From: Syntrophales bacterium
Lineage (GTDB): Bacteria > Desulfobacterota > Syntrophia > Syntrophales > UBA4778
Assembly: GCA_028712885.1 (NCBI GenBank)
Contig: JAQTPK010000008.1
Coordinates: forward strand, 19,096 to 83,095
Reading direction: 5' to 3'
DNA length: 64,000 nt
Shown here one piece after another: positions 1 through 64,000 of this stretch. The notes under the pieces were generated by a model. The model saw only the letters and a list, made by a program, of their open reading frames with translations, was not told the DNA's origin and ran no database searches. Made by a program: the position numbers and the translations under genes. Each line of letters begins with the position of its first letter. Positions within the stretch are counted from its first letter, which is position 1.

Positions 1-63
1 AAGCCTTGTCTGGGAGCGGGAGACGTAGATTCCATTTAAACCAAATACAATGAGGGAGGAAAT

Positions 64-1398
64 ATGGACTGGAAAGATGAATATCAGAGAAAGCTGGTTT
101 CATTGGAGGAGATGGCCAAACAGATCAAATCAGGAGATACCATAGGAACCGCCATGGCCATCAGTATGTGTTCGCCGGACGTGTATAATGCCATTCTGGA
201 CCGCGCCGGTGAATTGAGGAATGTAACCATCCTGGATGCGGTGCCTGTCCGCCCCTGTAAACTCTACGATCCTAAATTTATGGCGACAATCGACGGCCAT
301 GTCAATTATCTGTCCGCCTTCTTCTCGCCGGCGGCACGCGCGCAGGGACAGCCCAATAACGCTGATTTCCTCATTGTAATGAGCGCCGATATCGGCGATA
401 AATTCGCCGCTCGATCGGACGTGTACGCGACAATGGTTACGCCTCCCAATAAGCAGGGCTATGTAAATCTTGGCCTGACCCATTTTTATACGCACGATAC
501 GATTCGAAGAGGGAGAAAATCGGGAAAGCTGCGCCTGGCCATCGGTGAGGTAAACGACCAGATGCCGACGGTGCTGGGCGACAACTGGATGCATGTATCC
601 GAATTCGACTTGTTTGTGGAAAATTCCACCAAAATTCCCGCAGTCACAAGAAAGCCGGCGGGAGAGATGGAGGCCAGGATCGCCAGATATGTCCTGGAAC
701 TGATCAATGACGGGGATACGATCCAGATGGGCATCGGCGGTATTCCCGAGGCGGTTATCGCGGGCCTTGAGGGAAAACATGATCTCGGAGTTCATACCGA
801 GATGTTTCCGGTCGGGCTGCAGGACCTGGTGCCGAAGGGGATCGTAACCAATGCAAGAAAGCCCTTCCACAGGGGTAAAACTATCGCCACGTTCTGCATG
901 GGCGATCAGGCGCTGTATGAATTCATCAACGAGAATCCCAATTGTGAGTTACATCCGGCCTCGTATACCAATAATCCCGCCTTTATCGCCCAGCATCCGA
1001 ACATCGTGGCGATCAACATGGCTCTGCTGATCGATTTCAGCGGCAACATCGCCTCCGAGGGGATGGGATACAGGATGATCAGCGGAACGGGCGGCCAGCT
1101 CGATTTCATGATCGGATCGTATTATTCCCCCGGGGGAAAGGGGATTACCCTGATTTCATCGGCTAGAAAATTGAAGGACGGCACGCTCGCTTCCTCGATC
1201 GTTCCGGAACTGCCTCCATTCACGCCCGTTACCGTTCCGAGGACTTTTACGCAGTATGTCGTGACGGAATACGGAATCGCCGACCTGAGATTCAAAACCG
1301 TGCGGGAGAGGGCCGAGGCCCTGATTAATATCGCGCATCCCGATTTGAGGGGAGAATTGCGCGACAGTCTGAAAAAGAAGCTTTACATTAAGAAGTGA
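64..1398 (+). CDS. acetyl-CoA hydrolase/transferase family protein (4-hydroxybutyrate or butyryl-CoA:acetate CoA-transferase type)
   Basis: Family I-type CoA-transferase that should move CoA between acetate and a short acyl group through a glutamyl-CoA thioester, in the cytoplasm. The 444-residue length fits the family. Seen in the sequence: a GIGGIPEAV glycine-rich CoA-binding stretch near residue 225, the region VHTEMFPVG near residue 248 that should carry the catalytic Glu, and the late SGTGGQLDF motif typical of 4-hydroxybutyrate/butyryl-CoA transferases. The ATG follows a strong AGGGAGGA ribosome site. The gene stands alone, closed by a strong terminator. The exact acyl substrate cannot be read from sequence; acetate activation or butyrate/4-hydroxybutyrate metabolism are the main options. 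Confidence 0.9.
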   Translation: MDWKDEYQRKLVSLEEMAKQIKSGDTIGTAMAISMCSPDVYNAILDRAGELRNVTILDAVPVRPCKLYDPKFMATIDGHVNYLSAFFSPAARAQGQPNNADFLIVMSADIGDKFAARSDVYATMVTPPNKQGYVNLGLTHFYTHDTIRRGRKSGKLRLAIGEVNDQMPTVLGDNWMHVSEFDLFVENSTKIPAVTRKPAGEMEARIARYVLELINDGDTIQMGIGGIPEAVIAGLEGKHDLGVHTEMFPVGLQDLVPKGIVTNARKPFHRGKTIATFCMGDQALYEFINENPNCELHPASYTNNPAFIAQHPNIVAINMALLIDFSGNIASEGMGYRMISGTGGQLDFMIGSYYSPGGKGITLISSARKLKDGTLASSIVPELPPFTPVTVPRTFTQYVVTEYGIADLRFKTVRERAEALINIAHPDLRGELRDSLKKKLYIKK

Positions 1399-1425
1399 GG
1401 AACGGATTGCTTCATCCGGATCACG

Positions 1426-1453
1426 AGGCCCGGTCAAATGACCGGGCCTTTTT
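1426..1453 (+). terminator. Rho-independent terminator after the CoA-transferase
   Basis: A perfect 10-bp stem (AGGCCCGGTC / GACCGGGCCT) with a 4-nt AAAT loop runs straight into five T residues. It lies 28 bases after the CoA-transferase stop and separates it from the two-component operon. Confidence 0.93.
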
Positions 1454-1635
1454 CTGAAAATGATTTACAGTAAGAGCAAGGCATGATTTTTGTTGCGGTA
1501 TGACAGCTGATCGATTAAAGAGATCAGGGACGCCCGGGAGATCATTGCCGGCAGGGTTTCCGGCGTTCCTATCCCGTGGTCCGGTGCGTCTTCCGGCGAA
1601 AGAACAGACCGACCGGACCGGAAGACCATCGTGAC

Positions 1636-3747
1636 ATGAAATATACCGCAAACCCGCGGACGTCCGCCGGGATCAGAAAAAGGGACAAACTCCTCTCTTC
1701 CATTTTCAGGATATCGAGCCTTCTCACGCGCTCCATTTCCATTGACCGCATTCTGACGGACATTGTCGAAGAGACGGCCCGGGCCTTCGATTTCACCCGT
1801 GTTGCAATATTCCTCATCGACCGCAAAAAGAACCTGCTCGAATGCAAGTACATCCTTGGCTTCAGCCCCGTGGAAGGAGAACGCGCCCTCAGCCGCCCCT
1901 TTAATCTCCAAAAGCACTGCTGCATAGAGACATCCGTGGCCCTTTCCGGAAAGACCATTTATATCCGGGATCATGCAAGTGACCGGCGCATCACGCCCAT
2001 TGATCTGAAAATATCGAGGATCCACGGACGGGTATCCACGGTGGCCGTTCCGCTGCGCATCAAGCGCGACGTGATCGGACTTATCGAAGCCGACAGGAAC
2101 CGCGTAAAAATGCAACTCACCCGGAGAGACATAGAACTATTCTCGATTTTTGCGAACCAGGCGAGCATCGTTATTGAAAATGCCCGGCTCCAGGTTCAGA
2201 ACAAGAAAAAGATACGCGAGCTCCTTTTTCTTCAGAAAATCAGCAGGAAGACCGGTTCCACGCTCAATCTGCGCCGGCTCTTCCAGGTCGTGAGCGCGGG
2301 GGCGGTCAGCATCACAAACGCCACTGCCTGCATTCTCTACCTGCGGGACGAGGAAATCGGGACGCTGAGAGCCGTCTCCCGCCGCGGCTGTCACGGGCGG
2401 AAGCCGGAGATCCCGACGGGAGGACTTGCAGTCTGGGCGGCTCTCAGCGAAGCCCCGCTGCTTTCCGAGGACACCTCGACCGACCCGCGCTGCACCGCAA
2501 CAGTTCCCGGGGTCCGCTCGGAAGCGGCCGTTCCGCTGATCAGCGAAAAACGCGTTCTGGGCGTTCTCAATCTCTTCAGCATGGAGAGGGGCTCTTTCAC
2601 CGAAGACGACATCAAACTTCTGACGATTTTCGCCAATCATGCGGCAAGCCTGATCCGCAACGCACGGCTCTATGATCAGGTGATTGCGGAACGAAACTTG
2701 GGGGACAGCATTCTGGAGAGTTCCCCCAACGGGATTATAACCGTGGACCTCTCCCGCCGCATTACATCCGTGAACAGGAGAGCCGAGGAAATTTTTCAAT
2801 GGGACAGGCGCCGGGTGGTGGGATGCCGCATTTCGGATTTACTTTCGGGTGAGATCCCGGGGATCGTCGAGCAGGAACTCAGGAACAGGGGGGCGGATTC
2901 CCGCGAAATCAGGCATGAAAGGAAAGGGACCACGCTGATCCTGGGCGTGAGCGCCACACTGCTCAGGGAGCCCGGGGGGGCGAGTGGAGCCCTTATCATC
3001 TTTCAGGACCTCACCGAGAGCAAGCGCACCGAGGAGCTCATCCGGCGCGTGGACCGGCTCACCTCCCTCGGCCAGCTCTCGGCGGGCATCGCCCACGAGA
3101 TCCGGAATCCGCTGGCAAGCATCAACTTCAACGTGCAGATGCTGATGAAGAAATCCCCGCCGGCGGACGGGGATCGAAGCAGGGAAATACTGCGGGATAC
3201 TCTGCGGGGGGTCGACAGGATCAAAACCCTTGTCAAGGGAATGCTTGATTTCGCCAAACCCGCCGCTCCTCGCTTTAAGAGGGCTTTTCTCAGCAGCGCC
3301 CTCTCCGAAACAATTTCGCTCCTCGAAACGGAGTTGCGAAAGAAGCGCATCCGGCTGGAGATGAAGCTCGCAGATCCCGAGCCCGAAGTGGTTTTTGATC
3401 CGTACCAGATTCAGCAGGTCTTTATGAACCTGATCCTGAATGCGATGGAAGCCATGCCGGACGGCGGAAAAATCATGATCAGGAGCGTACTCGAAGGAGA
3501 GTGCCTCTCGGTGCGCATTGCGGATACAGGCGCGGGAATAGCCGCCCCAGACCTCGCGAAGATTTTTGATCCATTTTTCACTACCAAGCCGGAGGGAACC
3601 GGTCTCGGCCTCTCGATCGTCCACAAAATACTGGAACAGCACCATGCCCGGATCGAGATCGAAAGCAGGGTGGGCGGGGGCACCACTTTTCTCATCCGGT
3701 TTGCCGTAAACGGCAGGGAGGGAACATGTTCCGCCATAAGATACTGA
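1636..3747 (+). CDS. cytoplasmic sensor histidine kinase (GAF-GAF-PAS-HisKA-HATPase)
   Basis: Soluble two-component sensor kinase; no membrane segment is visible. Order from this start: GAF domain (about 20-185), second GAF (about 205-345), PAS (about 355-460), HisKA with the H box AGIAHEIRNPLAS (His near 487), and the HATPase domain with N box NLILNAMEAM (near 597), DTGAGI G1 box and GTGLGLSI G2 box. The ORF track starts at a GTG at 1576, but nothing resembling a ribosome site precedes it; the ATG at 1636 lies just before the first GAF and is preferred, though its own site (GGAAG) is weak. It overlaps the response regulator by 22 bases, so the two are very likely partners. The ligand sensed by the GAF domains is unknown. 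Confidence 0.9.
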   Translation: MKYTANPRTSAGIRKRDKLLSSIFRISSLLTRSISIDRILTDIVEETARAFDFTRVAIFLIDRKKNLLECKYILGFSPVEGERALSRPFNLQKHCCIETSVALSGKTIYIRDHASDRRITPIDLKISRIHGRVSTVAVPLRIKRDVIGLIEADRNRVKMQLTRRDIELFSIFANQASIVIENARLQVQNKKKIRELLFLQKISRKTGSTLNLRRLFQVVSAGAVSITNATACILYLRDEEIGTLRAVSRRGCHGRKPEIPTGGLAVWAALSEAPLLSEDTSTDPRCTATVPGVRSEAAVPLISEKRVLGVLNLFSMERGSFTEDDIKLLTIFANHAASLIRNARLYDQVIAERNLGDSILESSPNGIITVDLSRRITSVNRRAEEIFQWDRRRVVGCRISDLLSGEIPGIVEQELRNRGADSREIRHERKGTTLILGVSATLLREPGGASGALIIFQDLTESKRTEELIRRVDRLTSLGQLSAGIAHEIRNPLASINFNVQMLMKKSPPADGDRSREILRDTLRGVDRIKTLVKGMLDFAKPAAPRFKRAFLSSALSETISLLETELRKKRIRLEMKLADPEPEVVFDPYQIQQVFMNLILNAMEAMPDGGKIMIRSVLEGECLSVRIADTGAGIAAPDLAKIFDPFFTTKPEGTGLGLSIVHKILEQHHARIEIESRVGGGTTFLIRFAVNGREGTCSAIRY

Positions 3748-5105
3748 TAGTTGACGACGACCGGCTCCTGCAGAACTCGCTGCGCAATATCCTGACCGAG
3801 AATTACGAGGTCACGATCGCCGGCAGCGGCGAGGAGGCGGCCGGGATTATGGCCCGGAGCCGGGTTGATCTTGTGCTCCTGGATATAAGGCTCCCGGGAA
3901 TGGACGGCATGGAGACGCTGGAGACGCTGCGGGGAATAAGCCGGGAAACCGTGGTCATCATGATGACCGCTTACGAGGACATAAAAAGCGTTGTGACGTC
4001 CATGAAGAGAGGCGCCTTTGACTACTTGGTTAAGCCGCTCGATATCGATGAGCTGGAGGTGATCATTGAAAAGGCCCTGGAAACGCTCCGGTTGAGAAAG
4101 GAACTGGAGGAACTGCGGGGGCAGTACCTGCGCGAGTTCGACTTTGACAACATTATCGGGGAGAGCGCTGGGATCCGAAATGCCCTTATGCTCGCCGCCA
4201 AGATCGCGCAGAGTCCCGATACGACTGTTCTCATCGAAGGCGAGACCGGGACCGGCAAGGAGGTTATCGCCAAAGCCATTCATTACCGAAGCGCCCGTTT
4301 CGGGATGCCCCTCGTGGAGATCAACTGCGGCGCTATCAGCCGCGATCTCGTGGAAAGCGAGCTCTTCGGATACGATGCGGGAACTTTTACCGGGGCGCTT
4401 CACGCCGGCAAAAAGGGGAAATTCGAAACCGCGGCGGGAGGCACACTGCTTCTGGACGAGGTTGGAGAACTGCTGCCGTCATCCCAGGTGAAACTCCTGC
4501 GCTTTCTTGAAGAGAAGGCCTTTTACCCTGTGGGCGGTGCGGAAAAGAAGCAGGTGGACGTGCGGGTGATTGCCGCGACCAATAAATCGCTCGAAGAGGC
4601 GATGCAGGCGGGAACATTCCGCAGTGATCTCTACTACAGGCTAAACGTGGCGAGGATCTGGCTTCCGCCCCTTCGGGAGAGGCGGGAGGATATTATTCCC
4701 CTGGCGCTCCATTTTTTGGACTGTTTCAACAAGAAATTCGGAAAAAATTTCGAGGGAATTTCTTCCGAAGCAGGAGAGAAATTCCTGCAATACCATTGGC
4801 CGGGCAATGTCCGTGAATTGAGGAATATCCTGGAAAGAATCGTCCTGACTGAAAAAGGGCCTTCCCTGGAAAGAGGTCATCTGTCGCAGGCCGGATTCCC
4901 CCTCGAAAAAACCGGCAAGCCCTGCAATCTCAACTTTTCCCTCCCGCTGTCCCGCGGTCTCGAAGAACTCAACCGGGAACTGATCTGCAAAGCCCTGGTG
5001 GAAGCGGGAGGAAACCGCAGCCGGGCCGCAAAGCTCCTGGGAATCTCCCGCCCCACCCTGGTCTACCGCATCGAGAAATACGGCATAAATACGGATCGGT
5101 CCTGA
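3726..5105 (+). CDS. NtrC-family sigma-54-dependent response regulator
   Basis: DNA-binding activator cognate to the overlapping kinase. Receiver domain (1-120) with DDD near 10-12, phospho-acceptor Asp53 in LVLLDIRLPGMDG, and LVKP lysine. AAA+ domain (about 140-375) with Walker A GETGTGKE near 172 and Walker B GTLLLDEVGEL. C-terminal Fis-type helix-turn-helix (NRSRAAKLLGISRPTLVYRI). The loop that contacts sigma-54 reads GTFTGA (219-224) instead of the canonical GAFTGA. No target promoter could be identified in the window. Confidence 0.95.
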   Translation: MFRHKILIVDDDRLLQNSLRNILTENYEVTIAGSGEEAAGIMARSRVDLVLLDIRLPGMDGMETLETLRGISRETVVIMMTAYEDIKSVVTSMKRGAFDYLVKPLDIDELEVIIEKALETLRLRKELEELRGQYLREFDFDNIIGESAGIRNALMLAAKIAQSPDTTVLIEGETGTGKEVIAKAIHYRSARFGMPLVEINCGAISRDLVESELFGYDAGTFTGALHAGKKGKFETAAGGTLLLDEVGELLPSSQVKLLRFLEEKAFYPVGGAEKKQVDVRVIAATNKSLEEAMQAGTFRSDLYYRLNVARIWLPPLRERREDIIPLALHFLDCFNKKFGKNFEGISSEAGEKFLQYHWPGNVRELRNILERIVLTEKGPSLERGHLSQAGFPLEKTGKPCNLNFSLPLSRGLEELNRELICKALVEAGGNRSRAAKLLGISRPTLVYRIEKYGINTDRS

Positions 5106-5138
5106 AACGGGTGCGGCATTGCCGGCCGGCTTTCCTTC

Positions 5139-5251
5139 TTCCGGTTTCCGGATTTCAGTTTCTGGTTGTAAAAATTGCAATTGCGGAATAAAAGCATTGA
5201 AATCGGATTTTGAAAAAGGGCTGCCTGGAATTGAAACCAGAAACCGGAAAC
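5139..5251. repeat. inverted short-unit repeat (aaaccaga/aaaccgga family)
   Basis: Left arm at 5139-5167 (units of the type GGTTTCCGG and GTTTCTGGTT) is mirrored at 5235-5251 (AACCAGAAACCGGAAAC) around a roughly 65-base AT-richer loop. The right arm lies inside the predicted N-terminus of the SpoIID-like gene and encodes KPETGN. The same unit recurs at 6582-6618, 6886-6921 and 10351-10369. Confidence 0.75.
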
Positions 5252-6580
5252 CTGACGGATGAGCCTGTTATCCGCGTCGGCCTTCTCGAACTGAAAAGAG
5301 AGATCAAGGGAAGGCTTGACGGATTTTTCGAAGTCGCTTCCGATGCGGCCGCCGGGCTCGTATTTCCCGGCGAGTTTCGCGCGCGGAATGCGGCCGGGGA
5401 TATCGTCCTGGCGGGGGATTTCGGTGAAATGCGTACCGCGCGGGAATGCGTTCTTGCCCCCCGCCCGGGGTCTCTTTTCACGCTGTTCGGCATAACGATC
5501 GGGTCCGGCTTCCACTGGGAGAGGGACGAAGGGCAGACCTTTCGCGGCCGCCTGCTGCTTTCAGCGGACGAGCATGGGACGATTTCCGCCATCAACGAAG
5601 TTCCTCTGGAAGCCTACCTGGAAAGCGTCGTGTCCTCGGAGATGAGCGCCGACGCCCCGATGGAGTTCATCAAGGCGCACGCGATTATTTCGCGGAGCTG
5701 GCTCGCCGCCATGCTGGAAAGGCGCGACCGGCCTCTGCAGCAGCCGCCCGGATTCGTATCGGAACAGGAGATTGTGCGCTGGTACGGCCGGGAGGAGCAC
5801 GACCGCTTCGACGTGTGCGCGGACGACCACTGCCAGCGCTATCACGGAATCGCCGGGCGGGTGAACGAACGGGCCCGCACCGCGGTGGAGGCGACGCGGG
5901 GCCTTTTTCTTGTCTACAACGGCGGCATCTGCGACGCACGTTTCTATAAGGCCTGCGGCGGGCGTACCGAGTGTTTCCAGAACGCATGGGAAGACGCGCC
6001 CGTACCTTACCTGGTCTCGATTTCGGATGCGGAAACGGAGCATCCGGCGATAGATGAGGAGAAGCTCGCCGAAGAGTGGGTCCTGGCGAGGCCGCATGCC
6101 TTCTGCAATACGTCGGATGAGTCGCTGCTGAAAAGCATTCTCCCGTCATTCGACCGTGAGACAGGCGATTTTTTCAGGTGGCGGGTTGAATACGGGCGGG
6201 AGGAATTGGAGCATATCGTCCGCACCAAATCGGGGATGGATTTCGGGACGCTCCTGGATATGGTTCCGCTGACGAGAGGTCCGTCCGGCCGGATAACGCG
6301 TCTGCGGATCGAGGGGACGAGGGCGGCCGTTACGATCGGCAAGGAGCTGGAGATCCGCAGGTGGCTTTCTCCCAGCCATCTCTACAGCAGCGCCTTCATC
6401 ATAAGGATGACCAGGAACGAGCGGGGCATTCCCGACCGCTTCGTCCTGTACGGGGCGGGATGGGGGCACGGCGTCGGCCTGTGCCAGATCGGGGCGGCGG
6501 TAATGGCCTCAACAGGTTTCAGTGTGGAAAGGATACTGAAGCATTATTACAGGGGAGCGGAACTGAAAAAGCTTTACTAG
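5210..6580 (+). CDS. SpoIID/LytB-domain protein
   Basis: SpoIID is a peptidoglycan lytic transglycosylase in sporulating bacteria; LytB homologues enhance amidases. The 456-residue protein contains the family core LEAYLESVVSSEMSADAPMEFIKAHAIISRSWL (about 135-170), KACGGRTECFQNAW, and the C-terminal GWGHGVGLCQIGAAVMA. The start is uncertain: the track uses TTG 5210, and TTG 5231 is in frame; the first codons (KPETGN) come from an intergenic repeat, so the native start may have been altered. No convincing signal peptide is visible. It sits upstream of AmpG-, MurU- and AmgK-like genes, which supports a role in cell-wall turnover. Confidence 0.85.
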   Translation: MKKGCLELKPETGNLTDEPVIRVGLLELKREIKGRLDGFFEVASDAAAGLVFPGEFRARNAAGDIVLAGDFGEMRTARECVLAPRPGSLFTLFGITIGSGFHWERDEGQTFRGRLLLSADEHGTISAINEVPLEAYLESVVSSEMSADAPMEFIKAHAIISRSWLAAMLERRDRPLQQPPGFVSEQEIVRWYGREEHDRFDVCADDHCQRYHGIAGRVNERARTAVEATRGLFLVYNGGICDARFYKACGGRTECFQNAWEDAPVPYLVSISDAETEHPAIDEEKLAEEWVLARPHAFCNTSDESLLKSILPSFDRETGDFFRWRVEYGREELEHIVRTKSGMDFGTLLDMVPLTRGPSGRITRLRIEGTRAAVTIGKELEIRRWLSPSHLYSSAFIIRMTRNERGIPDRFVLYGAGWGHGVGLCQIGAAVMASTGFSVERILKHYYRGAELKKLY

Positions 6581-6581
6581 T

Positions 6582-6921
6582 TTACGGTTTCTGGTTCCAG
6601 TTTGCAGTTCCAGGTTTAAAAATGATGAGTGGTTTACTTTCTGCTCCGGACTTTGTTCGTCATTCCGGCGGAACTTGTCCCCGAAGTTTTTAATCGGAGA
6701 GCCGGAATCCAGTGTATGAGAAATATATTGACCTGGATGCCGGATCGCGTCCGGCATGACGTGGGAGTATAAGCGGTCGGTCAGTTGTTTTTTGTTTATA
6801 AATGGAAATCAAAACGCCGGAAGTAAAAGATTGGCCAAGGACGCATTAATAACTCCCGAAAAAGAACCGGAACTCGAAGCTGGAATGCTTAAACCAGAAA
6901 CCGGAAACCAGAAACCGGAAA
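6582..6921. repeat. widely spaced inverted arms of the aaaccaga/aaaccgga repeat
   Basis: The left arm (6582-6618, units GGTTTCTGGTTCCAG and CAGTTCCAGG) starts right after the SpoIID gene's stop codon. The right arm (6886-6921) is a tandem AAACCAGAAACCGG doublet in the opposite orientation. Together they bracket about 270 bases that hold a separate GTCATTCC-type palindrome and no credible gene. Confidence 0.7.
6658..6761. repeat. GTCATTCC...GGCATGAC intergenic palindromic element
   Basis: Ends CGTCATTCCGGC and GCCGGATC...GGCATGACG are inverted copies, with GGAATCCAG and CTGGATGCC as inner arms. This is the layout of the GTCATTCC/CTGGATTCC intergenic palindromes scattered through many proteobacterial genomes. 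The interior shows no coding potential. Confidence 0.75.
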
Positions 6922-8192
6922 CTGTTCGCCGTTCTCCCTGGCTCTGGGTCCCGTCGCTGTATTTCGCCGAAGGCATCCCTTACGTTATCGTGATGATGGT
7001 CTCGGTCGTCATGTACAAGAGACTCGGGATCTCCAATACCGATATCGCCCTGTACACGAGCTGGCTTTACCTCCCGTGGGTCATCAAGCCGCTCTGGAGC
7101 CCCTTCGTCGAGATGATCCGGACGAAGCGGTTCTGGATAGTGGCCATGCAGGTCCTGATCGGGGCCTCGCTGGCGCTGATGGCGCTGGCCGTTCCCGGCC
7201 CCGGTTTTTTCCGCTGGACCCTTGCGGTATTCTGGCTTCTAGCCTTCAGCTCCGCCACCCACGACGTTGCCGCCGACGGCTTTTACATGCTGGGACTTCC
7301 CCAGTATCAGCAGGCCGCGTTCATCGGAGTCCGGACGATCTTTTACCGGGTCGCCATGATCGCCGCGCAGGGGGGGCTTGTTGTCCTGGCGGGACAGCTT
7401 GAGCCATCCCTCGGCATCCCGCAGGCCTGGGCGGTTATCCTGTGGCTGACCGCCGTCGTCTTTGCGGCTGCGTCCCTGTATCACTTTTTCATCCTGCCTT
7501 ATCCGCCCGCCGACAGGCCGGCCGGGCAGGGCGGAAGGGAAAACCTTGCGGCCGGTTACTTCCGCAGCATCTCGGCTTTTTTCCGGAGGAAAGATATCCT
7601 CGCGGTGCTGGCCTTCCTCCTTTTATACAGGTTCGCCGAGGCCCAGCTCGTCAAGATGGTTGCCCCGTTTCTCCTCGATCCCGCCGGAAAGGGAGGCCTC
7701 GGGCTAACGACCGGCGAGGTGGGATTGATTTATGGAACGGTCGGCCTGATAGCGATGATGGCGGGCGGGCTGATCGGGGGTTACGTGATCTCCCGCAAGG
7801 GCCTCAAATTCTGGGTCTGGATCATGGTTTTCGTCATGCACCTCCCGGACCTGGTTTTCGTCTATCTCTCCTTCGCCCTTCCTCAAGACATGAAACTTAT
7901 CGCCTCGCTGGTGGCGGTGGAGCAGTTCGGGTACGGGTTCGGGTTCAGCGCCTATGCCGTTTTCATGCTCATGGTTGCCGAAGGGGAATACAAGACGGTG
8001 CATTACGCGCTGGCTACCGGCTTCATGGCGCTCGGGATGATGATCCCCGGAATGTTCAGCGGCTGGATCCAGGAACAGGTCGGCTACCGGAATCTCTTTC
8101 TCTGGATAATGCTGTCGACGATACCCGGATTCATCGTGCCCGCCCTGGTCAGGATAGACCCGGAATACGGCCGAAAGGGGAGGCGCGATTGA
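6885..8192 (+). CDS. AmpG-like MFS permease
   Basis: Major facilitator transporter of the AmpG/PAT group, which imports anhydro-muropeptides or related cell-wall fragments across the inner membrane. Seen: about twelve hydrophobic segments, an early YFAEGIPYVIVMMVS segment and the YLPWVIKPLWSPFVE motif that matches the AmpG family pattern. The track starts at ATG 6756, but the first 43 codons there look non-coding; ATG 6885 gives a family-like N-terminus, although its first dozen residues (LKPETGNQKPET) are encoded by the local repeat. It overlaps the next gene in a TTGA junction. Substrate specificity is inferred mainly from the MurU/AmgK-like neighbours. Confidence 0.82.
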   Translation: MLKPETGNQKPETVRRSPWLWVPSLYFAEGIPYVIVMMVSVVMYKRLGISNTDIALYTSWLYLPWVIKPLWSPFVEMIRTKRFWIVAMQVLIGASLALMALAVPGPGFFRWTLAVFWLLAFSSATHDVAADGFYMLGLPQYQQAAFIGVRTIFYRVAMIAAQGGLVVLAGQLEPSLGIPQAWAVILWLTAVVFAAASLYHFFILPYPPADRPAGQGGRENLAAGYFRSISAFFRRKDILAVLAFLLLYRFAEAQLVKMVAPFLLDPAGKGGLGLTTGEVGLIYGTVGLIAMMAGGLIGGYVISRKGLKFWVWIMVFVMHLPDLVFVYLSFALPQDMKLIASLVAVEQFGYGFGFSAYAVFMLMVAEGEYKTVHYALATGFMALGMMIPGMFSGWIQEQVGYRNLFLWIMLSTIPGFIVPALVRIDPEYGRKGRRD

Positions 8193-8908
8193 AAGAGAGG
8201 ATCGGAACCGCATTCATCCTCGGCGCCGGTCTCGGCACGCGGCTTCGCCCGCTCACGGAGAACTGCCCCAAACCGCTCCTTCCGGTCGGGGGAAGGCCTC
8301 TCATAACGTATTCCATGGACCACCTGATCGGGGCGGGGGTCAATCGGTTTATCGTGAACACGCACCACTGCCCGGAACGGTACGCGGATGCATTCCCGGA
8401 TGGCGCCTGGCGCGGCGTGCCGGTCACCTTCCGTTTCGAGCCCGTTCTTCTTGAGACGGCCGGCGGGATAAAAAACATCGAAGACCTCGTCGCGGGCGAC
8501 GAGAGATTTTTCGTCTATAACGGGGACGTCCTGACCGATCTTCCCCTGGAGGACCTGATCGACGCCCATTTCCGGAGAAAACCCGAGGCAACGTTGGCCC
8601 TGAGAAGCGAAGGCCCGGTCCGCAATGTTGACCTGGACGAGGACGGAAATATCTGCGATATGCGGGGTCTCCTCGGGCGCCCGGGGGTGAGGAAGGTGCT
8701 TTTCAGCGGCGTGTACATTGTCGAGCGCTCTATCCTCCGCAGGCTGGAGGCCGGGCGGATAGAATCGATAGTGCCTGTTTTTGTGCGGATGATCCGGGTA
8801 AAACCCGGCTCGATCGCAGGCGTGGTCATAGATCGGGGCCGGTGGCGGGATGTCGGATCGGTCAGCGAATACGAAGAGATTTCGGCAAGCCACGACTTAT
8901 TGCAATAA
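8189..8908 (+). CDS. MurU-like sugar-1-phosphate nucleotidyltransferase
   Basis: Cytoplasmic nucleotidyltransferase of about 239 residues. The N-terminus AFILGAGLGTRLRPLTENCPKPLLPVGG is the nucleotide-binding signature, and ETAGGI and VYNGDVLTD supply the sugar-binding and metal (GD) motifs. The start is TTG 8189, not the far-upstream track start: AGGGGAGG precedes it and it overlaps the permease stop. Length and the following AmgK-like kinase gene match the MurU-AmgK pair of the anhydro-MurNAc salvage route (MurNAc-1-P to UDP-MurNAc). A generic mannose- or glucose-1-phosphate transferase remains possible. Confidence 0.85.
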   Translation: MKERIGTAFILGAGLGTRLRPLTENCPKPLLPVGGRPLITYSMDHLIGAGVNRFIVNTHHCPERYADAFPDGAWRGVPVTFRFEPVLLETAGGIKNIEDLVAGDERFFVYNGDVLTDLPLEDLIDAHFRRKPEATLALRSEGPVRNVDLDEDGNICDMRGLLGRPGVRKVLFSGVYIVERSILRRLEAGRIESIVPVFVRMIRVKPGSIAGVVIDRGRWRDVGSVSEYEEISASHDLLQ

Positions 8909-8925
8909 CTAATTCAATCGAGGCA

Positions 8926-9996
8926 TTGAACGAATTGTTTAAAGGTGAACTTGAGGCATACGCCAGGGAGGCCATGGGAATAGGCAAGAAGGGCGCGATG
9001 CATGCCGAACCTATTCTCCGGGGCGGATCGGACCGGGAATTCTTCCGGGTAAGTTCGGGCGGGTATACCGTTATCCTGATGCAGTACGGGACTGTGCGCC
9101 CGGAGAACGCTCTCTATGCCGGTATCGCGAAATTCCTTTCCCGGATCGGAATTGCCGTTCCCCGCATCTTCAGGCACGATCCCGAGCGGCGCATTGTTGT
9201 CATGGAGGACCTCGGAGACCGGGACCTTTATGCTTTGAGAAATGATGACCCGGAACTGCGCGGCCGGTATTATCGGATTGCCCTGCGCGAGATTTCCAGG
9301 CTTCATTCCTTTCCTCTCGAAGATTTCCCCGAAGCGAAAATCCCCCTGATGGAAGGGTTCGGTCCTGCTCTCTACCGCTGGGAAAGGGATTATTTCCGCG
9401 AAAGATTCGTCCGGGACGTCTGCGGAATTTCTCTTTCGCCCGGCGACGGAGACATCCTGGAGAAGGAACTGGACGGTCTGGCGGAGCGCCTCTCGCGTTC
9501 GGCGCCTTGCCTGGTTCATCGCGATTTCCAGTCCCAGAATATCATGCTCGTCAGGAACGGGGTCTCACTGATCGATTTCCAGGGAATGAGGCGGGGGACG
9601 GCCTGCTACGACCTCGGATCGCTGCTTTACGATCCCTATGTCTCCCTGGCAAACGAGGATAAAATAGCCCTCCTGGGATTCTATTGCGATACGGTCCGCC
9701 CCCCTGAAGGCAGCGACGAATTCCGGAGCCTGTTCTTTAAAGCATCCGCGCAGCGGCTGATGCAGGCGCTGGGGGCCTTCGGATACCTCGGGCTGGCGAT
9801 GGGGAAGAAGCAATTCCTCCGCCATATTCCAGGCGGTCTTGCCGGCCTCATCGACGCCTCCGGCCGGGCGGGCCTGCTTCGGCTTCAGGCTGTCGCTCTG
9901 AGATGCCGGGAAGGGATGGATGCTGAGAGGCTGAGAAAAGACGAAGATGAGAAGTTGCGAAGATGCGGGGATAGGGGGCTGAAAGATAGAAGCTGA
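8926..9996 (+). CDS. AmgK-like sugar kinase (aminoglycoside phosphotransferase fold)
   Basis: Likely cytoplasmic kinase; AmgK phosphorylates MurNAc/GlcNAc at the anomeric position to feed MurU. Motifs: VVMEDLGDRDLY hinge, catalytic loop LVHRDFQSQNIM, and metal site LIDFQGMRRGTACYDLGSLLYD, close to the AmgK family pattern. Start unclear: the track's GTG 8842 lies inside the previous gene; TTG 8926 behind GAGG, or TTG 8935, is more sensible. The last 25 or so residues (rich in R, K, D, E) are encoded by a tandem repeat that also supplies the stop codon, so this tail is probably not part of the fold. Confidence 0.82.
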   Translation: MNELFKGELEAYAREAMGIGKKGAMHAEPILRGGSDREFFRVSSGGYTVILMQYGTVRPENALYAGIAKFLSRIGIAVPRIFRHDPERRIVVMEDLGDRDLYALRNDDPELRGRYYRIALREISRLHSFPLEDFPEAKIPLMEGFGPALYRWERDYFRERFVRDVCGISLSPGDGDILEKELDGLAERLSRSAPCLVHRDFQSQNIMLVRNGVSLIDFQGMRRGTACYDLGSLLYDPYVSLANEDKIALLGFYCDTVRPPEGSDEFRSLFFKASAQRLMQALGAFGYLGLAMGKKQFLRHIPGGLAGLIDASGRAGLLRLQAVALRCREGMDAERLRKDEDEKLRRCGDRGLKDRS

Positions 9997-10057
9997 GAAG
10001 CTGAGTAAAGACGAAGATGAGAAGTTGCGAGGATAGGGGACTGAAAGATAGAAGCTG
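9922..10057. repeat. two-copy tandem repeat of about 66-70 bp (gaagctgag family)
   Basis: Copy 1 (about 9922-9991) and copy 2 (about 9992-10057) share GACGAAGATGAGAAGTTGCG and CTGAAAGATAGAAGCTG, differing by small substitutions and one short indel. Each is itself built of GCTGAGA and GATGCGA-like units. Copy 1 is translated as the tail of the AmgK-like kinase and its stop codon is the TGA of the GCTGAG unit. The same unit family returns after sppA at 50.4 kb. Confidence 0.85.
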
Positions 10058-10080
10058 GGGGGGTGAGAGGCTTCTTATTT

Positions 10081-10226
10081 GTCATATCGAGCCCTTCGGC
10101 ATCCTACGAGGACTCAGGTAAACTCCGCGAGATATCTTTCAATCTCGACAGGTTTTTTCTTAAAGCAGGATTTCTCGTCGCTGCGCTCCTCGAAATGACA
10201 TTTTAAGAAGAACTCGAAATGACATT
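10081..10226. repeat. GTCAT..CGAG intergenic palindrome
   Basis: GTCATATCGAG near 10081 is mirrored by CTCGAAATGACA ending near 10201, with a further AACTCGAAATGACATT copy at about 10210-10226. Such ends are typical of small non-coding palindromic elements found between genes in many bacteria. Nothing coding is visible; the rest of the spacer to 10374 is AT-rich and ends in one more AAACCAGAAACCG unit (10351-10369). Confidence 0.65.
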
Positions 10227-10374
10227 AAGGGCGGGCCATACAATATTTTTCACGTGGAGCAAATCCTTTGCATCTTTGCGTGAGAATAAATAAGAAATGC
10301 TGAAGGTTGATTTTCATATTATAAAAATATAACTACTTAGGGCGTTTTTAACCCAGAAACCAGAAACCGTTTTT

Positions 10375-11841
10375 ATGATTACCGCCGTTATTCCCTTCAG
10401 CACTACAGAGTCCTTTGCCGTCAACTGCAGGTTGTTTTCCGGTCTGCCCGGGATCGAGCGAATTCTGGTCGTCCATTCCGGCGCATTCCGCCCGTCGGAT
10501 GCGATGTTGTCCGGAATTGAAGCTGGCTCCTATCTTTCAGGCCCGGCCTGGAACAGGATAATCGAAGAGGCTGGGACAGATTACATTCTTGCCGTGCTGG
10601 ACTGTTCGCGGATAGACTTGCCGCCGGCAAGCCTCGTGAGACTGGTTGAAACAGCGGAGCTTACCGGGGCCGGTCTGGTCTTCTCCGATTATCACGAGAT
10701 CGTGAAAGGTCAGAGGAAGGAGCGGCCGCTGATCGATTACCGCGAGGGAAGCATCCGCGACGGATTTGATTTCGGAAAAATGGTCCTGATCCGCACGGAG
10801 ACGGCGAAATCCTCATTGGCGAGACACGGCGCCATACCCGACGGGCGCCATTGCGGATTTTACGATCTGAGGCTGAAGATAGCTGCGGACCGCCTCCCGT
10901 ACCACGCGGAAGAGGCGCTGTATACGGCGGCTGGAAACGGCGGAATGACGGATCGGGAAACTCATTTCTCATACGTCGATCCCTCCAACAGGGAAGTACA
11001 GGAGGAAATGGAGAGAGCGGCTACGGAGCACCTGCGCCGGATTGGCGCCTGGCTCGAGCCTTCTTTCCAGCCGGTCCCCGCTGATGACTCCGCCTATCCG
11101 GTGGAGGCCAGCGTAATCATCCCCGTCCGCAACAGGGCGAGGACGATAGCCGAGGCGGTGAAAAGCGCCCTGGGACAGAAAACGGAATTTCCCTTTAATG
11201 TCATTGTAGTTGACAATTATTCATCCGACGGGACGACGGCGATTCTGGACGGACTGGTGAAAAAGAATCGCCGGCTCGTTCATCTGATCCCGGGCCGGTT
11301 CGACCTCGGGATCGGGGGCTGCTGGAACGAGGCGGTTTTTTCCGAGCATTGCGGCAGGCATGCGGTTCAGCTCGACTCCGACGATCTCTACAGTTCGGAT
11401 AATTCCCTGTCCGAATTGGTAAATGCCTTTCCGGCCGGCGACTGCGGGATGGTGATCGGGTCGTACCTCCTCGTCGACGGCGCCATGAATGAAATCCCGC
11501 CGGGCCTGATAGACCACCGCGAGTGGACGGATGAAAACGGCCGCAACAATGCCCTGAGGGTAAACGGGCTGGGCGCCCCCCGCGCCTTCAGGACTTGCCT
11601 GCTTCGCGAGAGAGGATTTCTAAATGTAAGCTATGGGGAAGACTACGAAATGGGTCTTCGCCTCTCCCGCCGTTACCGCGTCGGGAGAATATACGAAAAT
11701 CTTTACCTCTGCCGGCGCTGGGAAGGGAACACCGATGCGGACCTGACTACCGCGACAAAAAACCGCTACGATCTTTTCAAAGACAATATCCGCACGCTGG
11801 AAATTGCGGCGAGGCGGGAAATGAATAAAGGCCATGGGTAA
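10375..11841 (+). CDS. glycosyltransferase family 2 protein with an extra N-terminal GT-like domain
   Basis: The C-terminal half (about 243-480) is a GT2 (GT-A fold) domain: ASVIIPVRNRARTIAEAV opens it, followed by VIVVDNYSSDGT and the metal-binding VQLDSDDLY (D-x-D) motif. Residues 1-225 form a second, degenerate GT-A-like domain (VLDCSRID, LVFSDYHEI) without an obvious complete D-x-D site. No membrane segments. The stop codon TAA is the one inside the GGGTAATGGG repeat that follows. Position between the MurU/AmgK pair and the DUF4922 gene suggests a shared pathway, but donor and acceptor are unknown. Confidence 0.82.
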   Translation: MITAVIPFSTTESFAVNCRLFSGLPGIERILVVHSGAFRPSDAMLSGIEAGSYLSGPAWNRIIEEAGTDYILAVLDCSRIDLPPASLVRLVETAELTGAGLVFSDYHEIVKGQRKERPLIDYREGSIRDGFDFGKMVLIRTETAKSSLARHGAIPDGRHCGFYDLRLKIAADRLPYHAEEALYTAAGNGGMTDRETHFSYVDPSNREVQEEMERAATEHLRRIGAWLEPSFQPVPADDSAYPVEASVIIPVRNRARTIAEAVKSALGQKTEFPFNVIVVDNYSSDGTTAILDGLVKKNRRLVHLIPGRFDLGIGGCWNEAVFSEHCGRHAVQLDSDDLYSSDNSLSELVNAFPAGDCGMVIGSYLLVDGAMNEIPPGLIDHREWTDENGRNNALRVNGLGAPRAFRTCLLRERGFLNVSYGEDYEMGLRLSRRYRVGRIYENLYLCRRWEGNTDADLTTATKNRYDLFKDNIRTLEIAARREMNKGHG

Positions 11842-12049
11842 TGGGTTATAGGCTAAGGCGCGAAAAGCGGGAAAGATACTCTATATGTCATTCCGAATCC
11901 GCCTGAGGCGGATGAGGAATCTTTTAGACTTGTAATAATAGTTGGGTGAAAAGCACTGCTCTGATCCGGCCGAAGGGTTAATAATTGTGCTCAGGAATCG
12001 GGATTAGAGCAGGATGAGTGGCCTGCCCCATTACCCATGACCTATGACC
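11835..12049. repeat. inverted arms of the gggtaat/attaccc repeat around a hairpin
   Basis: Left arm 11835-11855 (GGGTAATGGGTTATAGGC) overlaps the last two codons of the glycosyltransferase; the right arm is at 12028-12049 (CATTACCCATGACCTATG). The same arm sequence recurs at 26.1 kb, 53.8 kb and 56.7 kb. The space between holds a GTCATTCC-type hairpin and no gene. Confidence 0.75.
11890..11925 (+). terminator. probable terminator hairpin after the glycosyltransferase
   Basis: Stem ATTCC-GAATCCGCC pairs with GGCGGATGA-GGAAT across a TGA loop and is followed by CTTTT. The GTCATTCC start also fits the widespread palindromic repeat class, so it may be a repeat that doubles as a terminator. Confidence 0.6.
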
Positions 12050-12065
12050 GCTACCGCCTTGAGAA

Positions 12066-13085
12066 TTGTGGTTTGAAGAAGTGAAGAATATCCTGTTTGC
12101 GGATTATGAAGGAAAAGGGGAGGCCGGAGCTCTTTCCCGGATTTGCGAAGCACTGCTGGAACAGCAGAAAGGGTCATGGCGAGAGTTGGCCGAGGCTTAT
12201 GAGGGCCTCTCCGGAACGGAACAGCGGACGCTCGATTGCGGCCGTTTTGCCGTTGTCCTCCAGTTCAATCCCCGTCGCGCCGCAAGCAGCGGCGCCAAAG
12301 TCGATCCTGAATCCATCCGGAACCGGAGGTGTTTCCTCTGTACCGGAAATCTCCCCCCCCTGCAGAGAGGGGTGCTGTACCGCAGGGAGTTCCTGATTCT
12401 CTGCAACCCTGCTCCCATTTTTCGCCGCCATTTCACTGTGTCCAGCCTGCGGCATCGTCCCCAATCCATTGCCGGTTCATTCGGAACGATGCAAGCCCTG
12501 GCTGAAGATCTCGGCCCGCAGTACCTGGTATTCTATAACGGCCCCCGCTGCGGGGCATCTGCTCCCGACCATCTGCATTTTCAGGCAGTTCCCGCCGGCT
12601 GCCTGCCTGTTGAAGAGGAGCTTGGAAAGGCTGGAAAAGGACAGCCGGGCTTTGAAACTGCATTCAGGGGCGGATTATCCGTTTACCGGCCGGAGGGGCT
12701 GGGCAGGGAGACAATAATCCTGGAGGGGAGCGATACCGCCCGGATTACATCCGCGCTTGACGCAATGCTCTCCGCGATGCGGGAAATAACGCCTCCCGGC
12801 GTCGGGGAACCGATGCTGAATATCATCTGCACGCGTCAAAAAACCATCAGAGTGATTATTTTTCCCAGGAATAAGCACCGGCCGGATGTTTTTTACCGGG
12901 AAGGAGAGGGGAGAAAGCTCATCAGCCCGGCAGCCCTCGACATGGGGGGACTGATGATATTCCCAATCAAAAGAGACTATGATTCCATGACTTGCGATGA
13001 TATTCTTCAAGTATACGGCGAGGTTTCGACGGGAAAGGAATCCATGAGCCGGATATTCGAACTTCTTACCGGCTTCCAATATTGA
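12066..13085 (+). CDS. DUF4922 family HIT-like nucleotidyltransferase/phosphorylase
   Basis: Protein of about 339 residues with a cysteine pair RRCFLCTGNLPPLQRG (near 90-105) and the histidine triad-like motif APDHLHFQAVP (near 175), as in galactose-1-phosphate uridylyltransferase, ADP-sugar phosphorylase and GDP-hexose phosphorylase relatives. This suggests nucleotidyl transfer or phosphorolysis of a nucleotide sugar or dinucleotide. Start is TTG 12066; GTG 12081 is an in-frame alternative and neither has a good ribosome site. It is the last gene of the presumed cell-wall recycling group and is followed by a strong terminator. Function otherwise unknown. Confidence 0.75.
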   Translation: MWFEEVKNILFADYEGKGEAGALSRICEALLEQQKGSWRELAEAYEGLSGTEQRTLDCGRFAVVLQFNPRRAASSGAKVDPESIRNRRCFLCTGNLPPLQRGVLYRREFLILCNPAPIFRRHFTVSSLRHRPQSIAGSFGTMQALAEDLGPQYLVFYNGPRCGASAPDHLHFQAVPAGCLPVEEELGKAGKGQPGFETAFRGGLSVYRPEGLGRETIILEGSDTARITSALDAMLSAMREITPPGVGEPMLNIICTRQKTIRVIIFPRNKHRPDVFYREGEGRKLISPAALDMGGLMIFPIKRDYDSMTCDDILQVYGEVSTGKESMSRIFELLTGFQY

Positions 13086-13110
13086 CAGTGCCTTATGCAT
13101 GTGGTACAAA
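13082..13110 (+). promoter_or_regulatory. sigma-70-like promoter placed directly before a terminator
   Basis: TTGACA (13082-13087, overlapping the TGA stop of the DUF4922 gene), a 17-base spacer, and TACAAA (13105-13110). The predicted start near 13117 is exactly where the terminator hairpin begins, so any transcript would be only about 30 bases long. May be chance. Confidence 0.4.
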
Positions 13111-13116
13111 TCATTT

Positions 13117-13148
13117 AAGCCGCTTCCCACTACGGAAGCGGTTTTTTT
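13117..13148 (+). terminator. Rho-independent terminator after the DUF4922 gene
   Basis: CCGCTTCC (13120-13127) pairs perfectly with GGAAGCGG (13134-13141) around CACTAC, followed by seven T residues. Confidence 0.93.
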
Positions 13149-13186
13149 GATAAATTGGTATATTATTTGCTTTTTTTCCTGATCTA

Positions 13187-13214
13187 TTGACAAAGAGCGA
13201 CCAGAAATTATAAT
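13187..13214 (+). promoter_or_regulatory. consensus sigma-70 promoter for tRNA-Leu and the tig-clpP-clpX-lon run
   Basis: TTGACA (13187-13192), 16-base spacer, perfect TATAAT (13209-13214). It lies about 38 bases upstream of the tRNA-Leu gene; no terminator separates the tRNA from tig, so read-through into the protease operon is likely. Confidence 0.8.
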
Positions 13215-13251
13215 GAATCCGGGGGTAAACAAAGGCGGACCAGCCTCCCAG

Positions 13252-13337
13252 GCGAGAGTGGCGGAACTGGCAGACGCACTGGACTTAGGATCCAGCCCGG
13301 AAACGGAATAGGGGTTCGACTCCCCTCTCTCGCACCA
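13252..13337 (+). tRNA. tRNA-Leu (anticodon TAG)
   Basis: GCGAGAG (13252-13258) pairs with CTCTCGC (13327-13333), then A and an encoded CCA. The anticodon arm CTGGA-CTTAGGA-TCCAG gives TAG. A long variable arm, as expected for a class II tRNA, and the T-arm GGGGTTCGACTCCCC are present. Confidence 0.97.
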
Positions 13338-13370
13338 TGCGGCCAATAAATCTGGAAGGAGATAGCAGTA

Positions 13371-14669
13371 GTGAGTGAAGCGGCGTTGAGCGTGAAAGTC
13401 GAAGACCTTAGCCCTGTCAAGAAGAAGCTGTCATTTGATATTCCCTGGGAAGAAGTCAGAAGAGAACTGGATGACGCTTACAACCTTATCGGCAAAAAAG
13501 CGAAAATAAAAGGGTTCAGGCCGGGCAAAACGCCCCGTCGCCTGCTCGAGATATATTTCAAGGAACAGGCGGAAGACGAAGCGATTCAGAAACTGATTAA
13601 CCGCTTCTACTGGGACGCCGTGGAAAAGAACAGCATTGATCCCGCTTCCCAGCCGGTGATCGACCAGAAGGGAATCGCGCCCCAGGCAAGCTACAGCTTC
13701 ACGGCGACTGTGGAAATAAAACCGGTAATTGAGCCGCAGGGATATCTCGATCTCGAAGTGGAAAAGGAAGAACCGAAAGTTACGGATGAAAGCGTACAGA
13801 AGCGCCTGGTTGAACTGCAGCAGGTTTACAGCACCCTCGAGAACGCCCCGGAAGACCGGCTCGCCGAAAAAGGCGATTTCGTCACCCTCGATTTCGAAGG
13901 GAAAATGGACGGAAAGGAAATCGAGGACGCCAGGGGACGCAATTATCTCCTCGAAATCGGCTCCGGCCGCTTCATTCCCGGTTTCGAGGAACAGATCGTC
14001 GGGATGAAGAAGGGGGAAACGAAGGAATTCACGGTGAAGTTCCCCGAGCCTTATCAGAATGGTGAATTGGCGGGAAAAGACGTGACCTTTACTGCGATGG
14101 TCAAGGAGATAAAATCAAAAAAGGTCCCCGCTTTGGATGAGTCCTTCCTTAAGAATTTCGAAAAGTACGATTCTCTTGAGGCTTTGAAGGACGATATCCG
14201 GAAAGCCCTGGAGGACGAGGAGCAGATGCGGACCGAGTCGGAATTCAATAGAAAGCTTACGGACGCCCTGCTCGCCGGGAACGAGTTTGAAGTGCCGCAG
14301 TCTCTTGTGGACAGGCAGATCTATCTGATGATGGCCAACGCGCAGCGGCGCATGGCCGCGGGCGGAATGGACCCGGAGAAAGCAGCCGAATTGTCCTTCC
14401 AGATGAAGGATAGATTCCGGGATGAAGCGGCCCGGGGAGTAAAAATTTCGCTTCTGCTCGAAAGCATCGCGCGGAAGGAATCGATCGAGGCAGGCGATGA
14501 CGACCTGGAGAAAAAGCTCAACGAAATAGCCGAGAGAAGCGGGCGGGAAGTGGATTCCATCAGGGAGGCATACGGCAGGGAAGGGCTGCTGGAGAGCGTC
14601 CGTTCCGAATTGCGAGAACAAAAAACCCTTGATTTTGTCCGGCGCAGAGCTAAAATTAAATCCGTCTGA
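13371..14669 (+). CDS. tig: trigger factor
   Basis: Ribosome-bound chaperone with peptidyl-prolyl isomerase activity. The N-terminal ribosome-binding domain contains the signature [15 protein letters not shown] (near 42-56); the FKBP-type PPIase core is about 155-245 ([30 protein letters not shown]); the C-terminal helical chaperone domain follows. 432 residues is the family length. Start is GTG 13371 behind GGAAGGAG. It begins only 33 bases after tRNA-Leu and leads the usual tig-clpP-clpX-lon order. Confidence 0.97.
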
Positions 14670-14688
14670 CTTGCAGGAAAGGACTGTG

Positions 14689-15291
14689 ATGGCGCTGATT
14701 CCCATTGTTATCGAGCAGGACGGCAGGGGCGAGAGGGCGTTTGATATATATTCGAGGCTGTTGAAAGACAGAATCGTTTTCCTCGGAACGGCGGTCGACG
14801 ACGATATCGCCAATCTCATAATTGCTCAGATGCTTTATCTGGAGTCCGAAGACCCGGACAAGGAGATTTTCTTTTACATCAATTCGCCGGGCGGACTTGT
14901 CAGCGCTGGAATGGCCATTTACGATACAATGCAGTATGTCAAGCCGAGCGTCTGCACGGTTTGCATGGGACAGGCCGCCAGCATGGCGGCGCTGATTTTG
15001 GCGGCGGGGGAAAAGGGAAAGCGTTTTGCCCTGCCCCATGCGAGAGTGCTTATCCACCAGCCGCTGGGAGGATTTCAGGGCCAGGCGACGGATATCGGGA
15101 TCCAGGCCAATGAGATTCTGAGGCTGAAACGGGAACTGAACAGCCTGCTGTCTCGCCATACGAATCAGCCTTTCGAGAAGATCGAAGTCGACACGGAGCG
15201 GGACTATTTCATGACAAGCGATCAGGCAAAGGAATACGGCATTATCGACAGAGTGATCTCCAAGAGAGAAAGCGTAAAACAGGGGGTGTAA
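14689..15291 (+). CDS. clpP: ATP-dependent Clp protease proteolytic subunit
   Basis: Serine protease that forms the tetradecameric chamber of ClpXP. About 200 residues. Catalytic Ser in [11 protein letters not shown], His in [10 protein letters not shown], and Asp in [19 protein letters not shown]. The track starts at ATG 14629, inside tig; the ATG at 14689 after GGAAAGGA gives the standard [11 protein letters not shown]-terminus. Followed 4 bases later by clpX. Confidence 0.97.
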
Positions 15292-15295
15292 TCCC

Positions 15296-16558
15296 ATGGC
15301 CAAAAGATACAGGGATAGTGAAGGGACCAGGGGAATGCTTTTCTGCTCATTTTGCGGGAAAACCCAGAATGAGGTCAAAAAACTTGTAGCCGGACCTTCC
15401 GCGTACATCTGCGACGAATGCATCGAGTTGTGCAGAGGTATTATCCAGGAAGAAAACGAAGTTCAGAGGGTCGAAGCCTCCAGGAAGAGGATCCCCGAGC
15501 CGAAGGATATAAACAAGTTCCTCGATCAGTACGTGATCGGGCAGGAGAGGCCGAAAAAGGTGCTCTCCGTGGCGGTTTATAACCATTACAAGCGCCTGTA
15601 TTCGGGAGCGAATCTCGACGGTGTGGAAATGCAGAAGAGCAACATCCTTCTGATCGGCCCCACCGGATCGGGAAAGACCCTGCTTGCGAAGACGCTGGCG
15701 AAGATGCTTGACGTACCTTTCGCCATTGCGGACGCAACCGCCCTGACCGAAGCCGGATACGTCGGGGAAGACGTGGAGAACATAATCCTGAGCCTGCTTC
15801 AGAACGCCGATTACGACGTGGAAAGGGCGTCGAAGGGAATCGTCTACATCGACGAAATCGACAAGATCTCGCGCAAGTCGGGAAGCCCTTCCATCACGAG
15901 GGACGTCTCCGGCGAAGGCGTCCAGCAGGCCCTGCTGAAGATAGTCGAGGGCACGCTGGCGAATATTCCGCCCAAGGGCGGGAGGAAGCACCCGCAGCAG
16001 GAATTCATCCAGGTAGACACGACCAACATCCTGTTTATCTGCGGAGGGGCGTTCGTCGGGCTTGAGGACATAATCCAGAAGAGGACCGGCTCAACCGCGA
16101 TGGGGTTCGGAGCCGATATAAAGACAAAAAGGGAAAAGAAAATAGGGGAGATCCTGGCCGAGATCCAGCCGGAAGATCTCCTGAAATACGGTCTTATTCC
16201 GGAATTCATCGGGCGTCTGCCCGTGATCGCTACCCTCAACGAACTCAATGAAGAGGACATGATCCGGATCCTGGTGGAACCGAAGAATTCCGTCATCAAG
16301 CAGTACGTGAAATCGCTGGAGCTCGAGGAAGTCAAGCTGAAGTTCAGCGACGGCGCCCTCAAAGCGATCGCCAGGCTCGCCATCGAGAGGAAGTCGGGCG
16401 CACGAGGTCTCAGGGCCATCCTGGAGAACATCATGCTGGATATCATGTACGATATACCATCGCGCAATGACGTGAAGGAATGCGTAGTGAGCGAAGAGGT
16501 GGTTCTGAAGAAGGAGACTCCGCTCCTGATCTTTGAGAAACGGACGGAATCTGCATAA
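15296..16558 (+). CDS. clpX: ATP-dependent Clp protease ATPase subunit ClpX
   Basis: AAA+ unfoldase partner of ClpP. N-terminal zinc-binding domain with two CxxC pairs (CSFCG and CDEC), Walker [16 protein letters not shown], Walker [11 protein letters not shown], ClpP-contacting IGF-like loop region ([13 protein letters not shown]), sensor II region [11 protein letters not shown]. 420 residues, full length. Part of the tig-clpP-clpX-lon operon. Confidence 0.97.
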
Positions 16559-16573
16559 AGGGCTGGGTTAAAA

Positions 16574-19000
16574 ATGTTCAATTTCAAGAAAACAAACGAA
16601 AAAGAAGAAAAAGAAAAGGGGATCACCGTTCCTCTGCTTCCGCTCAGGGACGTGGTGGTATTCCCCCACATGATAGTTCCTTTGTTTGTGGGAAGGGAAA
16701 AGTCCGTCAATGCCCTGGAGTCAGCGATGAAGCTGGAAAAGGGCATCTTCCTTGCCGCGCAGAAGAGCGCGCAGAAAGACGAGCCGTCGGAAGAGGATAT
16801 CTACCGGATCGGCACCGTGGGGACTATTATCCAGCTGCTCCGTCTTCCGGACGGCTCCGTAAAGGTCCTCGTCGAGGGGAAGAAAAGGGGAAGAATCCGG
16901 GATTATATCTACAATCCGGACTTCTTCATGGTGGAAATAGAGGAGTTAGAAGAAGCAGGAATGGTGAACGTAAAGACCGAGGCCCTGATCCGCAGCGTGA
17001 AAGAGGCCTTTGAAGCCTATGCAAAACTGAGCAAGCGTGTTCCGCCCGAAATGATCGGGACGATTTCGTCCATCGACGAGCCGGACAAGCTTGCGGACGT
17101 GGTGTCTTCCCATATAAACGTCAAGCTGGAAGACAAGCAGCGCGTGCTCGAAATCATCGACATAACCGAGCGGCTCGAGAAGATCTATGGTCTGCTCGTC
17201 TCCGAGACGGAGATCCTCGAAGTGGAAGAGAGGATCAAGCGGCGGGTCAAAAAGCAGATGGAAAAGACCCAGAAGGATTACTACCTCAACGAGCAGATGA
17301 GGGCGATCCAGAAGGAGATGGGCGAGAAGGACGACTTCCGCAACGAAATAGAAGAGCTGGAAAAGAAGCTCAAGGCGAAGAAGATGTCCGAAGAGGCCCA
17401 TAAGAAGGTCAAGAACGAGATCAAGAAGCTGAAGATGATGGCGCCCATGTCGGCCGAGGCGACCGTGGTCCGGAATTACATCGACTGGATCATGGACCTG
17501 CCCTGGTTCGAAAAGACCGAAAACAAGTTCTCGCTCAAGGAATCGGAGACCGTCCTCGAAGAAGACCATTACGGCCTCAAGAAGGTAAAGGAGAGGATCC
17601 TCGAGTACCTAGCCGTGCAGAGCCTGGTGCAGAAAAACAAGGGATCGATCCTGTGCCTGGTGGGTCCTCCCGGAGTGGGGAAGACCTCAATTGCGAAATC
17701 GATCGCCCGCGCGACGAACCGCAAATTCGTGCGCCTCTCGCTGGGAGGGCTGCGCGATGAGGCGGAAATCCGCGGACATCGACGTACGTATATCGGCGCG
17801 CTTCCGGGAAAGATCGTCCAGCTCCTGAAGAAGGCCGGATCGAACAACCCCGTTTTCTGCCTTGACGAAATCGACAAGCTCAGCTCGGATTTCCGGGGAG
17901 ACCCGGCATCGGCCCTGCTGGAGGTTCTCGATCCCGAGCAGAATTTCGCGTTCAACGACAACTATCTCGAGGTCGATTACGATCTGTCGGATATCATGTT
18001 CATCACGACGGCCAACGTGCTGCCGACCATTCCGGCGCCCCTCCAGGACAGAATGGAGGTTATCAGGATTGCCGGATATACCGAGCCGGAGAAGCTCAAC
18101 ATCGCCCGCAAGTTCCTGGTCTCCAAGGAGATGGAGGCGAACGGCCTGAAGGCGGAGAACATCACCTTCACTGAAGGCTCGCTCCTGCGGATCATCCGCC
18201 AGTACACGCGGGAAGCCGGGGTACGCAACCTCGAACGGGAGATCGCGTCCATCTGCAGAAAGGTGGCCCGGGAGATCGTGACAAGCGGGCAGAAGGGACA
18301 GATACGCATAAACTCCAAAAGCGTCGAGAAGTATCTTGGAATTCCGAAGTTCCGTCACGGCGAGACCGAAGGTAAGGACGCCGTCGGGCTTACAGTGGGC
18401 CTGGCATGGACGGAATTCGGAGGCGAACTCCTGCCGATCGAAGTCTCGATCATGAAGGGGTCCGGCAAGCTGACCATGACGGGCAAGCTCGGAGACGTGA
18501 TGCAGGAATCGGCGCAGGCGGCGTTCACGTACGTGCGGTCGCGTGCCGACGAGCTGGATCTGCCCGAGAATTTCTATAAGGAAATGGACGTCCACGTCCA
18601 TGTCCCGGAAGGGGCGATCCAGAAAGACGGGCCGTCCGCCGGGATCGCGATCGCGACCTCGATTACTTCCGCCCTCACACGAAGAAAAGTGAGAGGGGAC
18701 CTGGCCATGACCGGGGAAATAACTCTCAGGGGAAGGGTCCTTCCGATCGGCGGGTTGAAGGAAAAGCTCCTTGCCGCCCACAGGGGGAATTTGAAAACGG
18801 TGGTCATTCCGAAAGACAACGAGAAGGATCTGGTGGATATTCCAAAGAACGTTCTCAACGCTCTTGATATCAGGAAAGTGGAGAACGTGGATGAAGTTCT
18901 TAACGTTGCCTTTTCCAGGGATGGAAAGGACGTGGAAGAGATCATCCCTCGAGAGGATTTCGTACGGAAAGGACGTCCGGAAGTTCGGCTCAACGCCTGA
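16574..19000 (+). CDS. lon: Lon ATP-dependent protease
   Basis: Single-chain AAA+ serine protease for misfolded and regulatory proteins. LAN substrate-binding domain (about 18-210, [22 protein letters not shown]), coiled-coil region, Walker A GPPGVGKT near 363, Walker [11 protein letters not shown], and C-terminal protease domain with catalytic Ser in [10 protein letters not shown] and the downstream Lys in [10 protein letters not shown]. 808 residues. It starts 15 bases after clpX and ends in a long hairpin. Confidence 0.97.
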
Positions 19001-19016
19001 TTTGAGATTGAATAAC

Positions 19017-19054
19017 TGCGCCCGGCTGTCCTGGTTCAAGAACAGCCGGGCGCA
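19017..19054 (+). terminator. hairpin after lon, weak T tract
   Basis: A 13-bp perfect stem (TGCGCCCGGCTGT / ACAGCCGGGCGCA) around a 12-base loop, 17 bases after the lon stop. The following CTATTATCT has no continuous T run, so it may act as a terminator or as a 3' stabilising structure. Confidence 0.65.
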
Positions 19055-19076
19055 CTATTATCTCTCATAATAATTC

Positions 19077-19104
19077 TTGACAGAACAGGATAAGTTGCTA
19101 AAAA
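19077..19104 (+). promoter_or_regulatory. sigma-70 promoter for the tRNA-Val/tRNA-Asp pair
   Basis: TTGACA (19077-19082), 16-base spacer, TAAAAA (19099-19104); predicted start about ten bases before the tRNA-Val gene. Confidence 0.65.
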
Positions 19105-19120
19105 TAAGCGTTCATTCAGT

Positions 19121-19196
19121 GGGCGGATAGCTCAGCTGGGAGAGCGCCACGCTTACACCGTGGATGTCACAGGTTCAAGTCCTGTTCCGCCTACCA
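19121..19196 (+). tRNA. tRNA-Val (anticodon TAC)
   Basis: Acceptor GGGCGGA pairs with TCCGCCT (including a G-T end pair), followed by A and encoded CCA. Anticodon arm CCACG-CTTACAC-CGTGG gives TAC; T-arm ACAGG-TTCAAGT-CCTGT. Confidence 0.96.
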
Positions 19197-19237
19197 TGGA
19201 CTTGAAAAGCCCTTCATGCTTCGGGATTATTTTATAC

Positions 19238-19315
19238 GGGGTCGTAGTTAAGCTTGGTTATAACGCCGGCCTGTCACGTCGGAGGGCGTGGGTTCAAATC
19301 CCATCGGCCCCGCCA
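19238..19315 (+). tRNA. tRNA-Asp (anticodon GTC)
   Basis: Acceptor GGGGTCG pairs with CGGCCCC, discriminator G, encoded CCA. Anticodon arm CCGGC-CTGTCAC-GTCGG gives GTC. It follows tRNA-Val by 41 bases in the same transcript. Confidence 0.96.
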
Positions 19316-19321
19316 GAAACG

Positions 19322-19361
19322 AAAAGGGGATTGATCCGATCTGGGGATCGATCCCCTTTTT
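19322..19361 (+). terminator. Rho-independent terminator after tRNA-Asp
   Basis: AAAAGGGGAT...GATC pairs with GATC.ATCCCCTTTT and runs into five T residues, starting six bases after the tRNA's CCA. Confidence 0.9.
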
Positions 19362-19369
19362 CTTACGAC

Positions 19370-19600
19370 CGGCACGTTTAAAACGCCCATATGCTGCGTT
19401 GCGCTTCGAATCTCGCATGCTCACGTACAAGAAGAGTACGCTCCGCTGCTCGATCCTCGCGCGCCTTGCCTCTGGACATTTTAACCGTGCCTCTTGGAAA
19501 CTGAATTTAATGACCGCAGCTGGACATTCTTGAACAGCCTGTCGGTCTGATTTATGACTCGGGACTCCGGACTTGGGACCGGGCATAGTGGTATGGAAAT
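19370..19600. repeat. probable non-coding intergenic repeat element with a direct-repeat tail
   Basis: Between the tRNA terminator and the Cys-rich gene are about 270 bases with no convincing gene. They carry CACGTTTAAAACGCC at one end and ACATTTTAACCGTG near the other (partly inverted), an internal near-palindrome CGTACAAGAAGAGTACG, and a tail of GACTCGGGACTCCGGACTTGGGAC-type units. The overall look is a mobile non-coding repeat; copy number cannot be judged from one window. Confidence 0.5.
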
Positions 19601-19630
19601 TGCTCGAAATTCCGGTGTATTGGTGATTAT

Positions 19631-19831
19631 ATGATTTCGACGGATGGAAAGACCCCCTGCGCGCTGTGCGGAGAGCCTTCGGTTCTTTTCTGCGACGGCT
19701 GCGGGAAGCCCCTGTGCAGGAGCTGCCGGAAATTCGATTTGTGGGGGTACGGTTGCGGCCACGTCGACACGAAGGTCTTCTGCCGTTCGTGTTTCGGCGA
19801 CAGCAGGGTGAATCCCTACGGAGGGGAATGA
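19631..19831 (+). CDS. small Cys-rich zinc-binding-type protein
   Basis: 66 residues with four CxxC-type pairs: CALCGE, CDGCGKPLCRSC, YGCGH and FCRSCFGD. This spacing would bind two zinc ions in a B-box/zinc-ribbon-like fold. The gene ends seven bases before the radical SAM gene, so the two are probably co-transcribed. No function can be assigned; similar mini-proteins are usually annotated as hypothetical. Confidence 0.75.
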   Translation: MISTDGKTPCALCGEPSVLFCDGCGKPLCRSCRKFDLWGYGCGHVDTKVFCRSCFGDSRVNPYGGE

Positions 19832-19838
19832 AATCCGC

Positions 19839-20711
19839 ATGAAGTACGAGGGCGATATCATCCGGCCTCCCAGCGAGGCAGGCAGTCTCCTGCTGCAGGT
19901 CACGGTCGGATGCTCGCACAACCGGTGCACGTTCTGTCCGGCTTATAAAAGCAAACGGTTCCGGATCAAAAGCCGGGAAGAGATCGAAGAGGATCTGCTG
20001 GAAGCTTCACGGTTCGGAACGGTCGAAAGGGTGTTCCTGTGCGACGGGGACGCGTTGATTATTCCGCAGGAAAGGCTTTCCGCGATTCTTGCCTCCGTCC
20101 GCAGGCATCTGCGGGGCGTCCGCCGGATAGGCGTTTATGCGAACGCCAAAAGCATTCTCAGGAAATCAGTCGAGGATCTTGCGCAGCTGAAGGAACTCGG
20201 TCTGGGAATCGCGTACCTCGGCGTGGAATCGGGGAGCGACGAGGTCCTGAAGGAAACAGGCAAAGGGGTGGATTCCCGTAAGATGGTCGAAGCGGCGCTC
20301 CGGGTAAAGGAGGCGGGCATTACGCTTTCCTGCACCGTGATACTGGGATTGGGCGGCAGGGAAGGGAGCGATATGCATGCGGCGGAAACGGCGGATATTC
20401 TCACCGAGATCGATCCGGACTACGCGAGCGCGCTGACGCTGATGCTTGTGCCGGGGGCGCCTCTGTACGACAAGTTCAGGAAGGGGGAGTTCCTTATCCC
20501 GGACACTTTCGGGCTGATCCGGGAGCTCGGCGTAATTCTTTCGCGCTCCCGCTTTTCCGATTGCTTCTTCACTTCCAACCACGCCTCGAATTACCTGCCG
20601 ATCAGGGCGAAAATGCCGCGGGACAGGGAGCGCGTCCTCGGGCTTATTTCGGACGTTATCGCGTCGAGGGACGGCGGCCGGCTGCGGCCGGAATACCTTC
20701 GCGGCTTGTGA
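19839..20711 (+). CDS. radical SAM protein
   Basis: 290-residue iron-sulfur enzyme with the radical SAM cluster motif CSHNRCTFC near residue 28 (CxxxxCxxC, one residue longer than the classical first gap, as in the HemN/YgiQ-like group) and the SAM-binding GVESGSDEVLKETGKG and ILGLGGREGSD segments. No B12 domain and no auxiliary Cys cluster are obvious. It lies between the Cys-rich mini-protein and corC. Reaction unknown. Confidence 0.85.
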   Translation: MKYEGDIIRPPSEAGSLLLQVTVGCSHNRCTFCPAYKSKRFRIKSREEIEEDLLEASRFGTVERVFLCDGDALIIPQERLSAILASVRRHLRGVRRIGVYANAKSILRKSVEDLAQLKELGLGIAYLGVESGSDEVLKETGKGVDSRKMVEAALRVKEAGITLSCTVILGLGGREGSDMHAAETADILTEIDPDYASALTLMLVPGAPLYDKFRKGEFLIPDTFGLIRELGVILSRSRFSDCFFTSNHASNYLPIRAKMPRDRERVLGLISDVIASRDGGRLRPEYLRGL

Positions 20712-20729
20712 TCGGGACGGAACCGGCAA

Positions 20730-21551
20730 ATGAAGATCATTGAAAAGTACAAGGAGATTTTCGGATCGGGCAGGGACAAGGAGCGCCTCGAGCGGGAAAT
20801 CCAGTCCATCATCAATGAAGGCGAAGAGACGGGGCTCATCGACCAGGATTCCGGCGAGATGATCCAGAGCATTCTCGAATTCCGCGAAACCGTCGTGCGC
20901 GAGGTCATGGTCCCCCGCACGGAAATGGCGGCCCTGCCGATCGATGCCGGGATCGAGGAGATCATCGCGACGGTGGACCGGCACAACCATACGCGGATGC
21001 CCGTGTACCGCGATAATCTCGACAACATCATCGGCATTCTCAACGTGAAAGACCTGCTCCGCTACTGGTCGAGGCCGGTTACGGAGCAGGACATCCTTCA
21101 GAATCTGAGAAAGCCGTATTTCATCCCGGAGACGAAGAACGTTCATCAGCTTCTTCCCGAATTCAAGATCAGAAAATCGCATATGGCGATCGTCATCGAC
21201 GAATACGGAGGCACTTCCGGCCTGGTGACGCTGGAGGATCTGCTGGAGGAGATCGTCGGCGAGATCCGGGACGAGCATGACGGGGACGAGAAGGGGCTGG
21301 TTGAGCTTCCCGACGGCCAGGTGATGGCCGACGCCCGGACGGAGATAGAAGAGGTCGAGGAGCATTTCAACGTCGGATTCCCGGAGGGGAAATTCGAGAC
21401 CCTGGGGGGACTGGTGCTGCACCTGATCAAGAGAATACCGGTCGCCGGCGAGATCGTTTCCTGCGGAGAACTCGAGATGACGATTGAATCCGCCGACGAG
21501 CGCAGCATCAAAAAGATCAAAATACGGAAGACCGACGGACTGGGGAGTTGA
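20730..21551 (+). CDS. CorC/HlyC-type CBS-domain protein
   Basis: 273 residues without the DUF21 membrane domain, like E. coli CorC (YbeX). Seen: VVREVMVPRTEMAALP leading into two CBS motifs (about 65-185), and a C-terminal transporter-associated (CorC_HlyC) domain with MADARTEIEEVEEHFNV. CorC proteins are linked to magnesium/cobalt efflux and to ribosome-related stress. It precedes lnt by seven bases, the same order as ybeX-lnt in enterobacteria, while the ybeY and phoH (ybeZ) partners are 13 kb away here. Confidence 0.9.
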   Translation: MKIIEKYKEIFGSGRDKERLEREIQSIINEGEETGLIDQDSGEMIQSILEFRETVVREVMVPRTEMAALPIDAGIEEIIATVDRHNHTRMPVYRDNLDNIIGILNVKDLLRYWSRPVTEQDILQNLRKPYFIPETKNVHQLLPEFKIRKSHMAIVIDEYGGTSGLVTLEDLLEEIVGEIRDEHDGDEKGLVELPDGQVMADARTEIEEVEEHFNVGFPEGKFETLGGLVLHLIKRIPVAGEIVSCGELEMTIESADERSIKKIKIRKTDGLGS

Positions 21552-21558
21552 TGAACAG

Positions 21559-23094
21559 ATGATTTGGCAGAAGCTGGGTCTCGCGCTCCTTTCGGGTTTG
21601 CTGCTGTTCCTGTCTTTTCCGAAATTCGGATCCGGGATTTTCGCCTGGATAGCGCTCGTCCCGTTATTGCGCTCTCTAAAGGGGATCAGTCCCAATGCAG
21701 CGCTTGCGCAGGGTTTTACGGCGGGGATCGTCTACAACATCGGGATCGTCTACTGGGTTACCTACGTCATTGCGAATTACGGGGATCTTCCGTTCTACGC
21801 ATCGGTCCTGGCGATGGTCCTGCTTGCATCGGCCCTGAGCTGTTACGTCGCCCTCTTTGCCGCGGGAACGGCGTGGATGAAAAAGAGGGGGATTCCGGAG
21901 TTCCTTTCCGCCCCCGTTCTCTGGACCGGAATCGAATTTGCGAAAGGTTACCTTTTCACGGGGTTCCCGTGGGAGAATCTCGCCTATTCGCAGCATGCTT
22001 TCCCTCTCTTCATCCAGATCACGGACATCACCGGCACATACGGGCTCAGCTTCCTGATCGTGCTGGTCAACGCGGCCGTTCTGGATCTCCTCTTCTCGGG
22101 TGCGACCCGGAGAAGGGTGCTGGCGCAAACCGCAGTCGCCGTTCTGCTCGTTGCGGGAACGGCGGTGTACGGATACATCCGCCAGGGCGAGATCGACCGG
22201 ATAGCGGCGGCCGGGGAAGAAAGGACGGTGGCGCTTATCCAGGGCAATATCGACCAGAGCATAAAATGGAACCCCGAGTTCCAGGAGGAAACGCTTGAGA
22301 TCTACCGGGAGTTGTCGCTTGCCGCGATCAGGACAAATCCGTCCCCGGAGCTGATCGTCTGGCCGGAAACCGCCACCCCCTTCTTCTTTCAGAATGAGGA
22401 CCAGCGGCAGCGCCGGATCACGGATATCTCGATCGTGGGCAAAAGCCATCTGCTGCTCGGGAGCCCGAGTTTCCGCAGGGAAGGCGGAATGGAGAATTGC
22501 CAGAACAGCGCCTTCATGGTATCTCCGGACGGACGCATCACCGGCAGGTACGATAAGGTTCACCTGGTGCCCTTCGGGGAATACGTTCCCCTTCGCGAAT
22601 CTTGTCCTATATTGACGAAAATCGTGGCGGGAGTGGGTGATTTTCTCCCCGGTTCCGGTTTTAACCCGCTCCAGATGGGGCCGCTCAGGGCGGGGGTGCT
22701 GATCTGTTACGAGGCGGTGTTCCCGGACATCGGCGCGGCGTACGCCCGCGCCGGCGCGCAGTTCTTCATCAACATAACGAACGACGCCTGGTTCGGGAGG
22801 ACGTCCGCCCCCTACCAGCACCTGACAATGGCTGCTTTCCGTGCGGTGGAAAACCGGCGGTACCTGGTCAGGGCCGCCAACACCGGGATCAGCGCGGTCA
22901 TCGGCCCGACGGGGGCGATCGAGTCGGCTTCCGGCCTGTTCGAGCGAACGGTGCTGAAAGGGCGCTTCCGGGCGATGAGCGTTAAAACTTTTTACACCGA
23001 GTACGGAGATGTTTTTGCGTACGCCTGCCTGGCGTTCATCTTCGTTCTCGGCATCAGGGCTATATTCTTTAGAAAGGGGAGGAAATATGTCTGA
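21559..23094 (+). CDS. lnt: apolipoprotein N-acyltransferase
   Basis: Inner-membrane enzyme that adds the third acyl chain to lipoproteins. About 511 residues: six to seven N-terminal membrane helices, then a periplasmic nitrilase-like domain with catalytic Glu (VWPETATP, near 270), Lys (YDKVHLVPFGEYVP, near 333) and Cys (GVLICYEAVFP, near 383). The track begins at 21484 inside corC; ATG 21559 gives a normal first transmembrane helix. Its stop overlaps the prfB start by eight bases. Confidence 0.94.
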   Translation: MIWQKLGLALLSGLLLFLSFPKFGSGIFAWIALVPLLRSLKGISPNAALAQGFTAGIVYNIGIVYWVTYVIANYGDLPFYASVLAMVLLASALSCYVALFAAGTAWMKKRGIPEFLSAPVLWTGIEFAKGYLFTGFPWENLAYSQHAFPLFIQITDITGTYGLSFLIVLVNAAVLDLLFSGATRRRVLAQTAVAVLLVAGTAVYGYIRQGEIDRIAAAGEERTVALIQGNIDQSIKWNPEFQEETLEIYRELSLAAIRTNPSPELIVWPETATPFFFQNEDQRQRRITDISIVGKSHLLLGSPSFRREGGMENCQNSAFMVSPDGRITGRYDKVHLVPFGEYVPLRESCPILTKIVAGVGDFLPGSGFNPLQMGPLRAGVLICYEAVFPDIGAAYARAGAQFFINITNDAWFGRTSAPYQHLTMAAFRAVENRRYLVRAANTGISAVIGPTGAIESASGLFERTVLKGRFRAMSVKTFYTEYGDVFAYACLAFIFVLGIRAIFFRKGRKYV

Positions 23095-24203
23095 GGATCT
23101 GATTCAGGACATCGGAGGACTGGAGGAGCGCCTGCATAATCTGCGAGGTTGTCTTTGAAATAGAGGCAAAGGAAGACAGGATCCGCGAGCTGGACAAGCT
23201 GTCCCAGCGCGAAGACCTCTGGAGCGACCCCGAGAAGGCGAAAGAGCTGATGCGGGAAAAAAACAAGCTCCTGGGAATCATCGAGCGAATCAGAAGCAAG
23301 GGATCCGCATTGAAAGACCTGCGGGAGCTTAACGATCTGGCCGTGGAGGAGGGAGACGAAGAGACCCTCGAGGAAATCCGCGCCGAGATCGGAAAGCTGG
23401 AGAGGAGCATCCGCGACGAAGAGCTGAAGCTGATGCTCGGGAGCGAACAGGATCCGCATAACGCGATCGTCACCATCCATGCGGGGGCGGGCGGCACCGA
23501 GGCTCAGGACTGGGTGGAGATCCTGCTGCGGATGTATCTCCGGTGGGCGGAAAGGCGCGGCTATACTGCAAAGATCATCGACATCCTCGCCGGCGAGGAG
23601 GCCGGCCTCAAGAGCGTGACCTTCACGGTCGAGGGCGATTACGCGTACGGATACATGAAAGCCGAAAACGGGATTCACCGCCTGGTGAGGATATCGCCGT
23701 TTGACGCAGGCAGCAGAAGGCACACATCATTCGCATCGGTTTTCGTATACCCCGAGATCGATGATGAGATCGTCATTGATATAAACGAGAAGGATCTGCG
23801 CATAGATACGTACCGCTCGCAAGGCGCCGGCGGCCAGCACGTGAACAAGACGGACTCGGCCGTCCGCATCACGCACATTCCCACGGGAATTATTGTCCAG
23901 TGCCAGAATGAGAGATCGCAGCACAAAAACCGGGCCACCGCCATGAAAGTGCTGAAGTCGAGGCTGTACGAGCTGAAGATGCGCGAGCAGAGCGAAAAGC
24001 GCAGCGAAATCGAAAAAACGAAAAAGGATATCGCGTGGGGAAGCCAGATCAGATCTTATGTGCTTCAGCCCTATAAAATGGTAAAGGACCACCGGACAAA
24101 CAAGGAAATAGGGAACGTCGGGCGCGTGCTTGACGGGGATATCGACGACCTTATTGAAGCGTTTCTGCTGAGCGACAGGCCGAAGAATAAAGGCGCATCC
24201 TGA
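23087..24203 (+). CDS. prfB: peptide chain release factor 2, with programmed +1 frameshift
   Basis: RF2 recognises UGA and UAA stop codons. The real start is ATG 23087 behind AGGGGAGGAAAT. The short first frame (23 codons) ends at CTT TGA (23153-23158), preceded by the Shine-Dalgarno-like GAGG three bases upstream of CTT: the classic autoregulatory frameshift site. After skipping one T the +1 frame reads EIEAKEDRIRELDKL and joins the ORF listed from 23250, which is therefore not the true start. Also seen: stop-codon motif SPFD and catalytic GGQ in SQGAGGQHVNKTDSAVR. Roughly 370 residues in total. Confidence 0.95.
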
Positions 24204-24357
24204 GGACGTGAAAAGACTTTATTTGCGGCGGAAAATGTTATATGTATGTAGCACCCCATTCAAAAAGCACGTCTGCCTCGATCCCGGTTCCTGCTGAAAC
24301 ATGCCGGAATCGCGCTGAGGGGCGCCTAAAGCCCAATTTGATTTCAGGAGCTTTTGC

Positions 24358-26097
24358 ATGAAATTCAGAAAGCCGACTTTTGTTTTTTTCTGGCTCATCT
24401 TCATGCTGTCGTGTTCTCTGCCCAGGAATGCAACATCCCAACCTTCTCAGGCCGCCGACCGTGATTCGCTGATGCGATCGTCCCCGGCCTACGCCGCCGC
24501 CGGGAGCTATGAGGAAGCCGGCGAGACGCACGGCGCGGCATCAGACAAGAATCCGGTCTCGAATAAAAAGCCCGATCTCACGGCGACAGGCCAGGCCAGG
24601 AAACCGGAAGCGAAAAAAGCGGCCGGCCTCCTCGGTTCGACAGACGCGCAGGAAAACGATATTATCGAGCAGCAGGAGCTGCTGGAACAGGCGCTCGATC
24701 TGCTGAATCAGTCCCAGCGCTTCTGGCAGAGGGGCGATATAGACAATTCGCTGCGGTGCCTGGACGAGGCGTACGGATTGATCCTGGAAGTGAACGGCGA
24801 TCCGGAGACGTCACGTCAGAAGGACGATTTGAGACTGATCATCTCCAAAAGGATCATAGAGATCTCATCGTCGAAGCACACGACGGTTACGGGAAAGACC
24901 AGCGAGATTCCTCTCCTCGTTAATGATGACGTGGAAAGGGAGATCCGCAGTTTTCAGACGGTAGAGCGGGGATTTTTTCTGCGGTCTTATCACAGGTCCG
25001 GACTGGTTCGCGAAGCCATTCTAAAGCACCTGAAAGAGGCGGGGCTCCCGAAAGAGCTGTCCTGGCTTCCTCTCGTCGAGAGCGGTTTTCAGATCAATGC
25101 GCTGTCGCGGGCGCGCGCGCTGGGGCTCTGGCAGTTCATCCCGTCCACGGGATATAAATACGCGCTCCAGAGGGACAGGTGGATAGACGAAAGACTCGAC
25201 GTCGAAAAGTCCACGAAGGCCGCCATCGCCTACCTCAAAGAGCTGCACGGGCTCTTCGGCGACTGGCTCACCGCTCTCGCCGCGTACAATTGCGGCGAGG
25301 GAAGGGTGCTCCGGGTCATCTCGAAACAGCACATCAATTACCTGGATCACTTCTGGGATCTTTACCGCCAGCTCCCGAACGAGACGGCGCGGTACGTTCC
25401 CCGGTTTCTGGCCACGCTGCACATAATACGCGATCCGAAGAAATACGGGTTTGATTTCGGCGAAATCGAAAAGCCGCTCAGATACGAAACGGTGAAAACG
25501 GGAAAATGCATGCGGCTGCAGGATATCGCCACTCACCTGAGCATTTCCAAGGAAGTCCTCTGTTTTCTCAACTCCGAGCTCAAGCTGCAGATGACCCCGG
25601 AAAGCGACTACCTGCTGAAGGTGCCGAGCGGTAAATCCGTATTACTGGCTTCATCTCTCGACAGCATCCCCCGCTGGGAGCCGCCCCGGCAGGCGGCGAG
25701 GGCCAAAGGATCGGTTGTCCGGCACAGGGTCAAGAGGGGCGAGTCCATGAAGAGCATCGCGCGGCGGTACCGCAGCTCGGTTAACGAGATCATGGATTTC
25801 AACGACTTGTCGAGCCGAAGGGTTAAAATCGGGCAGGTCCTTCGCGTTCCGGTCCGGGGTTATGCAAAGAAGGCGAAGGGAAAGGTCAAAACGGTAAAAA
25901 CCAGGAAGAGGGCGAGCGTTGCGGATGATGCTGAGCATAAGCAAAGGACAAGCCGGCACAAAGTGAAAAAAGGCGATACAATAGTTTCGATCGCCAGAAA
26001 ATACGGAACGACCACCGATGAAATCCGCAAGCTGAACGGGATATCAGGGAGCAGGATCAAAATCAATGAGTCGTTGAAAGTGCCGAAAAATCAATAA
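24358..26097 (+). CDS. MltD-like membrane-bound lytic transglycosylase with two LysM domains
   Basis: 579-residue envelope protein. N-terminal hydrophobic segment ending in FMLSCSL suggests a signal peptide, perhaps a lipoprotein, though the lipobox is poor. A low-complexity linker is followed by an SLT domain with the catalytic Glu241 in LPLVESGFQ and RALGLWQFIPSTGYKY, then LAAYNCGEGRVLRVI. Two LysM repeats (RHRVKRGESMKSIARRY, RHKVKKGDTIVSIARKYG) end the protein and bind peptidoglycan. It cleaves glycan strands to 1,6-anhydro products, which would feed the recycling genes at 5-13 kb. Confidence 0.92.
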   Translation: MKFRKPTFVFFWLIFMLSCSLPRNATSQPSQAADRDSLMRSSPAYAAAGSYEEAGETHGAASDKNPVSNKKPDLTATGQARKPEAKKAAGLLGSTDAQENDIIEQQELLEQALDLLNQSQRFWQRGDIDNSLRCLDEAYGLILEVNGDPETSRQKDDLRLIISKRIIEISSSKHTTVTGKTSEIPLLVNDDVEREIRSFQTVERGFFLRSYHRSGLVREAILKHLKEAGLPKELSWLPLVESGFQINALSRARALGLWQFIPSTGYKYALQRDRWIDERLDVEKSTKAAIAYLKELHGLFGDWLTALAAYNCGEGRVLRVISKQHINYLDHFWDLYRQLPNETARYVPRFLATLHIIRDPKKYGFDFGEIEKPLRYETVKTGKCMRLQDIATHLSISKEVLCFLNSELKLQMTPESDYLLKVPSGKSVLLASSLDSIPRWEPPRQAARAKGSVVRHRVKRGESMKSIARRYRSSVNEIMDFNDLSSRRVKIGQVLRVPVRGYAKKAKGKVKTVKTRKRASVADDAEHKQRTSRHKVKKGDTIVSIARKYGTTTDEIRKLNGISGSRIKINESLKVPKNQ

Positions 26098-26103
26098 AGA
26101 ACC

Positions 26104-26176
26104 GGGTAATTGGTTATTGGTGACAGGTGATTGGAATCGGTTGAATGCCTGACCCTTAACCCATGACCCATTAACC
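26104..26176. repeat. inverted gggtaat/taaccc short-unit repeat
   Basis: Left arm units GGTAATTGGTTATTGG and GGTGATTGG begin seven bases after the lytic transglycosylase stop; the right arm (26152-26176) is ACCCTTAACCCATGACCC. Same unit family as at 11.8, 53.8 and 56.7 kb. Confidence 0.72.
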
Positions 26177-26180
26177 GAGA

Positions 26181-26212
26181 AAGGCCGGGCGAACACTGCC
26201 ACGGCCTTTTTA
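26181..26212 (+). terminator. terminator between the convergent transglycosylase and livF
   Basis: AAGGCCG (26181-26187) pairs with CGGCCTT (26202-26208) around a 14-base loop, followed by TTTATTT. It could serve both convergent transcripts. Confidence 0.75.
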
Positions 26213-26245
26213 TTTAAGTGAATGCTTCCGCGATCCAGAGATATA

Positions 26246-26962
26246 TTACATCCCCATATAGGCTTTGCGGATTTCCTCGGATTCAAGGAGGTCGCGGGCG
26301 GCGCCGGACTGAACTATTTTCCCGCTCTGGATCACGTATCCCCTGTCGGCGATTTCCAGCGCCTCCTGGACCATTTGCTCGACAAGAAGAACCGAAGTCC
26401 CCGCGTTGTTGACAGCGGTGATGGTCTCCATCATCTTTTCCACCATGGTGGGCATCAGCCCGAGAGACATTTCGTCCAGCATCAGCAGCTGCGGGCGGGA
26501 CATGAGGCCGCGCGCAATGGCCAGCATCTGCTGTTCTCCTCCGCTCAGGGTCTCCGCGATCTGCCCTGAGCGCTCCCTGAGAACCGGAAAGATTTCCAGG
26601 GTCTCTTCCAGGCGGCGGCGGACCTCGGCATGGGATTGTTCGGCATAAGCGCCGAGCACGAGGTTTTTCTCCACCGAAAGCTTGGCGAAGAGGCGGCGGC
26701 CTTCAGGAACGTAGCTGATGCCGAGTTTCAGCGTCTGGTGCGCCGCAAGCCGGGAAATATCCGCTCCTCCGAAATAAACCCTGCCGCCCAGGGGACGGGA
26801 GAGCCCGCAGATGGCGCGCATGAGGGTGGTTTTGCCTGCTCCGTTCGCGCCGACGATGGCGACCAGTTCTCCGGGCATCACCTCGAGCGAGATCCCGTAT
26901 ACGACCGGCGCCCCGTCGTACCCGGCATACAGATCATCTGCCTTCAGGATCGGATCAGCCAA
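26246..26962 (-). CDS. livF: branched-chain amino acid-type ABC transporter ATPase LivF
   Basis: One of the two ATPases of a LivKHMGF importer. About 238 residues: Walker A VGANGAGKTT, signature LSGGEQQ, Walker B LLMLDEMSLG, switch VLLVEQMV. The track starts at 27025 inside livG; the TTG at 26962 has AGGAGGG eight bases upstream and gives LADPILKADDL as the family-typical N-terminus, overlapping the end of livG by eight bases. Confidence 0.92.
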   Translation of the reverse strand: MADPILKADDLYAGYDGAPVVYGISLEVMPGELVAIVGANGAGKTTLMRAICGLSRPLGGRVYFGGADISRLAAHQTLKLGISYVPEGRRLFAKLSVEKNLVLGAYAEQSHAEVRRRLEETLEIFPVLRERSGQIAETLSGGEQQMLAIARGLMSRPQLLMLDEMSLGLMPTMVEKMMETITAVNNAGTSVLLVEQMVQEALEIADRGYVIQSGKIVQSGAARDLLESEEIRKAYMGM

Positions 26963-27713
26963 CGGGGGCGCCCTCCTTTCCGGTCCTGAACCTCCGGCCG
27001 TATTTGGCGCCGAGATAGGCCACAATCACGCGCTCGTCGCCGGCGATGCGAAGGGGGATGTCTTCGGCGATCTTGACTCCGCCTTCGAGGACAACGATCT
27101 TGTCGGCGATCGGCATGATCCCCTCCATGACGTGTTCCACGATCATCAGGGTAATTCCGCTCTCCCGAAGGCGCAGGATAACATCCATCGCAGCCTTCAT
27201 CTCGGTCGAGGTCAGGCCCGCCATGACCTCGTCGAGCATGAGCAGTCGGGGTCGGGCGGCCAGGGCGCGCGCGAGTTCCAGCCGTTTTTTCCCCCCGATG
27301 GGGAGGTCTCCTGCGGGCCTCTCCCGCACCGATTCCAGATTGCAGATGCGGATGCACTCGGACGCGCGCTCAAAAGCTTCACCGCTGTCCGGGCATTTCA
27401 GGAATGCGCCGACCAGCACGTTGTCGAAAACGGTCATCTCCTTGAGGGGGCGCACTACCTGAAACGTACGCACCGCGCCCATCCGTGCGATCCGGTAAGG
27501 CGCAAGCCCGGTAATGTCCGCGCCGCCGAAGAGGATGCGGCCGCCTGTCGGCCGGTACAGGCCGGAGATGCAGTTGAAGAGCGTGGTCTTTCCGGCGCCG
27601 TTGGGACCGATCAGTCCCACAATCGAACCTTCCTCCACGGAGAAGCTCACGCGGTCGTTGGCGACCAGCTCTCCGAATTTCATGGTCAATTCCCGCACCT
27701 CAAGAAGAGACAT
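26955..27713 (-). CDS. livG: branched-chain amino acid-type ABC transporter ATPase LivG
   Basis: 252-residue ATPase partner of LivF. Walker A GPNGAGKTT near 35, Q-loop FQVVRPLKEMTV, divergent ABC signature LPIGGKKRLELARAL (LivG proteins often depart from LSGGQ), Walker B LLMLDEVMAGL, H-loop IVEHVM. It overlaps livM by 14 bases and livF by eight, so all are translated from one mRNA. Confidence 0.93.
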   Translation of the reverse strand: MSLLEVRELTMKFGELVANDRVSFSVEEGSIVGLIGPNGAGKTTLFNCISGLYRPTGGRILFGGADITGLAPYRIARMGAVRTFQVVRPLKEMTVFDNVLVGAFLKCPDSGEAFERASECIRICNLESVRERPAGDLPIGGKKRLELARALAARPRLLMLDEVMAGLTSTEMKAAMDVILRLRESGITLMIVEHVMEGIMPIADKIVVLEGGVKIAEDIPLRIAGDERVIVAYLGAKYGRRFRTGKEGAPVG

Positions 27714-28722
27714 GAGCCTCGCCTCCTCTTTCGGCCGATTTTTTCCCGGAGAAGAATTTCCCGGCGCTGCGGAGTATGCCGATCATCCCGGCGGGCTGCT
27801 TCACGACCATGATGATGATGAGGAGCCCGAAAATAATCAGGTCCACGCCGCCGCCCAGGCCGCCCCAGAAAGCGCGCGTGTACTCCTGAAGGGGGATCAG
27901 TACCGCCGCTCCGAGGAGGGGGCCGGCGAGCGTCCCGGAGCCTCCCAGGATAGTGATCAAAACGAATTTCATCGACATGTCGAGCGACATTACCATGGGC
28001 GGGTCGACCCGCAGATTGTACTGGACAAAAAATGCTCCGCAGAGCGCGGCCAGGGCGGCGGAAAGGGACATGGCGGCCAGTTTTACTGCGGTGCTGTTCA
28101 CTCCGAGCGATTCCGCCGTCTCCTGTCCTTCCCTGACGGCGCGCATGTAGTATCCGAAACGATGGCCCTCGAGCCAGCGGACGATCCCGAACGTCACGAT
28201 AAAAATGGCCAGCGCCGCGTAATAGTATTCCGTCTTGGAATCGTGCCACATCAGGTTTGCGAGCCCCTCCTCGATGAGAGGGTAATCCAGCCCCAGGGCG
28301 CCCCCGACCCAGTCCCAGACAAGAAAGCCCCGGTTGAATATTTCGACGATGGCGAAGGTGGCGATGGCGAAGTAGTGGCCGCTCAGCTTGAAGCAGGGAT
28401 AGCTGATGACTACGGCGACGGCGGCGGCCAGAACCATGCCGATAATTACGCCCGGCCAGGGCGTTCCGCCGTAAGTGACTACCGCCATTCCCGCGCCGTA
28501 CGCTCCGATGCCGAAAAATACCGAGTGGCCGAACGAGACCTGGCCGCAATACCCGCCGATGATGTTCCACGCCTGGGACATCCCGGCAAAAAGGAGGATA
28601 AGGATCATAACATGCATGCGGAAAGAGTTGGCGGCGAAGGCCGGAACCAGCGGCGCCAGAGCCAGCGCCGCGAGGAAAGCAAGCCAGACCGCATCTGTTC
28701 CGTTGAAGAATTTCCGCTGCAT
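27700..28722 (-). CDS. livM: branched-chain amino acid-type ABC permease LivM
   Basis: Inner-membrane permease with eight to ten hydrophobic segments and the family motif GYCGQVSFGHSVFFGIGAYGAG near 60. About 340 residues from ATG 28722; the track's GTG 28734 lies inside livH. A short Ser/Glu-rich cytoplasmic tail ends the protein. Pairs with LivH to form the channel. Confidence 0.92.
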   Translation of the reverse strand: MQRKFFNGTDAVWLAFLAALALAPLVPAFAANSFRMHVMILILLFAGMSQAWNIIGGYCGQVSFGHSVFFGIGAYGAGMAVVTYGGTPWPGVIIGMVLAAAVAVVISYPCFKLSGHYFAIATFAIVEIFNRGFLVWDWVGGALGLDYPLIEEGLANLMWHDSKTEYYYAALAIFIVTFGIVRWLEGHRFGYYMRAVREGQETAESLGVNSTAVKLAAMSLSAALAALCGAFFVQYNLRVDPPMVMSLDMSMKFVLITILGGSGTLAGPLLGAAVLIPLQEYTRAFWGGLGGGVDLIIFGLLIIIMVVKQPAGMIGILRSAGKFFSGKKSAERGGEAHVSS

Positions 28723-28727
28723 GGAGA

Positions 28728-29588
28728 TTACCACCCGAAAATGCCTTTCGGCCGCAGAAACACAACCGCCAGATAAAGCCCGAAGACGGCGATATACTTG
28801 AAAACCGGCGCAATGTAAAAACCGGCCACGGACTCCACTACTCCCACCAGTATGCCGGCAAGAAACGCGCCCGGGATGCTTCCGAAGCCGCCCATGGCTA
28901 CGCAGATAAAGGCAATAAGCCCGAAGAGGGAGCCGACTTCCGGGTGCACGGACAGGTAGGAGGGCATGATGCCTCCGGCGATTCCGACGCAGGCCCCGCC
29001 GATGCCGAAGATCAGAATATAAACGCGCTCGGTGTTGATGCCCATGAGCTCGGCTGCATCGCGGTCCATGGCGGTCGCCTGGACGGCCCAGCCGAAGCGG
29101 GTGGAACTGATAACAGCATATACCAGGCCGACTACGACGAGCGACAGAATTGCGGCCGCAAGCTGGGGCGCAGGAAATATGAGGTTGCCAAGCTGGAATG
29201 TCTTGTCGCCGAGCCAGGTGTCGGAGAGGATGAGAAAATTGGGCGAAAAGCGGTTAAGGCAGAGGTTCTTGAGAAGCATGGCAAGTCCGAAGGTAGCCAG
29301 CAGCGCCGCCAGGGGAGGCTTCCCGATGGTGTAATGAATGATCAATTTATACGTGAGCGCTCCCAGGATGAAGATAAAAGCCCCGGAAGCGACGATGGAC
29401 ACGACCGGATCTACATTGGCGAGGAAACCGAGCCAGTAGCTCACATACATGGCGATCATCAGGTATTCGCCGTGGGCGAAATTGATGACGTCCATGACGC
29501 CCCAGATGAGGCAGAGTCCGGCGGCAACGAGCGCATATACCATGCCGCTGAGCATGCCGTCGATCAGGACCTGAAGGAAAGTCTCCAT
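28728..29588 (-). CDS. livH: branched-chain amino acid-type ABC permease LivH
   Basis: 286-residue permease, about eight membrane segments, with the family N-terminus LQVLIDGMLSGMVYALVAAGLCLIWGVMDVINFAHGEY and C-terminal VFLRPKGIFGW. Located directly after the hairpin that separates it from livK. Confidence 0.93.
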   Translation of the reverse strand: METFLQVLIDGMLSGMVYALVAAGLCLIWGVMDVINFAHGEYLMIAMYVSYWLGFLANVDPVVSIVASGAFIFILGALTYKLIIHYTIGKPPLAALLATFGLAMLLKNLCLNRFSPNFLILSDTWLGDKTFQLGNLIFPAPQLAAAILSLVVVGLVYAVISSTRFGWAVQATAMDRDAAELMGINTERVYILIFGIGGACVGIAGGIMPSYLSVHPEVGSLFGLIAFICVAMGGFGSIPGAFLAGILVGVVESVAGFYIAPVFKYIAVFGLYLAVVFLRPKGIFGW

Positions 29589-29600
29589 GATAATCGAAAT

Positions 29601-29643
29601 AAAACCGGCCCCGCGGAGCGGATGTCGACCGCGGGGCCGGCTT
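29601..29643 (-). terminator. intra-operon hairpin between livK and livH
   Basis: A perfect 12-bp GC-rich stem (CCGGCCCCGCGG / CCGCGGGGCCGG) with a 12-base loop; on the minus strand it is followed by TTTTATTT. Such partial terminators after the binding-protein gene commonly keep livK mRNA more abundant than the membrane components. Confidence 0.8.
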
Positions 29644-29655
29644 TCACGCTTCCTT

Positions 29656-30930
29656 TTATCTCTTGGCCCACGGCCTCATCGGGAGGACGATCGTGCTGTC
29701 CGACATCTTTTCCGGGTAGATCCGCTTGTATTCGTTTTTCTGGATCTGGGTGAGAATGCTCTTCGCCAGTTTATTCTGGCCGCCCTTCTGGAAAGCCACT
29801 TTGCCTCCCAGGGAGAGGGGCGATTCCCAGGTGTTCGCGTGCAGCGTTTTGGCTACCTTGTCGGGATCGAGGCTTCCGGCCTTATCTATGGCCTGGGCCA
29901 GCACCAGCATGGCCACGGCCTCCTGGATGCTGTCACCGTCAAAGGGCACCCCTCCGGTCTTGGTCTTGAAGATCTTCTCCACCTGGGCCACGGCCGGCAT
30001 CAATCCGGCAAACTGAGGAGAATAGGCCGTCGCTCCCATGAAGTATTCCGCATCCCCGCCTAGCTGCTTCATGATGACCGGGTCCTGGTAGCCTGAGCAG
30101 TAGTTGAGGGCGGCTTTGGGCAGCCAGTTGGACTGCTTCATCGTGCGGACCCACAGGGAGTAGTCCGCGCCGAGCACGGCGCCGAATACCGCATCCGGAT
30201 TGCTCTTTTTCAGCGTCTGGACCTCACTGTTGAGGTTGGTGGCGCCGGGAGAGAAGGGGACGTCGGCCACAACCCTGAATCCTCCATGGGCTGCCGCCTT
30301 CTTGGCCTCCTCGGCCGCGTGTTTGCCGAACTCGGTATTTTCATAAATAACGCCGATTGTCTTTATCCTCGCGTTCTTCTTTTTATTCATCCATTGCAGG
30401 GCGTCCACGAATTCGATGGATTCGGTTTCATCGGTGGGGGCCAGGCGGAAGAAGAAGTTAAGATTGCGTTTCGTCAATGCCGCGGAGCTTGATGCGCCGC
30501 ACATGAAAATGCGCTTCATGCGCTCGGCGACCAGGCTGGCGGGCTTGCTGACAGAGCTGTTGTAGGAGCCGATAATGGCCCAGACGCCTTCCTGGTTGAA
30601 GAGTCTCTCTGCTTCGGCCTTGCCCACGTCGGGTTTTCCCTGGCTGTCCGCATGCACCAGCACAATTTTATATCCGTTCATGATTCCCGCCTGTTTCGCA
30701 AGCGGCACTTTGATTCCGGGGTGCCTGTTGTTGATGATTTCCACCGCCGTCTGTACCGCCGCCTGGCAGCGCTGGCCGGCGCTTGCCACCGGGCCGGTGA
30801 GGGGGAAAAGCGTGCCTATCTTGATCACCTTTTCCGCCGCCGGAGCGGATCCCGGGCCGAAGCCGATCAATAGACAGATTACAGCAAAGAATACGATCCA
30901 ACGGCTCAGAGATGAGAAACCGCGAGTCAT
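29656..30930 (-). CDS. livK: periplasmic ABC substrate-binding protein (LivK family)
   Basis: 424-residue binding protein. Signal peptide with hydrophobic core WIVFFAVICLLIGFG and cleavage near SAPAAEK. The mature part starts IKIGTLFPLTGPVASAGQ, the family I periplasmic binding fold, and contains IGSYNSSVSKPASLVAE. AAGGAGGCGC precedes the ATG. Ligand unclear: the family also includes aromatic-acid, urea and amide binders, and the acyl-CoA genes in the window make an aromatic or short acid ligand possible. Confidence 0.92.
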   Translation of the reverse strand: MTRGFSSLSRWIVFFAVICLLIGFGPGSAPAAEKVIKIGTLFPLTGPVASAGQRCQAAVQTAVEIINNRHPGIKVPLAKQAGIMNGYKIVLVHADSQGKPDVGKAEAERLFNQEGVWAIIGSYNSSVSKPASLVAERMKRIFMCGASSSAALTKRNLNFFFRLAPTDETESIEFVDALQWMNKKKNARIKTIGVIYENTEFGKHAAEEAKKAAAHGGFRVVADVPFSPGATNLNSEVQTLKKSNPDAVFGAVLGADYSLWVRTMKQSNWLPKAALNYCSGYQDPVIMKQLGGDAEYFMGATAYSPQFAGLMPAVAQVEKIFKTKTGGVPFDGDSIQEAVAMLVLAQAIDKAGSLDPDKVAKTLHANTWESPLSLGGKVAFQKGGQNKLAKSILTQIQKNEYKRIYPEKMSDSTIVLPMRPWAKR

Positions 30931-31149
30931 AACGCGCCTCCTTTTCTTCTGTGGTTGTAGGTTGATTACAGACAGGTAAGGCTGTCAAACAGGGAAAGGG
31001 ACTATCTGAAAAACGTCAGGATGTCAATGAAAAACAGGGCGGATAATTGAGCGCTTGACAGGAGCAGGCAGAAAACGCGATATAAATAAATTGAGGAGAA
31101 GATCGAATCCCCATACCGGAAATTTGGGATCAATTTTTCAGGAGATCAC
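30931..31149. promoter_or_regulatory. divergent regulatory region between livK and meaB
   Basis: 219 non-coding bases separate the divergent genes. Toward meaB there is a TTGACA at 31055-31060 and TATAAATAAA from 31081; the 20-base gap is longer than ideal, so this pairing is only a candidate. No clear inverted repeat for a regulator was found. Confidence 0.4.
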
Positions 31150-32112
31150 ATGGAAACAGGCGAGAAAATCAGGTCAGGCAACATCAGGGCGGCATCGAGG
31201 CTGATCAGGGACATTGAGGACGGGGAGCCCGGGACAAAGGAAATCCTGAAACAGATATACCCGCACACGGGGGGCGCTCATATCATCGGTTTCACCGGCC
31301 CTCCCGGAGCGGGAAAAAGCACGCTGATCGACGCCCTGATCAGGCTGCTGCGGAAACGGAACCTCCGGGTCGGAGTCCTCGCGATCGACCCGTCCAGCCC
31401 GTTTACCGGAGGCGCCATTCTCGGCGACAGGATCCGCATGCAGAAGCATGCCTCGGACCCCGGCGTATTTATCCGCAGCCTGTCGACGCGCGGCTCCCTG
31501 GGAGGGCTTTCCCGGGCCGCCGGCAATGCAATTCACATCATGGATGCGATGGGAATGGATTACATATTGATCGAGACCGTCGGCGCGGGGCAGCAGGAAG
31601 TGGATATAATCAACCACGCCCATACCGTTCTGGTGGTGATGGTGCCCGGCCTGGGGGATGAGATTCAGATCATGAAGGCGGGCATACTGGAGATCGCCGA
31701 CGTATTCGTCATCAACAAGGCGCATTTCGACGGCGGCGCGAAACTTAACCGGGAGCTGCTGATCATGATCGATATGTCTCCCATTCCCAAGGGAGACTGG
31801 AGGCCGCCCGTCCTGCAGATCAAGGATCTGGAGGAGCAGGCCGCTTACGAGGCGGGGATCGGAGAAGTATTCGACAATATGGAAAAACATCGCAAGTACC
31901 TGTTCGAAACGGAGCACATGGGAAAGCGCATGCATCGCAAGATGACGCGCGAGCTGGAGGAGGCCCTTTCCTCGGCGATACTCGATCCCGTGCTCCGGGC
32001 GATCGCGGATACCGGCGAACTGGAGTGCATCATAGAAAAACTGGTCAAAAAAGAGACGGACCCGGTCACGGTATCGGAAGAGATCGCGAATAAATATTTA
32101 AGACCTGAATGA
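31150..32112 (+). CDS. meaB: methylmalonyl-CoA mutase-associated GTPase (MeaB/ArgK)
   Basis: P-loop GTPase (320 residues) that gates cobalamin loading and protects B12-dependent acyl-CoA mutases. Walker A GPPGAGKSTLIDAL near 45, LAIDPSSPFTGGAILGDRIRM, DYILIETVGAGQQEVD (switch/G3) and VINKAHFDGGAK (the NKxD-like G4 position reads NKAH, as often in this family). Good ribosome site CAGGAGAT. No mutase gene is in the window, but its presence implies methylmalonyl-, ethylmalonyl- or isobutyryl-CoA mutase elsewhere. Confidence 0.92.
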   Translation: METGEKIRSGNIRAASRLIRDIEDGEPGTKEILKQIYPHTGGAHIIGFTGPPGAGKSTLIDALIRLLRKRNLRVGVLAIDPSSPFTGGAILGDRIRMQKHASDPGVFIRSLSTRGSLGGLSRAAGNAIHIMDAMGMDYILIETVGAGQQEVDIINHAHTVLVVMVPGLGDEIQIMKAGILEIADVFVINKAHFDGGAKLNRELLIMIDMSPIPKGDWRPPVLQIKDLEEQAAYEAGIGEVFDNMEKHRKYLFETEHMGKRMHRKMTRELEEALSSAILDPVLRAIADTGELECIIEKLVKKETDPVTVSEEIANKYLRPE

Positions 32113-32190
32113 TCTTATTTTGCCCGGCAGCTTGAGGCAGGTCCGTTGGTTTTTTGCGGCCGGGGAGAGCGTTTTTCAGCAGAGGATGCT

Positions 32191-33195
32191 CTACAAGCCG
32201 CCGAGCGCCATTCCCGCCCCCCTGGCTACGGCCAGCAGGGGGTCCTTGGAAACAGTAACGGGAAGCCCGATCTTATCCGAAAGAATATTATGGATATTGG
32301 CGAGGAGCGCGCATCCCCCGGTCAGGACGATGCCGCGATTAACGATGTCGGCCGACAGTTCCGGAGGACATTGTCCAAGCACCTCTTTGATCGCGTCCAC
32401 AATGTGCTCGATCTGCGGCATCATGGCGAATCTGAACTCCTCCCCGTTCACCTCGCGGTAGCTCGGAATTCCCGATATCGGGTCCATGCCCTTCACGGTT
32501 ACAACCGTGTTCCCTTTTCCGTCAAAGAAAGCGCAGCCGATAGTGGTCTTTATTTCTTCTCCCAGTTTATCTCCGATCAAGAGACTGTAATTTTTTTTCA
32601 TGTACTGCACGATAGCCGCATCCATGTGATTGCCCGCTACGGGAATGGTTTTCGAACAGACTATTCCCGACAGGGACAGGACGGCCGTTTCCGTTATGCC
32701 GCCGCCGATATCAACAATCAGGGAGCCTTCCGGCTCGTTGATCCTGATCCCGGATCCCAGCGCCGCTGCAATCGGTTCCTCTATCAGGCGGACTTCGCCG
32801 GCGCCTACGGATTCGATCAGGTTGATCAGGCTTTTTGATTCGACCGGGGTGATAGCGGTCGGCGCAGTCACCATAACCCTCCGGTTTTTCCCGAAACGCC
32901 GGGTTCGAGTCCGCCCGAGATAATGCTTCAGCATCAGAGAGGCCATTTCGAAGTCGACGACGACACCCTCCCTGACCGGCATGATCGCCTTGATGTTCCT
33001 TGATTCCTTTCCGATCATCCTCTTGGCTTCCATGCCGGCGGCGGCCAGTCTTTTGCCGCCGCTCGCTTCCTGTCGAACGGCTATAACGGACGGCTCGTTT
33101 ACCAGCACATCGCCGTGAGAAAGGACAAGCGTGTTGCTGGTTCCCATGTCGATTGCCACATCATCTGAAAAACACGCAAAAAAATTCCTGATCAT
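32191..33195 (-). CDS. MreB/Mbl-family actin-like protein
   Basis: 334-residue bacterial actin. Phosphate-1 motif AIDMGTSNTLV, EEPIAAALGSGI, phosphate-2 IVDIGGGITETAVLSLSG and adenosine motif GIVLTGGCALL. Filaments of this family guide lateral wall synthesis. There is no adjacent mreC or mreD, so this is either a solitary Mbl-like paralogue or a relocated main copy. It is the last gene of the phoH-to-mreB minus-strand run. Confidence 0.9.
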   Translation of the reverse strand: MIRNFFACFSDDVAIDMGTSNTLVLSHGDVLVNEPSVIAVRQEASGGKRLAAAGMEAKRMIGKESRNIKAIMPVREGVVVDFEMASLMLKHYLGRTRTRRFGKNRRVMVTAPTAITPVESKSLINLIESVGAGEVRLIEEPIAAALGSGIRINEPEGSLIVDIGGGITETAVLSLSGIVCSKTIPVAGNHMDAAIVQYMKKNYSLLIGDKLGEEIKTTIGCAFFDGKGNTVVTVKGMDPISGIPSYREVNGEEFRFAMMPQIEHIVDAIKEVLGQCPPELSADIVNRGIVLTGGCALLANIHNILSDKIGLPVTVSKDPLLAVARGAGMALGGL

Positions 33196-33247
33196 CGCTC
33201 ATCCAATACCAAGGAACGCACCTTTCGGCTTCATAAAGCGCTTCAGT

Positions 33248-33664
33248 TTAGAGATGGTAATCACCCGAGGCTTCAGGCTGATAAATGATTTTGACGACTC
33301 GCATTCTTCTCAATCCGGACGGGACTTTCCATTCGATGGCGTCACCCTCGCGATATCCGAGCAGCGCTGTCCCGATAGGGGCGAGGATCGATATCCTGTT
33401 TTCCTTGATGTCGGCGCCGGAAGGAAAAACAAGAGTGAGGATGAGGTCCTCTCCGGAATCAAGGTCTTTGAGGTGCACCCTGGAGTTCATCGTGATAACA
33501 TCGGCGGGGACATGCTCGGGGTCGATCAGATTTGCCCTGTCCAGCTCTTTTTCCAGTTCGTTGAGATCACTTCTGATCTTGCCGCGGCTATCACGGATTC
33601 CATCGATCAGATTCCGCAAACGCTCCATATCGAATCGGGTAATGAAAATCGTTCTCTCTTTCAT
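33248..33664 (-). CDS. Rnk/GreA-GreB C-terminal-like RNA polymerase-binding protein
   Basis: About 138 residues from ATG 33664 (preceded by GAGAGGG), the size of Rnk. It has a short helical N-terminus and a GreA/B-type FKBP-like C-terminal domain (MNSRVHLKDLDSGEDLILTLVFPSGAD, ISILAPIGTALLGYREGDAIEW). The long GreA coiled coil with its acidic tip is missing, so it should compete for the polymerase secondary channel rather than stimulate RNA cleavage. The track's upstream ATG (33691) adds nine unlikely residues. Confidence 0.87.
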   Translation of the reverse strand: MKERTIFITRFDMERLRNLIDGIRDSRGKIRSDLNELEKELDRANLIDPEHVPADVITMNSRVHLKDLDSGEDLILTLVFPSGADIKENRISILAPIGTALLGYREGDAIEWKVPSGLRRMRVVKIIYQPEASGDYHL

Positions 33665-33727
33665 GGCGGCAGCCCTCTCTTCCATGCGCACTCCGTAAAA
33701 TCATGCAATTCCCTCAGGAACAGGAAA

Positions 33728-33757
33728 GGGGTACCGTTAGTGTTAACAAGGTACCCC
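33728..33757 (-). terminator. hairpin after the atypical methyltransferase
   Basis: GGGGTACC (33728-33735) and GGTACCCC (33750-33757) form a perfect 8-bp stem around a 14-base loop; on the minus strand TTT follows. It lies between the methyltransferase stop and the Rnk-like start. Weak T tract. Confidence 0.5.
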
Positions 33758-33862
33758 GTCCCCCCTTGCCTATAATGTGGAGTCTGCCACAAGCAATCAA
33801 AGTTATCAAGCCCCGTAAGGCGGGTTTGGTCAAAGTCTTGAGACTTGTCTGGTTAACCGGCA

Positions 33863-34567
33863 TCACACAGGTACACGATAGACTGTTTCACAAGCACCAG
33901 CAGCCAGTTTTCCAAAATAAAGGCAGTACAATTCATGGCTTTCTCCCAAATAAAGTTTCTGGCGTTCATTTTGAGGCAACCCTGTCAACTCTCGTATATC
34001 CAGCAGCGGTGGCAGCACAATGGCAACATTTTCAGTCCGCTCCAGCATTGTCTTGAGCAGTGTATCCGCGGGTGGTTGAGTGTTGGAGTGAATGAAACGA
34101 TATACGTGATCAGGGCCGGTAATAGCCCAATCCGGATCCAGAAATGCTGCATCGAAGGGCGGAAGTCCTGTCAAGAGGCTTTGGTCGAGGATGCTGCCGG
34201 AAACAAATTCTACTGAGTTCAAAAGACCTGCTCTTTGCAGGTTCTTCTTAGCTTGGGCTTGGTGGGATCTATCGATCTCCACGGTTATTACCCGGGATGC
34301 TACCCGAGCTAAAGCGATGGTCGTAAAACCAGCGCCAGTGCACGTCTCAAGGACTCGTCGTCCACGAAACCTCTCGGCTAGAGCTGAGGCGAACCGCTGA
34401 TCAATACCCATCATGAATGTACGCTCATCTGCTGTATAGTCATCTCCATACTTCATCCGGATTGCATTTGGATTCATCTTGGCTATCTTCATATGTCGAA
34501 TAGTTTTATGTGCATGGTTTTGATGAACGATTACGGGAGAAACAAAATAATTCGATGATGTGGTCAC
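33863..34567 (-). CDS. SAM-dependent methyltransferase, TGS1-like
   Basis: 234 residues. Motif I is VLETCTGAGFTTIALARVASRVITVEID, and the catalytic-region motif is AAFLDPDWAITGPDH, resembling the DPPWGGPDY of trimethylguanosine-synthase-like methyltransferases. Start GTG 34567 follows AGGA eight bases after the ybeY stop; ATG 34492 is an alternative. The gene and its flanks are visibly more AT-rich than the neighbours, hinting at transfer. RNA, DNA or a small molecule could be the substrate. Confidence 0.75.
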   Translation of the reverse strand: MTTSSNYFVSPVIVHQNHAHKTIRHMKIAKMNPNAIRMKYGDDYTADERTFMMGIDQRFASALAERFRGRRVLETCTGAGFTTIALARVASRVITVEIDRSHQAQAKKNLQRAGLLNSVEFVSGSILDQSLLTGLPPFDAAFLDPDWAITGPDHVYRFIHSNTQPPADTLLKTMLERTENVAIVLPPLLDIRELTGLPQNERQKLYLGESHELYCLYFGKLAAGACETVYRVPV

Positions 34568-34575
34568 GATCCTGA

Positions 34576-35028
34576 TTAACGTATTTCCAATTTATGAACC
34601 GCCTCAAATAATTCCCTCTCCATTTCCTTCATCTCCTTCGCCTCCTTTTTTGATTTCTCGTGATCGTAGCCGAGGAGATGCAGTATCCCGTGGATGGCCA
34701 GGAAATCGAGTTCCTGCTCTAAGGTCAGGCCGCCTTTGCTGGCGTCGCGTTCGGCCGTTTCGACCGAGATGGCGATATCGCCGAGGATATGGGGATTGAT
34801 GTCCGAATGTTCCCCTTCCTGCATGGGGAAGGAGATGACGTTGGTGGGACGGTCCCGGTCCAGGTGCCGCGCATTGAGCTCCCGGATGCCGGCGTCGTCA
34901 AGGAGGATGACCGTGATTTCCCGGCCGGAGGGATCCAGCCGCTTCATGATCTTCTGCAGGGCTCCCCGAAAGCGCCTCTTATCGACCTTTGCCTTTTTCT
35001 GCCGGTCTATTATCTGGATGGCCGCCAT
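34576..35028 (-). CDS. ybeY: endoribonuclease YbeY (rRNA maturation factor)
   Basis: Single-strand RNase needed for 16S rRNA 3' processing. About 150 residues, with the zinc-binding signature HGILHLLGYDHE and the upstream NVISFPMQEGE and LGDIAIS motifs. Start is ATG 35028 after AAAAGAGGG, 50 bases inside the end of pgpH; the track's 35085 start lies deeper in pgpH and is unlikely. Confidence 0.93.
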   Translation of the reverse strand: MAAIQIIDRQKKAKVDKRRFRGALQKIMKRLDPSGREITVILLDDAGIRELNARHLDRDRPTNVISFPMQEGEHSDINPHILGDIAISVETAERDASKGGLTLEQELDFLAIHGILHLLGYDHEKSKKEAKEMKEMERELFEAVHKLEIR

Positions 35029-37345
35029 TGCCCTCTTTTTTCGGTCCGCCGTTCCCTTCTTTTTTGGGGAGGGCCTGGCTGACACCCTGCGACTCGTTAT
35101 AGTCGATCCTGTGGTGAAAGATACCAGTGAGCGTCCGCGTGAAGCTGTCGGCGATGCCGTTCAGGTCGGCCATCGTCAGCTCGCATTCGTCGAGCTGGCC
35201 GTCCATGAAGACCTGCTTGATCCGCCCCTGGACCAGGTTCCTGATCCGCGACGGGGTGGGTTCGGTGAGAGTCCTGGATGACGCCTCGACGACGTCGCCG
35301 AGCATGACTATTCCGGCCTCCTTGGTCTGGGGCTTGGGACCGGGATAGCGGAAATCGCTTTCGGGAATGGAGCGGATGGAGGGGTCCTTGTCCTTCTGCG
35401 CCTTTTCGTAGAAGTAGCTGACGATCCCCATGCCGTGATGCTGGCGGATGATGTCGGTGAGGACCCTGCCGAGCCGGTGCTTCTGCGCGATTTCGCAGCC
35501 GTCCTTCACGTGCGAGATGATCACGAGGCTGCTCATCCGGGGGGAGAGCTTGTCGTGCTTGTTCTTCCAGCCCTGCTGGTTCTCTATGAAATAGAGCGGC
35601 TTGCTTGTCTTGCCGATGTCGTGGTAGTAAGCCGCGACTTTCGCCAGGAGCGAATTGGCGTGGATCGCCTCGGCCGCCGCCTCCGCCATGGAGGCGACTA
35701 TTATGCTGTGGTGATAAGTGCCGGGCGCCTCTACGATCATGCGCTGGAGAATGGGCTGGTCGAGATTGGCGAGCTCAAGCAGGCGGACGTCGGTCGTGTA
35801 CCCGAACAGGCTCTCGAACATGGGGATGACGCCGGCGACCAGGATGCCGGAAAGGACGCCGCCCGCCATGCCCATAAGGAGCTTGAAGAAGATGTCCGTC
35901 TGGGCGAACTTTCCGGACAGGAGCGAGATGCTGATGATGACCGTCATGTTGACCAGGCCCGCCAGGACGCCCGACCGGAAATAGGAAGACCGGTGCTTCC
36001 CGTAGGCGGACATATGGTACGCCGATACGGAGCTGCCGAGAAAGGCGAAGAGAAACATGGTCATCTTCGCCTCGAACAGGAATGTCATCAGCACGGCGGA
36101 AAACACGGAAAAGACGAGCGCGACGTTGCGGTTCATGAACACCGCCACCATCCACGTCGCGAATGTAAAGGGCAGGGCGTAATAAACGGCGTCGGCCTGG
36201 ATGTAGGGAAAGGCATGGGAAATGGAATCGGAGAAGAAGATCCCCGCCCGCACCAGGATAACCTGGAGCAGCGCCAGTGACGACAGGAACAGAACGTCCA
36301 CGATGCTCTTTTCGATGTTCTTCGCCAGCCCCCGCGATATATTGTAAAACACCGCGCAGAGAATCATTATCGTGAACAGGATGCCGAAGAACGCCTCGTG
36401 CGCCCGGGGCGAATCCTTCCGTCCGAAATACACGTCGAGCTTGTTCAGCGTTTCCGGGGTAAGGCTTTCGCCGGCCCTGGCGATCACTTCATTTTTCTGG
36501 ATCCTGAAATAGAGCGGCTGGAAGTTCTCGATAAGGCTCTGCTTTCTTTTTTCAGTGGCGTCCCTGTTGAACGTGAGATTCGGCTGGACGAGACCCCGCA
36601 GGAAGGTGAACGCGAATATTCTCTGCTCCTCTTTTTCCCTGCCGAAAAACGAGATCGACTGTTTTTCCAGGTAATAATCCAGATCCTCCATATCGATGAC
36701 GTTCGTCAAGTTCCTGCGTTCCTCTTCCCGCTGCGTCTTGAGGTCCCGGGTGATGATGCCCTTCTTTTTAGACCATTTGACGTACTCGTCGTGGCGGACG
36801 AAATCGGCCCGGTACACTATCTGCAAGAACTGGTTCAGGCTGTTTTCCACGTCGCTGGAAAACGCCCTCCTGTGCAGGTACTGGAAGTTGGCGCCGGAAA
36901 TCGGGACGCCGAGGGCCCTTTCCAGATCCGCCCTGACCTTCCTCAGATCGCGCGCGCGGGTTTCCCCGGTGTCGTCCCGGCGGTAATGGCGCTCGCGCAC
37001 CTGGGAAAAGGCCCTGGATATCTGGCCGGCGAGATTGGCGGGAAACTCCCTGTCGTAGTCGTAGACGGGCTCGAGGTTCCTCTCTGCTTCCGTTTTGCGC
37101 TGTTCGGTGGCCGCGCGGTCCTTCACGACGAAATCACGGTCGGCGATCACGTCCTTTTCGAGGACCATGCCGACGGAATACACCGGAGAAAAGAAATGGA
37201 AGCGCGGAATCAGCAGGAGAGTCAGGATAACGCTCAGGACAACAAGGATGCTCCACTTCTGCAGGGCGGGATTTTTCAGGAAAAGAGGAATCTCCCTCTG
37301 TGCGGGAGTTCCCTTGACCTTCAGCGCTGTGCCGTTCTTTTGCAT
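34979..37345 (-). CDS. 7TM-HD family phosphohydrolase (PgpH-like)
   Basis: 788-residue membrane protein. One N-terminal membrane helix (WSILVVLSVILTLLLI), a large extracytoplasmic 7TMR-HDED domain (about 55-310), about seven membrane segments (320-500), then a cytoplasmic HD domain with YHHSIIVASMAEAAAEAI, AAYYHDIGK and IIRQHHG. PgpH homologues degrade cyclic di-AMP in Firmicutes; activity in this lineage is untested. The Lys/Gly/Asn-rich tail (KKEGNGG twice) overlaps ybeY. Confidence 0.9.
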   Translation of the reverse strand: MQKNGTALKVKGTPAQREIPLFLKNPALQKWSILVVLSVILTLLLIPRFHFFSPVYSVGMVLEKDVIADRDFVVKDRAATEQRKTEAERNLEPVYDYDREFPANLAGQISRAFSQVRERHYRRDDTGETRARDLRKVRADLERALGVPISGANFQYLHRRAFSSDVENSLNQFLQIVYRADFVRHDEYVKWSKKKGIITRDLKTQREEERRNLTNVIDMEDLDYYLEKQSISFFGREKEEQRIFAFTFLRGLVQPNLTFNRDATEKRKQSLIENFQPLYFRIQKNEVIARAGESLTPETLNKLDVYFGRKDSPRAHEAFFGILFTIMILCAVFYNISRGLAKNIEKSIVDVLFLSSLALLQVILVRAGIFFSDSISHAFPYIQADAVYYALPFTFATWMVAVFMNRNVALVFSVFSAVLMTFLFEAKMTMFLFAFLGSSVSAYHMSAYGKHRSSYFRSGVLAGLVNMTVIISISLLSGKFAQTDIFFKLLMGMAGGVLSGILVAGVIPMFESLFGYTTDVRLLELANLDQPILQRMIVEAPGTYHHSIIVASMAEAAAEAIHANSLLAKVAAYYHDIGKTSKPLYFIENQQGWKNKHDKLSPRMSSLVIISHVKDGCEIAQKHRLGRVLTDIIRQHHGMGIVSYFYEKAQKDKDPSIRSIPESDFRYPGPKPQTKEAGIVMLGDVVEASSRTLTEPTPSRIRNLVQGRIKQVFMDGQLDECELTMADLNGIADSFTRTLTGIFHHRIDYNESQGVSQALPKKEGNGGPKKEGNGGHPDNRPAEKGKGR

Positions 37346-37355
37346 GCTCGGATGC

Positions 37356-38348
37356 TTATTTCGCCGGCTTCCGTCTTACCCGGTCGAGATGATTATACGC
37401 CCTTATTATGTCCTGAACGAGCGGATGTCTTACCACGTCCACTTCTGAAAAGTAAATAAAGCTGATCGCCTCCGTCCTGCTGAGGATCTCTTCGGCTTCG
37501 ATCAGCCCCGATATCTTGTCCGGCGGCAGGTCGGTCTGGGTCACGTCCCCGGTGATGACGGATTTTGAGCCGAAACCGAGCCTGGTCAGGAACATTTTCA
37601 TCTGCTCCGAGGTCGTATTCTGCGCTTCGTCGAGTATGACGAACGAGTCGTTCAGCGTCCGGCCCCGCATGAAGGCGAGGGGCGCGACCTCGATTATTCC
37701 CTTGTGGACGAGGGCGGTTGCCCGGTCGAAATCCATCATTTCGAACAGGGCATCGTAGAGCGGCCGGAGATAAGGATTGACCTTCTCGGCGATATCGCCC
37801 GGCAGAAATCCCAGTTTCTCCCCGGCTTCGACCGCAGGGCGGGCGAGCACGATGCGGCTTACCCTCCTCTCCATAAGCGCCGACACCGCCATCGCCATGG
37901 CGAGATACGTTTTGCCGGTTCCCGCCGGTCCAATCCCGAAGACCATGTCGTGGCTGCGGATCGCGTCTATGTAAGCCTTCTGGGCGATGCTTTTGGGGGT
38001 AACGGAGCGCCTTTTTGAAGGCACGAGTATCGTATCCAGGAAAACGTCTTCCAGGCGGACGTTCGGATCTTCGGTGAGAATCCTCCTGGCGTAATCTATA
38101 TCGGCGGGATAGATCGGAACCCCTTTTCCGATAAGGGAATACAGCTGCAGGACAAGGCTCTCGACTATCTCCGTTTCCCGCTTTCCCCCGGTGATCTGGA
38201 TCTCGTTGCCGCGGGCCTGCAAATGTACCTTCTGCAGTTTTTCAATCAGCTTCAGATTTTTGTCGTGTTCTCCGAGAAGGACCTTGAAAAGGTTCACATC
38301 CGGAAAGCCGACCGTCTTTGTCACGGTTTTTTCTGTTTTCGACTTCAT
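37356..38348 (-). CDS. PhoH-family ATPase (YbeZ-like)
   Basis: 330-residue ATPase with Walker [18 protein letters not shown] near 140, [21 protein letters not shown] and Walker [14 protein letters not shown]-terminal KH-like extension. It leads a phoH-pgpH-ybeY run typical of bacteria; YbeZ works with YbeY in rRNA processing. Overlaps nothing upstream; the ten-base gap to pgpH indicates an operon. Confidence 0.92.
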
Positions 38349-38514
38349 CTACCCCAAGTAAAAAAGACGGTTCCTTTTTCCGGAAAATCCGGGAAAAACC
38401 GCCTGTCAAATACTTGCTTATAATTATATCATTTTGGGCTCCTTTATAGCATAAAAAGGGCCTGATGCAAATATGGGCAATTATCGTCCTGTGCAGGTCT
38501 TTTCTTTAGCCGTT

Positions 38515-38582
38515 AAACTGCGTTTTCCCGCTCACGCGCTTCCCGCCTTCCCGCTTTCCCTCATTTCTCGCATTTCCCGCCT
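38515..38582. repeat. pyrimidine-rich short-unit repeat (ttcccgc family)
   Basis: Units GCGCTTCCCGCCTTCCCGC and ATTTCTCGCATTTCCCGCC run up to the stop codon of the M20 peptidase (minus strand). Only one arm is clear here; the preceding spacer has no hairpin partner I can see. TTTCCCGCC units recur near 56.77 kb. Confidence 0.5.
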
Positions 38583-39821
38583 CTAATCATTCCCGCAAAG
38601 GAACAAGTACCCGAAAACCTTGGCATTTCCGACCATGTAGTCGATAATGCAGAATTCATTCGGCTGATGCGCCATATGTCCCAGCCTGCCCCAGACCGCA
38701 GCGGGAAAACCGAGGTGCCTCAGGCAGGCGGCGACCGTGCCACCTCCGATGCCGATCGGATGCGCCTCGACGCCGTAGACTTCCCTTATTGCACGCGTAA
38801 GGAACCGGACGACAGGGGCATCGACAGGGGTCGGCCGCGGGGCCTGCGCCATCTGGACGGGCGTAGTCTCGACAGACACGCCGTAAGTCTCCTCCACTTC
38901 GGAGCACATCCTCCTGATCTGAGAAAGTACGTCGGCCAGGGAATACTGGGGGAGAATACGGCTGTCCAGATAAAAGATATCTTCGCCGGGGATGGTATTC
39001 ACATTGGAGACGTTCGCGTCCTTGCGGGTCGGCTCGAACGTGCTCATCGGAGGATCGTACAGGCTGTCGGTATGGTTGAAAATTTCGTACAGATCGTGCA
39101 GCCGGACGACCAGGCGGCTTCCCGCCGCGAAGGCGTTTATCCCCAGGTAGGGCCTGCTGGCGTGGCACTGCTTGCCTACCGTCTTGAGACGAAGCCACAG
39201 GATGCTTTTCTCGGCGATTTCGATCCGGTCCCCTCTCTCATTGCCGAAGTCGGGCACCACAAAGAAGTCCTCGGGCTGGAAGAGGGAGGCGTGCGCCTTC
39301 AGCAGGTACTTGAGCCCGTACTCGCTGCCCATTTCCTCGTCCGAGACGATGGCCAGGCGAATCCGGCAGGGCGGCTCCGCTTTTTCGTCCAAGAGGGCCT
39401 TGGCGGCGAAAACGGAGGCGACGAGGTCCTGCTGGTTGTCCTCGGTGCCCCTGCCGTATATCTTTCCGTCTTCTACCCGGGCCTGATACGGATCGGATTT
39501 CCAGAAGCCCCGCTCGCCGGGAGGGACGACGTCCATATGGGTCATAATCCAGACGGACCGGCTGTTTTCGCGTCCAGGAATCGTCACGACGATATTGGGC
39601 CGAACGCCGGACGGGACGCGGTCGTCGGGAGCATCATATACCAGGATATCCCGGAAACCGAGGCCCGCAAGCGTACGCAGGAGGTATTTCGCTTTCTCCG
39701 ACTCTCCCTCTCCGCCGCTTTCCGGGCCCACGGCAGGTATCGCCGTGAGCTCGCATTGCATGCGGATCATGTCCTCGCGATAGGATTCGATCCTTCGGTT
39801 CAGGCGTTCGAACAGCTGCAT
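38583..39821 (-). CDS. M20-family metallopeptidase (ArgE/DapE/carboxypeptidase type)
   Basis: 412-residue cytoplasmic enzyme with two-zinc signature: MTHMDVVPPG (His/Asp), YGRGTEDNQQ (bridging Asp), VSDEEMGSEYG (catalytic Glu-Glu), VPDFG, and a late HMAHQPNEFC (His). The lid domain contains GKQCHASRPYLGINA. It overlaps the downstream end of the M16 gene (shared base 39821). M20 members cleave dipeptides or acyl amino acids; substrate unknown. Confidence 0.9.
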   Translation of the reverse strand: MQLFERLNRRIESYREDMIRMQCELTAIPAVGPESGGEGESEKAKYLLRTLAGLGFRDILVYDAPDDRVPSGVRPNIVVTIPGRENSRSVWIMTHMDVVPPGERGFWKSDPYQARVEDGKIYGRGTEDNQQDLVASVFAAKALLDEKAEPPCRIRLAIVSDEEMGSEYGLKYLLKAHASLFQPEDFFVVPDFGNERGDRIEIAEKSILWLRLKTVGKQCHASRPYLGINAFAAGSRLVVRLHDLYEIFNHTDSLYDPPMSTFEPTRKDANVSNVNTIPGEDIFYLDSRILPQYSLADVLSQIRRMCSEVEETYGVSVETTPVQMAQAPRPTPVDAPVVRFLTRAIREVYGVEAHPIGIGGGTVAACLRHLGFPAAVWGRLGHMAHQPNEFCIIDYMVGNAKVFGYLFLCGND

Positions 39822-41251
39822 CAGAAATTCTCTTTCATCCGGATGAGTTTGCCGGACGGCGCGACCGGTTTCTCGAAACCGTCCTCATTGCCCACAATGA
39901 GGACGACAGCGCCGTCCGAAGGCAAATGCCGGACGGCGCTCTCCCGGACCTCTGCGGAAGTGACCTTTTCGATCCTGTCCCGGAAAGAGGAGAGGAAGTC
40001 CGCCGGCAGGCCGTAAAATTCGACCCGCAGCATCTCGGCGGCGATCTGCTCGGCGGTCTCCAGATCGAAAACGAAACTGTTATTGATCGATTTCTTGGCC
40101 CAGGAAAGCTCCTGTTCGGTTATCCCCTTTTTCCGGAGCGAATCGAGGGTCTCCCTGATCACCTGGAGGACTTCGGCCGTCGATGCCGTATTCGTAATCG
40201 AATATGCCTGGATCGCGCCGTAATTCCCGTGCGCTGAATAGAAGCTCCCGGTGCTGTAGGAAAGGCCGCGCCTGTTGCGGATCTCGCCGGTCAGGCGGGA
40301 ATTGAAGCCCCCGCTTCCGAGCAGGAAATCGAGGACCGACAATGAGTAAAAATCGGGGCTCGATTTGCCCGGAACTACGTATCCGAGGATGATCGTGGAT
40401 TGCGGAACGGTCTTTTCGATCAGGTGAACTGATCCATGCGAGACGGGCCGGGGCGGGTCGGGATAGGCTGCCGCTGCGGGTTTCGTCTTCCAGTCGCCGA
40501 AACGCAGCTCCGCCAGCTTGAGCGCCTCTTCCCGCGAGATGTCGCCCGTTATGGCGACGAGCATGTTTCCGGGGCGGAACCTGTCGGCATGAAAGCGGGT
40601 CAGGTCTTCGCGCCGGATCGAGCCCACGGAACGGATGGTGGCCAGTCTGCCGCGCGGATTGTCGCGGTAAATCAACGGGCGGAACTCCCGGAAGGCGGTT
40701 TTTTGCGGGTCGTCCTTTATCCTCCGCAGCGACTCTATCTTGAGGTTTTTGGCGATGGCGAGTTTTTTCACGTCGAAGGCCGGCTTCCGGACCATGTCCG
40801 CAAACAGGGCGAAGGCCTCGGGGAAGTGATCCCGGTGTGCGTTGACCGATCCGGTGCAGGCATCCAGGCCCGCGGTGAAGGAGACGACCGATGCCGAGTA
40901 ATCCAGCCTTTCGTCTATGCGGTCTCCGCTCAGCGACGCGGCGCCGCCTGTCCTCATCACGGTTGCGGCGATCTCCGCTATGCCTTCTTTTCCCGGAGGA
41001 TCGTACGCGGACCCCGCCCGTATGAGGGCGGCCGCCCGGACCAGCGGGAGCTCCCTGTCCTGAATGATATAGACAGTAAGGCCGTTCTTCAGGACAACTC
41101 TTTCGGTCTGCGGAACTTCAAACTTCAGCGGCGGGTAGCGGAGAAGCCCGGGGTCAGCCGTGATTTCCGCAGCGCCGGCGTTTGCGCCGCACAGGACGAA
41201 TATAAAGAGGATGCACAGCCGTGAAATCAGGAGCAGGAATCGGGTTTTCAC
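39821..41251 (-). CDS. M16-family peptidase-like protein, catalytically inactive partner
   Basis: 476 residues with an N-terminal signal peptide (LLLISRLCILFIFVLCGANAGA). The M16 fold is clear (RVVLKNGLTVYIIQDRELPLV, FSAHGNYGAIQAYSI), but the zinc motif HxxEH is replaced by GIAEIAATV, so it should be the inactive half of a heterodimer with the next gene upstream. Likely periplasmic. Confidence 0.9.
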   Translation of the reverse strand: MKTRFLLLISRLCILFIFVLCGANAGAAEITADPGLLRYPPLKFEVPQTERVVLKNGLTVYIIQDRELPLVRAAALIRAGSAYDPPGKEGIAEIAATVMRTGGAASLSGDRIDERLDYSASVVSFTAGLDACTGSVNAHRDHFPEAFALFADMVRKPAFDVKKLAIAKNLKIESLRRIKDDPQKTAFREFRPLIYRDNPRGRLATIRSVGSIRREDLTRFHADRFRPGNMLVAITGDISREEALKLAELRFGDWKTKPAAAAYPDPPRPVSHGSVHLIEKTVPQSTIILGYVVPGKSSPDFYSLSVLDFLLGSGGFNSRLTGEIRNRRGLSYSTGSFYSAHGNYGAIQAYSITNTASTAEVLQVIRETLDSLRKKGITEQELSWAKKSINNSFVFDLETAEQIAAEMLRVEFYGLPADFLSSFRDRIEKVTSAEVRESAVRHLPSDGAVVLIVGNEDGFEKPVAPSGKLIRMKENF

Positions 41252-42753
41252 CGGTCGGTTCCTCCCAGAACGGCAACCGTACGGTTCTCCCGTTTTAAAT
41301 AACGGTTCGCAACTTCCAGGATATTCTTTGGAGTTATCCGTTCGATCGTCTCCAGATGCTGTTTTATATACCTGTAATCCCCGGCGACCACTTCAAAATA
41401 GGAGAGCTTCCCTGCCAGGCCCTCGTTGGAGTCGAGGTCGCGGAGATAATCCATCCGGATCTGATTTTTGACTTTCTCCAGCTCCGCCGCCGCAACGGGT
41501 TCCTTACGGAGTTTCTCGAGCTCCGCGAGAATCTCCTTTTCCAATTCCGCGGCCGAGTGGGGGCCGCGCGGCGTCCCGTAAACGACAAACAGATTGGGAT
41601 AACGGCTGCCCGGGAAACCGTTTGCCGCGTCTATCCGTTCGGCGATGTTTTTGCCCTCAACCAGTCGTTTCTGGAATCGGGAAGTCCGGCCCCGCGAAAG
41701 CAGGGCTTCGATAATATCGAACACGGTATCGTCGAAAGAGGGCAGGGGGGGCTTGTGCCAGCCCATGGCGATCCGGGGCGAGGCTTTCATGCTGATGAAG
41801 ACGCGCCGCTCGCCCGATTGGACCGGCTCCTCCGTGATGTGCGGCCGGTATATTTTCTGGGCTGGGATGCCCCCGAAATATTTCCTGATCATTTCCATCA
41901 CCCGGGGGGCGGAAACGTCGCCTGCCACGGCAATCACCGTGTTGTTCGGCGCGTAAAAAGTCCTGTAGAATTCCCGGACAAAATCGTAATTAAAATTGGC
42001 TATATCGGACGGCCAGCCGATAATCGGGCGGCGGTAAGGGTGCGCCGTGAATGCGGTGGCGAGGAACTGCTCCCACAGCTTCCTCTCCGGCAGAGACTCG
42101 ATCATCTGTCTCCTCTCTTCCATGATGACGCTTCTCTCGGAATAGAACTCCCTGAATATCGGCTCCCGCATGCGCTCCGATTCTATCCGCGCCCAAAGTT
42201 CGATTTTATTTGAGGGAAGGCTCACGAAATAGCTTGTTATGTCCTGTCCCGTGGAGGCGTTCATCCGGGTGCCCCCGTTTTCGGTGTACAGCCTGTCTAT
42301 CTCGTTGTGCACGATAAGCCTGCTTTCCCGGTCCTGGAGCTCCGCGAGCCGGCGGGCAAGCTCTTTTATTTTTTCCCCGTCCGCAGCTTTGCCCTTCCTC
42401 TTCTCGCGGTCGAGCTCGTTTCCGGTCCTGATCAGCTCTTCCCTGATTTTTTCCTCGGCCTTAAAATCCTTCGTTCCGATCGTCCGCGTGCCTTTGAACA
42501 GCAGGTGCTCGAGGAAATGGGCGGTGCCGGTCCGGCCCGAGATTTCATCAACCGCCCCCACGTCGTGCCGGATATAAAGGGAGACGGTAGGGCTCAAATG
42601 CCTTTCCTGGATAAGCACTTTCAGTCCGTTTTCGAGGGTAAAGGACTGGACGCGCTGTTCAAGCTCGAAGGACAGGGCGGCGGAACCGAACAACAGAAGA
42701 ATCGGAATGACCGCGGCGATTGCCGCGATACAGGGAACCGGTCTTTTTCTCAT
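41248..42753 (-). CDS. M16-family zinc peptidase, catalytically competent
   Basis: 501 residues, signal peptide (AAIAAVIPILLLFGSAALS). Intact inverted zinc motif in GTAHFLEHLLFKGT, with the downstream Glu in ERMREPIFREFYSERSVIMEERRQ. It overlaps the inactive partner by four bases. A charged coiled-coil insertion (REELIRTGNELDREKRKG) follows the zinc site. Processes peptides in the periplasm, by family analogy. Confidence 0.92.
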   Translation of the reverse strand: MRKRPVPCIAAIAAVIPILLLFGSAALSFELEQRVQSFTLENGLKVLIQERHLSPTVSLYIRHDVGAVDEISGRTGTAHFLEHLLFKGTRTIGTKDFKAEEKIREELIRTGNELDREKRKGKAADGEKIKELARRLAELQDRESRLIVHNEIDRLYTENGGTRMNASTGQDITSYFVSLPSNKIELWARIESERMREPIFREFYSERSVIMEERRQMIESLPERKLWEQFLATAFTAHPYRRPIIGWPSDIANFNYDFVREFYRTFYAPNNTVIAVAGDVSAPRVMEMIRKYFGGIPAQKIYRPHITEEPVQSGERRVFISMKASPRIAMGWHKPPLPSFDDTVFDIIEALLSRGRTSRFQKRLVEGKNIAERIDAANGFPGSRYPNLFVVYGTPRGPHSAAELEKEILAELEKLRKEPVAAAELEKVKNQIRMDYLRDLDSNEGLAGKLSYFEVVAGDYRYIKQHLETIERITPKNILEVANRYLKRENRTVAVLGGTDR

Positions 42754-43004
42754 TGTTGCTCCTTTTGCCTGAACCGTCTGAAAATCTGCATGGCCGGGTA
42801 GAGGATACCGACGGCGCTGGCGAGAATCATGAAATTTGAGGCAAAAAATACGGCGATAAACTCGAGGGGATTTTTAAGGTCGTAAGATCCGATCAGCATA
42901 CTGACCCCGACTGAAAAAAAGGCCGCGGAGAATACTGAGATCACGAGAAGCTTTCCCCACCAGATAATTTCCTGCAGCATCGTTTTATCCTGAAAATAAG
43001 TCAT
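42750..43004 (-). CDS. small two-helix membrane protein
   Basis: About 84 residues from ATG 43004 (ATG 42980 is also possible; the track's TTG 43031 overlaps the upstream gene). Two hydrophobic segments, LLVISVFSAAFFSVGVSMLI and FIAVFFASNFMILASAVGIL, end in a basic tail RRFRQKEQQ. ATGA overlap with the M16 peptidase start implies translational coupling. No recognised family. Confidence 0.65.
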   Translation of the reverse strand: MTYFQDKTMLQEIIWWGKLLVISVFSAAFFSVGVSMLIGSYDLKNPLEFIAVFFASNFMILASAVGILYPAMQIFRRFRQKEQQ

Positions 43005-43015
43005 TTTAGTCCCAT

Positions 43016-44383
43016 TCAGGCCTCCTGGCAAGCCCCAACCTCCGGGGGAGTCCTGGAATAAATTTTCAGATGCTGAAAGGATTCCTCCGTCAGCGATGCA
43101 TCACGGCAGGGGAGAAGGGTGTTGTTATGGAAGAGGGGCTCCCGCTCGATATCCAGGGAGGATGCCGCTATGCAATCTTTCCAGATAGCCGTCCCCGGGA
43201 TGGGGGAAAACTCCGTCAGGTACGGGCGGCCGCCGCACGACCGGACGAATTCCAGACTCTCTTTGATTTCGGCAAATTCCTGTCCCGGCAGACCGCACAG
43301 GATATACACCCCGATGTCCATTTCCCGGAAGCCGGATTCCCGCAGCCGGGCGATCGCCTCCCTCAGCTCTTCCGAGCGGACCTTTCCCCCGGTTGCGGCC
43401 TGCCTTTCCGAGTCCGATGTTTCAAAGCCGAGCCGCACCGTCCGGAAGCCGGCACGGAACATCAGGGAGGCGGCTTCGGCCGTCAGCCAGCGGGCGTGCA
43501 GCCCGTTGGGCGTATGGAAAAAGCAGTCCAGTTTCCTGCGGATTATTTCCCGGAGGAGAGGGATGGCCGAACTTTCCGCTTCCGCGAGGAAACCGTCATC
43601 GTAAAAGGAAAACTCTCTGACCCCGAATTTACGGCGCCAGAATTCAATCTCATCCGCCGTCCTTGCGGGGTCCCGGACCAGAAATTTCTTCCGGAGCAGG
43701 TGCGAAGCGCAGTACGTGCACCGGAAACGGCAGCCATGGGATGACAGGATCGGGACCTGCTCCAGACGGGAGAGCAGGTCGAATGCAGGATAGGGGAAGG
43801 TGTCGGGATCGTTTGCGTTCGGAATGCACAGCGGCGGGAATCCGAATGTTTTTTCGAGAAAGGACGGAACGGCTTCACAGCCGCCGGGCAGGACGAAATC
43901 CGCCCCCGAGTGGCTGACAGCGTGGCTGGTGCACAATGAGGCGTAGACCCCGCCCAGGATGACGGGGGCGCCGGGGAAGACCTCCCGGACCGAGCGGATG
44001 GATTCAAACACTCCCGGGTACCAGTAGGTCATCATCGAGGTGACAAACACCGCGTCGGGAGGATGCTTTCGGAGCAGTTCATCTCTGAGCATCCGGGGAC
44101 TGATGCCGAAGCGCCGGTATTTTCTCCTGGCGAACGCGATCGGTTCGGGCTTCGGGATTACCTGAAAGGGAAACTTGCCTCGGCCGGTATGCCTGCGCAC
44201 AGGGACCCGGAGTTCGCCGTCGAACGGTATTCCGGGGTGCCACGGGTCCATGCAGTCGATCAGGTCTACCTCATGGCCGTTTTCGCGCAGCAGGGCCGCC
44301 AGATAAAGCAGGCCGAGAGGCTTCATCCAGAAATCGAAAGCCGAAAAATCGTGGATATTCGGGTTGATTAGAAGGGCGCGCAT
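43016..44383 (-). CDS. B12-binding-type radical SAM protein
   Basis: 455 residues. The N-terminal half is a cobalamin-binding-like Rossmann domain (MRALLINPN, LGLLYLAALLRENGHEVDLIDC), followed by a radical SAM core with CRFRCTYC near 218 and LGFETSDSERQAATGG. Members of this family include methyltransferases and enzymes acting on lipids or cofactors; no specific reaction can be given. Confidence 0.85.
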   Translation of the reverse strand: MRALLINPNIHDFSAFDFWMKPLGLLYLAALLRENGHEVDLIDCMDPWHPGIPFDGELRVPVRRHTGRGKFPFQVIPKPEPIAFARRKYRRFGISPRMLRDELLRKHPPDAVFVTSMMTYWYPGVFESIRSVREVFPGAPVILGGVYASLCTSHAVSHSGADFVLPGGCEAVPSFLEKTFGFPPLCIPNANDPDTFPYPAFDLLSRLEQVPILSSHGCRFRCTYCASHLLRKKFLVRDPARTADEIEFWRRKFGVREFSFYDDGFLAEAESSAIPLLREIIRRKLDCFFHTPNGLHARWLTAEAASLMFRAGFRTVRLGFETSDSERQAATGGKVRSEELREAIARLRESGFREMDIGVYILCGLPGQEFAEIKESLEFVRSCGGRPYLTEFSPIPGTAIWKDCIAASSLDIEREPLFHNNTLLPCRDASLTEESFQHLKIYSRTPPEVGACQEA

Positions 44384-44398
44384 GCTAATTTGCAGAAT

Positions 44399-44491
44399 CC
44401 GAGGGTTCGAGGGTTCAAGGTTAAATCAGGCTGGTTTAATTTCCTTTTAGCGATCAAGCAGGCATTTAAGTACTCGAACCCTCGAAACCTT
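44399..44491. repeat. inverted gttcgag/ctcgaac short-unit repeat
   Basis: Left arm 44399-44424 (GAGGGTTCGAGGGTTCAAGG) and right arm 44472-44491 (ACTCGAACCCTCGAAACC) bracket about 48 bases. It fills the whole gap between the M48 protease 3' end and the radical SAM start. The same GGGTTCGAG unit is used after the TPR gene at 58.5 kb. Confidence 0.78.
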
Positions 44492-44495
44492 CTTT

Positions 44496-45944
44496 TTATC
44501 TTTTCGCTTTTTCTTTTGAGAAAAGTGACTTCTTTACCTTCTGCAGCGATTCGATTTCGCGGTCCAGTTCGGCCGTCCTCCCCGGGGATGAGGGGTGTTT
44601 CAATGCCTCGCGGAAATGAAAAAGGGCGCTTTCGCTTTTACTTTTTTTCTTGAAGTAAAGCCCGAAGTGGTAATGCGATTCTCCGGGATTTCCGGTTCGG
44701 CCGTAATTCATCGCCACAGCGTACAGGACCTGGTCGTCTCCGGGATATCTCTTGCGGTATTTCAGGAAGAGGTCGAGCGAGGTCTTGTAGTCGCCCAGCT
44801 CGTCATAACCGCGCGCAAGCTGAAGCAGCGTTTCGTAATCGTTTTCCTGGAGCATGTAGGCCTGGCGGAGTGTATTTACGGCATCAACAGTTCGGCCGGC
44901 TTTCAGATAAGCGAGGCCGAGTTGGCGGATGACATCGACGTCCGAGGGCGCGACTGCGAGCGCCTTTCGGAATCCCGCCAGGGCCTCTTCCGTCTGCCCC
45001 TTGCGGCTCCGCACCACAGAAATCCCGAAAAGACCCTCCAGGTCCTTCGGATTCCGTTTCAATCTGCCGGCGAAGTATCTCTCCGCAACGGAGGGATCTT
45101 TCTCTTCGAGGACGAGGATGCTCTTGACGCGGGGCAGGCCGCCCAGAATGTTCAGCTTCCCGCCCGACTTGTACCGGGATTCGATCAGCGCGTCGAGGTA
45201 CCGGATCCGCTCGTCCGTGCCGGGGTGGGACAGGAAATAGGACGGAATCGAGCTGGAGTAAAACTCGTAATTTTTCATCGTTTTCATGAACGTGAGCATT
45301 CCTCTTCCGCTGTACCCCGCCGCCGCGAGATACGAAATGCCGAGCCGGTCCGCCTCTTCCTCGTTCTCCCGGCTGTAGGCAAGCTGCATGTGGGACGCCG
45401 TCGCCATCGAGAGTCCGAGGACCGCTTCCGTTCCCGTGCCTCCGCCGAGCAGAATGCCCGCGACGATGGCGGCAAGGCTGGCCATGCCGATTTTCTGGGA
45501 TTTTTCAATATTGCGGGCGATATGCCGGCAATTGACATGGGCGATTTCATGGGCGATAACGCCGGCCAACTCGGATTCGTTGTCCACAAGGCCGATAAGG
45601 CCCCGATTGATGTATACGTATCCGCCCGGAGTGGCAAAGGCGTTGATCGCACTGCTGTTCAGGATGAAGAACCGGAAATCAAAGGAGGGAGTTCCGCTCT
45701 GGGCCAGTATTTTCCGGCCGAGACGGTTTATGTAATCCTCGGATTTGACGTCGTGAAACAGTAACTTGGCGCCCTCGATCTTCTGGTGGATTTCCTTTCC
45801 CAGCTTGTTCTCGTCATCAATGGAAAAGGAGGCGTCGGCCGGGCGCGCGAGGAGGGCGACGCCGATTATCACCGGAAGAATAATCAGCAATCTGCAAAAA
45901 AGAACGCGGCGGCGGGCCGGTTTATTACGAAATAAGCTTTCCAT
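44496..45944 (-). CDS. BepA-like M48 metalloprotease with TPR repeats
   Basis: 482 residues; signal peptide (LLIILPVIIGVALLARPADA). M48 zinc motif HEIAHVNCRH near 130, second zinc-ligand region ENEEEADRLGISYL, then a TPR superhelix from about 270 (AGRLKRNPKDLEGLFGIS and following). BepA degrades or assembles LptD and other outer-membrane proteins, so a periplasmic quality-control role is expected. Confidence 0.92.
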   Translation of the reverse strand: MESLFRNKPARRRVLFCRLLIILPVIIGVALLARPADASFSIDDENKLGKEIHQKIEGAKLLFHDVKSEDYINRLGRKILAQSGTPSFDFRFFILNSSAINAFATPGGYVYINRGLIGLVDNESELAGVIAHEIAHVNCRHIARNIEKSQKIGMASLAAIVAGILLGGGTGTEAVLGLSMATASHMQLAYSRENEEEADRLGISYLAAAGYSGRGMLTFMKTMKNYEFYSSSIPSYFLSHPGTDERIRYLDALIESRYKSGGKLNILGGLPRVKSILVLEEKDPSVAERYFAGRLKRNPKDLEGLFGISVVRSRKGQTEEALAGFRKALAVAPSDVDVIRQLGLAYLKAGRTVDAVNTLRQAYMLQENDYETLLQLARGYDELGDYKTSLDLFLKYRKRYPGDDQVLYAVAMNYGRTGNPGESHYHFGLYFKKKSKSESALFHFREALKHPSSPGRTAELDREIESLQKVKKSLFSKEKAKR

Positions 45945-46010
45945 GGTTCCGCGTGATATTAGCTCTTTTGGCCCTGTTAATCAACCCTCGGAAGTCTCCC
46001 CGGATTGGGG

Positions 46011-46031
46011 AGAACTGCGAACTGTGGACTG
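46011..46031. repeat. remnant of a gaactgc short-unit repeat
   Basis: AGAACTGCGAACTGTGGACT shows three degenerate GAACTG units in the spacer between the M48 protease and the DUF2889-cmk gene. No second arm is visible. Confidence 0.35.
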
Positions 46032-46124
46032 TTTGAGCCAAATCCGAGCTGTTTTATGCGCAGCGGATATGATATTCAGTCCGGGTCAATAAGGAGCCGG
46101 CGGGAGAGGCCGGCGGGAGGGAAA

Positions 46125-47327
46125 ATGGATAAAAAACTGATCCACAGGAGGAGCGTGATCGTCGAATCATTCGAAACCGGATCTGGTCTGGTTATAGAAG
46201 GAAGGCTTCAGGACGAGCGTTTTTTCCCATCATATTATTATACGCGCGAGTCGTTTGTCGATCCCGGTGTAATTCACGGAATGAGGGTCAGGCTCCAGGT
46301 ATCGATGCCGGACATGACCATCCGGACGGCGGAGGCGGAGATCGGTGAAGTGCCTCTTCCGGAATGCAGGGAGATCAGGGAATCCGTCGGGTTGCTGGCA
46401 GGAACCCCCATCAGGAAGGGATTCAGCGGAAAGGTGAGAGGCATGTTCGGAGGGAAAAAAGGCTGTCTTCACATTATGAATCTTATTCTGGTCATGGGTT
46501 CCGCAGCCATGCAGGGGTTCTGGGCGTATTACAGCCGGGTGCGGAAAGATGACCGGGTCAGGAAGCCCGCATTCGATGAATCCCTGCTTGTCGACAGCTG
46601 CTGGCTCTGGCGCAGCGACGGGCCCCTGTGGGAGAAATTCAGGAAAGCGCAGAATATTCCGGACGCCTTGCCGCGGAAACACATAATTACAATCGACGGT
46701 CCGGCCGGCGCGGGCAAGAGCACGATTGCCCGGGAAGTGGCCAGGCGCCTTTCTTATCGATACCTCGATACGGGCGCCCTGTACCGGGCTCTCGCATACA
46801 AGGCCCTGCGGAAGGGAATTTCCGGCGAAGAAGGCCTGGCCTCTCTCTGCCGGGAGACCCGGATCGAAGTGCGGCTCGACCAGGATAAGACAAGCGTGTT
46901 CGTGGACGGGGAAGATGTCACCGGCAGGATCCGGACTCCGGAGATCGGAATGGCGGCTTCGGAGATTTCCGCTCTTCCGGTGGTCCGGGAGGCGCTGCTG
47001 TCCGTGCAGAGGGACATAGCGAAGGAGGGCGGCATAGTAGCGGAGGGCCGTGATATGGGAACGGTCGTATTTCCGGAGGCGGATTTCAAGTTCTTTCTCG
47101 ACGCCTCCCCGGAGGAAAGGGGCCGCAGGAGATTCCTGGAGCTGAGGGAAAAGGACCCCGAAATTGAAGCGGAAGGCGTTTTGAGGGACCTTGAGAAGCG
47201 CGACATCCAGGACAGGAAGAGAAAAATCGCGCCGCTCAAGCCGCCGAAAGGGGCGATAATCGTCGACAGCACCGGATTAAGCGTGGAGGATGTAGTGGGA
47301 AATGTTATCAAAGCAATCGATAAGTAA
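46125..47327 (+). CDS. cmk: DUF2889-cytidylate kinase fusion protein
   Basis: 400 residues in one uninterrupted frame from ATG 46125 (GGGAGGG ribosome site). Residues 1 to about 185 match DUF2889: IEGRLQDERFFP, VHGMRVRLQVSMPDMTIRTAEAEIG-type core, GFSGKVRGMFGGKKGCLHIMNLI. Residues about 186-400 are a complete cytidylate kinase: Walker A IDGPAGAGKSTIA, YLDTGALYRALA, and VAEGRDMGTVVFPEADFKFFLDA, which phosphorylates CMP/dCMP. The cmk-rpsA order is conventional, so the kinase is the housekeeping copy and the fused domain is the oddity. Confidence 0.9.
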   Translation: MDKKLIHRRSVIVESFETGSGLVIEGRLQDERFFPSYYYTRESFVDPGVIHGMRVRLQVSMPDMTIRTAEAEIGEVPLPECREIRESVGLLAGTPIRKGFSGKVRGMFGGKKGCLHIMNLILVMGSAAMQGFWAYYSRVRKDDRVRKPAFDESLLVDSCWLWRSDGPLWEKFRKAQNIPDALPRKHIITIDGPAGAGKSTIAREVARRLSYRYLDTGALYRALAYKALRKGISGEEGLASLCRETRIEVRLDQDKTSVFVDGEDVTGRIRTPEIGMAASEISALPVVREALLSVQRDIAKEGGIVAEGRDMGTVVFPEADFKFFLDASPEERGRRRFLELREKDPEIEAEGVLRDLEKRDIQDRKRKIAPLKPPKGAIIVDSTGLSVEDVVGNVIKAIDK

Positions 47328-47484
47328 CCGGAAACCGGCTTTTCACCGGGTGTTCCTGTCCTTTTCCTCCCTCCCTGCCTTCAGGCGCATGTCATTTGCC
47401 TTCAGGGGTATCCTGCGCCGGAGGCTTCAATTTGCTTGATCTTTTATTTTCGTTGTGTTAGTCGAAAAAAGTTAAAATATCCTG

Positions 47485-47501
47485 TTCACTGTTTCAGTGA
47501 A
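47485..47501 (+). promoter_or_regulatory. small hairpin/inverted repeat in the rpsA leader
   Basis: TTCACTG-TTT-CAGTGAA is a perfect 7-bp inverted repeat 20 bases upstream of the rpsA start, just after a TAAAAT that could be a -10 box. It may be an operator or an RNA hairpin for S1 autocontrol. Confidence 0.45.
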
Positions 47502-47521
47502 TATTTTTGAGGGGGGAGATA

Positions 47522-49279
47522 ATGGCAATCGTCAACAACCGGGAGATGGTAAACGAACAAAAGAAACTGGAAGATGAAGGCGGAGAGATGTCCGGAATTC
47601 AGGAATCCGAACACAAGATGATGAGTTTCAGCGAGTTGTACGAACAGAGCCTTCAGGAGGTCCCGCTCGGGGAAGTGGTGACGGGCAGGGTAGTTCAGCT
47701 CGGAAACGATGTAGTAATGGTGGACGTGGGGTACAAGACGGAAGGGCAGATCCCGGCTGCCGAGCTGAAAGACGAAAATGGAAATTTCACCATATCCGTA
47801 GGCGACATGATCGAGGTCCTGGTTGACCGGAAAGACGAGGAGTACAATCTCATCCTGTCCCGGGATAAGGCGACCCGGATGAGGATGTGGAATGAAGTCA
47901 AGAAGGCCTGCGAAACGAACGGGCTGATAAAAGGAACGATCACCGAGAGAGTAAAAGGCGGTTTCTCGGTTGACATAGGAATAACGGCATTTTTGCCCGG
48001 CTCACAGGTGGACGTCCGTCCCGTCAAGGATATGAACAGCTACATCGGACAGGTGCTTCAGTTCAACATTCTCAGTTATGACCGCAAGCGAAACAACGTC
48101 GTGCTTTCCCGCAGGTCCATTCTCGAAAAAGAGAGAGAAGCCGAAAGAAAAATGATCCTCGAATCAATCGAGGAAGGCAAAATTTTAGAAGGCCTCATAA
48201 AAAATATTACTGACTACGGCGTCTTTATCGATCTCGGCGGAATTGACGGTCTCCTGCATGTAACCGACATCTCCTGGGGAAAAATAAGCCGGCCGTCCGA
48301 CAGTTTCTCCAAGGGCGACAAGATCAGTGTAAAAGTCCTCTCCTTCGACAGGGAAAAAGGCAGGATATCGCTGGGGCTGAAGCAGCTCAAGGAAAATCCC
48401 TGGGACGGCGTGCTGGGCAGATACCCGGTCGGGTCCGTTTCCGAGGGCAAGGTCGTCAGCATCATGGATTACGGAGCCTTCGTGGAGCTGGAGGAGGGAG
48501 TGGAAGGCCTTATCCATATTTCCGAAATGTTCTGGACGACCAAGAAATTCCGCCATCCCTCAAAGATTCTCAATATCGGGGATCAGATAAAGGTCATGGT
48601 CCTCGACATCAATCCCGAAGCCAAGAGAATATCCCTCGGTCTCAAACAGACTGTTTCCAACCCCTGGATGATCCTGAAAGATAAGTACCCCCCCGGGACC
48701 GTCGTAAAGGGCGTCGTACGCAATATTGCCGACTTCGGGATTTTCGTCGGCGTGGAGGAGGGAATAGACGGTCTGGTCCACGTTTCCGATATCTCATGGA
48801 AGCAGCGTGTAAAGCATCCGTCGGAGTTCTTCAAAAAGGGACAGGAGATAGAGGCGGTCGTTCTCAATATCGACGTGGAGAACGAAAAATTCTCCCTCGG
48901 CATCAAGCAGCTGGAAAAGAACCCCTGGGAGGAAGTCGCTTCCCGCTACAACCAAGGATCGGTGATTACGGGAAAAATAACGAACGTTACTGATTTCGGA
49001 CTTTTTGTCGAGATTGAAGAAGGAATAGAGGGTCTGATCCATGTTTCGGAAATCGGGAACCGGAAAGTAAAATCCCCCTCGGAGATATACAACGTCGGCG
49101 ATGCGGTTTCCGCCATGATCAAGAATATCGATCCGAGAAACAAAAAGATCAGGCTGAGCATCAAGGACTATGAATCTTCCATGAACGAAGTTCCGTCCAA
49201 TCAGTACATCAATAACCAGGAAAAGGTCGCCTCCAATCTCGGAAAAGCCCTTGCAAACATCAAAGTCTCGGATGTCTGA
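47522..49279 (+). CDS. rpsA: 30S ribosomal protein S1
   Basis: About 585 residues from ATG 47522 (GGGGGGAG site; the track's TTG 47507 is inside that site). Six S1 OB-fold repeats, opening at GEVVTGRVVQ, LIKGTITERV, ILEGLIKNITDYGVF, VSEGKVVSIMDYGAF, VVKGVVRNIADFGIF and VITGKITNVTDFGLF. The last four carry the strongest RNA-binding consensus. S1 binds mRNA leaders on the 30S subunit. Confidence 0.96.
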   Translation: MAIVNNREMVNEQKKLEDEGGEMSGIQESEHKMMSFSELYEQSLQEVPLGEVVTGRVVQLGNDVVMVDVGYKTEGQIPAAELKDENGNFTISVGDMIEVLVDRKDEEYNLILSRDKATRMRMWNEVKKACETNGLIKGTITERVKGGFSVDIGITAFLPGSQVDVRPVKDMNSYIGQVLQFNILSYDRKRNNVVLSRRSILEKEREAERKMILESIEEGKILEGLIKNITDYGVFIDLGGIDGLLHVTDISWGKISRPSDSFSKGDKISVKVLSFDREKGRISLGLKQLKENPWDGVLGRYPVGSVSEGKVVSIMDYGAFVELEEGVEGLIHISEMFWTTKKFRHPSKILNIGDQIKVMVLDINPEAKRISLGLKQTVSNPWMILKDKYPPGTVVKGVVRNIADFGIFVGVEEGIDGLVHVSDISWKQRVKHPSEFFKKGQEIEAVVLNIDVENEKFSLGIKQLEKNPWEEVASRYNQGSVITGKITNVTDFGLFVEIEEGIEGLIHVSEIGNRKVKSPSEIYNVGDAVSAMIKNIDPRNKKIRLSIKDYESSMNEVPSNQYINNQEKVASNLGKALANIKVSDV

Positions 49280-49282
49280 TCA

Positions 49283-49397
49283 AAGGCGCAAGGCTCAAGG
49301 CTCAAGGCTCAAGGGAAACAGGTCGCCTCATCATCCCTTTAGCCCTCAGCCTTTCGAGCTTTGACCCTTCGCCCTTTGCCTTTAGCCTTCAGCCCCT
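49283..49397. repeat. inverted aaggctc/gagcctt-type short-unit repeat
   Basis: Left arm 49283-49315 is CAAGGCTCAAGGCTCAAGG-like tandem 7-mers starting a few bases after the rpsA stop; right arm 49335-49397 is a longer run of CCTTTAGCCCTCAGCC and CCTTTGCCTTTAGCC units. A clear case of short-unit tandem repeats set out as an inverted pair. Confidence 0.85.
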
Positions 49398-49470
49398 TTA
49401 TTTAATCATCCCGCGAAGGGTAAAGCGGCGCCTCCTGACTCTCTTTTCAAAGAAGGGAATCTGTTAAACG

Positions 49471-50370
49471 ATGAGAAAGCATCCCGTTCTTTCAGGCGTC
49501 CTGCTGCTGTTCGCCGTGGGCATCCTTCTGTTCGTCTTCACGTCCGGCCTGTCCGTTTTCCGGGGAGAGAGGAAATCCCTCTCCGGCGACAGGGTGGGGA
49601 TCGTTCCCATCAAGGGAATAATTACCGATTCGAAGACGATCATAGAGCAGATAACAAAATATGGAGACGACAGCAGGATCAAAGCGGTCGTGATCCGAAT
49701 CGACTCGCCCGGCGGCGGCGTCGCCCCTTCACAGGAGATATACGATGCGGTCCTGGAACTGAGAAAAAAGAAGAACGTGGTCGCTTCCATGGGATCGGTC
49801 GCCGCGTCCGGCGGATACTATATCGCCTGCGCCGCTGAGAGGATAATCGCCAACCCCGGAAGCGTCACCGGGAGCATCGGTGCGGTAATGCATTTTTCTA
49901 ATTTCGAAGAAACCTTGAAGAAACTCGGCATTCGGGCATCGGTGGTGAAAAGCGGCAGGTACAAGGACAGCGGCTCGCCCCTGCGGGACATGACGAGCGA
50001 AGAGAGAAACCTGTTTCAGGGGGTTATCGACGACATTCATGACCAGTTTGTCGAGGCTGTCTCCGCGAACAGAAAAATACCCAAGGAGAAGATGAAGGAA
50101 TACGCGGACGGAAGGATCTTTACCGGCCGCCAGGCGCTGAAGCTCGGACTTGTGGATTCGCTCGGGGACCTGGAATCGGCGGTGCGGACGGTGGCGGAGC
50201 TTGCAGGCATCAAAGGTAAGCCGGACATCGTCTATCCCAAGGAGAAGGGGATTTCATTCTGGAAATATCTCCTGGAAGAGGCAAGTTCGCAAATCACAGG
50301 GAAACTGAAAGAGGAATTAACGGGAGCATATTTCCTTTCGCCGGCGTCCCGGATGCGTATTGAATACTGA
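49471..50370 (+). CDS. sppA: signal peptide peptidase SppA
   Basis: 299-residue membrane-anchored serine protease of the short SppA type. N-terminal anchor GVLLLFAVGILLFVFTSGL; VVIRIDSPGGGVAPSQE; nucleophile Ser in GSVAASGGYYIACAA; general-base Lys in VVKSGRYKDSGSP. It degrades cleaved signal peptides. Downstream of rpsA, as in several deltaproteobacteria. Confidence 0.93.
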   Translation: MRKHPVLSGVLLLFAVGILLFVFTSGLSVFRGERKSLSGDRVGIVPIKGIITDSKTIIEQITKYGDDSRIKAVVIRIDSPGGGVAPSQEIYDAVLELRKKKNVVASMGSVAASGGYYIACAAERIIANPGSVTGSIGAVMHFSNFEETLKKLGIRASVVKSGRYKDSGSPLRDMTSEERNLFQGVIDDIHDQFVEAVSANRKIPKEKMKEYADGRIFTGRQALKLGLVDSLGDLESAVRTVAELAGIKGKPDIVYPKEKGISFWKYLLEEASSQITGKLKEELTGAYFLSPASRMRIEY

Positions 50371-50465
50371 AAGAAAGAAAGAAAGTTGAGAAGCTGAGAG
50401 GCTGAGAACCGAAGATGCGAAGTTGCGAAAATGCGAGGATAGCTAACGGTAACCTGAAGCTGCGA
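50371..50465. repeat. gaagctgag-family short-unit repeat after sppA
   Basis: Starts at the sppA stop (TGAAAGAAAGAAAGAAAG) and continues with GAGAAGCTGAGAGGCTGAGAA and CGAAGATGCGAAGTTGCGAA. These units match the tandem repeat at 9.9-10.06 kb closely, showing a dispersed family. Confidence 0.8.
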
Positions 50466-50521
50466 TGAGGATTGAGTATATAATTTATTCCCTTTGAAAA
50501 GGGCAGGGAGACTTTTGAAGC

Positions 50522-51295
50522 GTGGAATTCCGGGAAATCAAAGTAGAAAAAGAGCACGGGTACGCGATTGTGACCCTCAACCGTCCTTCGGAAATGAATG
50601 CGCTGACCAGGGTGATGCGTCTCGAGCTGGAACGCTGTTTCCAAGGCCTGGAGGATGACGAGTCCGTGCGGGCCGTAATAATTACCGGAGGTGATTATAT
50701 ATTTTCCGCAGGCCTCGACCTGAATGAAATCGAGGCCCTGCCGGACGGCGAGATCGACGATTTCTTCCATTCAATCATACGATATCTGCAACGGATTTAT
50801 CAGTTTAAGAAGCCTGTTATTGCAGCCGTCGGCGGGATCGCCCTTGGAGGGGGTTTCAATCTTGCGCTCGTCTGCGACATTATCATCGCTTCGGAAAGCG
50901 CGATCTTCGGACACCCGGAGCTGAAATTCGGTTTGAATCCCCTGTTCGATCCCCTGAGCCGCATAGTCGGAATATCCAAAGCCAAGGAGATAACCATGCT
51001 GGGCGAACCGATCGGCGCCATCGAGGCGTTAAGGATCGGCCTGGTCAACAAGGTAGCCCAGCCGGACACGCTGATGCCGGAAGCCAGGCTGATGGCCGGA
51101 GAGCTCGCAAAACGGTCTGTAAAAGCCGTCGAAGCGGTAAAGAGAATATCGGATGTGGTCTTCCGCATGGAAAAATCATCCGCGCTCGAGTACGAGTTCG
51201 AGATATCGGCGCTGCTTTTCTCGAGATCCGAGCGGAAGGAATGCATGAAAGCCTTTATGGAGGAGTTGCAGAGAAGGAAGAAACGGCAAACTTAG
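50522..51295 (+). CDS. enoyl-CoA hydratase/isomerase family protein
   Basis: 257-residue crotonase-fold protein. Oxyanion-hole segments SAGLDLNEIE and AVGGIALGGGFNLALVCD; catalytic-position glutamates in FGHPELKFGL and ISKAKEITML are both present, so hydratase activity is plausible. The usual IPGxGGTQRL is replaced by NPLFDPLSRIVG. Start GTG 50522. Could serve fatty-acid or aromatic ring-cleavage beta-oxidation. Confidence 0.88.
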   Translation: MEFREIKVEKEHGYAIVTLNRPSEMNALTRVMRLELERCFQGLEDDESVRAVIITGGDYIFSAGLDLNEIEALPDGEIDDFFHSIIRYLQRIYQFKKPVIAAVGGIALGGGFNLALVCDIIIASESAIFGHPELKFGLNPLFDPLSRIVGISKAKEITMLGEPIGAIEALRIGLVNKVAQPDTLMPEARLMAGELAKRSVKAVEAVKRISDVVFRMEKSSALEYEFEISALLFSRSERKECMKAFMEELQRRKKRQT

Positions 51296-51430
51296 AAATC
51301 CCAAATCCCAAGCAACAAATCCCAAACAGTGATAAAATTAGAAACTCAAAATTCAAAACCCTTGATAGGGGCATTTTGGATTTTAAATTTGGAATCTTTA
51401 ATATTGTTTGGGATTTGTTGCTTGGGATTT
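51296..51430. repeat. inverted repeat with perfect 25-bp arms (caaatccc family)
   Basis: Arms at 51303-51327 and 51406-51430 are perfect reverse complements over 25 bases and are built of AAATCCC units. The 78-base interior continues with degenerate CTCAAAATTCAAAACC and TTTTGGATTTTAAATTTGG units that pair imperfectly. It begins next to the enoyl-CoA hydratase stop codon and reaches within five bases of the convergent sigma-like gene's stop. Confidence 0.9.
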
Positions 51431-51434
51431 GTAC

Positions 51435-51719
51435 TTAAAAGATATCTTCATCGTAGTTAGGCGAAGCGAAATCCTTAAGCTGGTCACGTCTTTTCTTGTG
51501 CTGAAGCTTTCTGAGGGCCTTCGCTTCGATCTGACGGATTCTTTCCCGGGTAACACCCATCATCTCGCCCACTTCTTCCAGAGTGAAGGGTCCGTAATTG
51601 CAGGCGACCCAGGTGCAATTACAAAACGTCTCGTTTTTCAGCCACCACTCGCACATGTTGTCCTGGCAGGGCTCGGTAATAAAGACGTTTGTTTTCTTGC
51701 ATTTATAAAGGTTAGACAT
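51435..51719 (-). CDS. mini-regulator: Cys-rich N-terminus plus sigma-70 region 4-like helix-turn-helix
   Basis: 94 residues. Residues 5-40 carry five Cys ([26 protein letters not shown]), a possible metal or FeS site. Residues 44-75 ([29 protein letters not shown]) match the -35-binding helix-turn-helix of RpoD/RpoS almost exactly. Regions 1-3 of a sigma factor are absent, so it cannot be a normal sigma factor. It ends in an acidic tail (SPNYDEDIF). Its own promoter is seen upstream. Confidence 0.8.
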
Positions 51720-51747
51720 TCGCTTTACACCTTTGTTTTTTTTAAAT

Positions 51748-51775
51748 ATTTTATAGCATCTCGGGCTATTGTCAA
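51748..51775 (-). promoter_or_regulatory. sigma-70 promoter of the mini-regulator gene
   Basis: On the minus strand TTGACA (51775-51770), 16-base spacer and TAAAAT (51753-51748), about 29 bases before the ATG, followed by an A-rich leader. Confidence 0.7.
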
Positions 51776-52079
51776 TATAAATTTCCCCCTCGCCGCGCTC
51801 CTTGCAGGGCCGCTTAAGGGGAAATCACAGTGTTTTGGTCAGTTTGCATTCATTTCCCCACAGCAGTTGTTAAAAAGCTGTGGATAACCCTGTTGAAGAT
51901 TTGCGCGCCCGCGAGTATATTGGAAAAGACAACGGTTTGCCCGTTTTTTAATCATGGGGATGGTGTTTGCAAGGTCCGGGAAAGACAGCAGATACGGGCT
52001 TTTCAGGAAATCATTGGCCTTGACAACTTAAAGGTAATCCATTAGCTTACGCAGACAATGCGGCAGGGGGGGGGATTCC
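51776..52079. other. 304-base spacer with a consensus DnaA box
   Basis: No convincing gene (the 71-codon ORF at 51830 has no ribosome site or family resemblance). It contains TGTGGATAA, the exact complement of the DnaA box TTATCCACA, and 30 bases earlier TTTCCCCACA, a one-mismatch second box. Near the right end TTGACA lies at about 52020 and may start the PTS operon, with a poor -10. Confidence 0.5.
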
Positions 52080-52490
52080 ATGATCGGTGTACTGATCATC
52101 ACTCACGGCAATCTTGGCGGCGAATTGATCCTGGCGGCCGAGATGATTAAAGGCCAACTCACGGGAGTGATTCCCATTTCGGTGGACTCCGAAAAAGGGA
52201 TCGAAGAGATAAAAAAAGAGATCACAAGCGCGATTAAGAAGGTTGACAGGGGGGAAGGCGTGCTCATCCTGACCGACCTTTTTGGGGGGACGCCTTCCAA
52301 TATTGCCCTTTCCTTTCTGAAAGAAGGTAAAATTGAGGTAGTCACGGGCGTAAACCTGCCGATGTTGCTCAAACTGGAAATCCGCAAAGAAAAATCATTG
52401 GCCGAATTAGCCTATTTCCTGAAGGATTACGGCAGAAAAAACATTTCCCTCGCGAGCGAGATCCTCAAGCGGGAAGTAGGAGCGAAATAG
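52080..52490 (+). CDS. mannose-family PTS EIIA component
   Basis: 136 residues, a single EIIA-Man domain. The phosphorylated His is His9 or 10 in VLIITHGNLGGELI; LTDLFGGTPSN is the second family hallmark. It accepts phosphate from HPr and passes it to EIIB. Good AGGGGGGGG leader. First gene of an EIIA-EIIB-EIIC run with no EIID. Confidence 0.92.
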   Translation: MIGVLIITHGNLGGELILAAEMIKGQLTGVIPISVDSEKGIEEIKKEITSAIKKVDRGEGVLILTDLFGGTPSNIALSFLKEGKIEVVTGVNLPMLLKLEIRKEKSLAELAYFLKDYGRKNISLASEILKREVGAK

Positions 52491-52499
52491 GCGGGCGGG

Positions 52500-53012
52500 G
52501 TGTCTCTGCAGTCTACGGTCGAAACTGGTGGGCTCTTGGATTTTACTCTGATAAGAGTGGACAACCGGCTCGTCCATGGACAGATCCTTGAAGCATGGCT
52601 GCCCTACGTCAAGGCTTCATGCATAGTCATAGCCGATGACGAAGTCGCGAACGATTTCTTCCGGGAGACGGTCATCAAGATGGCCGTGCCGAGGGATATA
52701 GAAGTCCTGATATACAGTATTGAGGAATTCGGAAAGTCGCACGTTTACGACGAGTCGTATGGAAGAAAGGCGATCCTGCTGTTCAGCTCCATCGCCGACT
52801 CCCTGCGATGCTTCGATCTAGGCTTCAAATTCAGGCGCCTGAATATCGGAAACGTGTACAGCGACCAGAATTATATCCGATGCGGAGCTTCGCTGTTCCT
52901 GAGCGAGTCGGATATGGTCCGGCTGAAGCGCATGTCCGATGCCGGAGTCCGCATTGATCTGAGATGCGTTCCGAGAGACAAGTCGCTCGATTTCAAAGAA
53001 ATAGGCAGATAA
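52500..53012 (+). CDS. mannose/sorbose-family PTS EIIB component
   Basis: 170 residues from GTG 52500; TTG 52536 (MDFTLIRVDNRLVHGQI) would match the family N-terminus better. Phospho-His in RVDNRLVHGQILEAW; the rest follows the EIIB-Man/Sor fold (IVIADDEVANDFFRE, RLNIGNVYSD). Confidence 0.9.
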   Translation: MSLQSTVETGGLLDFTLIRVDNRLVHGQILEAWLPYVKASCIVIADDEVANDFFRETVIKMAVPRDIEVLIYSIEEFGKSHVYDESYGRKAILLFSSIADSLRCFDLGFKFRRLNIGNVYSDQNYIRCGASLFLSESDMVRLKRMSDAGVRIDLRCVPRDKSLDFKEIGR

Positions 53013-53061
53013 ACGCCCCACCTGCAATTCCGGGTCTTAAGATTCGCCGGAGAGGTCGCCC

Positions 53062-53757
53062 GTGCTGATGCATACGGCCATGATTTCCGTGTTCGGGGCC
53101 GTTTTATGCCTTGATCGGATTTTTCTGCAGTCGCTGGTCTCGAGACCCGTAGTAGCCGGGACGCTGACGGGTTTCTTTCTCGGAGATATACGCTCCGGAC
53201 TGACTGCCGGAGCTCTCGTGGAACTCCTCTGGATCGATTACTCGCCTATCGGGGTATCCGTTCCTCCGAACGACACCCTTTCCGCCGTTCTGATCTCCGC
53301 CTGTACCGTGATGGCAGGGTGGGAGATAGGAGAGGTTCGAAACGAACTGATAGCTCTTTCCGTTTTAGGTCTCCTTCCTGCGGCGCTGATCGCCCAGAAA
53401 ATAGATGTGCTGATTTTCCGGTCAAACGACCGCCTGGCGCAGGCGGCCATTAAAGACGCGGAGGCGGGCAACCTGGACGGGGTGCAAAGGAAACACTTAT
53501 TCGCCGCGGCAAAACATTTTCTGTACGCGCTGCCCATGATATTTATTTTTTCCGCAGCGGGGACAATGGCCCTGGCGAAGATCTTTCCCGTTCTCCCTGA
53601 TACCTTTATCAGAACGTTGTCTCTCGTTTATTATTTCCTGCCGGTGCTCGGCATCGGCATAGCACTGAACACGATCAATCTGAGGGGGATGATTCCGGTG
53701 CTCTGCAGCGTCTTCCTGATCGCGGGGGTCATAATCGACCTGTTCGGTAAGGGGTAA
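53062..53757 (+). CDS. mannose/sorbose-family PTS EIIC component
   Basis: 231-residue membrane protein with about six hydrophobic segments and the EIIC-Man pattern GFFLGDIRSGLTAGALVELLWIDYSPIGVSVPPNDT near 37-72. Start GTG 53062. EIID, normally the next gene and required for transport, is absent; the next gene is rimI. Its TAA stop lies in the GGGGTAAG start of a repeat. Confidence 0.88.
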   Translation: MLMHTAMISVFGAVLCLDRIFLQSLVSRPVVAGTLTGFFLGDIRSGLTAGALVELLWIDYSPIGVSVPPNDTLSAVLISACTVMAGWEIGEVRNELIALSVLGLLPAALIAQKIDVLIFRSNDRLAQAAIKDAEAGNLDGVQRKHLFAAAKHFLYALPMIFIFSAAGTMALAKIFPVLPDTFIRTLSLVYYFLPVLGIGIALNTINLRGMIPVLCSVFLIAGVIIDLFGKG

Positions 53758-53858
53758 GTAGCAGGTTATGGGTAATGGGTAATGGGTCATGGATACAAGA
53801 AGAGAGCTCTTTCCATTTTATACCCAAAACCCAAAACCCCGATACCCATAACCCAAAC
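53752..53858. repeat. inverted gggtaat/acccataa short-unit repeat
   Basis: Left arm GGTTATGGGTAATGGGTAAT with another GGGTCATGG (to 53791), right arm 53819-53858 of TACCCAAAACCCAAAACCCC and ACCCATAACCC units. It fills the gap between EIIC, whose stop it supplies, and rimI. Confidence 0.82.
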
Positions 53859-53861
53859 CAT

Positions 53862-54344
53862 ATGGATATGGCAAAGGTCAGAATAAGGAATATGTCGGCC
53901 GATGACCTGGATGAGGTCATAAAAATAGAGAGGATATCTTTTCCGACTCCCTGGTCGGAGGAGATGTTCAGAGCGGAGCTGCGGTCTCCCATCTCGAGGA
54001 CACTGGTCGCCGAAACGGAAGGGAACGGCGGCGCGGCGATCGCGGGATACATAAATTTCTGGCTGGTTGCAGACGAATTTCACCTGAACAGCATCGCGGT
54101 CCGCGGAAAGCTGAAGAGAAAGGGAATCGCTTCCGTTCTCATGAGGGAGATGATCCGGATCGCACGGCGCAGGGGCTGCGTTCACGGGACTCTCGAGGTC
54201 CGGAGGTCGAATCTGGCGGCGCGCAAGTTGTACGAGAAATTCGGCTTCACCATGAGGGGAGTGAGACCGCGCTATTACAGCGATACGGGCGAAGACGCCA
54301 TCATCATGTGGGTTGAGCTGGATGAACAGGAAGGCATTGATTAA
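53862..54344 (+). CDS. rimI: ribosomal protein S18-alanine N-acetyltransferase-like GNAT protein
   Basis: About 160 residues. GNAT fold with acetyl-CoA loop VRGKLKRKGIASVLMREMI, EVRRSNLAARKLYEKFGF and RPRYYSDTGEDAIIM, the RimI signature. The track's upstream start (53775) lies in repeat DNA; ATG 53862 or 53868 is more likely. It overlaps pyrK by 23 bases. Confidence 0.87.
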   Translation: MDMAKVRIRNMSADDLDEVIKIERISFPTPWSEEMFRAELRSPISRTLVAETEGNGGAAIAGYINFWLVADEFHLNSIAVRGKLKRKGIASVLMREMIRIARRRGCVHGTLEVRRSNLAARKLYEKFGFTMRGVRPRYYSDTGEDAIIMWVELDEQEGID

Positions 54345-55143
54345 AGCGGAAATACTCAGAAACAGGGAAATCGCCCCTGAAGTTTTCCTGCTGTCCATGA
54401 GAGTCCCGGAAAGCTTTTCCGGCGCGCCGGGGCAGTTCGTGATGGTCAGATTCGAAGGCTTGGATTTTCCCCTTCTCGGAAGGCCCATCAGCATCCATTC
54501 GCTTTACCGGGACCGGAAGGGCGCAATATGCGACCTGCTGTACCGTGTTGTCGGGATCGGCTCCGCCGTCCTGTCCCGGATGAAAAAAGGAGGGCGGCTG
54601 CTGATACTTGGGCCGCTCGGGAGAGGCTTTACGGTACGCGCTGAAATCGAAAGGGTGTTCCTTGTCGCCGGGGGTATGGGGGTAGCGCCGCTCTTTTATC
54701 TTGCCGAATATTACCGGAAATGCACCGGAGGCAGGAAGAGGGAGATCATCTGCTTTCTGGGGGCGAGGAACGCGGATACCCTTCTCGATCTTGAACGTCT
54801 GAGAAAGACCTGTTCCGAGGTCCTGATCTGCACCGACGACGGCAGCAGGGGCTTTCACGGCCAGGTAACGCAGCTCCTGGCCGCAGAGATGGGGAAGTAT
54901 ACTGGTGAAAAGACGGCCGTTTTTGCCTGCGGCCCCCGTGCGATGCTGGCCGCATTGAGCCGGCAGATAGCCGGGGAGAGTTTCCCCTGCGAAGTGTCGG
55001 TCGAGGAAAAGATGGCCTGCGGCATCGGCGCCTGTCTCAGTTGCGCCGTTTCGCTCAGGGGAGGCGCGTACGCGAGAGTGTGCAAAGAGGGGCCGGTTTT
55101 CGATATCCGCGAACTGGATTGGGACCATGGCAGCACTGAATAG
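54322..55143 (+). CDS. pyrK: dihydroorotate dehydrogenase electron transfer subunit
   Basis: FAD/2Fe-2S subunit that passes electrons from PyrD to NAD. About 273 residues from ATG 54322. FAD-binding LGRPISIHS, NAD-binding VFLVAGGMGVAPL, and the cluster motif CGIGACLSCAVSL...VCKEGP with four Cys. Overlaps rimI and pyrD. Confidence 0.93.
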   Translation: MNRKALIKAEILRNREIAPEVFLLSMRVPESFSGAPGQFVMVRFEGLDFPLLGRPISIHSLYRDRKGAICDLLYRVVGIGSAVLSRMKKGGRLLILGPLGRGFTVRAEIERVFLVAGGMGVAPLFYLAEYYRKCTGGRKREIICFLGARNADTLLDLERLRKTCSEVLICTDDGSRGFHGQVTQLLAAEMGKYTGEKTAVFACGPRAMLAALSRQIAGESFPCEVSVEEKMACGIGACLSCAVSLRGGAYARVCKEGPVFDIRELDWDHGSTE

Positions 55144-56080
55144 ACAAGCCGTACTCGAAACCGACATCGGCGGAGGGTTAACGCTCAGGAATCCACTCCT
55201 CACGGCGTCCGGCACATTCGGCTACGGCGAGGAGTATTCGGAGTATCAGGACCTGGAGAAACTCGGGGCCGTGATCGTCAAGGGGCTTTCCCTGCTCCCC
55301 AGAAAAGGCAATCCGCCGCCGCGAATCATTGAGACGCCTGCGGGAATGCTGAACTCGATCGGTCTCGAGAACGTGGGCGTGAGGGCCTTCATCAGCGAAA
55401 AACTGCCCTTTCTCAGGAGATTCGATACGAAGGTCATCGCCAACGTATACGGCGAGTCGATTGATGAGTTCAGGGAGATTGTCGAGATCCTGGACGGCGC
55501 GCCGGGGGTTCACGGAATAGAAGTCAACGTGTCCTGTCCAAATGTAGAGAAGGGTGGAATTTCCTTCGGGGCTGATGAAAGACTCACGGCCCAAGTGACG
55601 CGTACGGTGAGAGAGGCTACACGGCTGCCGGTAATCGTGAAGCTTACGCCGAATGTGACGGATATTGCTTCCATAGCAGCGGCCGCCCGGGACTCCGGGG
55701 CTGATGCGGTATCTCTCATAAATACCCTGAAGGGCATGTCCATAGACGTCGAGACAAGAAGGGCGCATCTCGGGAACATTACCGGCGGATTGTCCGGTCC
55801 CGCGATCAGGCCCGTAGCCGTCCGGATGGTCTGGGAAACGGCGCGGCGGGTATCAATTCCGGTAATCGGGATCGGCGGCATAATTTCCGCGCGGGACGCC
55901 ATCGAATTCCTGATAGCCGGGGCGTCCGCCGTGCAGATAGGAACCGCAAATTTTCTGGATCCCGGGGCGCCGATGCAGATCCTGAAAGGAATCACGGAGT
56001 ATCTTGACAGGCATTCCATTCCCGATATCAAGCGGCTGATCGGGAGTCTCAAGCAGGGTGGAAGCCATGAAAATTGCTGA
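55127..56080 (+). CDS. pyrD: dihydroorotate dehydrogenase, class 1B
   Basis: Catalytic FMN subunit of pyrimidine synthesis (dihydroorotate to orotate). 317 residues; catalytic Cys in EVNVSCPNVEKGG near 140, substrate-binding NSIGLENVG, FMN-binding GGIISARDAIEFLIAGASAVQIGT. ATG 55127 overlaps pyrK by 17 bases, and the pair implies the NAD-linked PyrDK enzyme. Confidence 0.95.
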   Translation: MAALNRQAVLETDIGGGLTLRNPLLTASGTFGYGEEYSEYQDLEKLGAVIVKGLSLLPRKGNPPPRIIETPAGMLNSIGLENVGVRAFISEKLPFLRRFDTKVIANVYGESIDEFREIVEILDGAPGVHGIEVNVSCPNVEKGGISFGADERLTAQVTRTVREATRLPVIVKLTPNVTDIASIAAAARDSGADAVSLINTLKGMSIDVETRRAHLGNITGGLSGPAIRPVAVRMVWETARRVSIPVIGIGGIISARDAIEFLIAGASAVQIGTANFLDPGAPMQILKGITEYLDRHSIPDIKRLIGSLKQGGSHENC

Positions 56081-56738
56081 AGGAATATATCTGATCGGAG
56101 GACCGAACCTAACCAGGTCGGAAGACGCCGCAGCTTATGTGATCGACTTCTCGGGCGATCTCGTCATGATCGATGCGGGGGCGGGACGCAGCGCCCGGAT
56201 GCTGGCCGGTAATATCGAGGAAGCCGGTCTCGACCCCGGCCGCATTACCCATCTGATTCTTACCCATTGCCATATCGACCATATCGGCGCCGCCCCCTGT
56301 TTCAGGGACAAGTACGGCTGCCGGCTTGTCGCCCATGAGCTCGACGCCGGAGCAATCGAAGAGGGCGATCCCGTGATGACGGCGGCAAACTGGTATGAGA
56401 CCGAATTTCCTCCTACGCCGATAGATATAAAGATCAGCGGCCCGGAGCATTCTTTCCGCTTTCAGGACCGGGAACTCCTGTGCATTCACACTCCCGGGCA
56501 TACGCCCGGCTCGATTTCCGTTTTTCTCGAGCGGGACGGCAGGAAGGTCCTTTTCGGGCAGGATATTCATGGTCCGTTTCTCCCCTCCTTCGGCTCGGAT
56601 ATAAACGTCTGGAGGCAGTCGATGGAGAAGCTGCTTGCCCTCGAGCCCGACATCCTCTGCGAAGGCCACTTCGGGATTTTTCGGTCCCGCGCTTCGGCCG
56701 AGGCGTATATAAAGAAATACATGAAGATGTATGGGTAA
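56067..56738 (+). CDS. metallo-beta-lactamase-fold hydrolase
   Basis: About 223 residues from ATG 56067 (the track's GTG 56058 is three codons earlier). Two-metal motif THCHIDHIG, then HTPGHTPGSIS and GQDIHGPF, and a final CEGHFG His. Typical of glyoxalase II-like or RNase-like hydrolases; substrate unknown. Overlaps pyrD. Its stop is the TAA of ATGGGTAAGCCC, the start of a repeat. Confidence 0.87.
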   Translation: MKIAEGIYLIGGPNLTRSEDAAAYVIDFSGDLVMIDAGAGRSARMLAGNIEEAGLDPGRITHLILTHCHIDHIGAAPCFRDKYGCRLVAHELDAGAIEEGDPVMTAANWYETEFPPTPIDIKISGPEHSFRFQDRELLCIHTPGHTPGSISVFLERDGRKVLFGQDIHGPFLPSFGSDINVWRQSMEKLLALEPDILCEGHFGIFRSRASAEAYIKKYMKMYG

Positions 56739-56790
56739 GCCCATTACCCAATAACCCCTTAAAAACCTTTCCCGCCTTTCCCGCGGCTGA
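56731..56790. repeat. compact gggtaa/ttaccc repeat plus ttcccgc units
   Basis: ATGGGTAAGCCCATTACCCA forms a nearly loopless inverted unit covering the hydrolase stop codon, followed by CAATAACCCC and CTTTCCCGCCTTTCCCGC units as at 38.5 kb. Confidence 0.7.
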
Positions 56791-56801
56791 TGCCCAACGC
56801 C

Positions 56802-56831
56802 TTGACAAATTGCTGAGGCGCGTACTATATA
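56802..56831 (+). promoter_or_regulatory. sigma-70 promoter for the PA2779-like operon
   Basis: TTGACA (56802-56807), 18-base spacer, TATATA (56826-56831). It would give a leader of about 170 bases before the 57007 start; that leader shows no recognised riboswitch. Confidence 0.6.
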
Positions 56832-57006
56832 CATTCAGAGCAGATTCAGGCCTGAAAGTCCGCTCCAATCCTTCTGCACTCCCGACCTCCCACGATGAGT
56901 AGTAGATCTAAGGATCGAGACTTACCAACAGTCATCAGGGACAAGATGCCGTACCCGATGCCCAAGTCTGACGCCTGCTCGTTAAAACACTTTCGGGAGG
57001 TAGAGC

Positions 57007-57396
57007 ATGAACCGGTTATTGGTCAGAAGAGTAAGCCTGTATCTTGTGGTGGTTATGTTTTTCATAGGCATAGTTCCGAGAGTTGAGGCGGGATTTGTGC
57101 CGTCTCCGGCCCTTACAGGGGGGACGGAAAACCGGGAAGCGGATATGGAAAAGATCCGCCAGTGCATCGAGAACAAAATGGTCGGCGACAGGCTTGAACA
57201 GCTCGGCTTTACTCCGGGGGAAGTCAAGGCGAGGCTGGACGCAATGACGGACGAGCAGATACATCAGCTTGCGCTGAACCTCGATGAGATCAAAGTCGGC
57301 GGAGACGCTCTCGGCGTCATAATCGCCCTGCTGGTTATCGCCATTCTGGTCGTCATTTTGCTCCAGCTTACAGGGCACAAGGTCATAATCAAATAG
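57007..57396 (+). CDS. PA2779-family small membrane protein
   Basis: 129 residues: N-terminal signal/anchor (RVSLYLVVVMFFIGIVPRVEA), a soluble helical part with LGFTPGEVKARLDAMTDEQIHQLALNLDEIKVGGD, and a C-terminal helix VIIALLVIAILVVILLQLTG. This matches the PA2779 family, usually found beside a PA2778-type C39 peptidase, as here. Ribosome site GGGAGGT. Confidence 0.82.
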   Translation: MNRLLVRRVSLYLVVVMFFIGIVPRVEAGFVPSPALTGGTENREADMEKIRQCIENKMVGDRLEQLGFTPGEVKARLDAMTDEQIHQLALNLDEIKVGGDALGVIIALLVIAILVVILLQLTGHKVIIK

Positions 57397-57403
57397 TCGG
57401 ACG

Positions 57404-58003
57404 ATGTCTATTCCGCCGGTATTGCGGAAAAAGTTATTGAACGGCATGAGCGCGGCGAGCGCCGCGCTCATGCTGACGGCCGCAGCCTGGTGCGCCGGTG
57501 CGGGGACGCCCGGACTCTATGCCGAGGACTCCCCCATGCGGGTAATCCGGAACGTCCCCTTTTACCCTCAGAAAAAAAATCAATGCGGTCCGGCCTCCCT
57601 GGCCGGAGTGATGGTTTTCCGTGGAGTTTTTACTTCACCCGAGGAAATAGCGGCGGAGATATACAGCCCAACGGCGGGCGGCAGCCTTGATTCCGACCTC
57701 CGACGGTATGCGGTCAGGAAGGGACTGCATGCGGAACAGTATCGGGGAAGTGTGGAGGATCTCAAAGCCCAGATCGACCGCGGCAATCCCGTGATCGTTC
57801 TGGTAGACAATGGTTTCCTTTCCTACCGCGCCCACCATTTCATGGTGATAATCGGTTATGACGGCCGAGGCGTAATTGCAAACTCCGGCATTGAGCAGTC
57901 CAGGCGCATATCCATACAGAAATTTCTGGATTCCTGGGGAAAAACGGATTTCTGGACGCTTCTGATCCTGCCGGGAAAAAGGAAATTGGACGAACGGAAA
58001 TGA
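57404..58003 (+). CDS. PA2778-family C39-like cysteine peptidase
   Basis: 199 residues with an N-terminal export segment (GMSAASAALMLTAAAWCAGA). C39 papain-like core: VPFYPQKKNQCGPASLAGVM (catalytic Cys), IDRGNPVIVLVD and AHHFMVIIGYD (catalytic His), then a possible Asn/Asp near VIANSG. Begins eight bases after the PA2779-like gene and overlaps the TPR gene by four. Probably periplasmic; its target is unknown. Confidence 0.85.
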   Translation: MSIPPVLRKKLLNGMSAASAALMLTAAAWCAGAGTPGLYAEDSPMRVIRNVPFYPQKKNQCGPASLAGVMVFRGVFTSPEEIAAEIYSPTAGGSLDSDLRRYAVRKGLHAEQYRGSVEDLKAQIDRGNPVIVLVDNGFLSYRAHHFMVIIGYDGRGVIANSGIEQSRRISIQKFLDSWGKTDFWTLLILPGKRKLDERK

Positions 58004-58452
58004 TTTCGAAGCGGTTTCTGGTATTCGGCCTGATTCTTACGGTCTTGGGGGCGGTGTCATGCACTCTGCCCCGTATCATTACCCTTGAAGACAGGCTGAC
58101 TCCGGAGGAACACCTTAATCTGGGCGCCGCTTACGAGAGAAAAGGAAAATTAGACGACGCGATCCGGGAGTACGAAACAGCGGCAAAACGGCTGCCCCGG
58201 GCCAATCTCCACCTCGGCAACGCCTGGTTCGGCAAGGGAGACTACGGCCGCGCCGAGAAATACTACAGGAAGGCCCTGGAAGAGAAGGCGCCGCCGGCGG
58301 ATGCATACAACAACCTGGCCTGGCTGCTGTACGTGAAGGGCCAAGACCTGGCGGAGGCGGAAACACTTGCCGCAAAGGCGGTCCGGATGGAACCCAGGAA
58401 GGAATACCGCGATACGCTGGACAAAATCAGGGCAGCCCGAAGTGAAAAGTGA
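58000..58452 (+). CDS. TPR lipoprotein of the PA2778/PA2779 cluster
   Basis: 150 residues. Signal peptide ending LGAVSCTL, an acceptable lipobox with Cys21. Three TPR units from about residue 38 (HLNLGAAYERKGKLDDAIREY, ANLHLGNAWFGKGDYGRAEKYY, AYNNLAWLLYVKGQDLAEAE). Its TGA stop lies in AGTGAAAAGTGAAAAC, the start of the next repeat. In PA2778 relatives a TPR domain accompanies the peptidase, so these should act together. Confidence 0.83.
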   Translation: MISKRFLVFGLILTVLGAVSCTLPRIITLEDRLTPEEHLNLGAAYERKGKLDDAIREYETAAKRLPRANLHLGNAWFGKGDYGRAEKYYRKALEEKAPPADAYNNLAWLLYVKGQDLAEAETLAAKAVRMEPRKEYRDTLDKIRAARSEK

Positions 58453-58556
58453 AAACTAAAGAGGGTTCAAGGGGTCGAGGGTTCGAGTGAACTTGATAAG
58501 AACACTACCCTTGACCCCTCTTTACTTTTTACATTTCACTTTTTACCTTTTACAAC
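58441..58556. repeat. inverted compound repeat (aagtgaa, gttcaag, gttcgag units)
   Basis: Left arm 58441-58487 is AAGTGAAAAGTGAAAACT followed by GGGTTCAAGGGGTCGAGGG units; right arm 58508-58556 is CCCTTGACCCCTC followed by TTTCACTTTTTACC units, in mirrored order. It spans from inside the TPR gene's last codons to the stop of the convergent oxidoreductase. Confidence 0.85.
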
Positions 58557-60491
58557 TTAGATGATACGCCCGATTTCGAATCCCTCGCGAATCGCGTCCA
58601 GGGCTTTTCTCGGATTGAGGGCGTCCCCTATGACATGTATTTCCCTCGGCCTCGCTTTCCACTTTTCTATTCCTATATCATTTCGCACCGACCCGAGGGC
58701 TATTACCGCATGATCGAAATCCTCCAGAACGGAGTGGCCCCCGGCTTCGTTGCAGATTTCGATTTTTCCCCCGGTGATGCGTATAACTTTCGTGTTTCGC
58801 CTCAGGGAGACCCCCCTTCCGGCAAGAAGCCTTCTCAGATAGGAGCTCATTATCCCGCCCATGTCCCGTCCGAACTGGCCCGCAGCCTCCAGAACGGTTA
58901 CCTTTTTGCCGAGGCCTGAAAGGTAGAGGGCCGTCTCCAGGCCGACTGCTCCTCCCCCGATCACTGTGATTCTTCCCCCGTCGAGTCTTTTCCCCCTGAG
59001 GACTTCCCATGCCGTTGCAAAAGGGACCTCGACCGGAAAAGGGGGAGCCAGGGGAACTGCTCCCGCCGCGACAATTACGGCGTCGTAGCCGTCCCGGACC
59101 GAGGATTCGTCCGCCTCACTTCCGCACATCACTTCCGCTCCGGCGTTCCGGACTTTCCTTTCGAGGTGATCGAGGTATATGAGAAATTCCGACCGGCCCG
59201 GCACCTGCCCCGCGAGGCGAAGCTGACCGCCGGGTCGAATGTCTTTTTCCCAGAGTTCCACGCGGTGTCCTCTCCGGGCGGCGGCAAGTGCGGCGCTGAG
59301 CCCCGCCGGGCCGCCCCCTATCACGAGGATGCGGCGCCGGGTTTCGGCATTCCGGAGCGCCGTCTCCGCCTCGCGTCCCGCCGCGGGATTTACAAAGCAG
59401 GAGATCCCCCGCGTCATGTCCGACATCATGCTCTCGTTAATGCGGTCGATGCAGCCCTGGTTGCACCCCGTGCACTTCACGATATCCGCCGTTTTTCCAT
59501 GCTCGGCCTTCCGGGGCAGGTCGGGATCGGCGATCAGAGCTCTTCCCATGGCGACGAGATCGGCTTTCCCCTCGCGCAGGATGGACTCGGCCAGAACAGG
59601 ATCGTTTATTCGACCCGCCGCGATAACGGGGATCTTGACAGCTTTTCTGATGCCGGCCGCGAGGTCGGCAAAGCACCCGGGCGGCTCAAACATCGGGGCC
59701 ACGGTGGCCCGGTAAGAGCCGTAGACGCCGGCCGAAACGCTCAGGGCGTCGGCGCCCGCGCCGGCGATCAGAGCCGCTATTTCCGCCATCTCCTCCGGAC
59801 CGGCCCCGTCTTGAATGTAATCATGGCCGTTTATTCTCGCGATGACCGGCATTTCGGGTCCGGGAAGATCCTTGATTGCTTGGATGATCTCACGGCAGAA
59901 ACGGGTTTTCCCCTCCAGGCTCCCTCCGTACTCGTCCTCCCGCCGGTTGGTCCGGGAGGCGAAGAATTCCCCGATCAGATACCCGTGGCAGGCATGAAGT
60001 TCCACCATGTCGAAGCCTGCATCGCGGGCGAAAGAGGCCGACCGGGCGAATTCGAGCACGATTGCCCTGATCTCCTCGCGCGTGAGCTCGTGGGGGATAT
60101 CCCGGCATACCGGACAGGGGAGGGGAGAGGGGGCGACCGGCTGTGCGCCCGAAAAGGAGGAATGAATCTGCCTGCCGAGACGGCTTAACTGCATGGCGAT
60201 ACGCGCGCCGTGCCCATGGACCGATTCAGCCAGCCTGCGGAAATCACTTAAGCTTTCCCGGTTGGCGGCATTGAGGTGGAAGCGGCCGAGCTTGCCTCCT
60301 GCGGGATGGATCATCGTGGCCTCGGTGACGAGGAGTCCCGCGCCTCCCTGAGCCCTCCGTTTGTAATAATCTATCATCCTGGGCGAGGGACGCCCATTCT
60401 CGGCGTAGTTTGTCGCCATGGCGGGCATGACGATCCTGTTTCTCAAGGTCTTCCCGCCGATTGAAACGGGACTGAAAATCAGCTTATCCAT
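58557..60491 (-). CDS. FAD/FMN/4Fe-4S oxidoreductase (2,4-dienoyl-CoA reductase, Old Yellow Enzyme family)
   Basis: About 644 residues from ATG 60491 (GGAGA site; the track's 60530 start adds a poor basic stretch). FMN TIM barrel (1-330) with HACHGYLIGEFFASRTNRREDEYGG; 4Fe-4S motif CTGCNQGC...CFVNPAAG near 340; FAD domain ILVIGGGPAGLSAALAAARRGH and NAD domain ITVIGGGAVGLETALYLSGLG. It should reduce unsaturated acyl-CoA or other enoates. Convergent with the TPR gene. Confidence 0.92.
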   Translation of the reverse strand: MDKLIFSPVSIGGKTLRNRIVMPAMATNYAENGRPSPRMIDYYKRRAQGGAGLLVTEATMIHPAGGKLGRFHLNAANRESLSDFRRLAESVHGHGARIAMQLSRLGRQIHSSFSGAQPVAPSPLPCPVCRDIPHELTREEIRAIVLEFARSASFARDAGFDMVELHACHGYLIGEFFASRTNRREDEYGGSLEGKTRFCREIIQAIKDLPGPEMPVIARINGHDYIQDGAGPEEMAEIAALIAGAGADALSVSAGVYGSYRATVAPMFEPPGCFADLAAGIRKAVKIPVIAAGRINDPVLAESILREGKADLVAMGRALIADPDLPRKAEHGKTADIVKCTGCNQGCIDRINESMMSDMTRGISCFVNPAAGREAETALRNAETRRRILVIGGGPAGLSAALAAARRGHRVELWEKDIRPGGQLRLAGQVPGRSEFLIYLDHLERKVRNAGAEVMCGSEADESSVRDGYDAVIVAAGAVPLAPPFPVEVPFATAWEVLRGKRLDGGRITVIGGGAVGLETALYLSGLGKKVTVLEAAGQFGRDMGGIMSSYLRRLLAGRGVSLRRNTKVIRITGGKIEICNEAGGHSVLEDFDHAVIALGSVRNDIGIEKWKARPREIHVIGDALNPRKALDAIREGFEIGRII

Positions 60492-60530
60492 CTGGTTTCT
60501 CCGGTGTCTCAGTCTTGGATTAACAAGCAT

Positions 60531-61014
60531 AGGACGGGCCTTTTTTCAATCGGAAAAAAGAATTTGCTGGAATTTCTCTGGGATAAAATGGTAAAAAGGC
60601 AAGCGTCTTTTCTTTTGGCATTCTCTTTTTTCACCCCTGGTATCTCGGTCACCGGCGCCCCCGTCGTTGTATCGAATCCCGAGTCGCTGCCATGCTCATC
60701 GATATGAAAAGAGAGATCGGCAACAAGAAGTCATCTGCAAGACTGCCTCAAAGCGGTGCAGATCGTTTCCGGGAGGAAATAGATCGGCCCGCTATCTTTG
60801 CCGCGGAGAAACCCCGCGCTTGCTCTCAAAGAATGATCGCCGGCCGATCAACCCATCAGGTCATCTATTGCGCATTCCGTATCAGGAAAAATCCGTTCGA
60901 ATCAAAACCGCGATTCTCTTAAAAAGGGGGTGATAACCGGATTACCTTGCCATCTTGTCCATGGGCCATGAGTCGTCTCTAAATATTCTCGTGATGTAAA
61001 CAGGAGGGAAAACC
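60531..61014. other. 484-base spacer without a recognised gene
   Basis: Between the divergent oxidoreductase and the CoA-transferases. Short ORFs at 60504-60707 and 60692-60922 lack good ribosome sites and match nothing I know; the peptide KRQASFLLAFSFFTPGISVTGAP looks like a stray signal-peptide fragment. The CoA-transferase promoter must be here, but no clear -35/-10 pair was found. Confidence 0.5.
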
Positions 61015-62343
61015 ATGACAAGTGCATTCAAGGATTATGTCAAAAACAAATACAGCCGTCCGGCGCCCCTGAAGGGCCTGCGGGTGCTGGAAGTGTGCAC
61101 CCTTCTTTTCGGTCCCGCCGGGCCTTCCTTTCTTGCCACGATGGGGGCGGAGGTCATAAAGATCGAGCTTCCGCCTGTCGGCGACGTCACGCGCTCCCTG
61201 AATCCTTTCGGCTGGTTTTACAAGGAGCAGGGGCCGATGTTCATGCATATCAACCCTTCCAAGCTTTATATGGCGCTCGACCTCCACAAGGAGGAAGCCC
61301 AGAATATATTCAAGGAACTGTGCGGGAAGGCGGATGTAGTGGAATTCAACCTCAGGCCGGGCGTGACGAAGCGCTGGAATATAGGCTATGAGGATATTAG
61401 AAAGGCCAACCCGGGAATTATTTATGTCGAGAAGAACGGATTCGGCCAGTGGGGCCTTTATGCTGAGCAGGACCGCCCTTCGAACGACGGCGCGGCGCAG
61501 GCCCTGTCCGGGTATGCCTGGATGTCGAGTTTTGCCGGCAGGCCGCCCCTGAAGCAGAGCATCTGGGTGTGCGATGTTTATGGAGCGTTAATGGGAGAGG
61601 CAGCAGTCCTGGCGGCGCTTCACCACAAGAGAAAAACCGGCAAAGGCCAGTACATCGAAATGTCCCAGAGCGAGAATATCATGCGGGCGATGACCTGGAT
61701 CTGGCCTTACCAGCAGATGTCGGGAAAAGGAGCGGAGCCCTCGGGGAACCGGGATCTGTGCATCTGTCCTGCTGATACTTTCCTCTGCAAGGACGGCAAA
61801 TTTGCGGCCCTGGCGGCGCCGGCCCCGGATGAATTCAAGGGTCTGTGCGAGGCGATGGGCCAGCCGGACCTGGCGAAGGATGCCCGGTTCCGGGACCATT
61901 CGATCCGGCTTAAAAACGAGAACGCCATCGCCATCCTGAAGATCATCGCGGACTGGGCGGTTACAAAAACAGCCGACGAAATCGAAGGGCTCGGGAAGAA
62001 ACACGGCTTCGCGGCCACCCGGCTGCATAATGCCGTGGATGAAAACAATGACCCTCACCGCCGCGGGCGCGATTTCGTGAAGATGATCGACGATCCGATG
62101 TACGGCCGGTACCCTGACCACGAGTTTCCGGTGATGATGTCGAAGAGTCCTCCCAAGAACCGCTGGACGGTACGTCCCGTGGGATTCGACAACGACTATA
62201 TCCTGACGACCATCCTTGGCCGAAGCCAGGAGCAGATCGAAACCCTGTATACCAACGGGGTGGTCGGCAAATGGAAGGATCAACAGGGTCGGCGTCCTCC
62301 CGCGGACTGGGACGGAAAATCCGGCGCAATTTTAAGGAGGTGA
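61015..62343 (+). CDS. family III (CaiB/BaiF) CoA-transferase, catalytic-type subunit
   Basis: 442 residues. GLRVLEVCTLLFGPAGPSFLATMGAEVIKIELP is the CoA-binding N-terminus; the nucleophilic Asp is seen in IWVCDVYGALMGEAAVLAAL near 187. GQYIEMSQSE follows. Ribosome site AGGAGGG. These enzymes move CoA between carboxylic acids via an aspartyl-CoA thioester. It precedes a paralogue by five bases, so the two probably form an alpha/beta enzyme. Substrate unknown. Confidence 0.88.
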   Translation: MTSAFKDYVKNKYSRPAPLKGLRVLEVCTLLFGPAGPSFLATMGAEVIKIELPPVGDVTRSLNPFGWFYKEQGPMFMHINPSKLYMALDLHKEEAQNIFKELCGKADVVEFNLRPGVTKRWNIGYEDIRKANPGIIYVEKNGFGQWGLYAEQDRPSNDGAAQALSGYAWMSSFAGRPPLKQSIWVCDVYGALMGEAAVLAALHHKRKTGKGQYIEMSQSENIMRAMTWIWPYQQMSGKGAEPSGNRDLCICPADTFLCKDGKFAALAAPAPDEFKGLCEAMGQPDLAKDARFRDHSIRLKNENAIAILKIIADWAVTKTADEIEGLGKKHGFAATRLHNAVDENNDPHRRGRDFVKMIDDPMYGRYPDHEFPVMMSKSPPKNRWTVRPVGFDNDYILTTILGRSQEQIETLYTNGVVGKWKDQQGRRPPADWDGKSGAILRR

Positions 62344-62348
62344 TGACC

Positions 62349-63698
62349 ATGACCGAGCACAAAAGACCGAAATGGGCGGAATGGGCTGATTACATCAGGG
62401 CTCTTGACGATCCGGCGAAGAATTATGAAAAGCCGGAAGCCCTGGACGATATACTGGTGCTGGACCTGAGCTCCCGCAGCATGGCGGGTTGTTACTGCTC
62501 GTCCCTGCTGGCCGAACTCGGCGCGGAAACGATAAGGGTCGAACCTCCGGGAGGCGATCTGGTCCGGACATATTCTCCGGACGGCATTATGCACATGGGG
62601 ACGGGGCTGGCATATCTTCAGGAAGGCCGCAACAAGTACCACGTGACGATCAATCTGGAAACGGCGGAAGGGCGCGAAATGGTCAAGGCGCTGGCGGGCC
62701 AGGCGGACGTCCTCATCGAGACTTATCCCGCGGGGACAATGGACGCATGGGGACTCGGCTACGATGAACTGAGCAGGAGCAATCCGCGCCTGATCTACGC
62801 GTCGCTGACGGCGTTCGGGCAATTCGGTCCGGAAAGCGGCCGGAAGCAGTACGACTACGACAACGTCAGCCAGGCCCGCTCGGGAATACAGTATGCGACG
62901 GGAGAGATGCTTCCGGAGGGAAAAACGGCGAAAGAGGTCCCGTATGCCGTGCCCACCAAGGCGGGGCCGTGGATCGCATGGGCTACTTCGGGAACCTTCG
63001 GCGCAGTCGGGATCCTCGGCGCCCTTTATTACCGGAGTCTCACCGGAGAGGGACAGGCGATAGACGCCGCCACCTACGAGGCGTATGAAAGATTTACGGA
63101 TTACCAGCTCCACTGGTACGCGGACCAGGGTGTTGTCAATGAGCGGTTCGGAAGTCTTGATACGGCCTTGTGGCTCTACGGATTCTTCCCGACAAAGGAC
63201 GGGGGCGTGTTCCTGGGCGGATTGAGGCTCGAGATGTGGAAGGCCTTCGTCGATATACTCGGAAAGTGGGACGAGTGGAAAGCGGATGAATGGACGACGC
63301 TGGCGCCGTTCATGAAAAGGGACAGTCAGGTCAAATACCAGGCAATGATGAACCCGCTTACGTCCCAGTATACGAGCCATGAGCTTACAAGGAAATCGAT
63401 TGAATACGCAAAAACAGGACGTCTGGCGCCGATCACCACGGTTGTCGCGGAGATCGTTCCGCCCTGGAAAACGATGGAGGATCCGGTCTGGAAGGACCGG
63501 GGAATATTCACTCCGGTAAAGGATCCCGTATATGGGGAAGTTGTGTGCGCGCAGGCGCAATGGAAATCAACGGAGACTCCGCCGCGGACAAAGTGGGTCT
63601 GCCGTCCCGTCGGATACGATAATGGATTTGTCTTCCTGAAGTATTTCGGCTACGGACCGGTTAAACTGAAAGAGCTGGAAGGAAAAGGGGTAATCTAA
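62349..63698 (+). CDS. family III (CaiB/BaiF) CoA-transferase, subunit apparently lacking the catalytic Asp
   Basis: 449 residues from ATG 62349, which is correctly spaced from AAGGAGG; the track's 62271 start overlaps the neighbour. ILVLDLSSRSMAGCYCSSLLAELGAETIRVEPPGGD is the CoA-binding start. At the position of the catalytic Asp the sequence reads AWATSGTFGAVGILGALYY; aligned by eye against the neighbour, Asp is replaced by Trp. It may be the non-catalytic half of a heteromer, as reported for two-subunit enzymes of this family. Confidence 0.86.
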   Translation: MTEHKRPKWAEWADYIRALDDPAKNYEKPEALDDILVLDLSSRSMAGCYCSSLLAELGAETIRVEPPGGDLVRTYSPDGIMHMGTGLAYLQEGRNKYHVTINLETAEGREMVKALAGQADVLIETYPAGTMDAWGLGYDELSRSNPRLIYASLTAFGQFGPESGRKQYDYDNVSQARSGIQYATGEMLPEGKTAKEVPYAVPTKAGPWIAWATSGTFGAVGILGALYYRSLTGEGQAIDAATYEAYERFTDYQLHWYADQGVVNERFGSLDTALWLYGFFPTKDGGVFLGGLRLEMWKAFVDILGKWDEWKADEWTTLAPFMKRDSQVKYQAMMNPLTSQYTSHELTRKSIEYAKTGRLAPITTVVAEIVPPWKTMEDPVWKDRGIFTPVKDPVYGEVVCAQAQWKSTETPPRTKWVCRPVGYDNGFVFLKYFGYGPVKLKELEGKGVI

Positions 63699-63853
63699 AA
63701 AAGGCCAAAGGCAAAAGGCAAAAGCAGAAGGCAAAAGGGATGCTTGCCGGAGCAGGATCCCTTTTGCTTTGATTCATGGCGCAAGGCCAGGGCAAGAGAC
63801 AAAGTGTGATCTTCATTGCCCTTAGCCTTGCGCCTTCAGCCTTATGCCTCTTA
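63698..63853. repeat. inverted aaaaggc/gccttt short-unit repeat
   Basis: Left arm 63698-63740 (GGCCAAAGGCAAAAGGCAAA, then CAGAAGGCAAAAGG) begins at the CoA-transferase stop; right arm 63816-63853 carries CCCTTAGCCTTGCGCCTTCA and CTTATGCCTC units. Same overall pattern as after rpsA, with a related unit. Confidence 0.82.
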
Positions 63854-63872
63854 ATCGAAAGGAGATAAACAA

Positions 63873-64000
63873 GTGGAAATCAAGAAAATATGCGTATTGG
63901 GTGCGGGCCTGATGGGCAACGGCATCACGCAGGTATGCGCGCAGGCGGGCTACCAGGTAGCGATGCGGGACATAGAGCAGCGCTTTGTGGACGGCGGGAT
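63873..64000 (+). CDS. 3-hydroxyacyl-CoA dehydrogenase, N-terminal fragment (cut by window end)
   Basis: GTG 63873 after AAAGGAG opens a frame reading [28 protein letters not shown], the NAD-binding Rossmann motif of 3-hydroxybutyryl-/3-hydroxyacyl-CoA dehydrogenases. 42 codons are visible. It continues the acyl-CoA theme of the two CoA-transferases before it. Confidence 0.88.

Follow-up and report, generated by a model that had tools for sequence, protein, structure and literature searches.

Several proteins that join CMP kinase to another domain have been described, namely PanC-CMK (PRK13477), AroA-CMK (PRK11860) and CMK-Der GTPase (PRK09518), each of which carries a complete (d)CMP kinase and a second domain in one chain. 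The same architecture is found in the 400-aa product of the gene at 46125–47327 (+) of the window, the 64,000 nt stretch of a Syntrophales genome analyzed here, but this protein matches only the CMK parts of the three models, far under their cut-offs. The PanC, AroA and Der domains are absent from it, and the partner is instead DUF2889. The kinase and its neighbors are the same as those of the ordinary cmk gene (TIGR00017) in the M48-cmk-rpsA-sppA block of the order, in which DUF2889 is missing or encoded by a separate gene in all matching genomes but two. In DUF2889::PHP proteins, DUF2889 is likewise located N-terminal to a phosphate-handling enzyme, but the enzyme is a different one, the DUF2889 is of a shorter type that comes with a second, partly degenerate copy, and DUF169::CoaE is encoded adjacently. 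As for DUF2889 itself, one paper states that the domain was found to be related to a SCOP superfamily, left unnamed there (PMC4520260), and another lists it in a core-gene table (PMC7253759). The open-access literature searched gives no function for DUF2889 and no paper combining two of DUF169, dephospho-CoA kinase and the PHP domain; as most subscription papers fall outside this scope, such absence is weak evidence.

The reading frame around the fusion gene is open from 46005 and continues as a single frame through 47327 (+). Pfam assigned residues 7–130 (46143–46514) to DUF2889 (PF11136; 92.8 bits against a cut-off of 25, E = 2.4e-26, full model 1–123 of 123), and the conservation visible in the alignment extends past this domain to approximately residue 178, including C159 and W162RxxGP. 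Residues 188–399 (46686–47321) constitute a full-length cytidylate kinase domain (PF02224; 236 bits, E = 4e-70, model positions 1–210 of 211), and the NCBIfam cmk equivalog TIGR00017 was matched over residues 185–397 (239.3 bits against a cut-off of 135.55, model positions 2–216 of 217). The kinase motifs GPAGAGKST (P-loop), DTGALYRA and GRDMGTVVFP were recognized in the translation by eye from knowledge of the family. This gene was the only cmk match found by profile search in the source genome (2.93 Mb, 97 contigs, 99% complete). When the DUF2889 half was compared with five relatives, the differences were 0.57–0.69 at codon position 3 and 0.31–0.45 at positions 1 and 2; because they concentrate at the third position, this half behaves as coding sequence. 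The sequence-only reading had described one open frame with DUF2889 followed by a full CMK directly upstream of rpsA, and this description was borne out with exact coordinates, both Pfam models being complete, rpsA lying at 47522–49279, and the proposed HMM search of the 400-residue product recovering DUF2889. Judged by its sequence, the fusion would be a two-domain enzyme, the C-terminal half of which is the predicted CMP/dCMP kinase of the cell.

To find further fusions, we used the whole fused protein as the query against a sample of 155 genomes of the order, 144 of which gave a match. The sample of the class comprises these same 155 genomes, in keeping with an order that is very probably Syntrophales, the single order in NCBI's class Syntrophia. 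Fused frames were present in two of the matching genomes, the source genome and G022, which belongs to another family. The G022 protein of 408 aa is 45% identical over residues 2–395 in one continuous match and has Pfam matches to both DUF2889 and the kinase, and the G022 genome likewise contains a single cmk match in the profile search. The same architecture, which the sequence-only reading had proposed to look for in related genomes, does recur, and the continuity of the match over the junction means that no frameshift is needed there. A third fusion suggested by tblastn in G045 (L003) was rejected: it is really two genes, the second of which starts on the stop codon of the first, and the end of its DUF2889 contains N's of the assembly.

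The two fused proteins are sisters neither in the kinase tree nor in the DUF2889 tree, and forcing them into one clade was not rejected (AU p = 0.20 and 0.35); from these trees, the two fusions likely arose independently. The DUF2889 tree has two clades, separated with 100/100 support: the members of one are mainly cmk-linked, and those of the other lie in acyl-CoA contexts, where the neighbors are fumarylacetoacetate hydrolase, acyl-CoA synthetase and similar genes, as named from their sequences. Members of the cmk-type clade are also located away from cmk (L041, L052 and L002). The source genome encodes a second DUF2889 (G000:C45, L102:4039-4473, minus strand), which lacks the first ~35 residues and follows an apparent thiolase fragment; this gene may be a degenerated member of the cmk-type clade.

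A Shine-Dalgarno-like sequence, GGGAGG (46115–46120), is located 4 nt ahead of the fusion ATG at 46125. The junction from the last conserved DUF2889 motif to the kinase (residues 170–184, 46632–46676) contains no ATG or GTG, and the TTG at 46668, which is codon 182 and precedes the Pfam kinase match by six codons, is the sole potential start codon of these three types close ahead of the kinase. If the kinase were made separately from this internal start, the fusion would be only apparent. We regard this as very unlikely, as the ribosome site at this TTG is poor (the best upstream match to AGGAGG is 4/6, with a spacing of 2 nt), the DUF2889 half is in frame and conserved, and the fused gene of G022 has no ATG, GTG or TTG within the 12 codons preceding its kinase. 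The start and ribosome site just ahead of the kinase, which the sequence-only reading had named as the finding that would undo the fusion, are thus not supported. It is very unlikely that an artefact of sequencing or assembly deleted a stop codon between two genes. Both fused sequences do come from draft assemblies with many contigs, but an unrelated assembly from another family shows the identical architecture, and the junction offers no ATG or GTG from which a separate cmk could start. An Rfam search and a scan for promoters and terminators around the fusion gene yielded nothing useful.

The fusion gene is flanked by a divergent gene for an M48 peptidase with TPR repeats (44496–45944, −) and, downstream on the plus strand, by rpsA for a ribosomal protein S1-type product with six S1 domain stretches, an sppA-type signal peptide peptidase gene (Peptidase_S49; 49471–50370) and an enoyl-CoA hydratase family gene (50522–51295). 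All four neighbors are conserved in relatives, in which the block reads M48 peptidase in one direction and DUF2889, optionally VanZ, cmk, rpsA and sppA in the other, followed by enoyl-CoA hydratase. A gene for a B12-binding radical SAM protein (43016–44383, −) adjoins the M48 peptidase gene in the window and lies outside the block conserved in relatives.

Among the 155 genomes, profile searches detected DUF2889 in 86 and cmk in 141. When the coordinates of both searches were compared by hand, 29 genomes (two fused and 27 separate) proved to have a DUF2889 ahead of cmk in the same orientation, with 110–753 bp separating the HMM matches. With the two fused genomes included, this linkage spans ten family groups; a partial DUF2889 ahead of cmk at a contig end in G010 makes a thirtieth case. 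As regards chance, most genomes having any DUF2889 have only one or two copies, yet one lies within ~0.75 kb upstream of cmk in 29 of 155. As DUF2889 is encoded upstream of cmk by a separate gene in these relatives, the fusion unites two old operon neighbors. The separate genes overlap in several genomes and lie close together in others, so that the loss of the gene boundary is an easy step. In one relative (L036, G049:C283), the cmk downstream of a separate DUF2889 gene is interrupted by what looks like a frameshift and reads as two frames that overlap; this broken cmk is apparently an error or a pseudogene.

Many members of the order, among them G002 of the same family, have the M48-cmk-rpsA block without DUF2889, and DUF2889 is therefore dispensable beside cmk. 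Furthermore, roughly half of the genomes with the linkage have a VanZ-like gene between DUF2889 and cmk; five cases were seen directly (L083:6757-7191, L093:5803-6255, L094:4985-5509, L098:6048-6539 and L099:5642-6082), and the rest were inferred from the size of the gap. In G032, the VanZ-like gene stands alone ahead of cmk (L215:5129-5590). Because this gene can intervene, DUF2889 and cmk need not adjoin or be fused.

DUF2889 had been regarded as otherwise a stand-alone protein, which proved too narrow: it is an operon neighbor of cmk across the order and an N-terminal fusion partner of PHP phosphoesterases in other lineages. More than 20 loci fetched from our sample of the phylum, belonging to several families (L185, L191–L197, L226–L228 and L230–L244), contain a cassette of two DUF2889 genes (copies a and b), a PHP phosphoesterase gene and a DUF169 gene, the last of which is often fused to CoaE; in some loci, mostly near contig ends, the cassette is partial. 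Copy b is fused in front of the PHP phosphoesterase in seven loci (L195, L196, L197, L230, L237, L238 and L244). The phosphoesterase is a distant relative of 3′,5′-nucleoside bisphosphate phosphatase, and the DUF169::CoaE frame is the sole dephospho-CoA kinase found in 7 of the 16 genomes searched. Copy b has kept C81 and C114 in 20 of 20 sequences and H116 in 19 of 20, and copy a has partly lost this Cys/His site, as if it were a non-catalytic partner, to judge from its residues.

In four genomes, DUF2889 is encoded directly downstream of purA for adenylosuccinate synthetase (L162:1161-3136, L167:1843-3713, L172:2721-4570 and L178:2769-4755), with a 4 bp overlap in L167; serA is located upstream in these loci, and a purine-type permease gene downstream in L162. 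Many other DUF2889 genes are placed in clusters for acyl-CoA or aromatic degradation. On Proteobacteria plasmids, they mostly lie among genes for CoA transferases, acyl-CoA dehydrogenases and enoyl-CoA hydratases, although some records differ. A frame of 339 aa (L229:992-2011) contains DUF2889 only at residues 241–317, and the preceding ~240 residues have no Pfam match.

We defined the conserved residues from 45 diverse DUF2889 members, the fusion protein among them. D30, P77, C81, C114 and C159 are invariant in this set and are all present in the fusion protein, and G93, G99 and G113 are nearly invariant. His51 (46275–46277) is found in 40 of the 45 and is mostly replaced by Tyr in the PHP-linked b copies. 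His116, which forms a Cys-x-His motif with C114 (46464–46472), is found in 34 of the 45. C159 (46599–46601) is kept in 20 of 20 a copies and in 15 of 20 b copies. The AF2 model of the domain is confident (pLDDT 92, pTM 0.85) and places strands at residues 7–18, 21–32, 48–60 and 65–73, followed by helices at 79–91, 100–108 and 115–137. His51 is positioned at the start of a long strand, Cys81 (46365–46367) near the N-terminus of helix 79–91, and Cys114/His116 at the N-terminus of helix 115–137. From this arrangement, we infer that DUF2889 carries a putative Cys/His site composed of C81, C114, H116 and possibly C159.

In its order of elements, the model resembles by eye the IscU/SufU/SufE fold (NifU_N, PF01592): both have two long strands, a Cys at the start of the next helix and Cys/His at the start of a long helix. 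The placement of the invariant Cys and Asp relative to the cluster ligands of IscU was likewise judged by eye. IscU and SufU appeared among the weak Foldseek matches of the model (E = 0.2–0.9; best IscU E = 0.21, TM at most 0.39), and lipoate ligase structures were weak matches in both PDB lists; the C-terminal domain of lipoate ligase is classed with SufE/NifU, but the lists do not show which part of the ligase is aligned, and these matches were given no weight. However, an IscU/SufE-like fold was not accepted, as the Foldseek matches were not significant and the model of a distant member had no IscU in its top 50; hhalign of DUF2889 with NifU_N gave E = 0.5–0.6 over 22 columns only, and the resemblance is a topological lead at most. 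Searches of PDB sequences with the domain and its profile gave no match, and Foldseek returned nothing significant when two AF2 models were compared with the PDB and one with viral models; none of the PDB and Foldseek searches revealed significant similarity to RNA-binding folds. Phage and defence profile libraries contained no relevant match.

What the fusion may do can be read in several ways. The main rival to a functional pairing, which we consider quite possible, is that two adjacent operon genes of unrelated function became one frame and that the kinase tolerates the extra domain with no functional link between the two. The scarcity of fused frames (2 of the 144 matching genomes), the frequent absence of the DUF2889 gene beside cmk, the VanZ-like gene that can separate the pair, and the joining of cmk to other domains in PRK13477, PRK11860 and PRK09518 all agree with this. 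The retention of the linkage over ten family groups does not, nor do the fusions of DUF2889 to PHP elsewhere and G022, which has the same architecture in another family and is non-sister in both trees, even if a single event is not rejected. DUF2889 might instead bind CoA, acyl-CoA or a CoA-like nucleotide, so that the fusion would tie the supply of CTP to CoA status. Its presence in acyl-CoA and aromatic-CoA clusters and next to dephospho-CoA kinase and the bisphosphate phosphatase-like PHP phosphoesterase would fit, as would the facts that PanC-CMK fusions exist and that bacterial CoaBC consumes CTP; but the purA context has no direct fit, no CoA gene besides enoyl-CoA hydratase lies near cmk in this block, and we find this reading unlikely. 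The proposal that the fusion points to a nucleotide- or RNA-linked role fared unevenly. The nucleotide link gains some support from the company of CMK, PurA, PHP phosphoesterase and dephospho-CoA kinase and, given how many DUF2889 genes belong to clusters for acyl-CoA or aromatic degradation, is only one of several readings; nothing points to RNA. That DUF2889 is a nucleotide- or RNA-binding domain targeting or regulating CMP kinase is improbable, since rpsA, which could be added to that company, is located downstream of cmk whether or not DUF2889 is present, the acyl-CoA contexts do not suit it, and RNA-binding folds are not matched.

We tentatively prefer the view that DUF2889, with its putative Cys/His site, is accessory to nucleotide and CoA phosphoryl-transfer enzymes and serves them, here within a true two-domain CMK enzyme. 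The two parts probably work together, because they are neighbors in dozens of relatives and because DUF2889 is joined to other phosphate-handling enzymes. The N-terminal half would belong to a cmk-associated DUF2889 subfamily, which relatives encode separately, immediately ahead of cmk, and the gene boundary would have been lost where the two touched or overlapped. The Cys/His site probably binds a metal or a thiol/CoA-type ligand, and the domain may act on or regulate its partners, CMK here and PHP phosphoesterase and dephospho-CoA kinase elsewhere; tethering would then secure a contact already made by the separate proteins. This preferred view is supported by the completeness of the fusion, the sole cmk, G022, the linkage across ten family groups, the PHP fusions, the purA neighbors and the conserved Cys/His residues. 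The dispensability of DUF2889, the interposed VanZ-like gene, the cmk-type members away from cmk, the acyl-CoA contexts and the lack of a fold match count against it.

It is somewhat unlikely, on our estimate, that the role is as broad as that of a general partner of CMK, dephospho-CoA kinase, PHP phosphoesterase and PurA, with the Cys/His site sensing or carrying a metal or CoA-type ligand. If so, the cmk fusion and the cassette of copies a and b, PHP and DUF169::CoaE would be two independent outcomes of one role. The fusions name concrete enzymes against which DUF2889 can be tested, namely CMP kinase and the PHP phosphoesterase encoded beside dephospho-CoA kinase, and it would be new for the supply of CTP to be tied to a sensor that has a Cys/His site or is linked to CoA.
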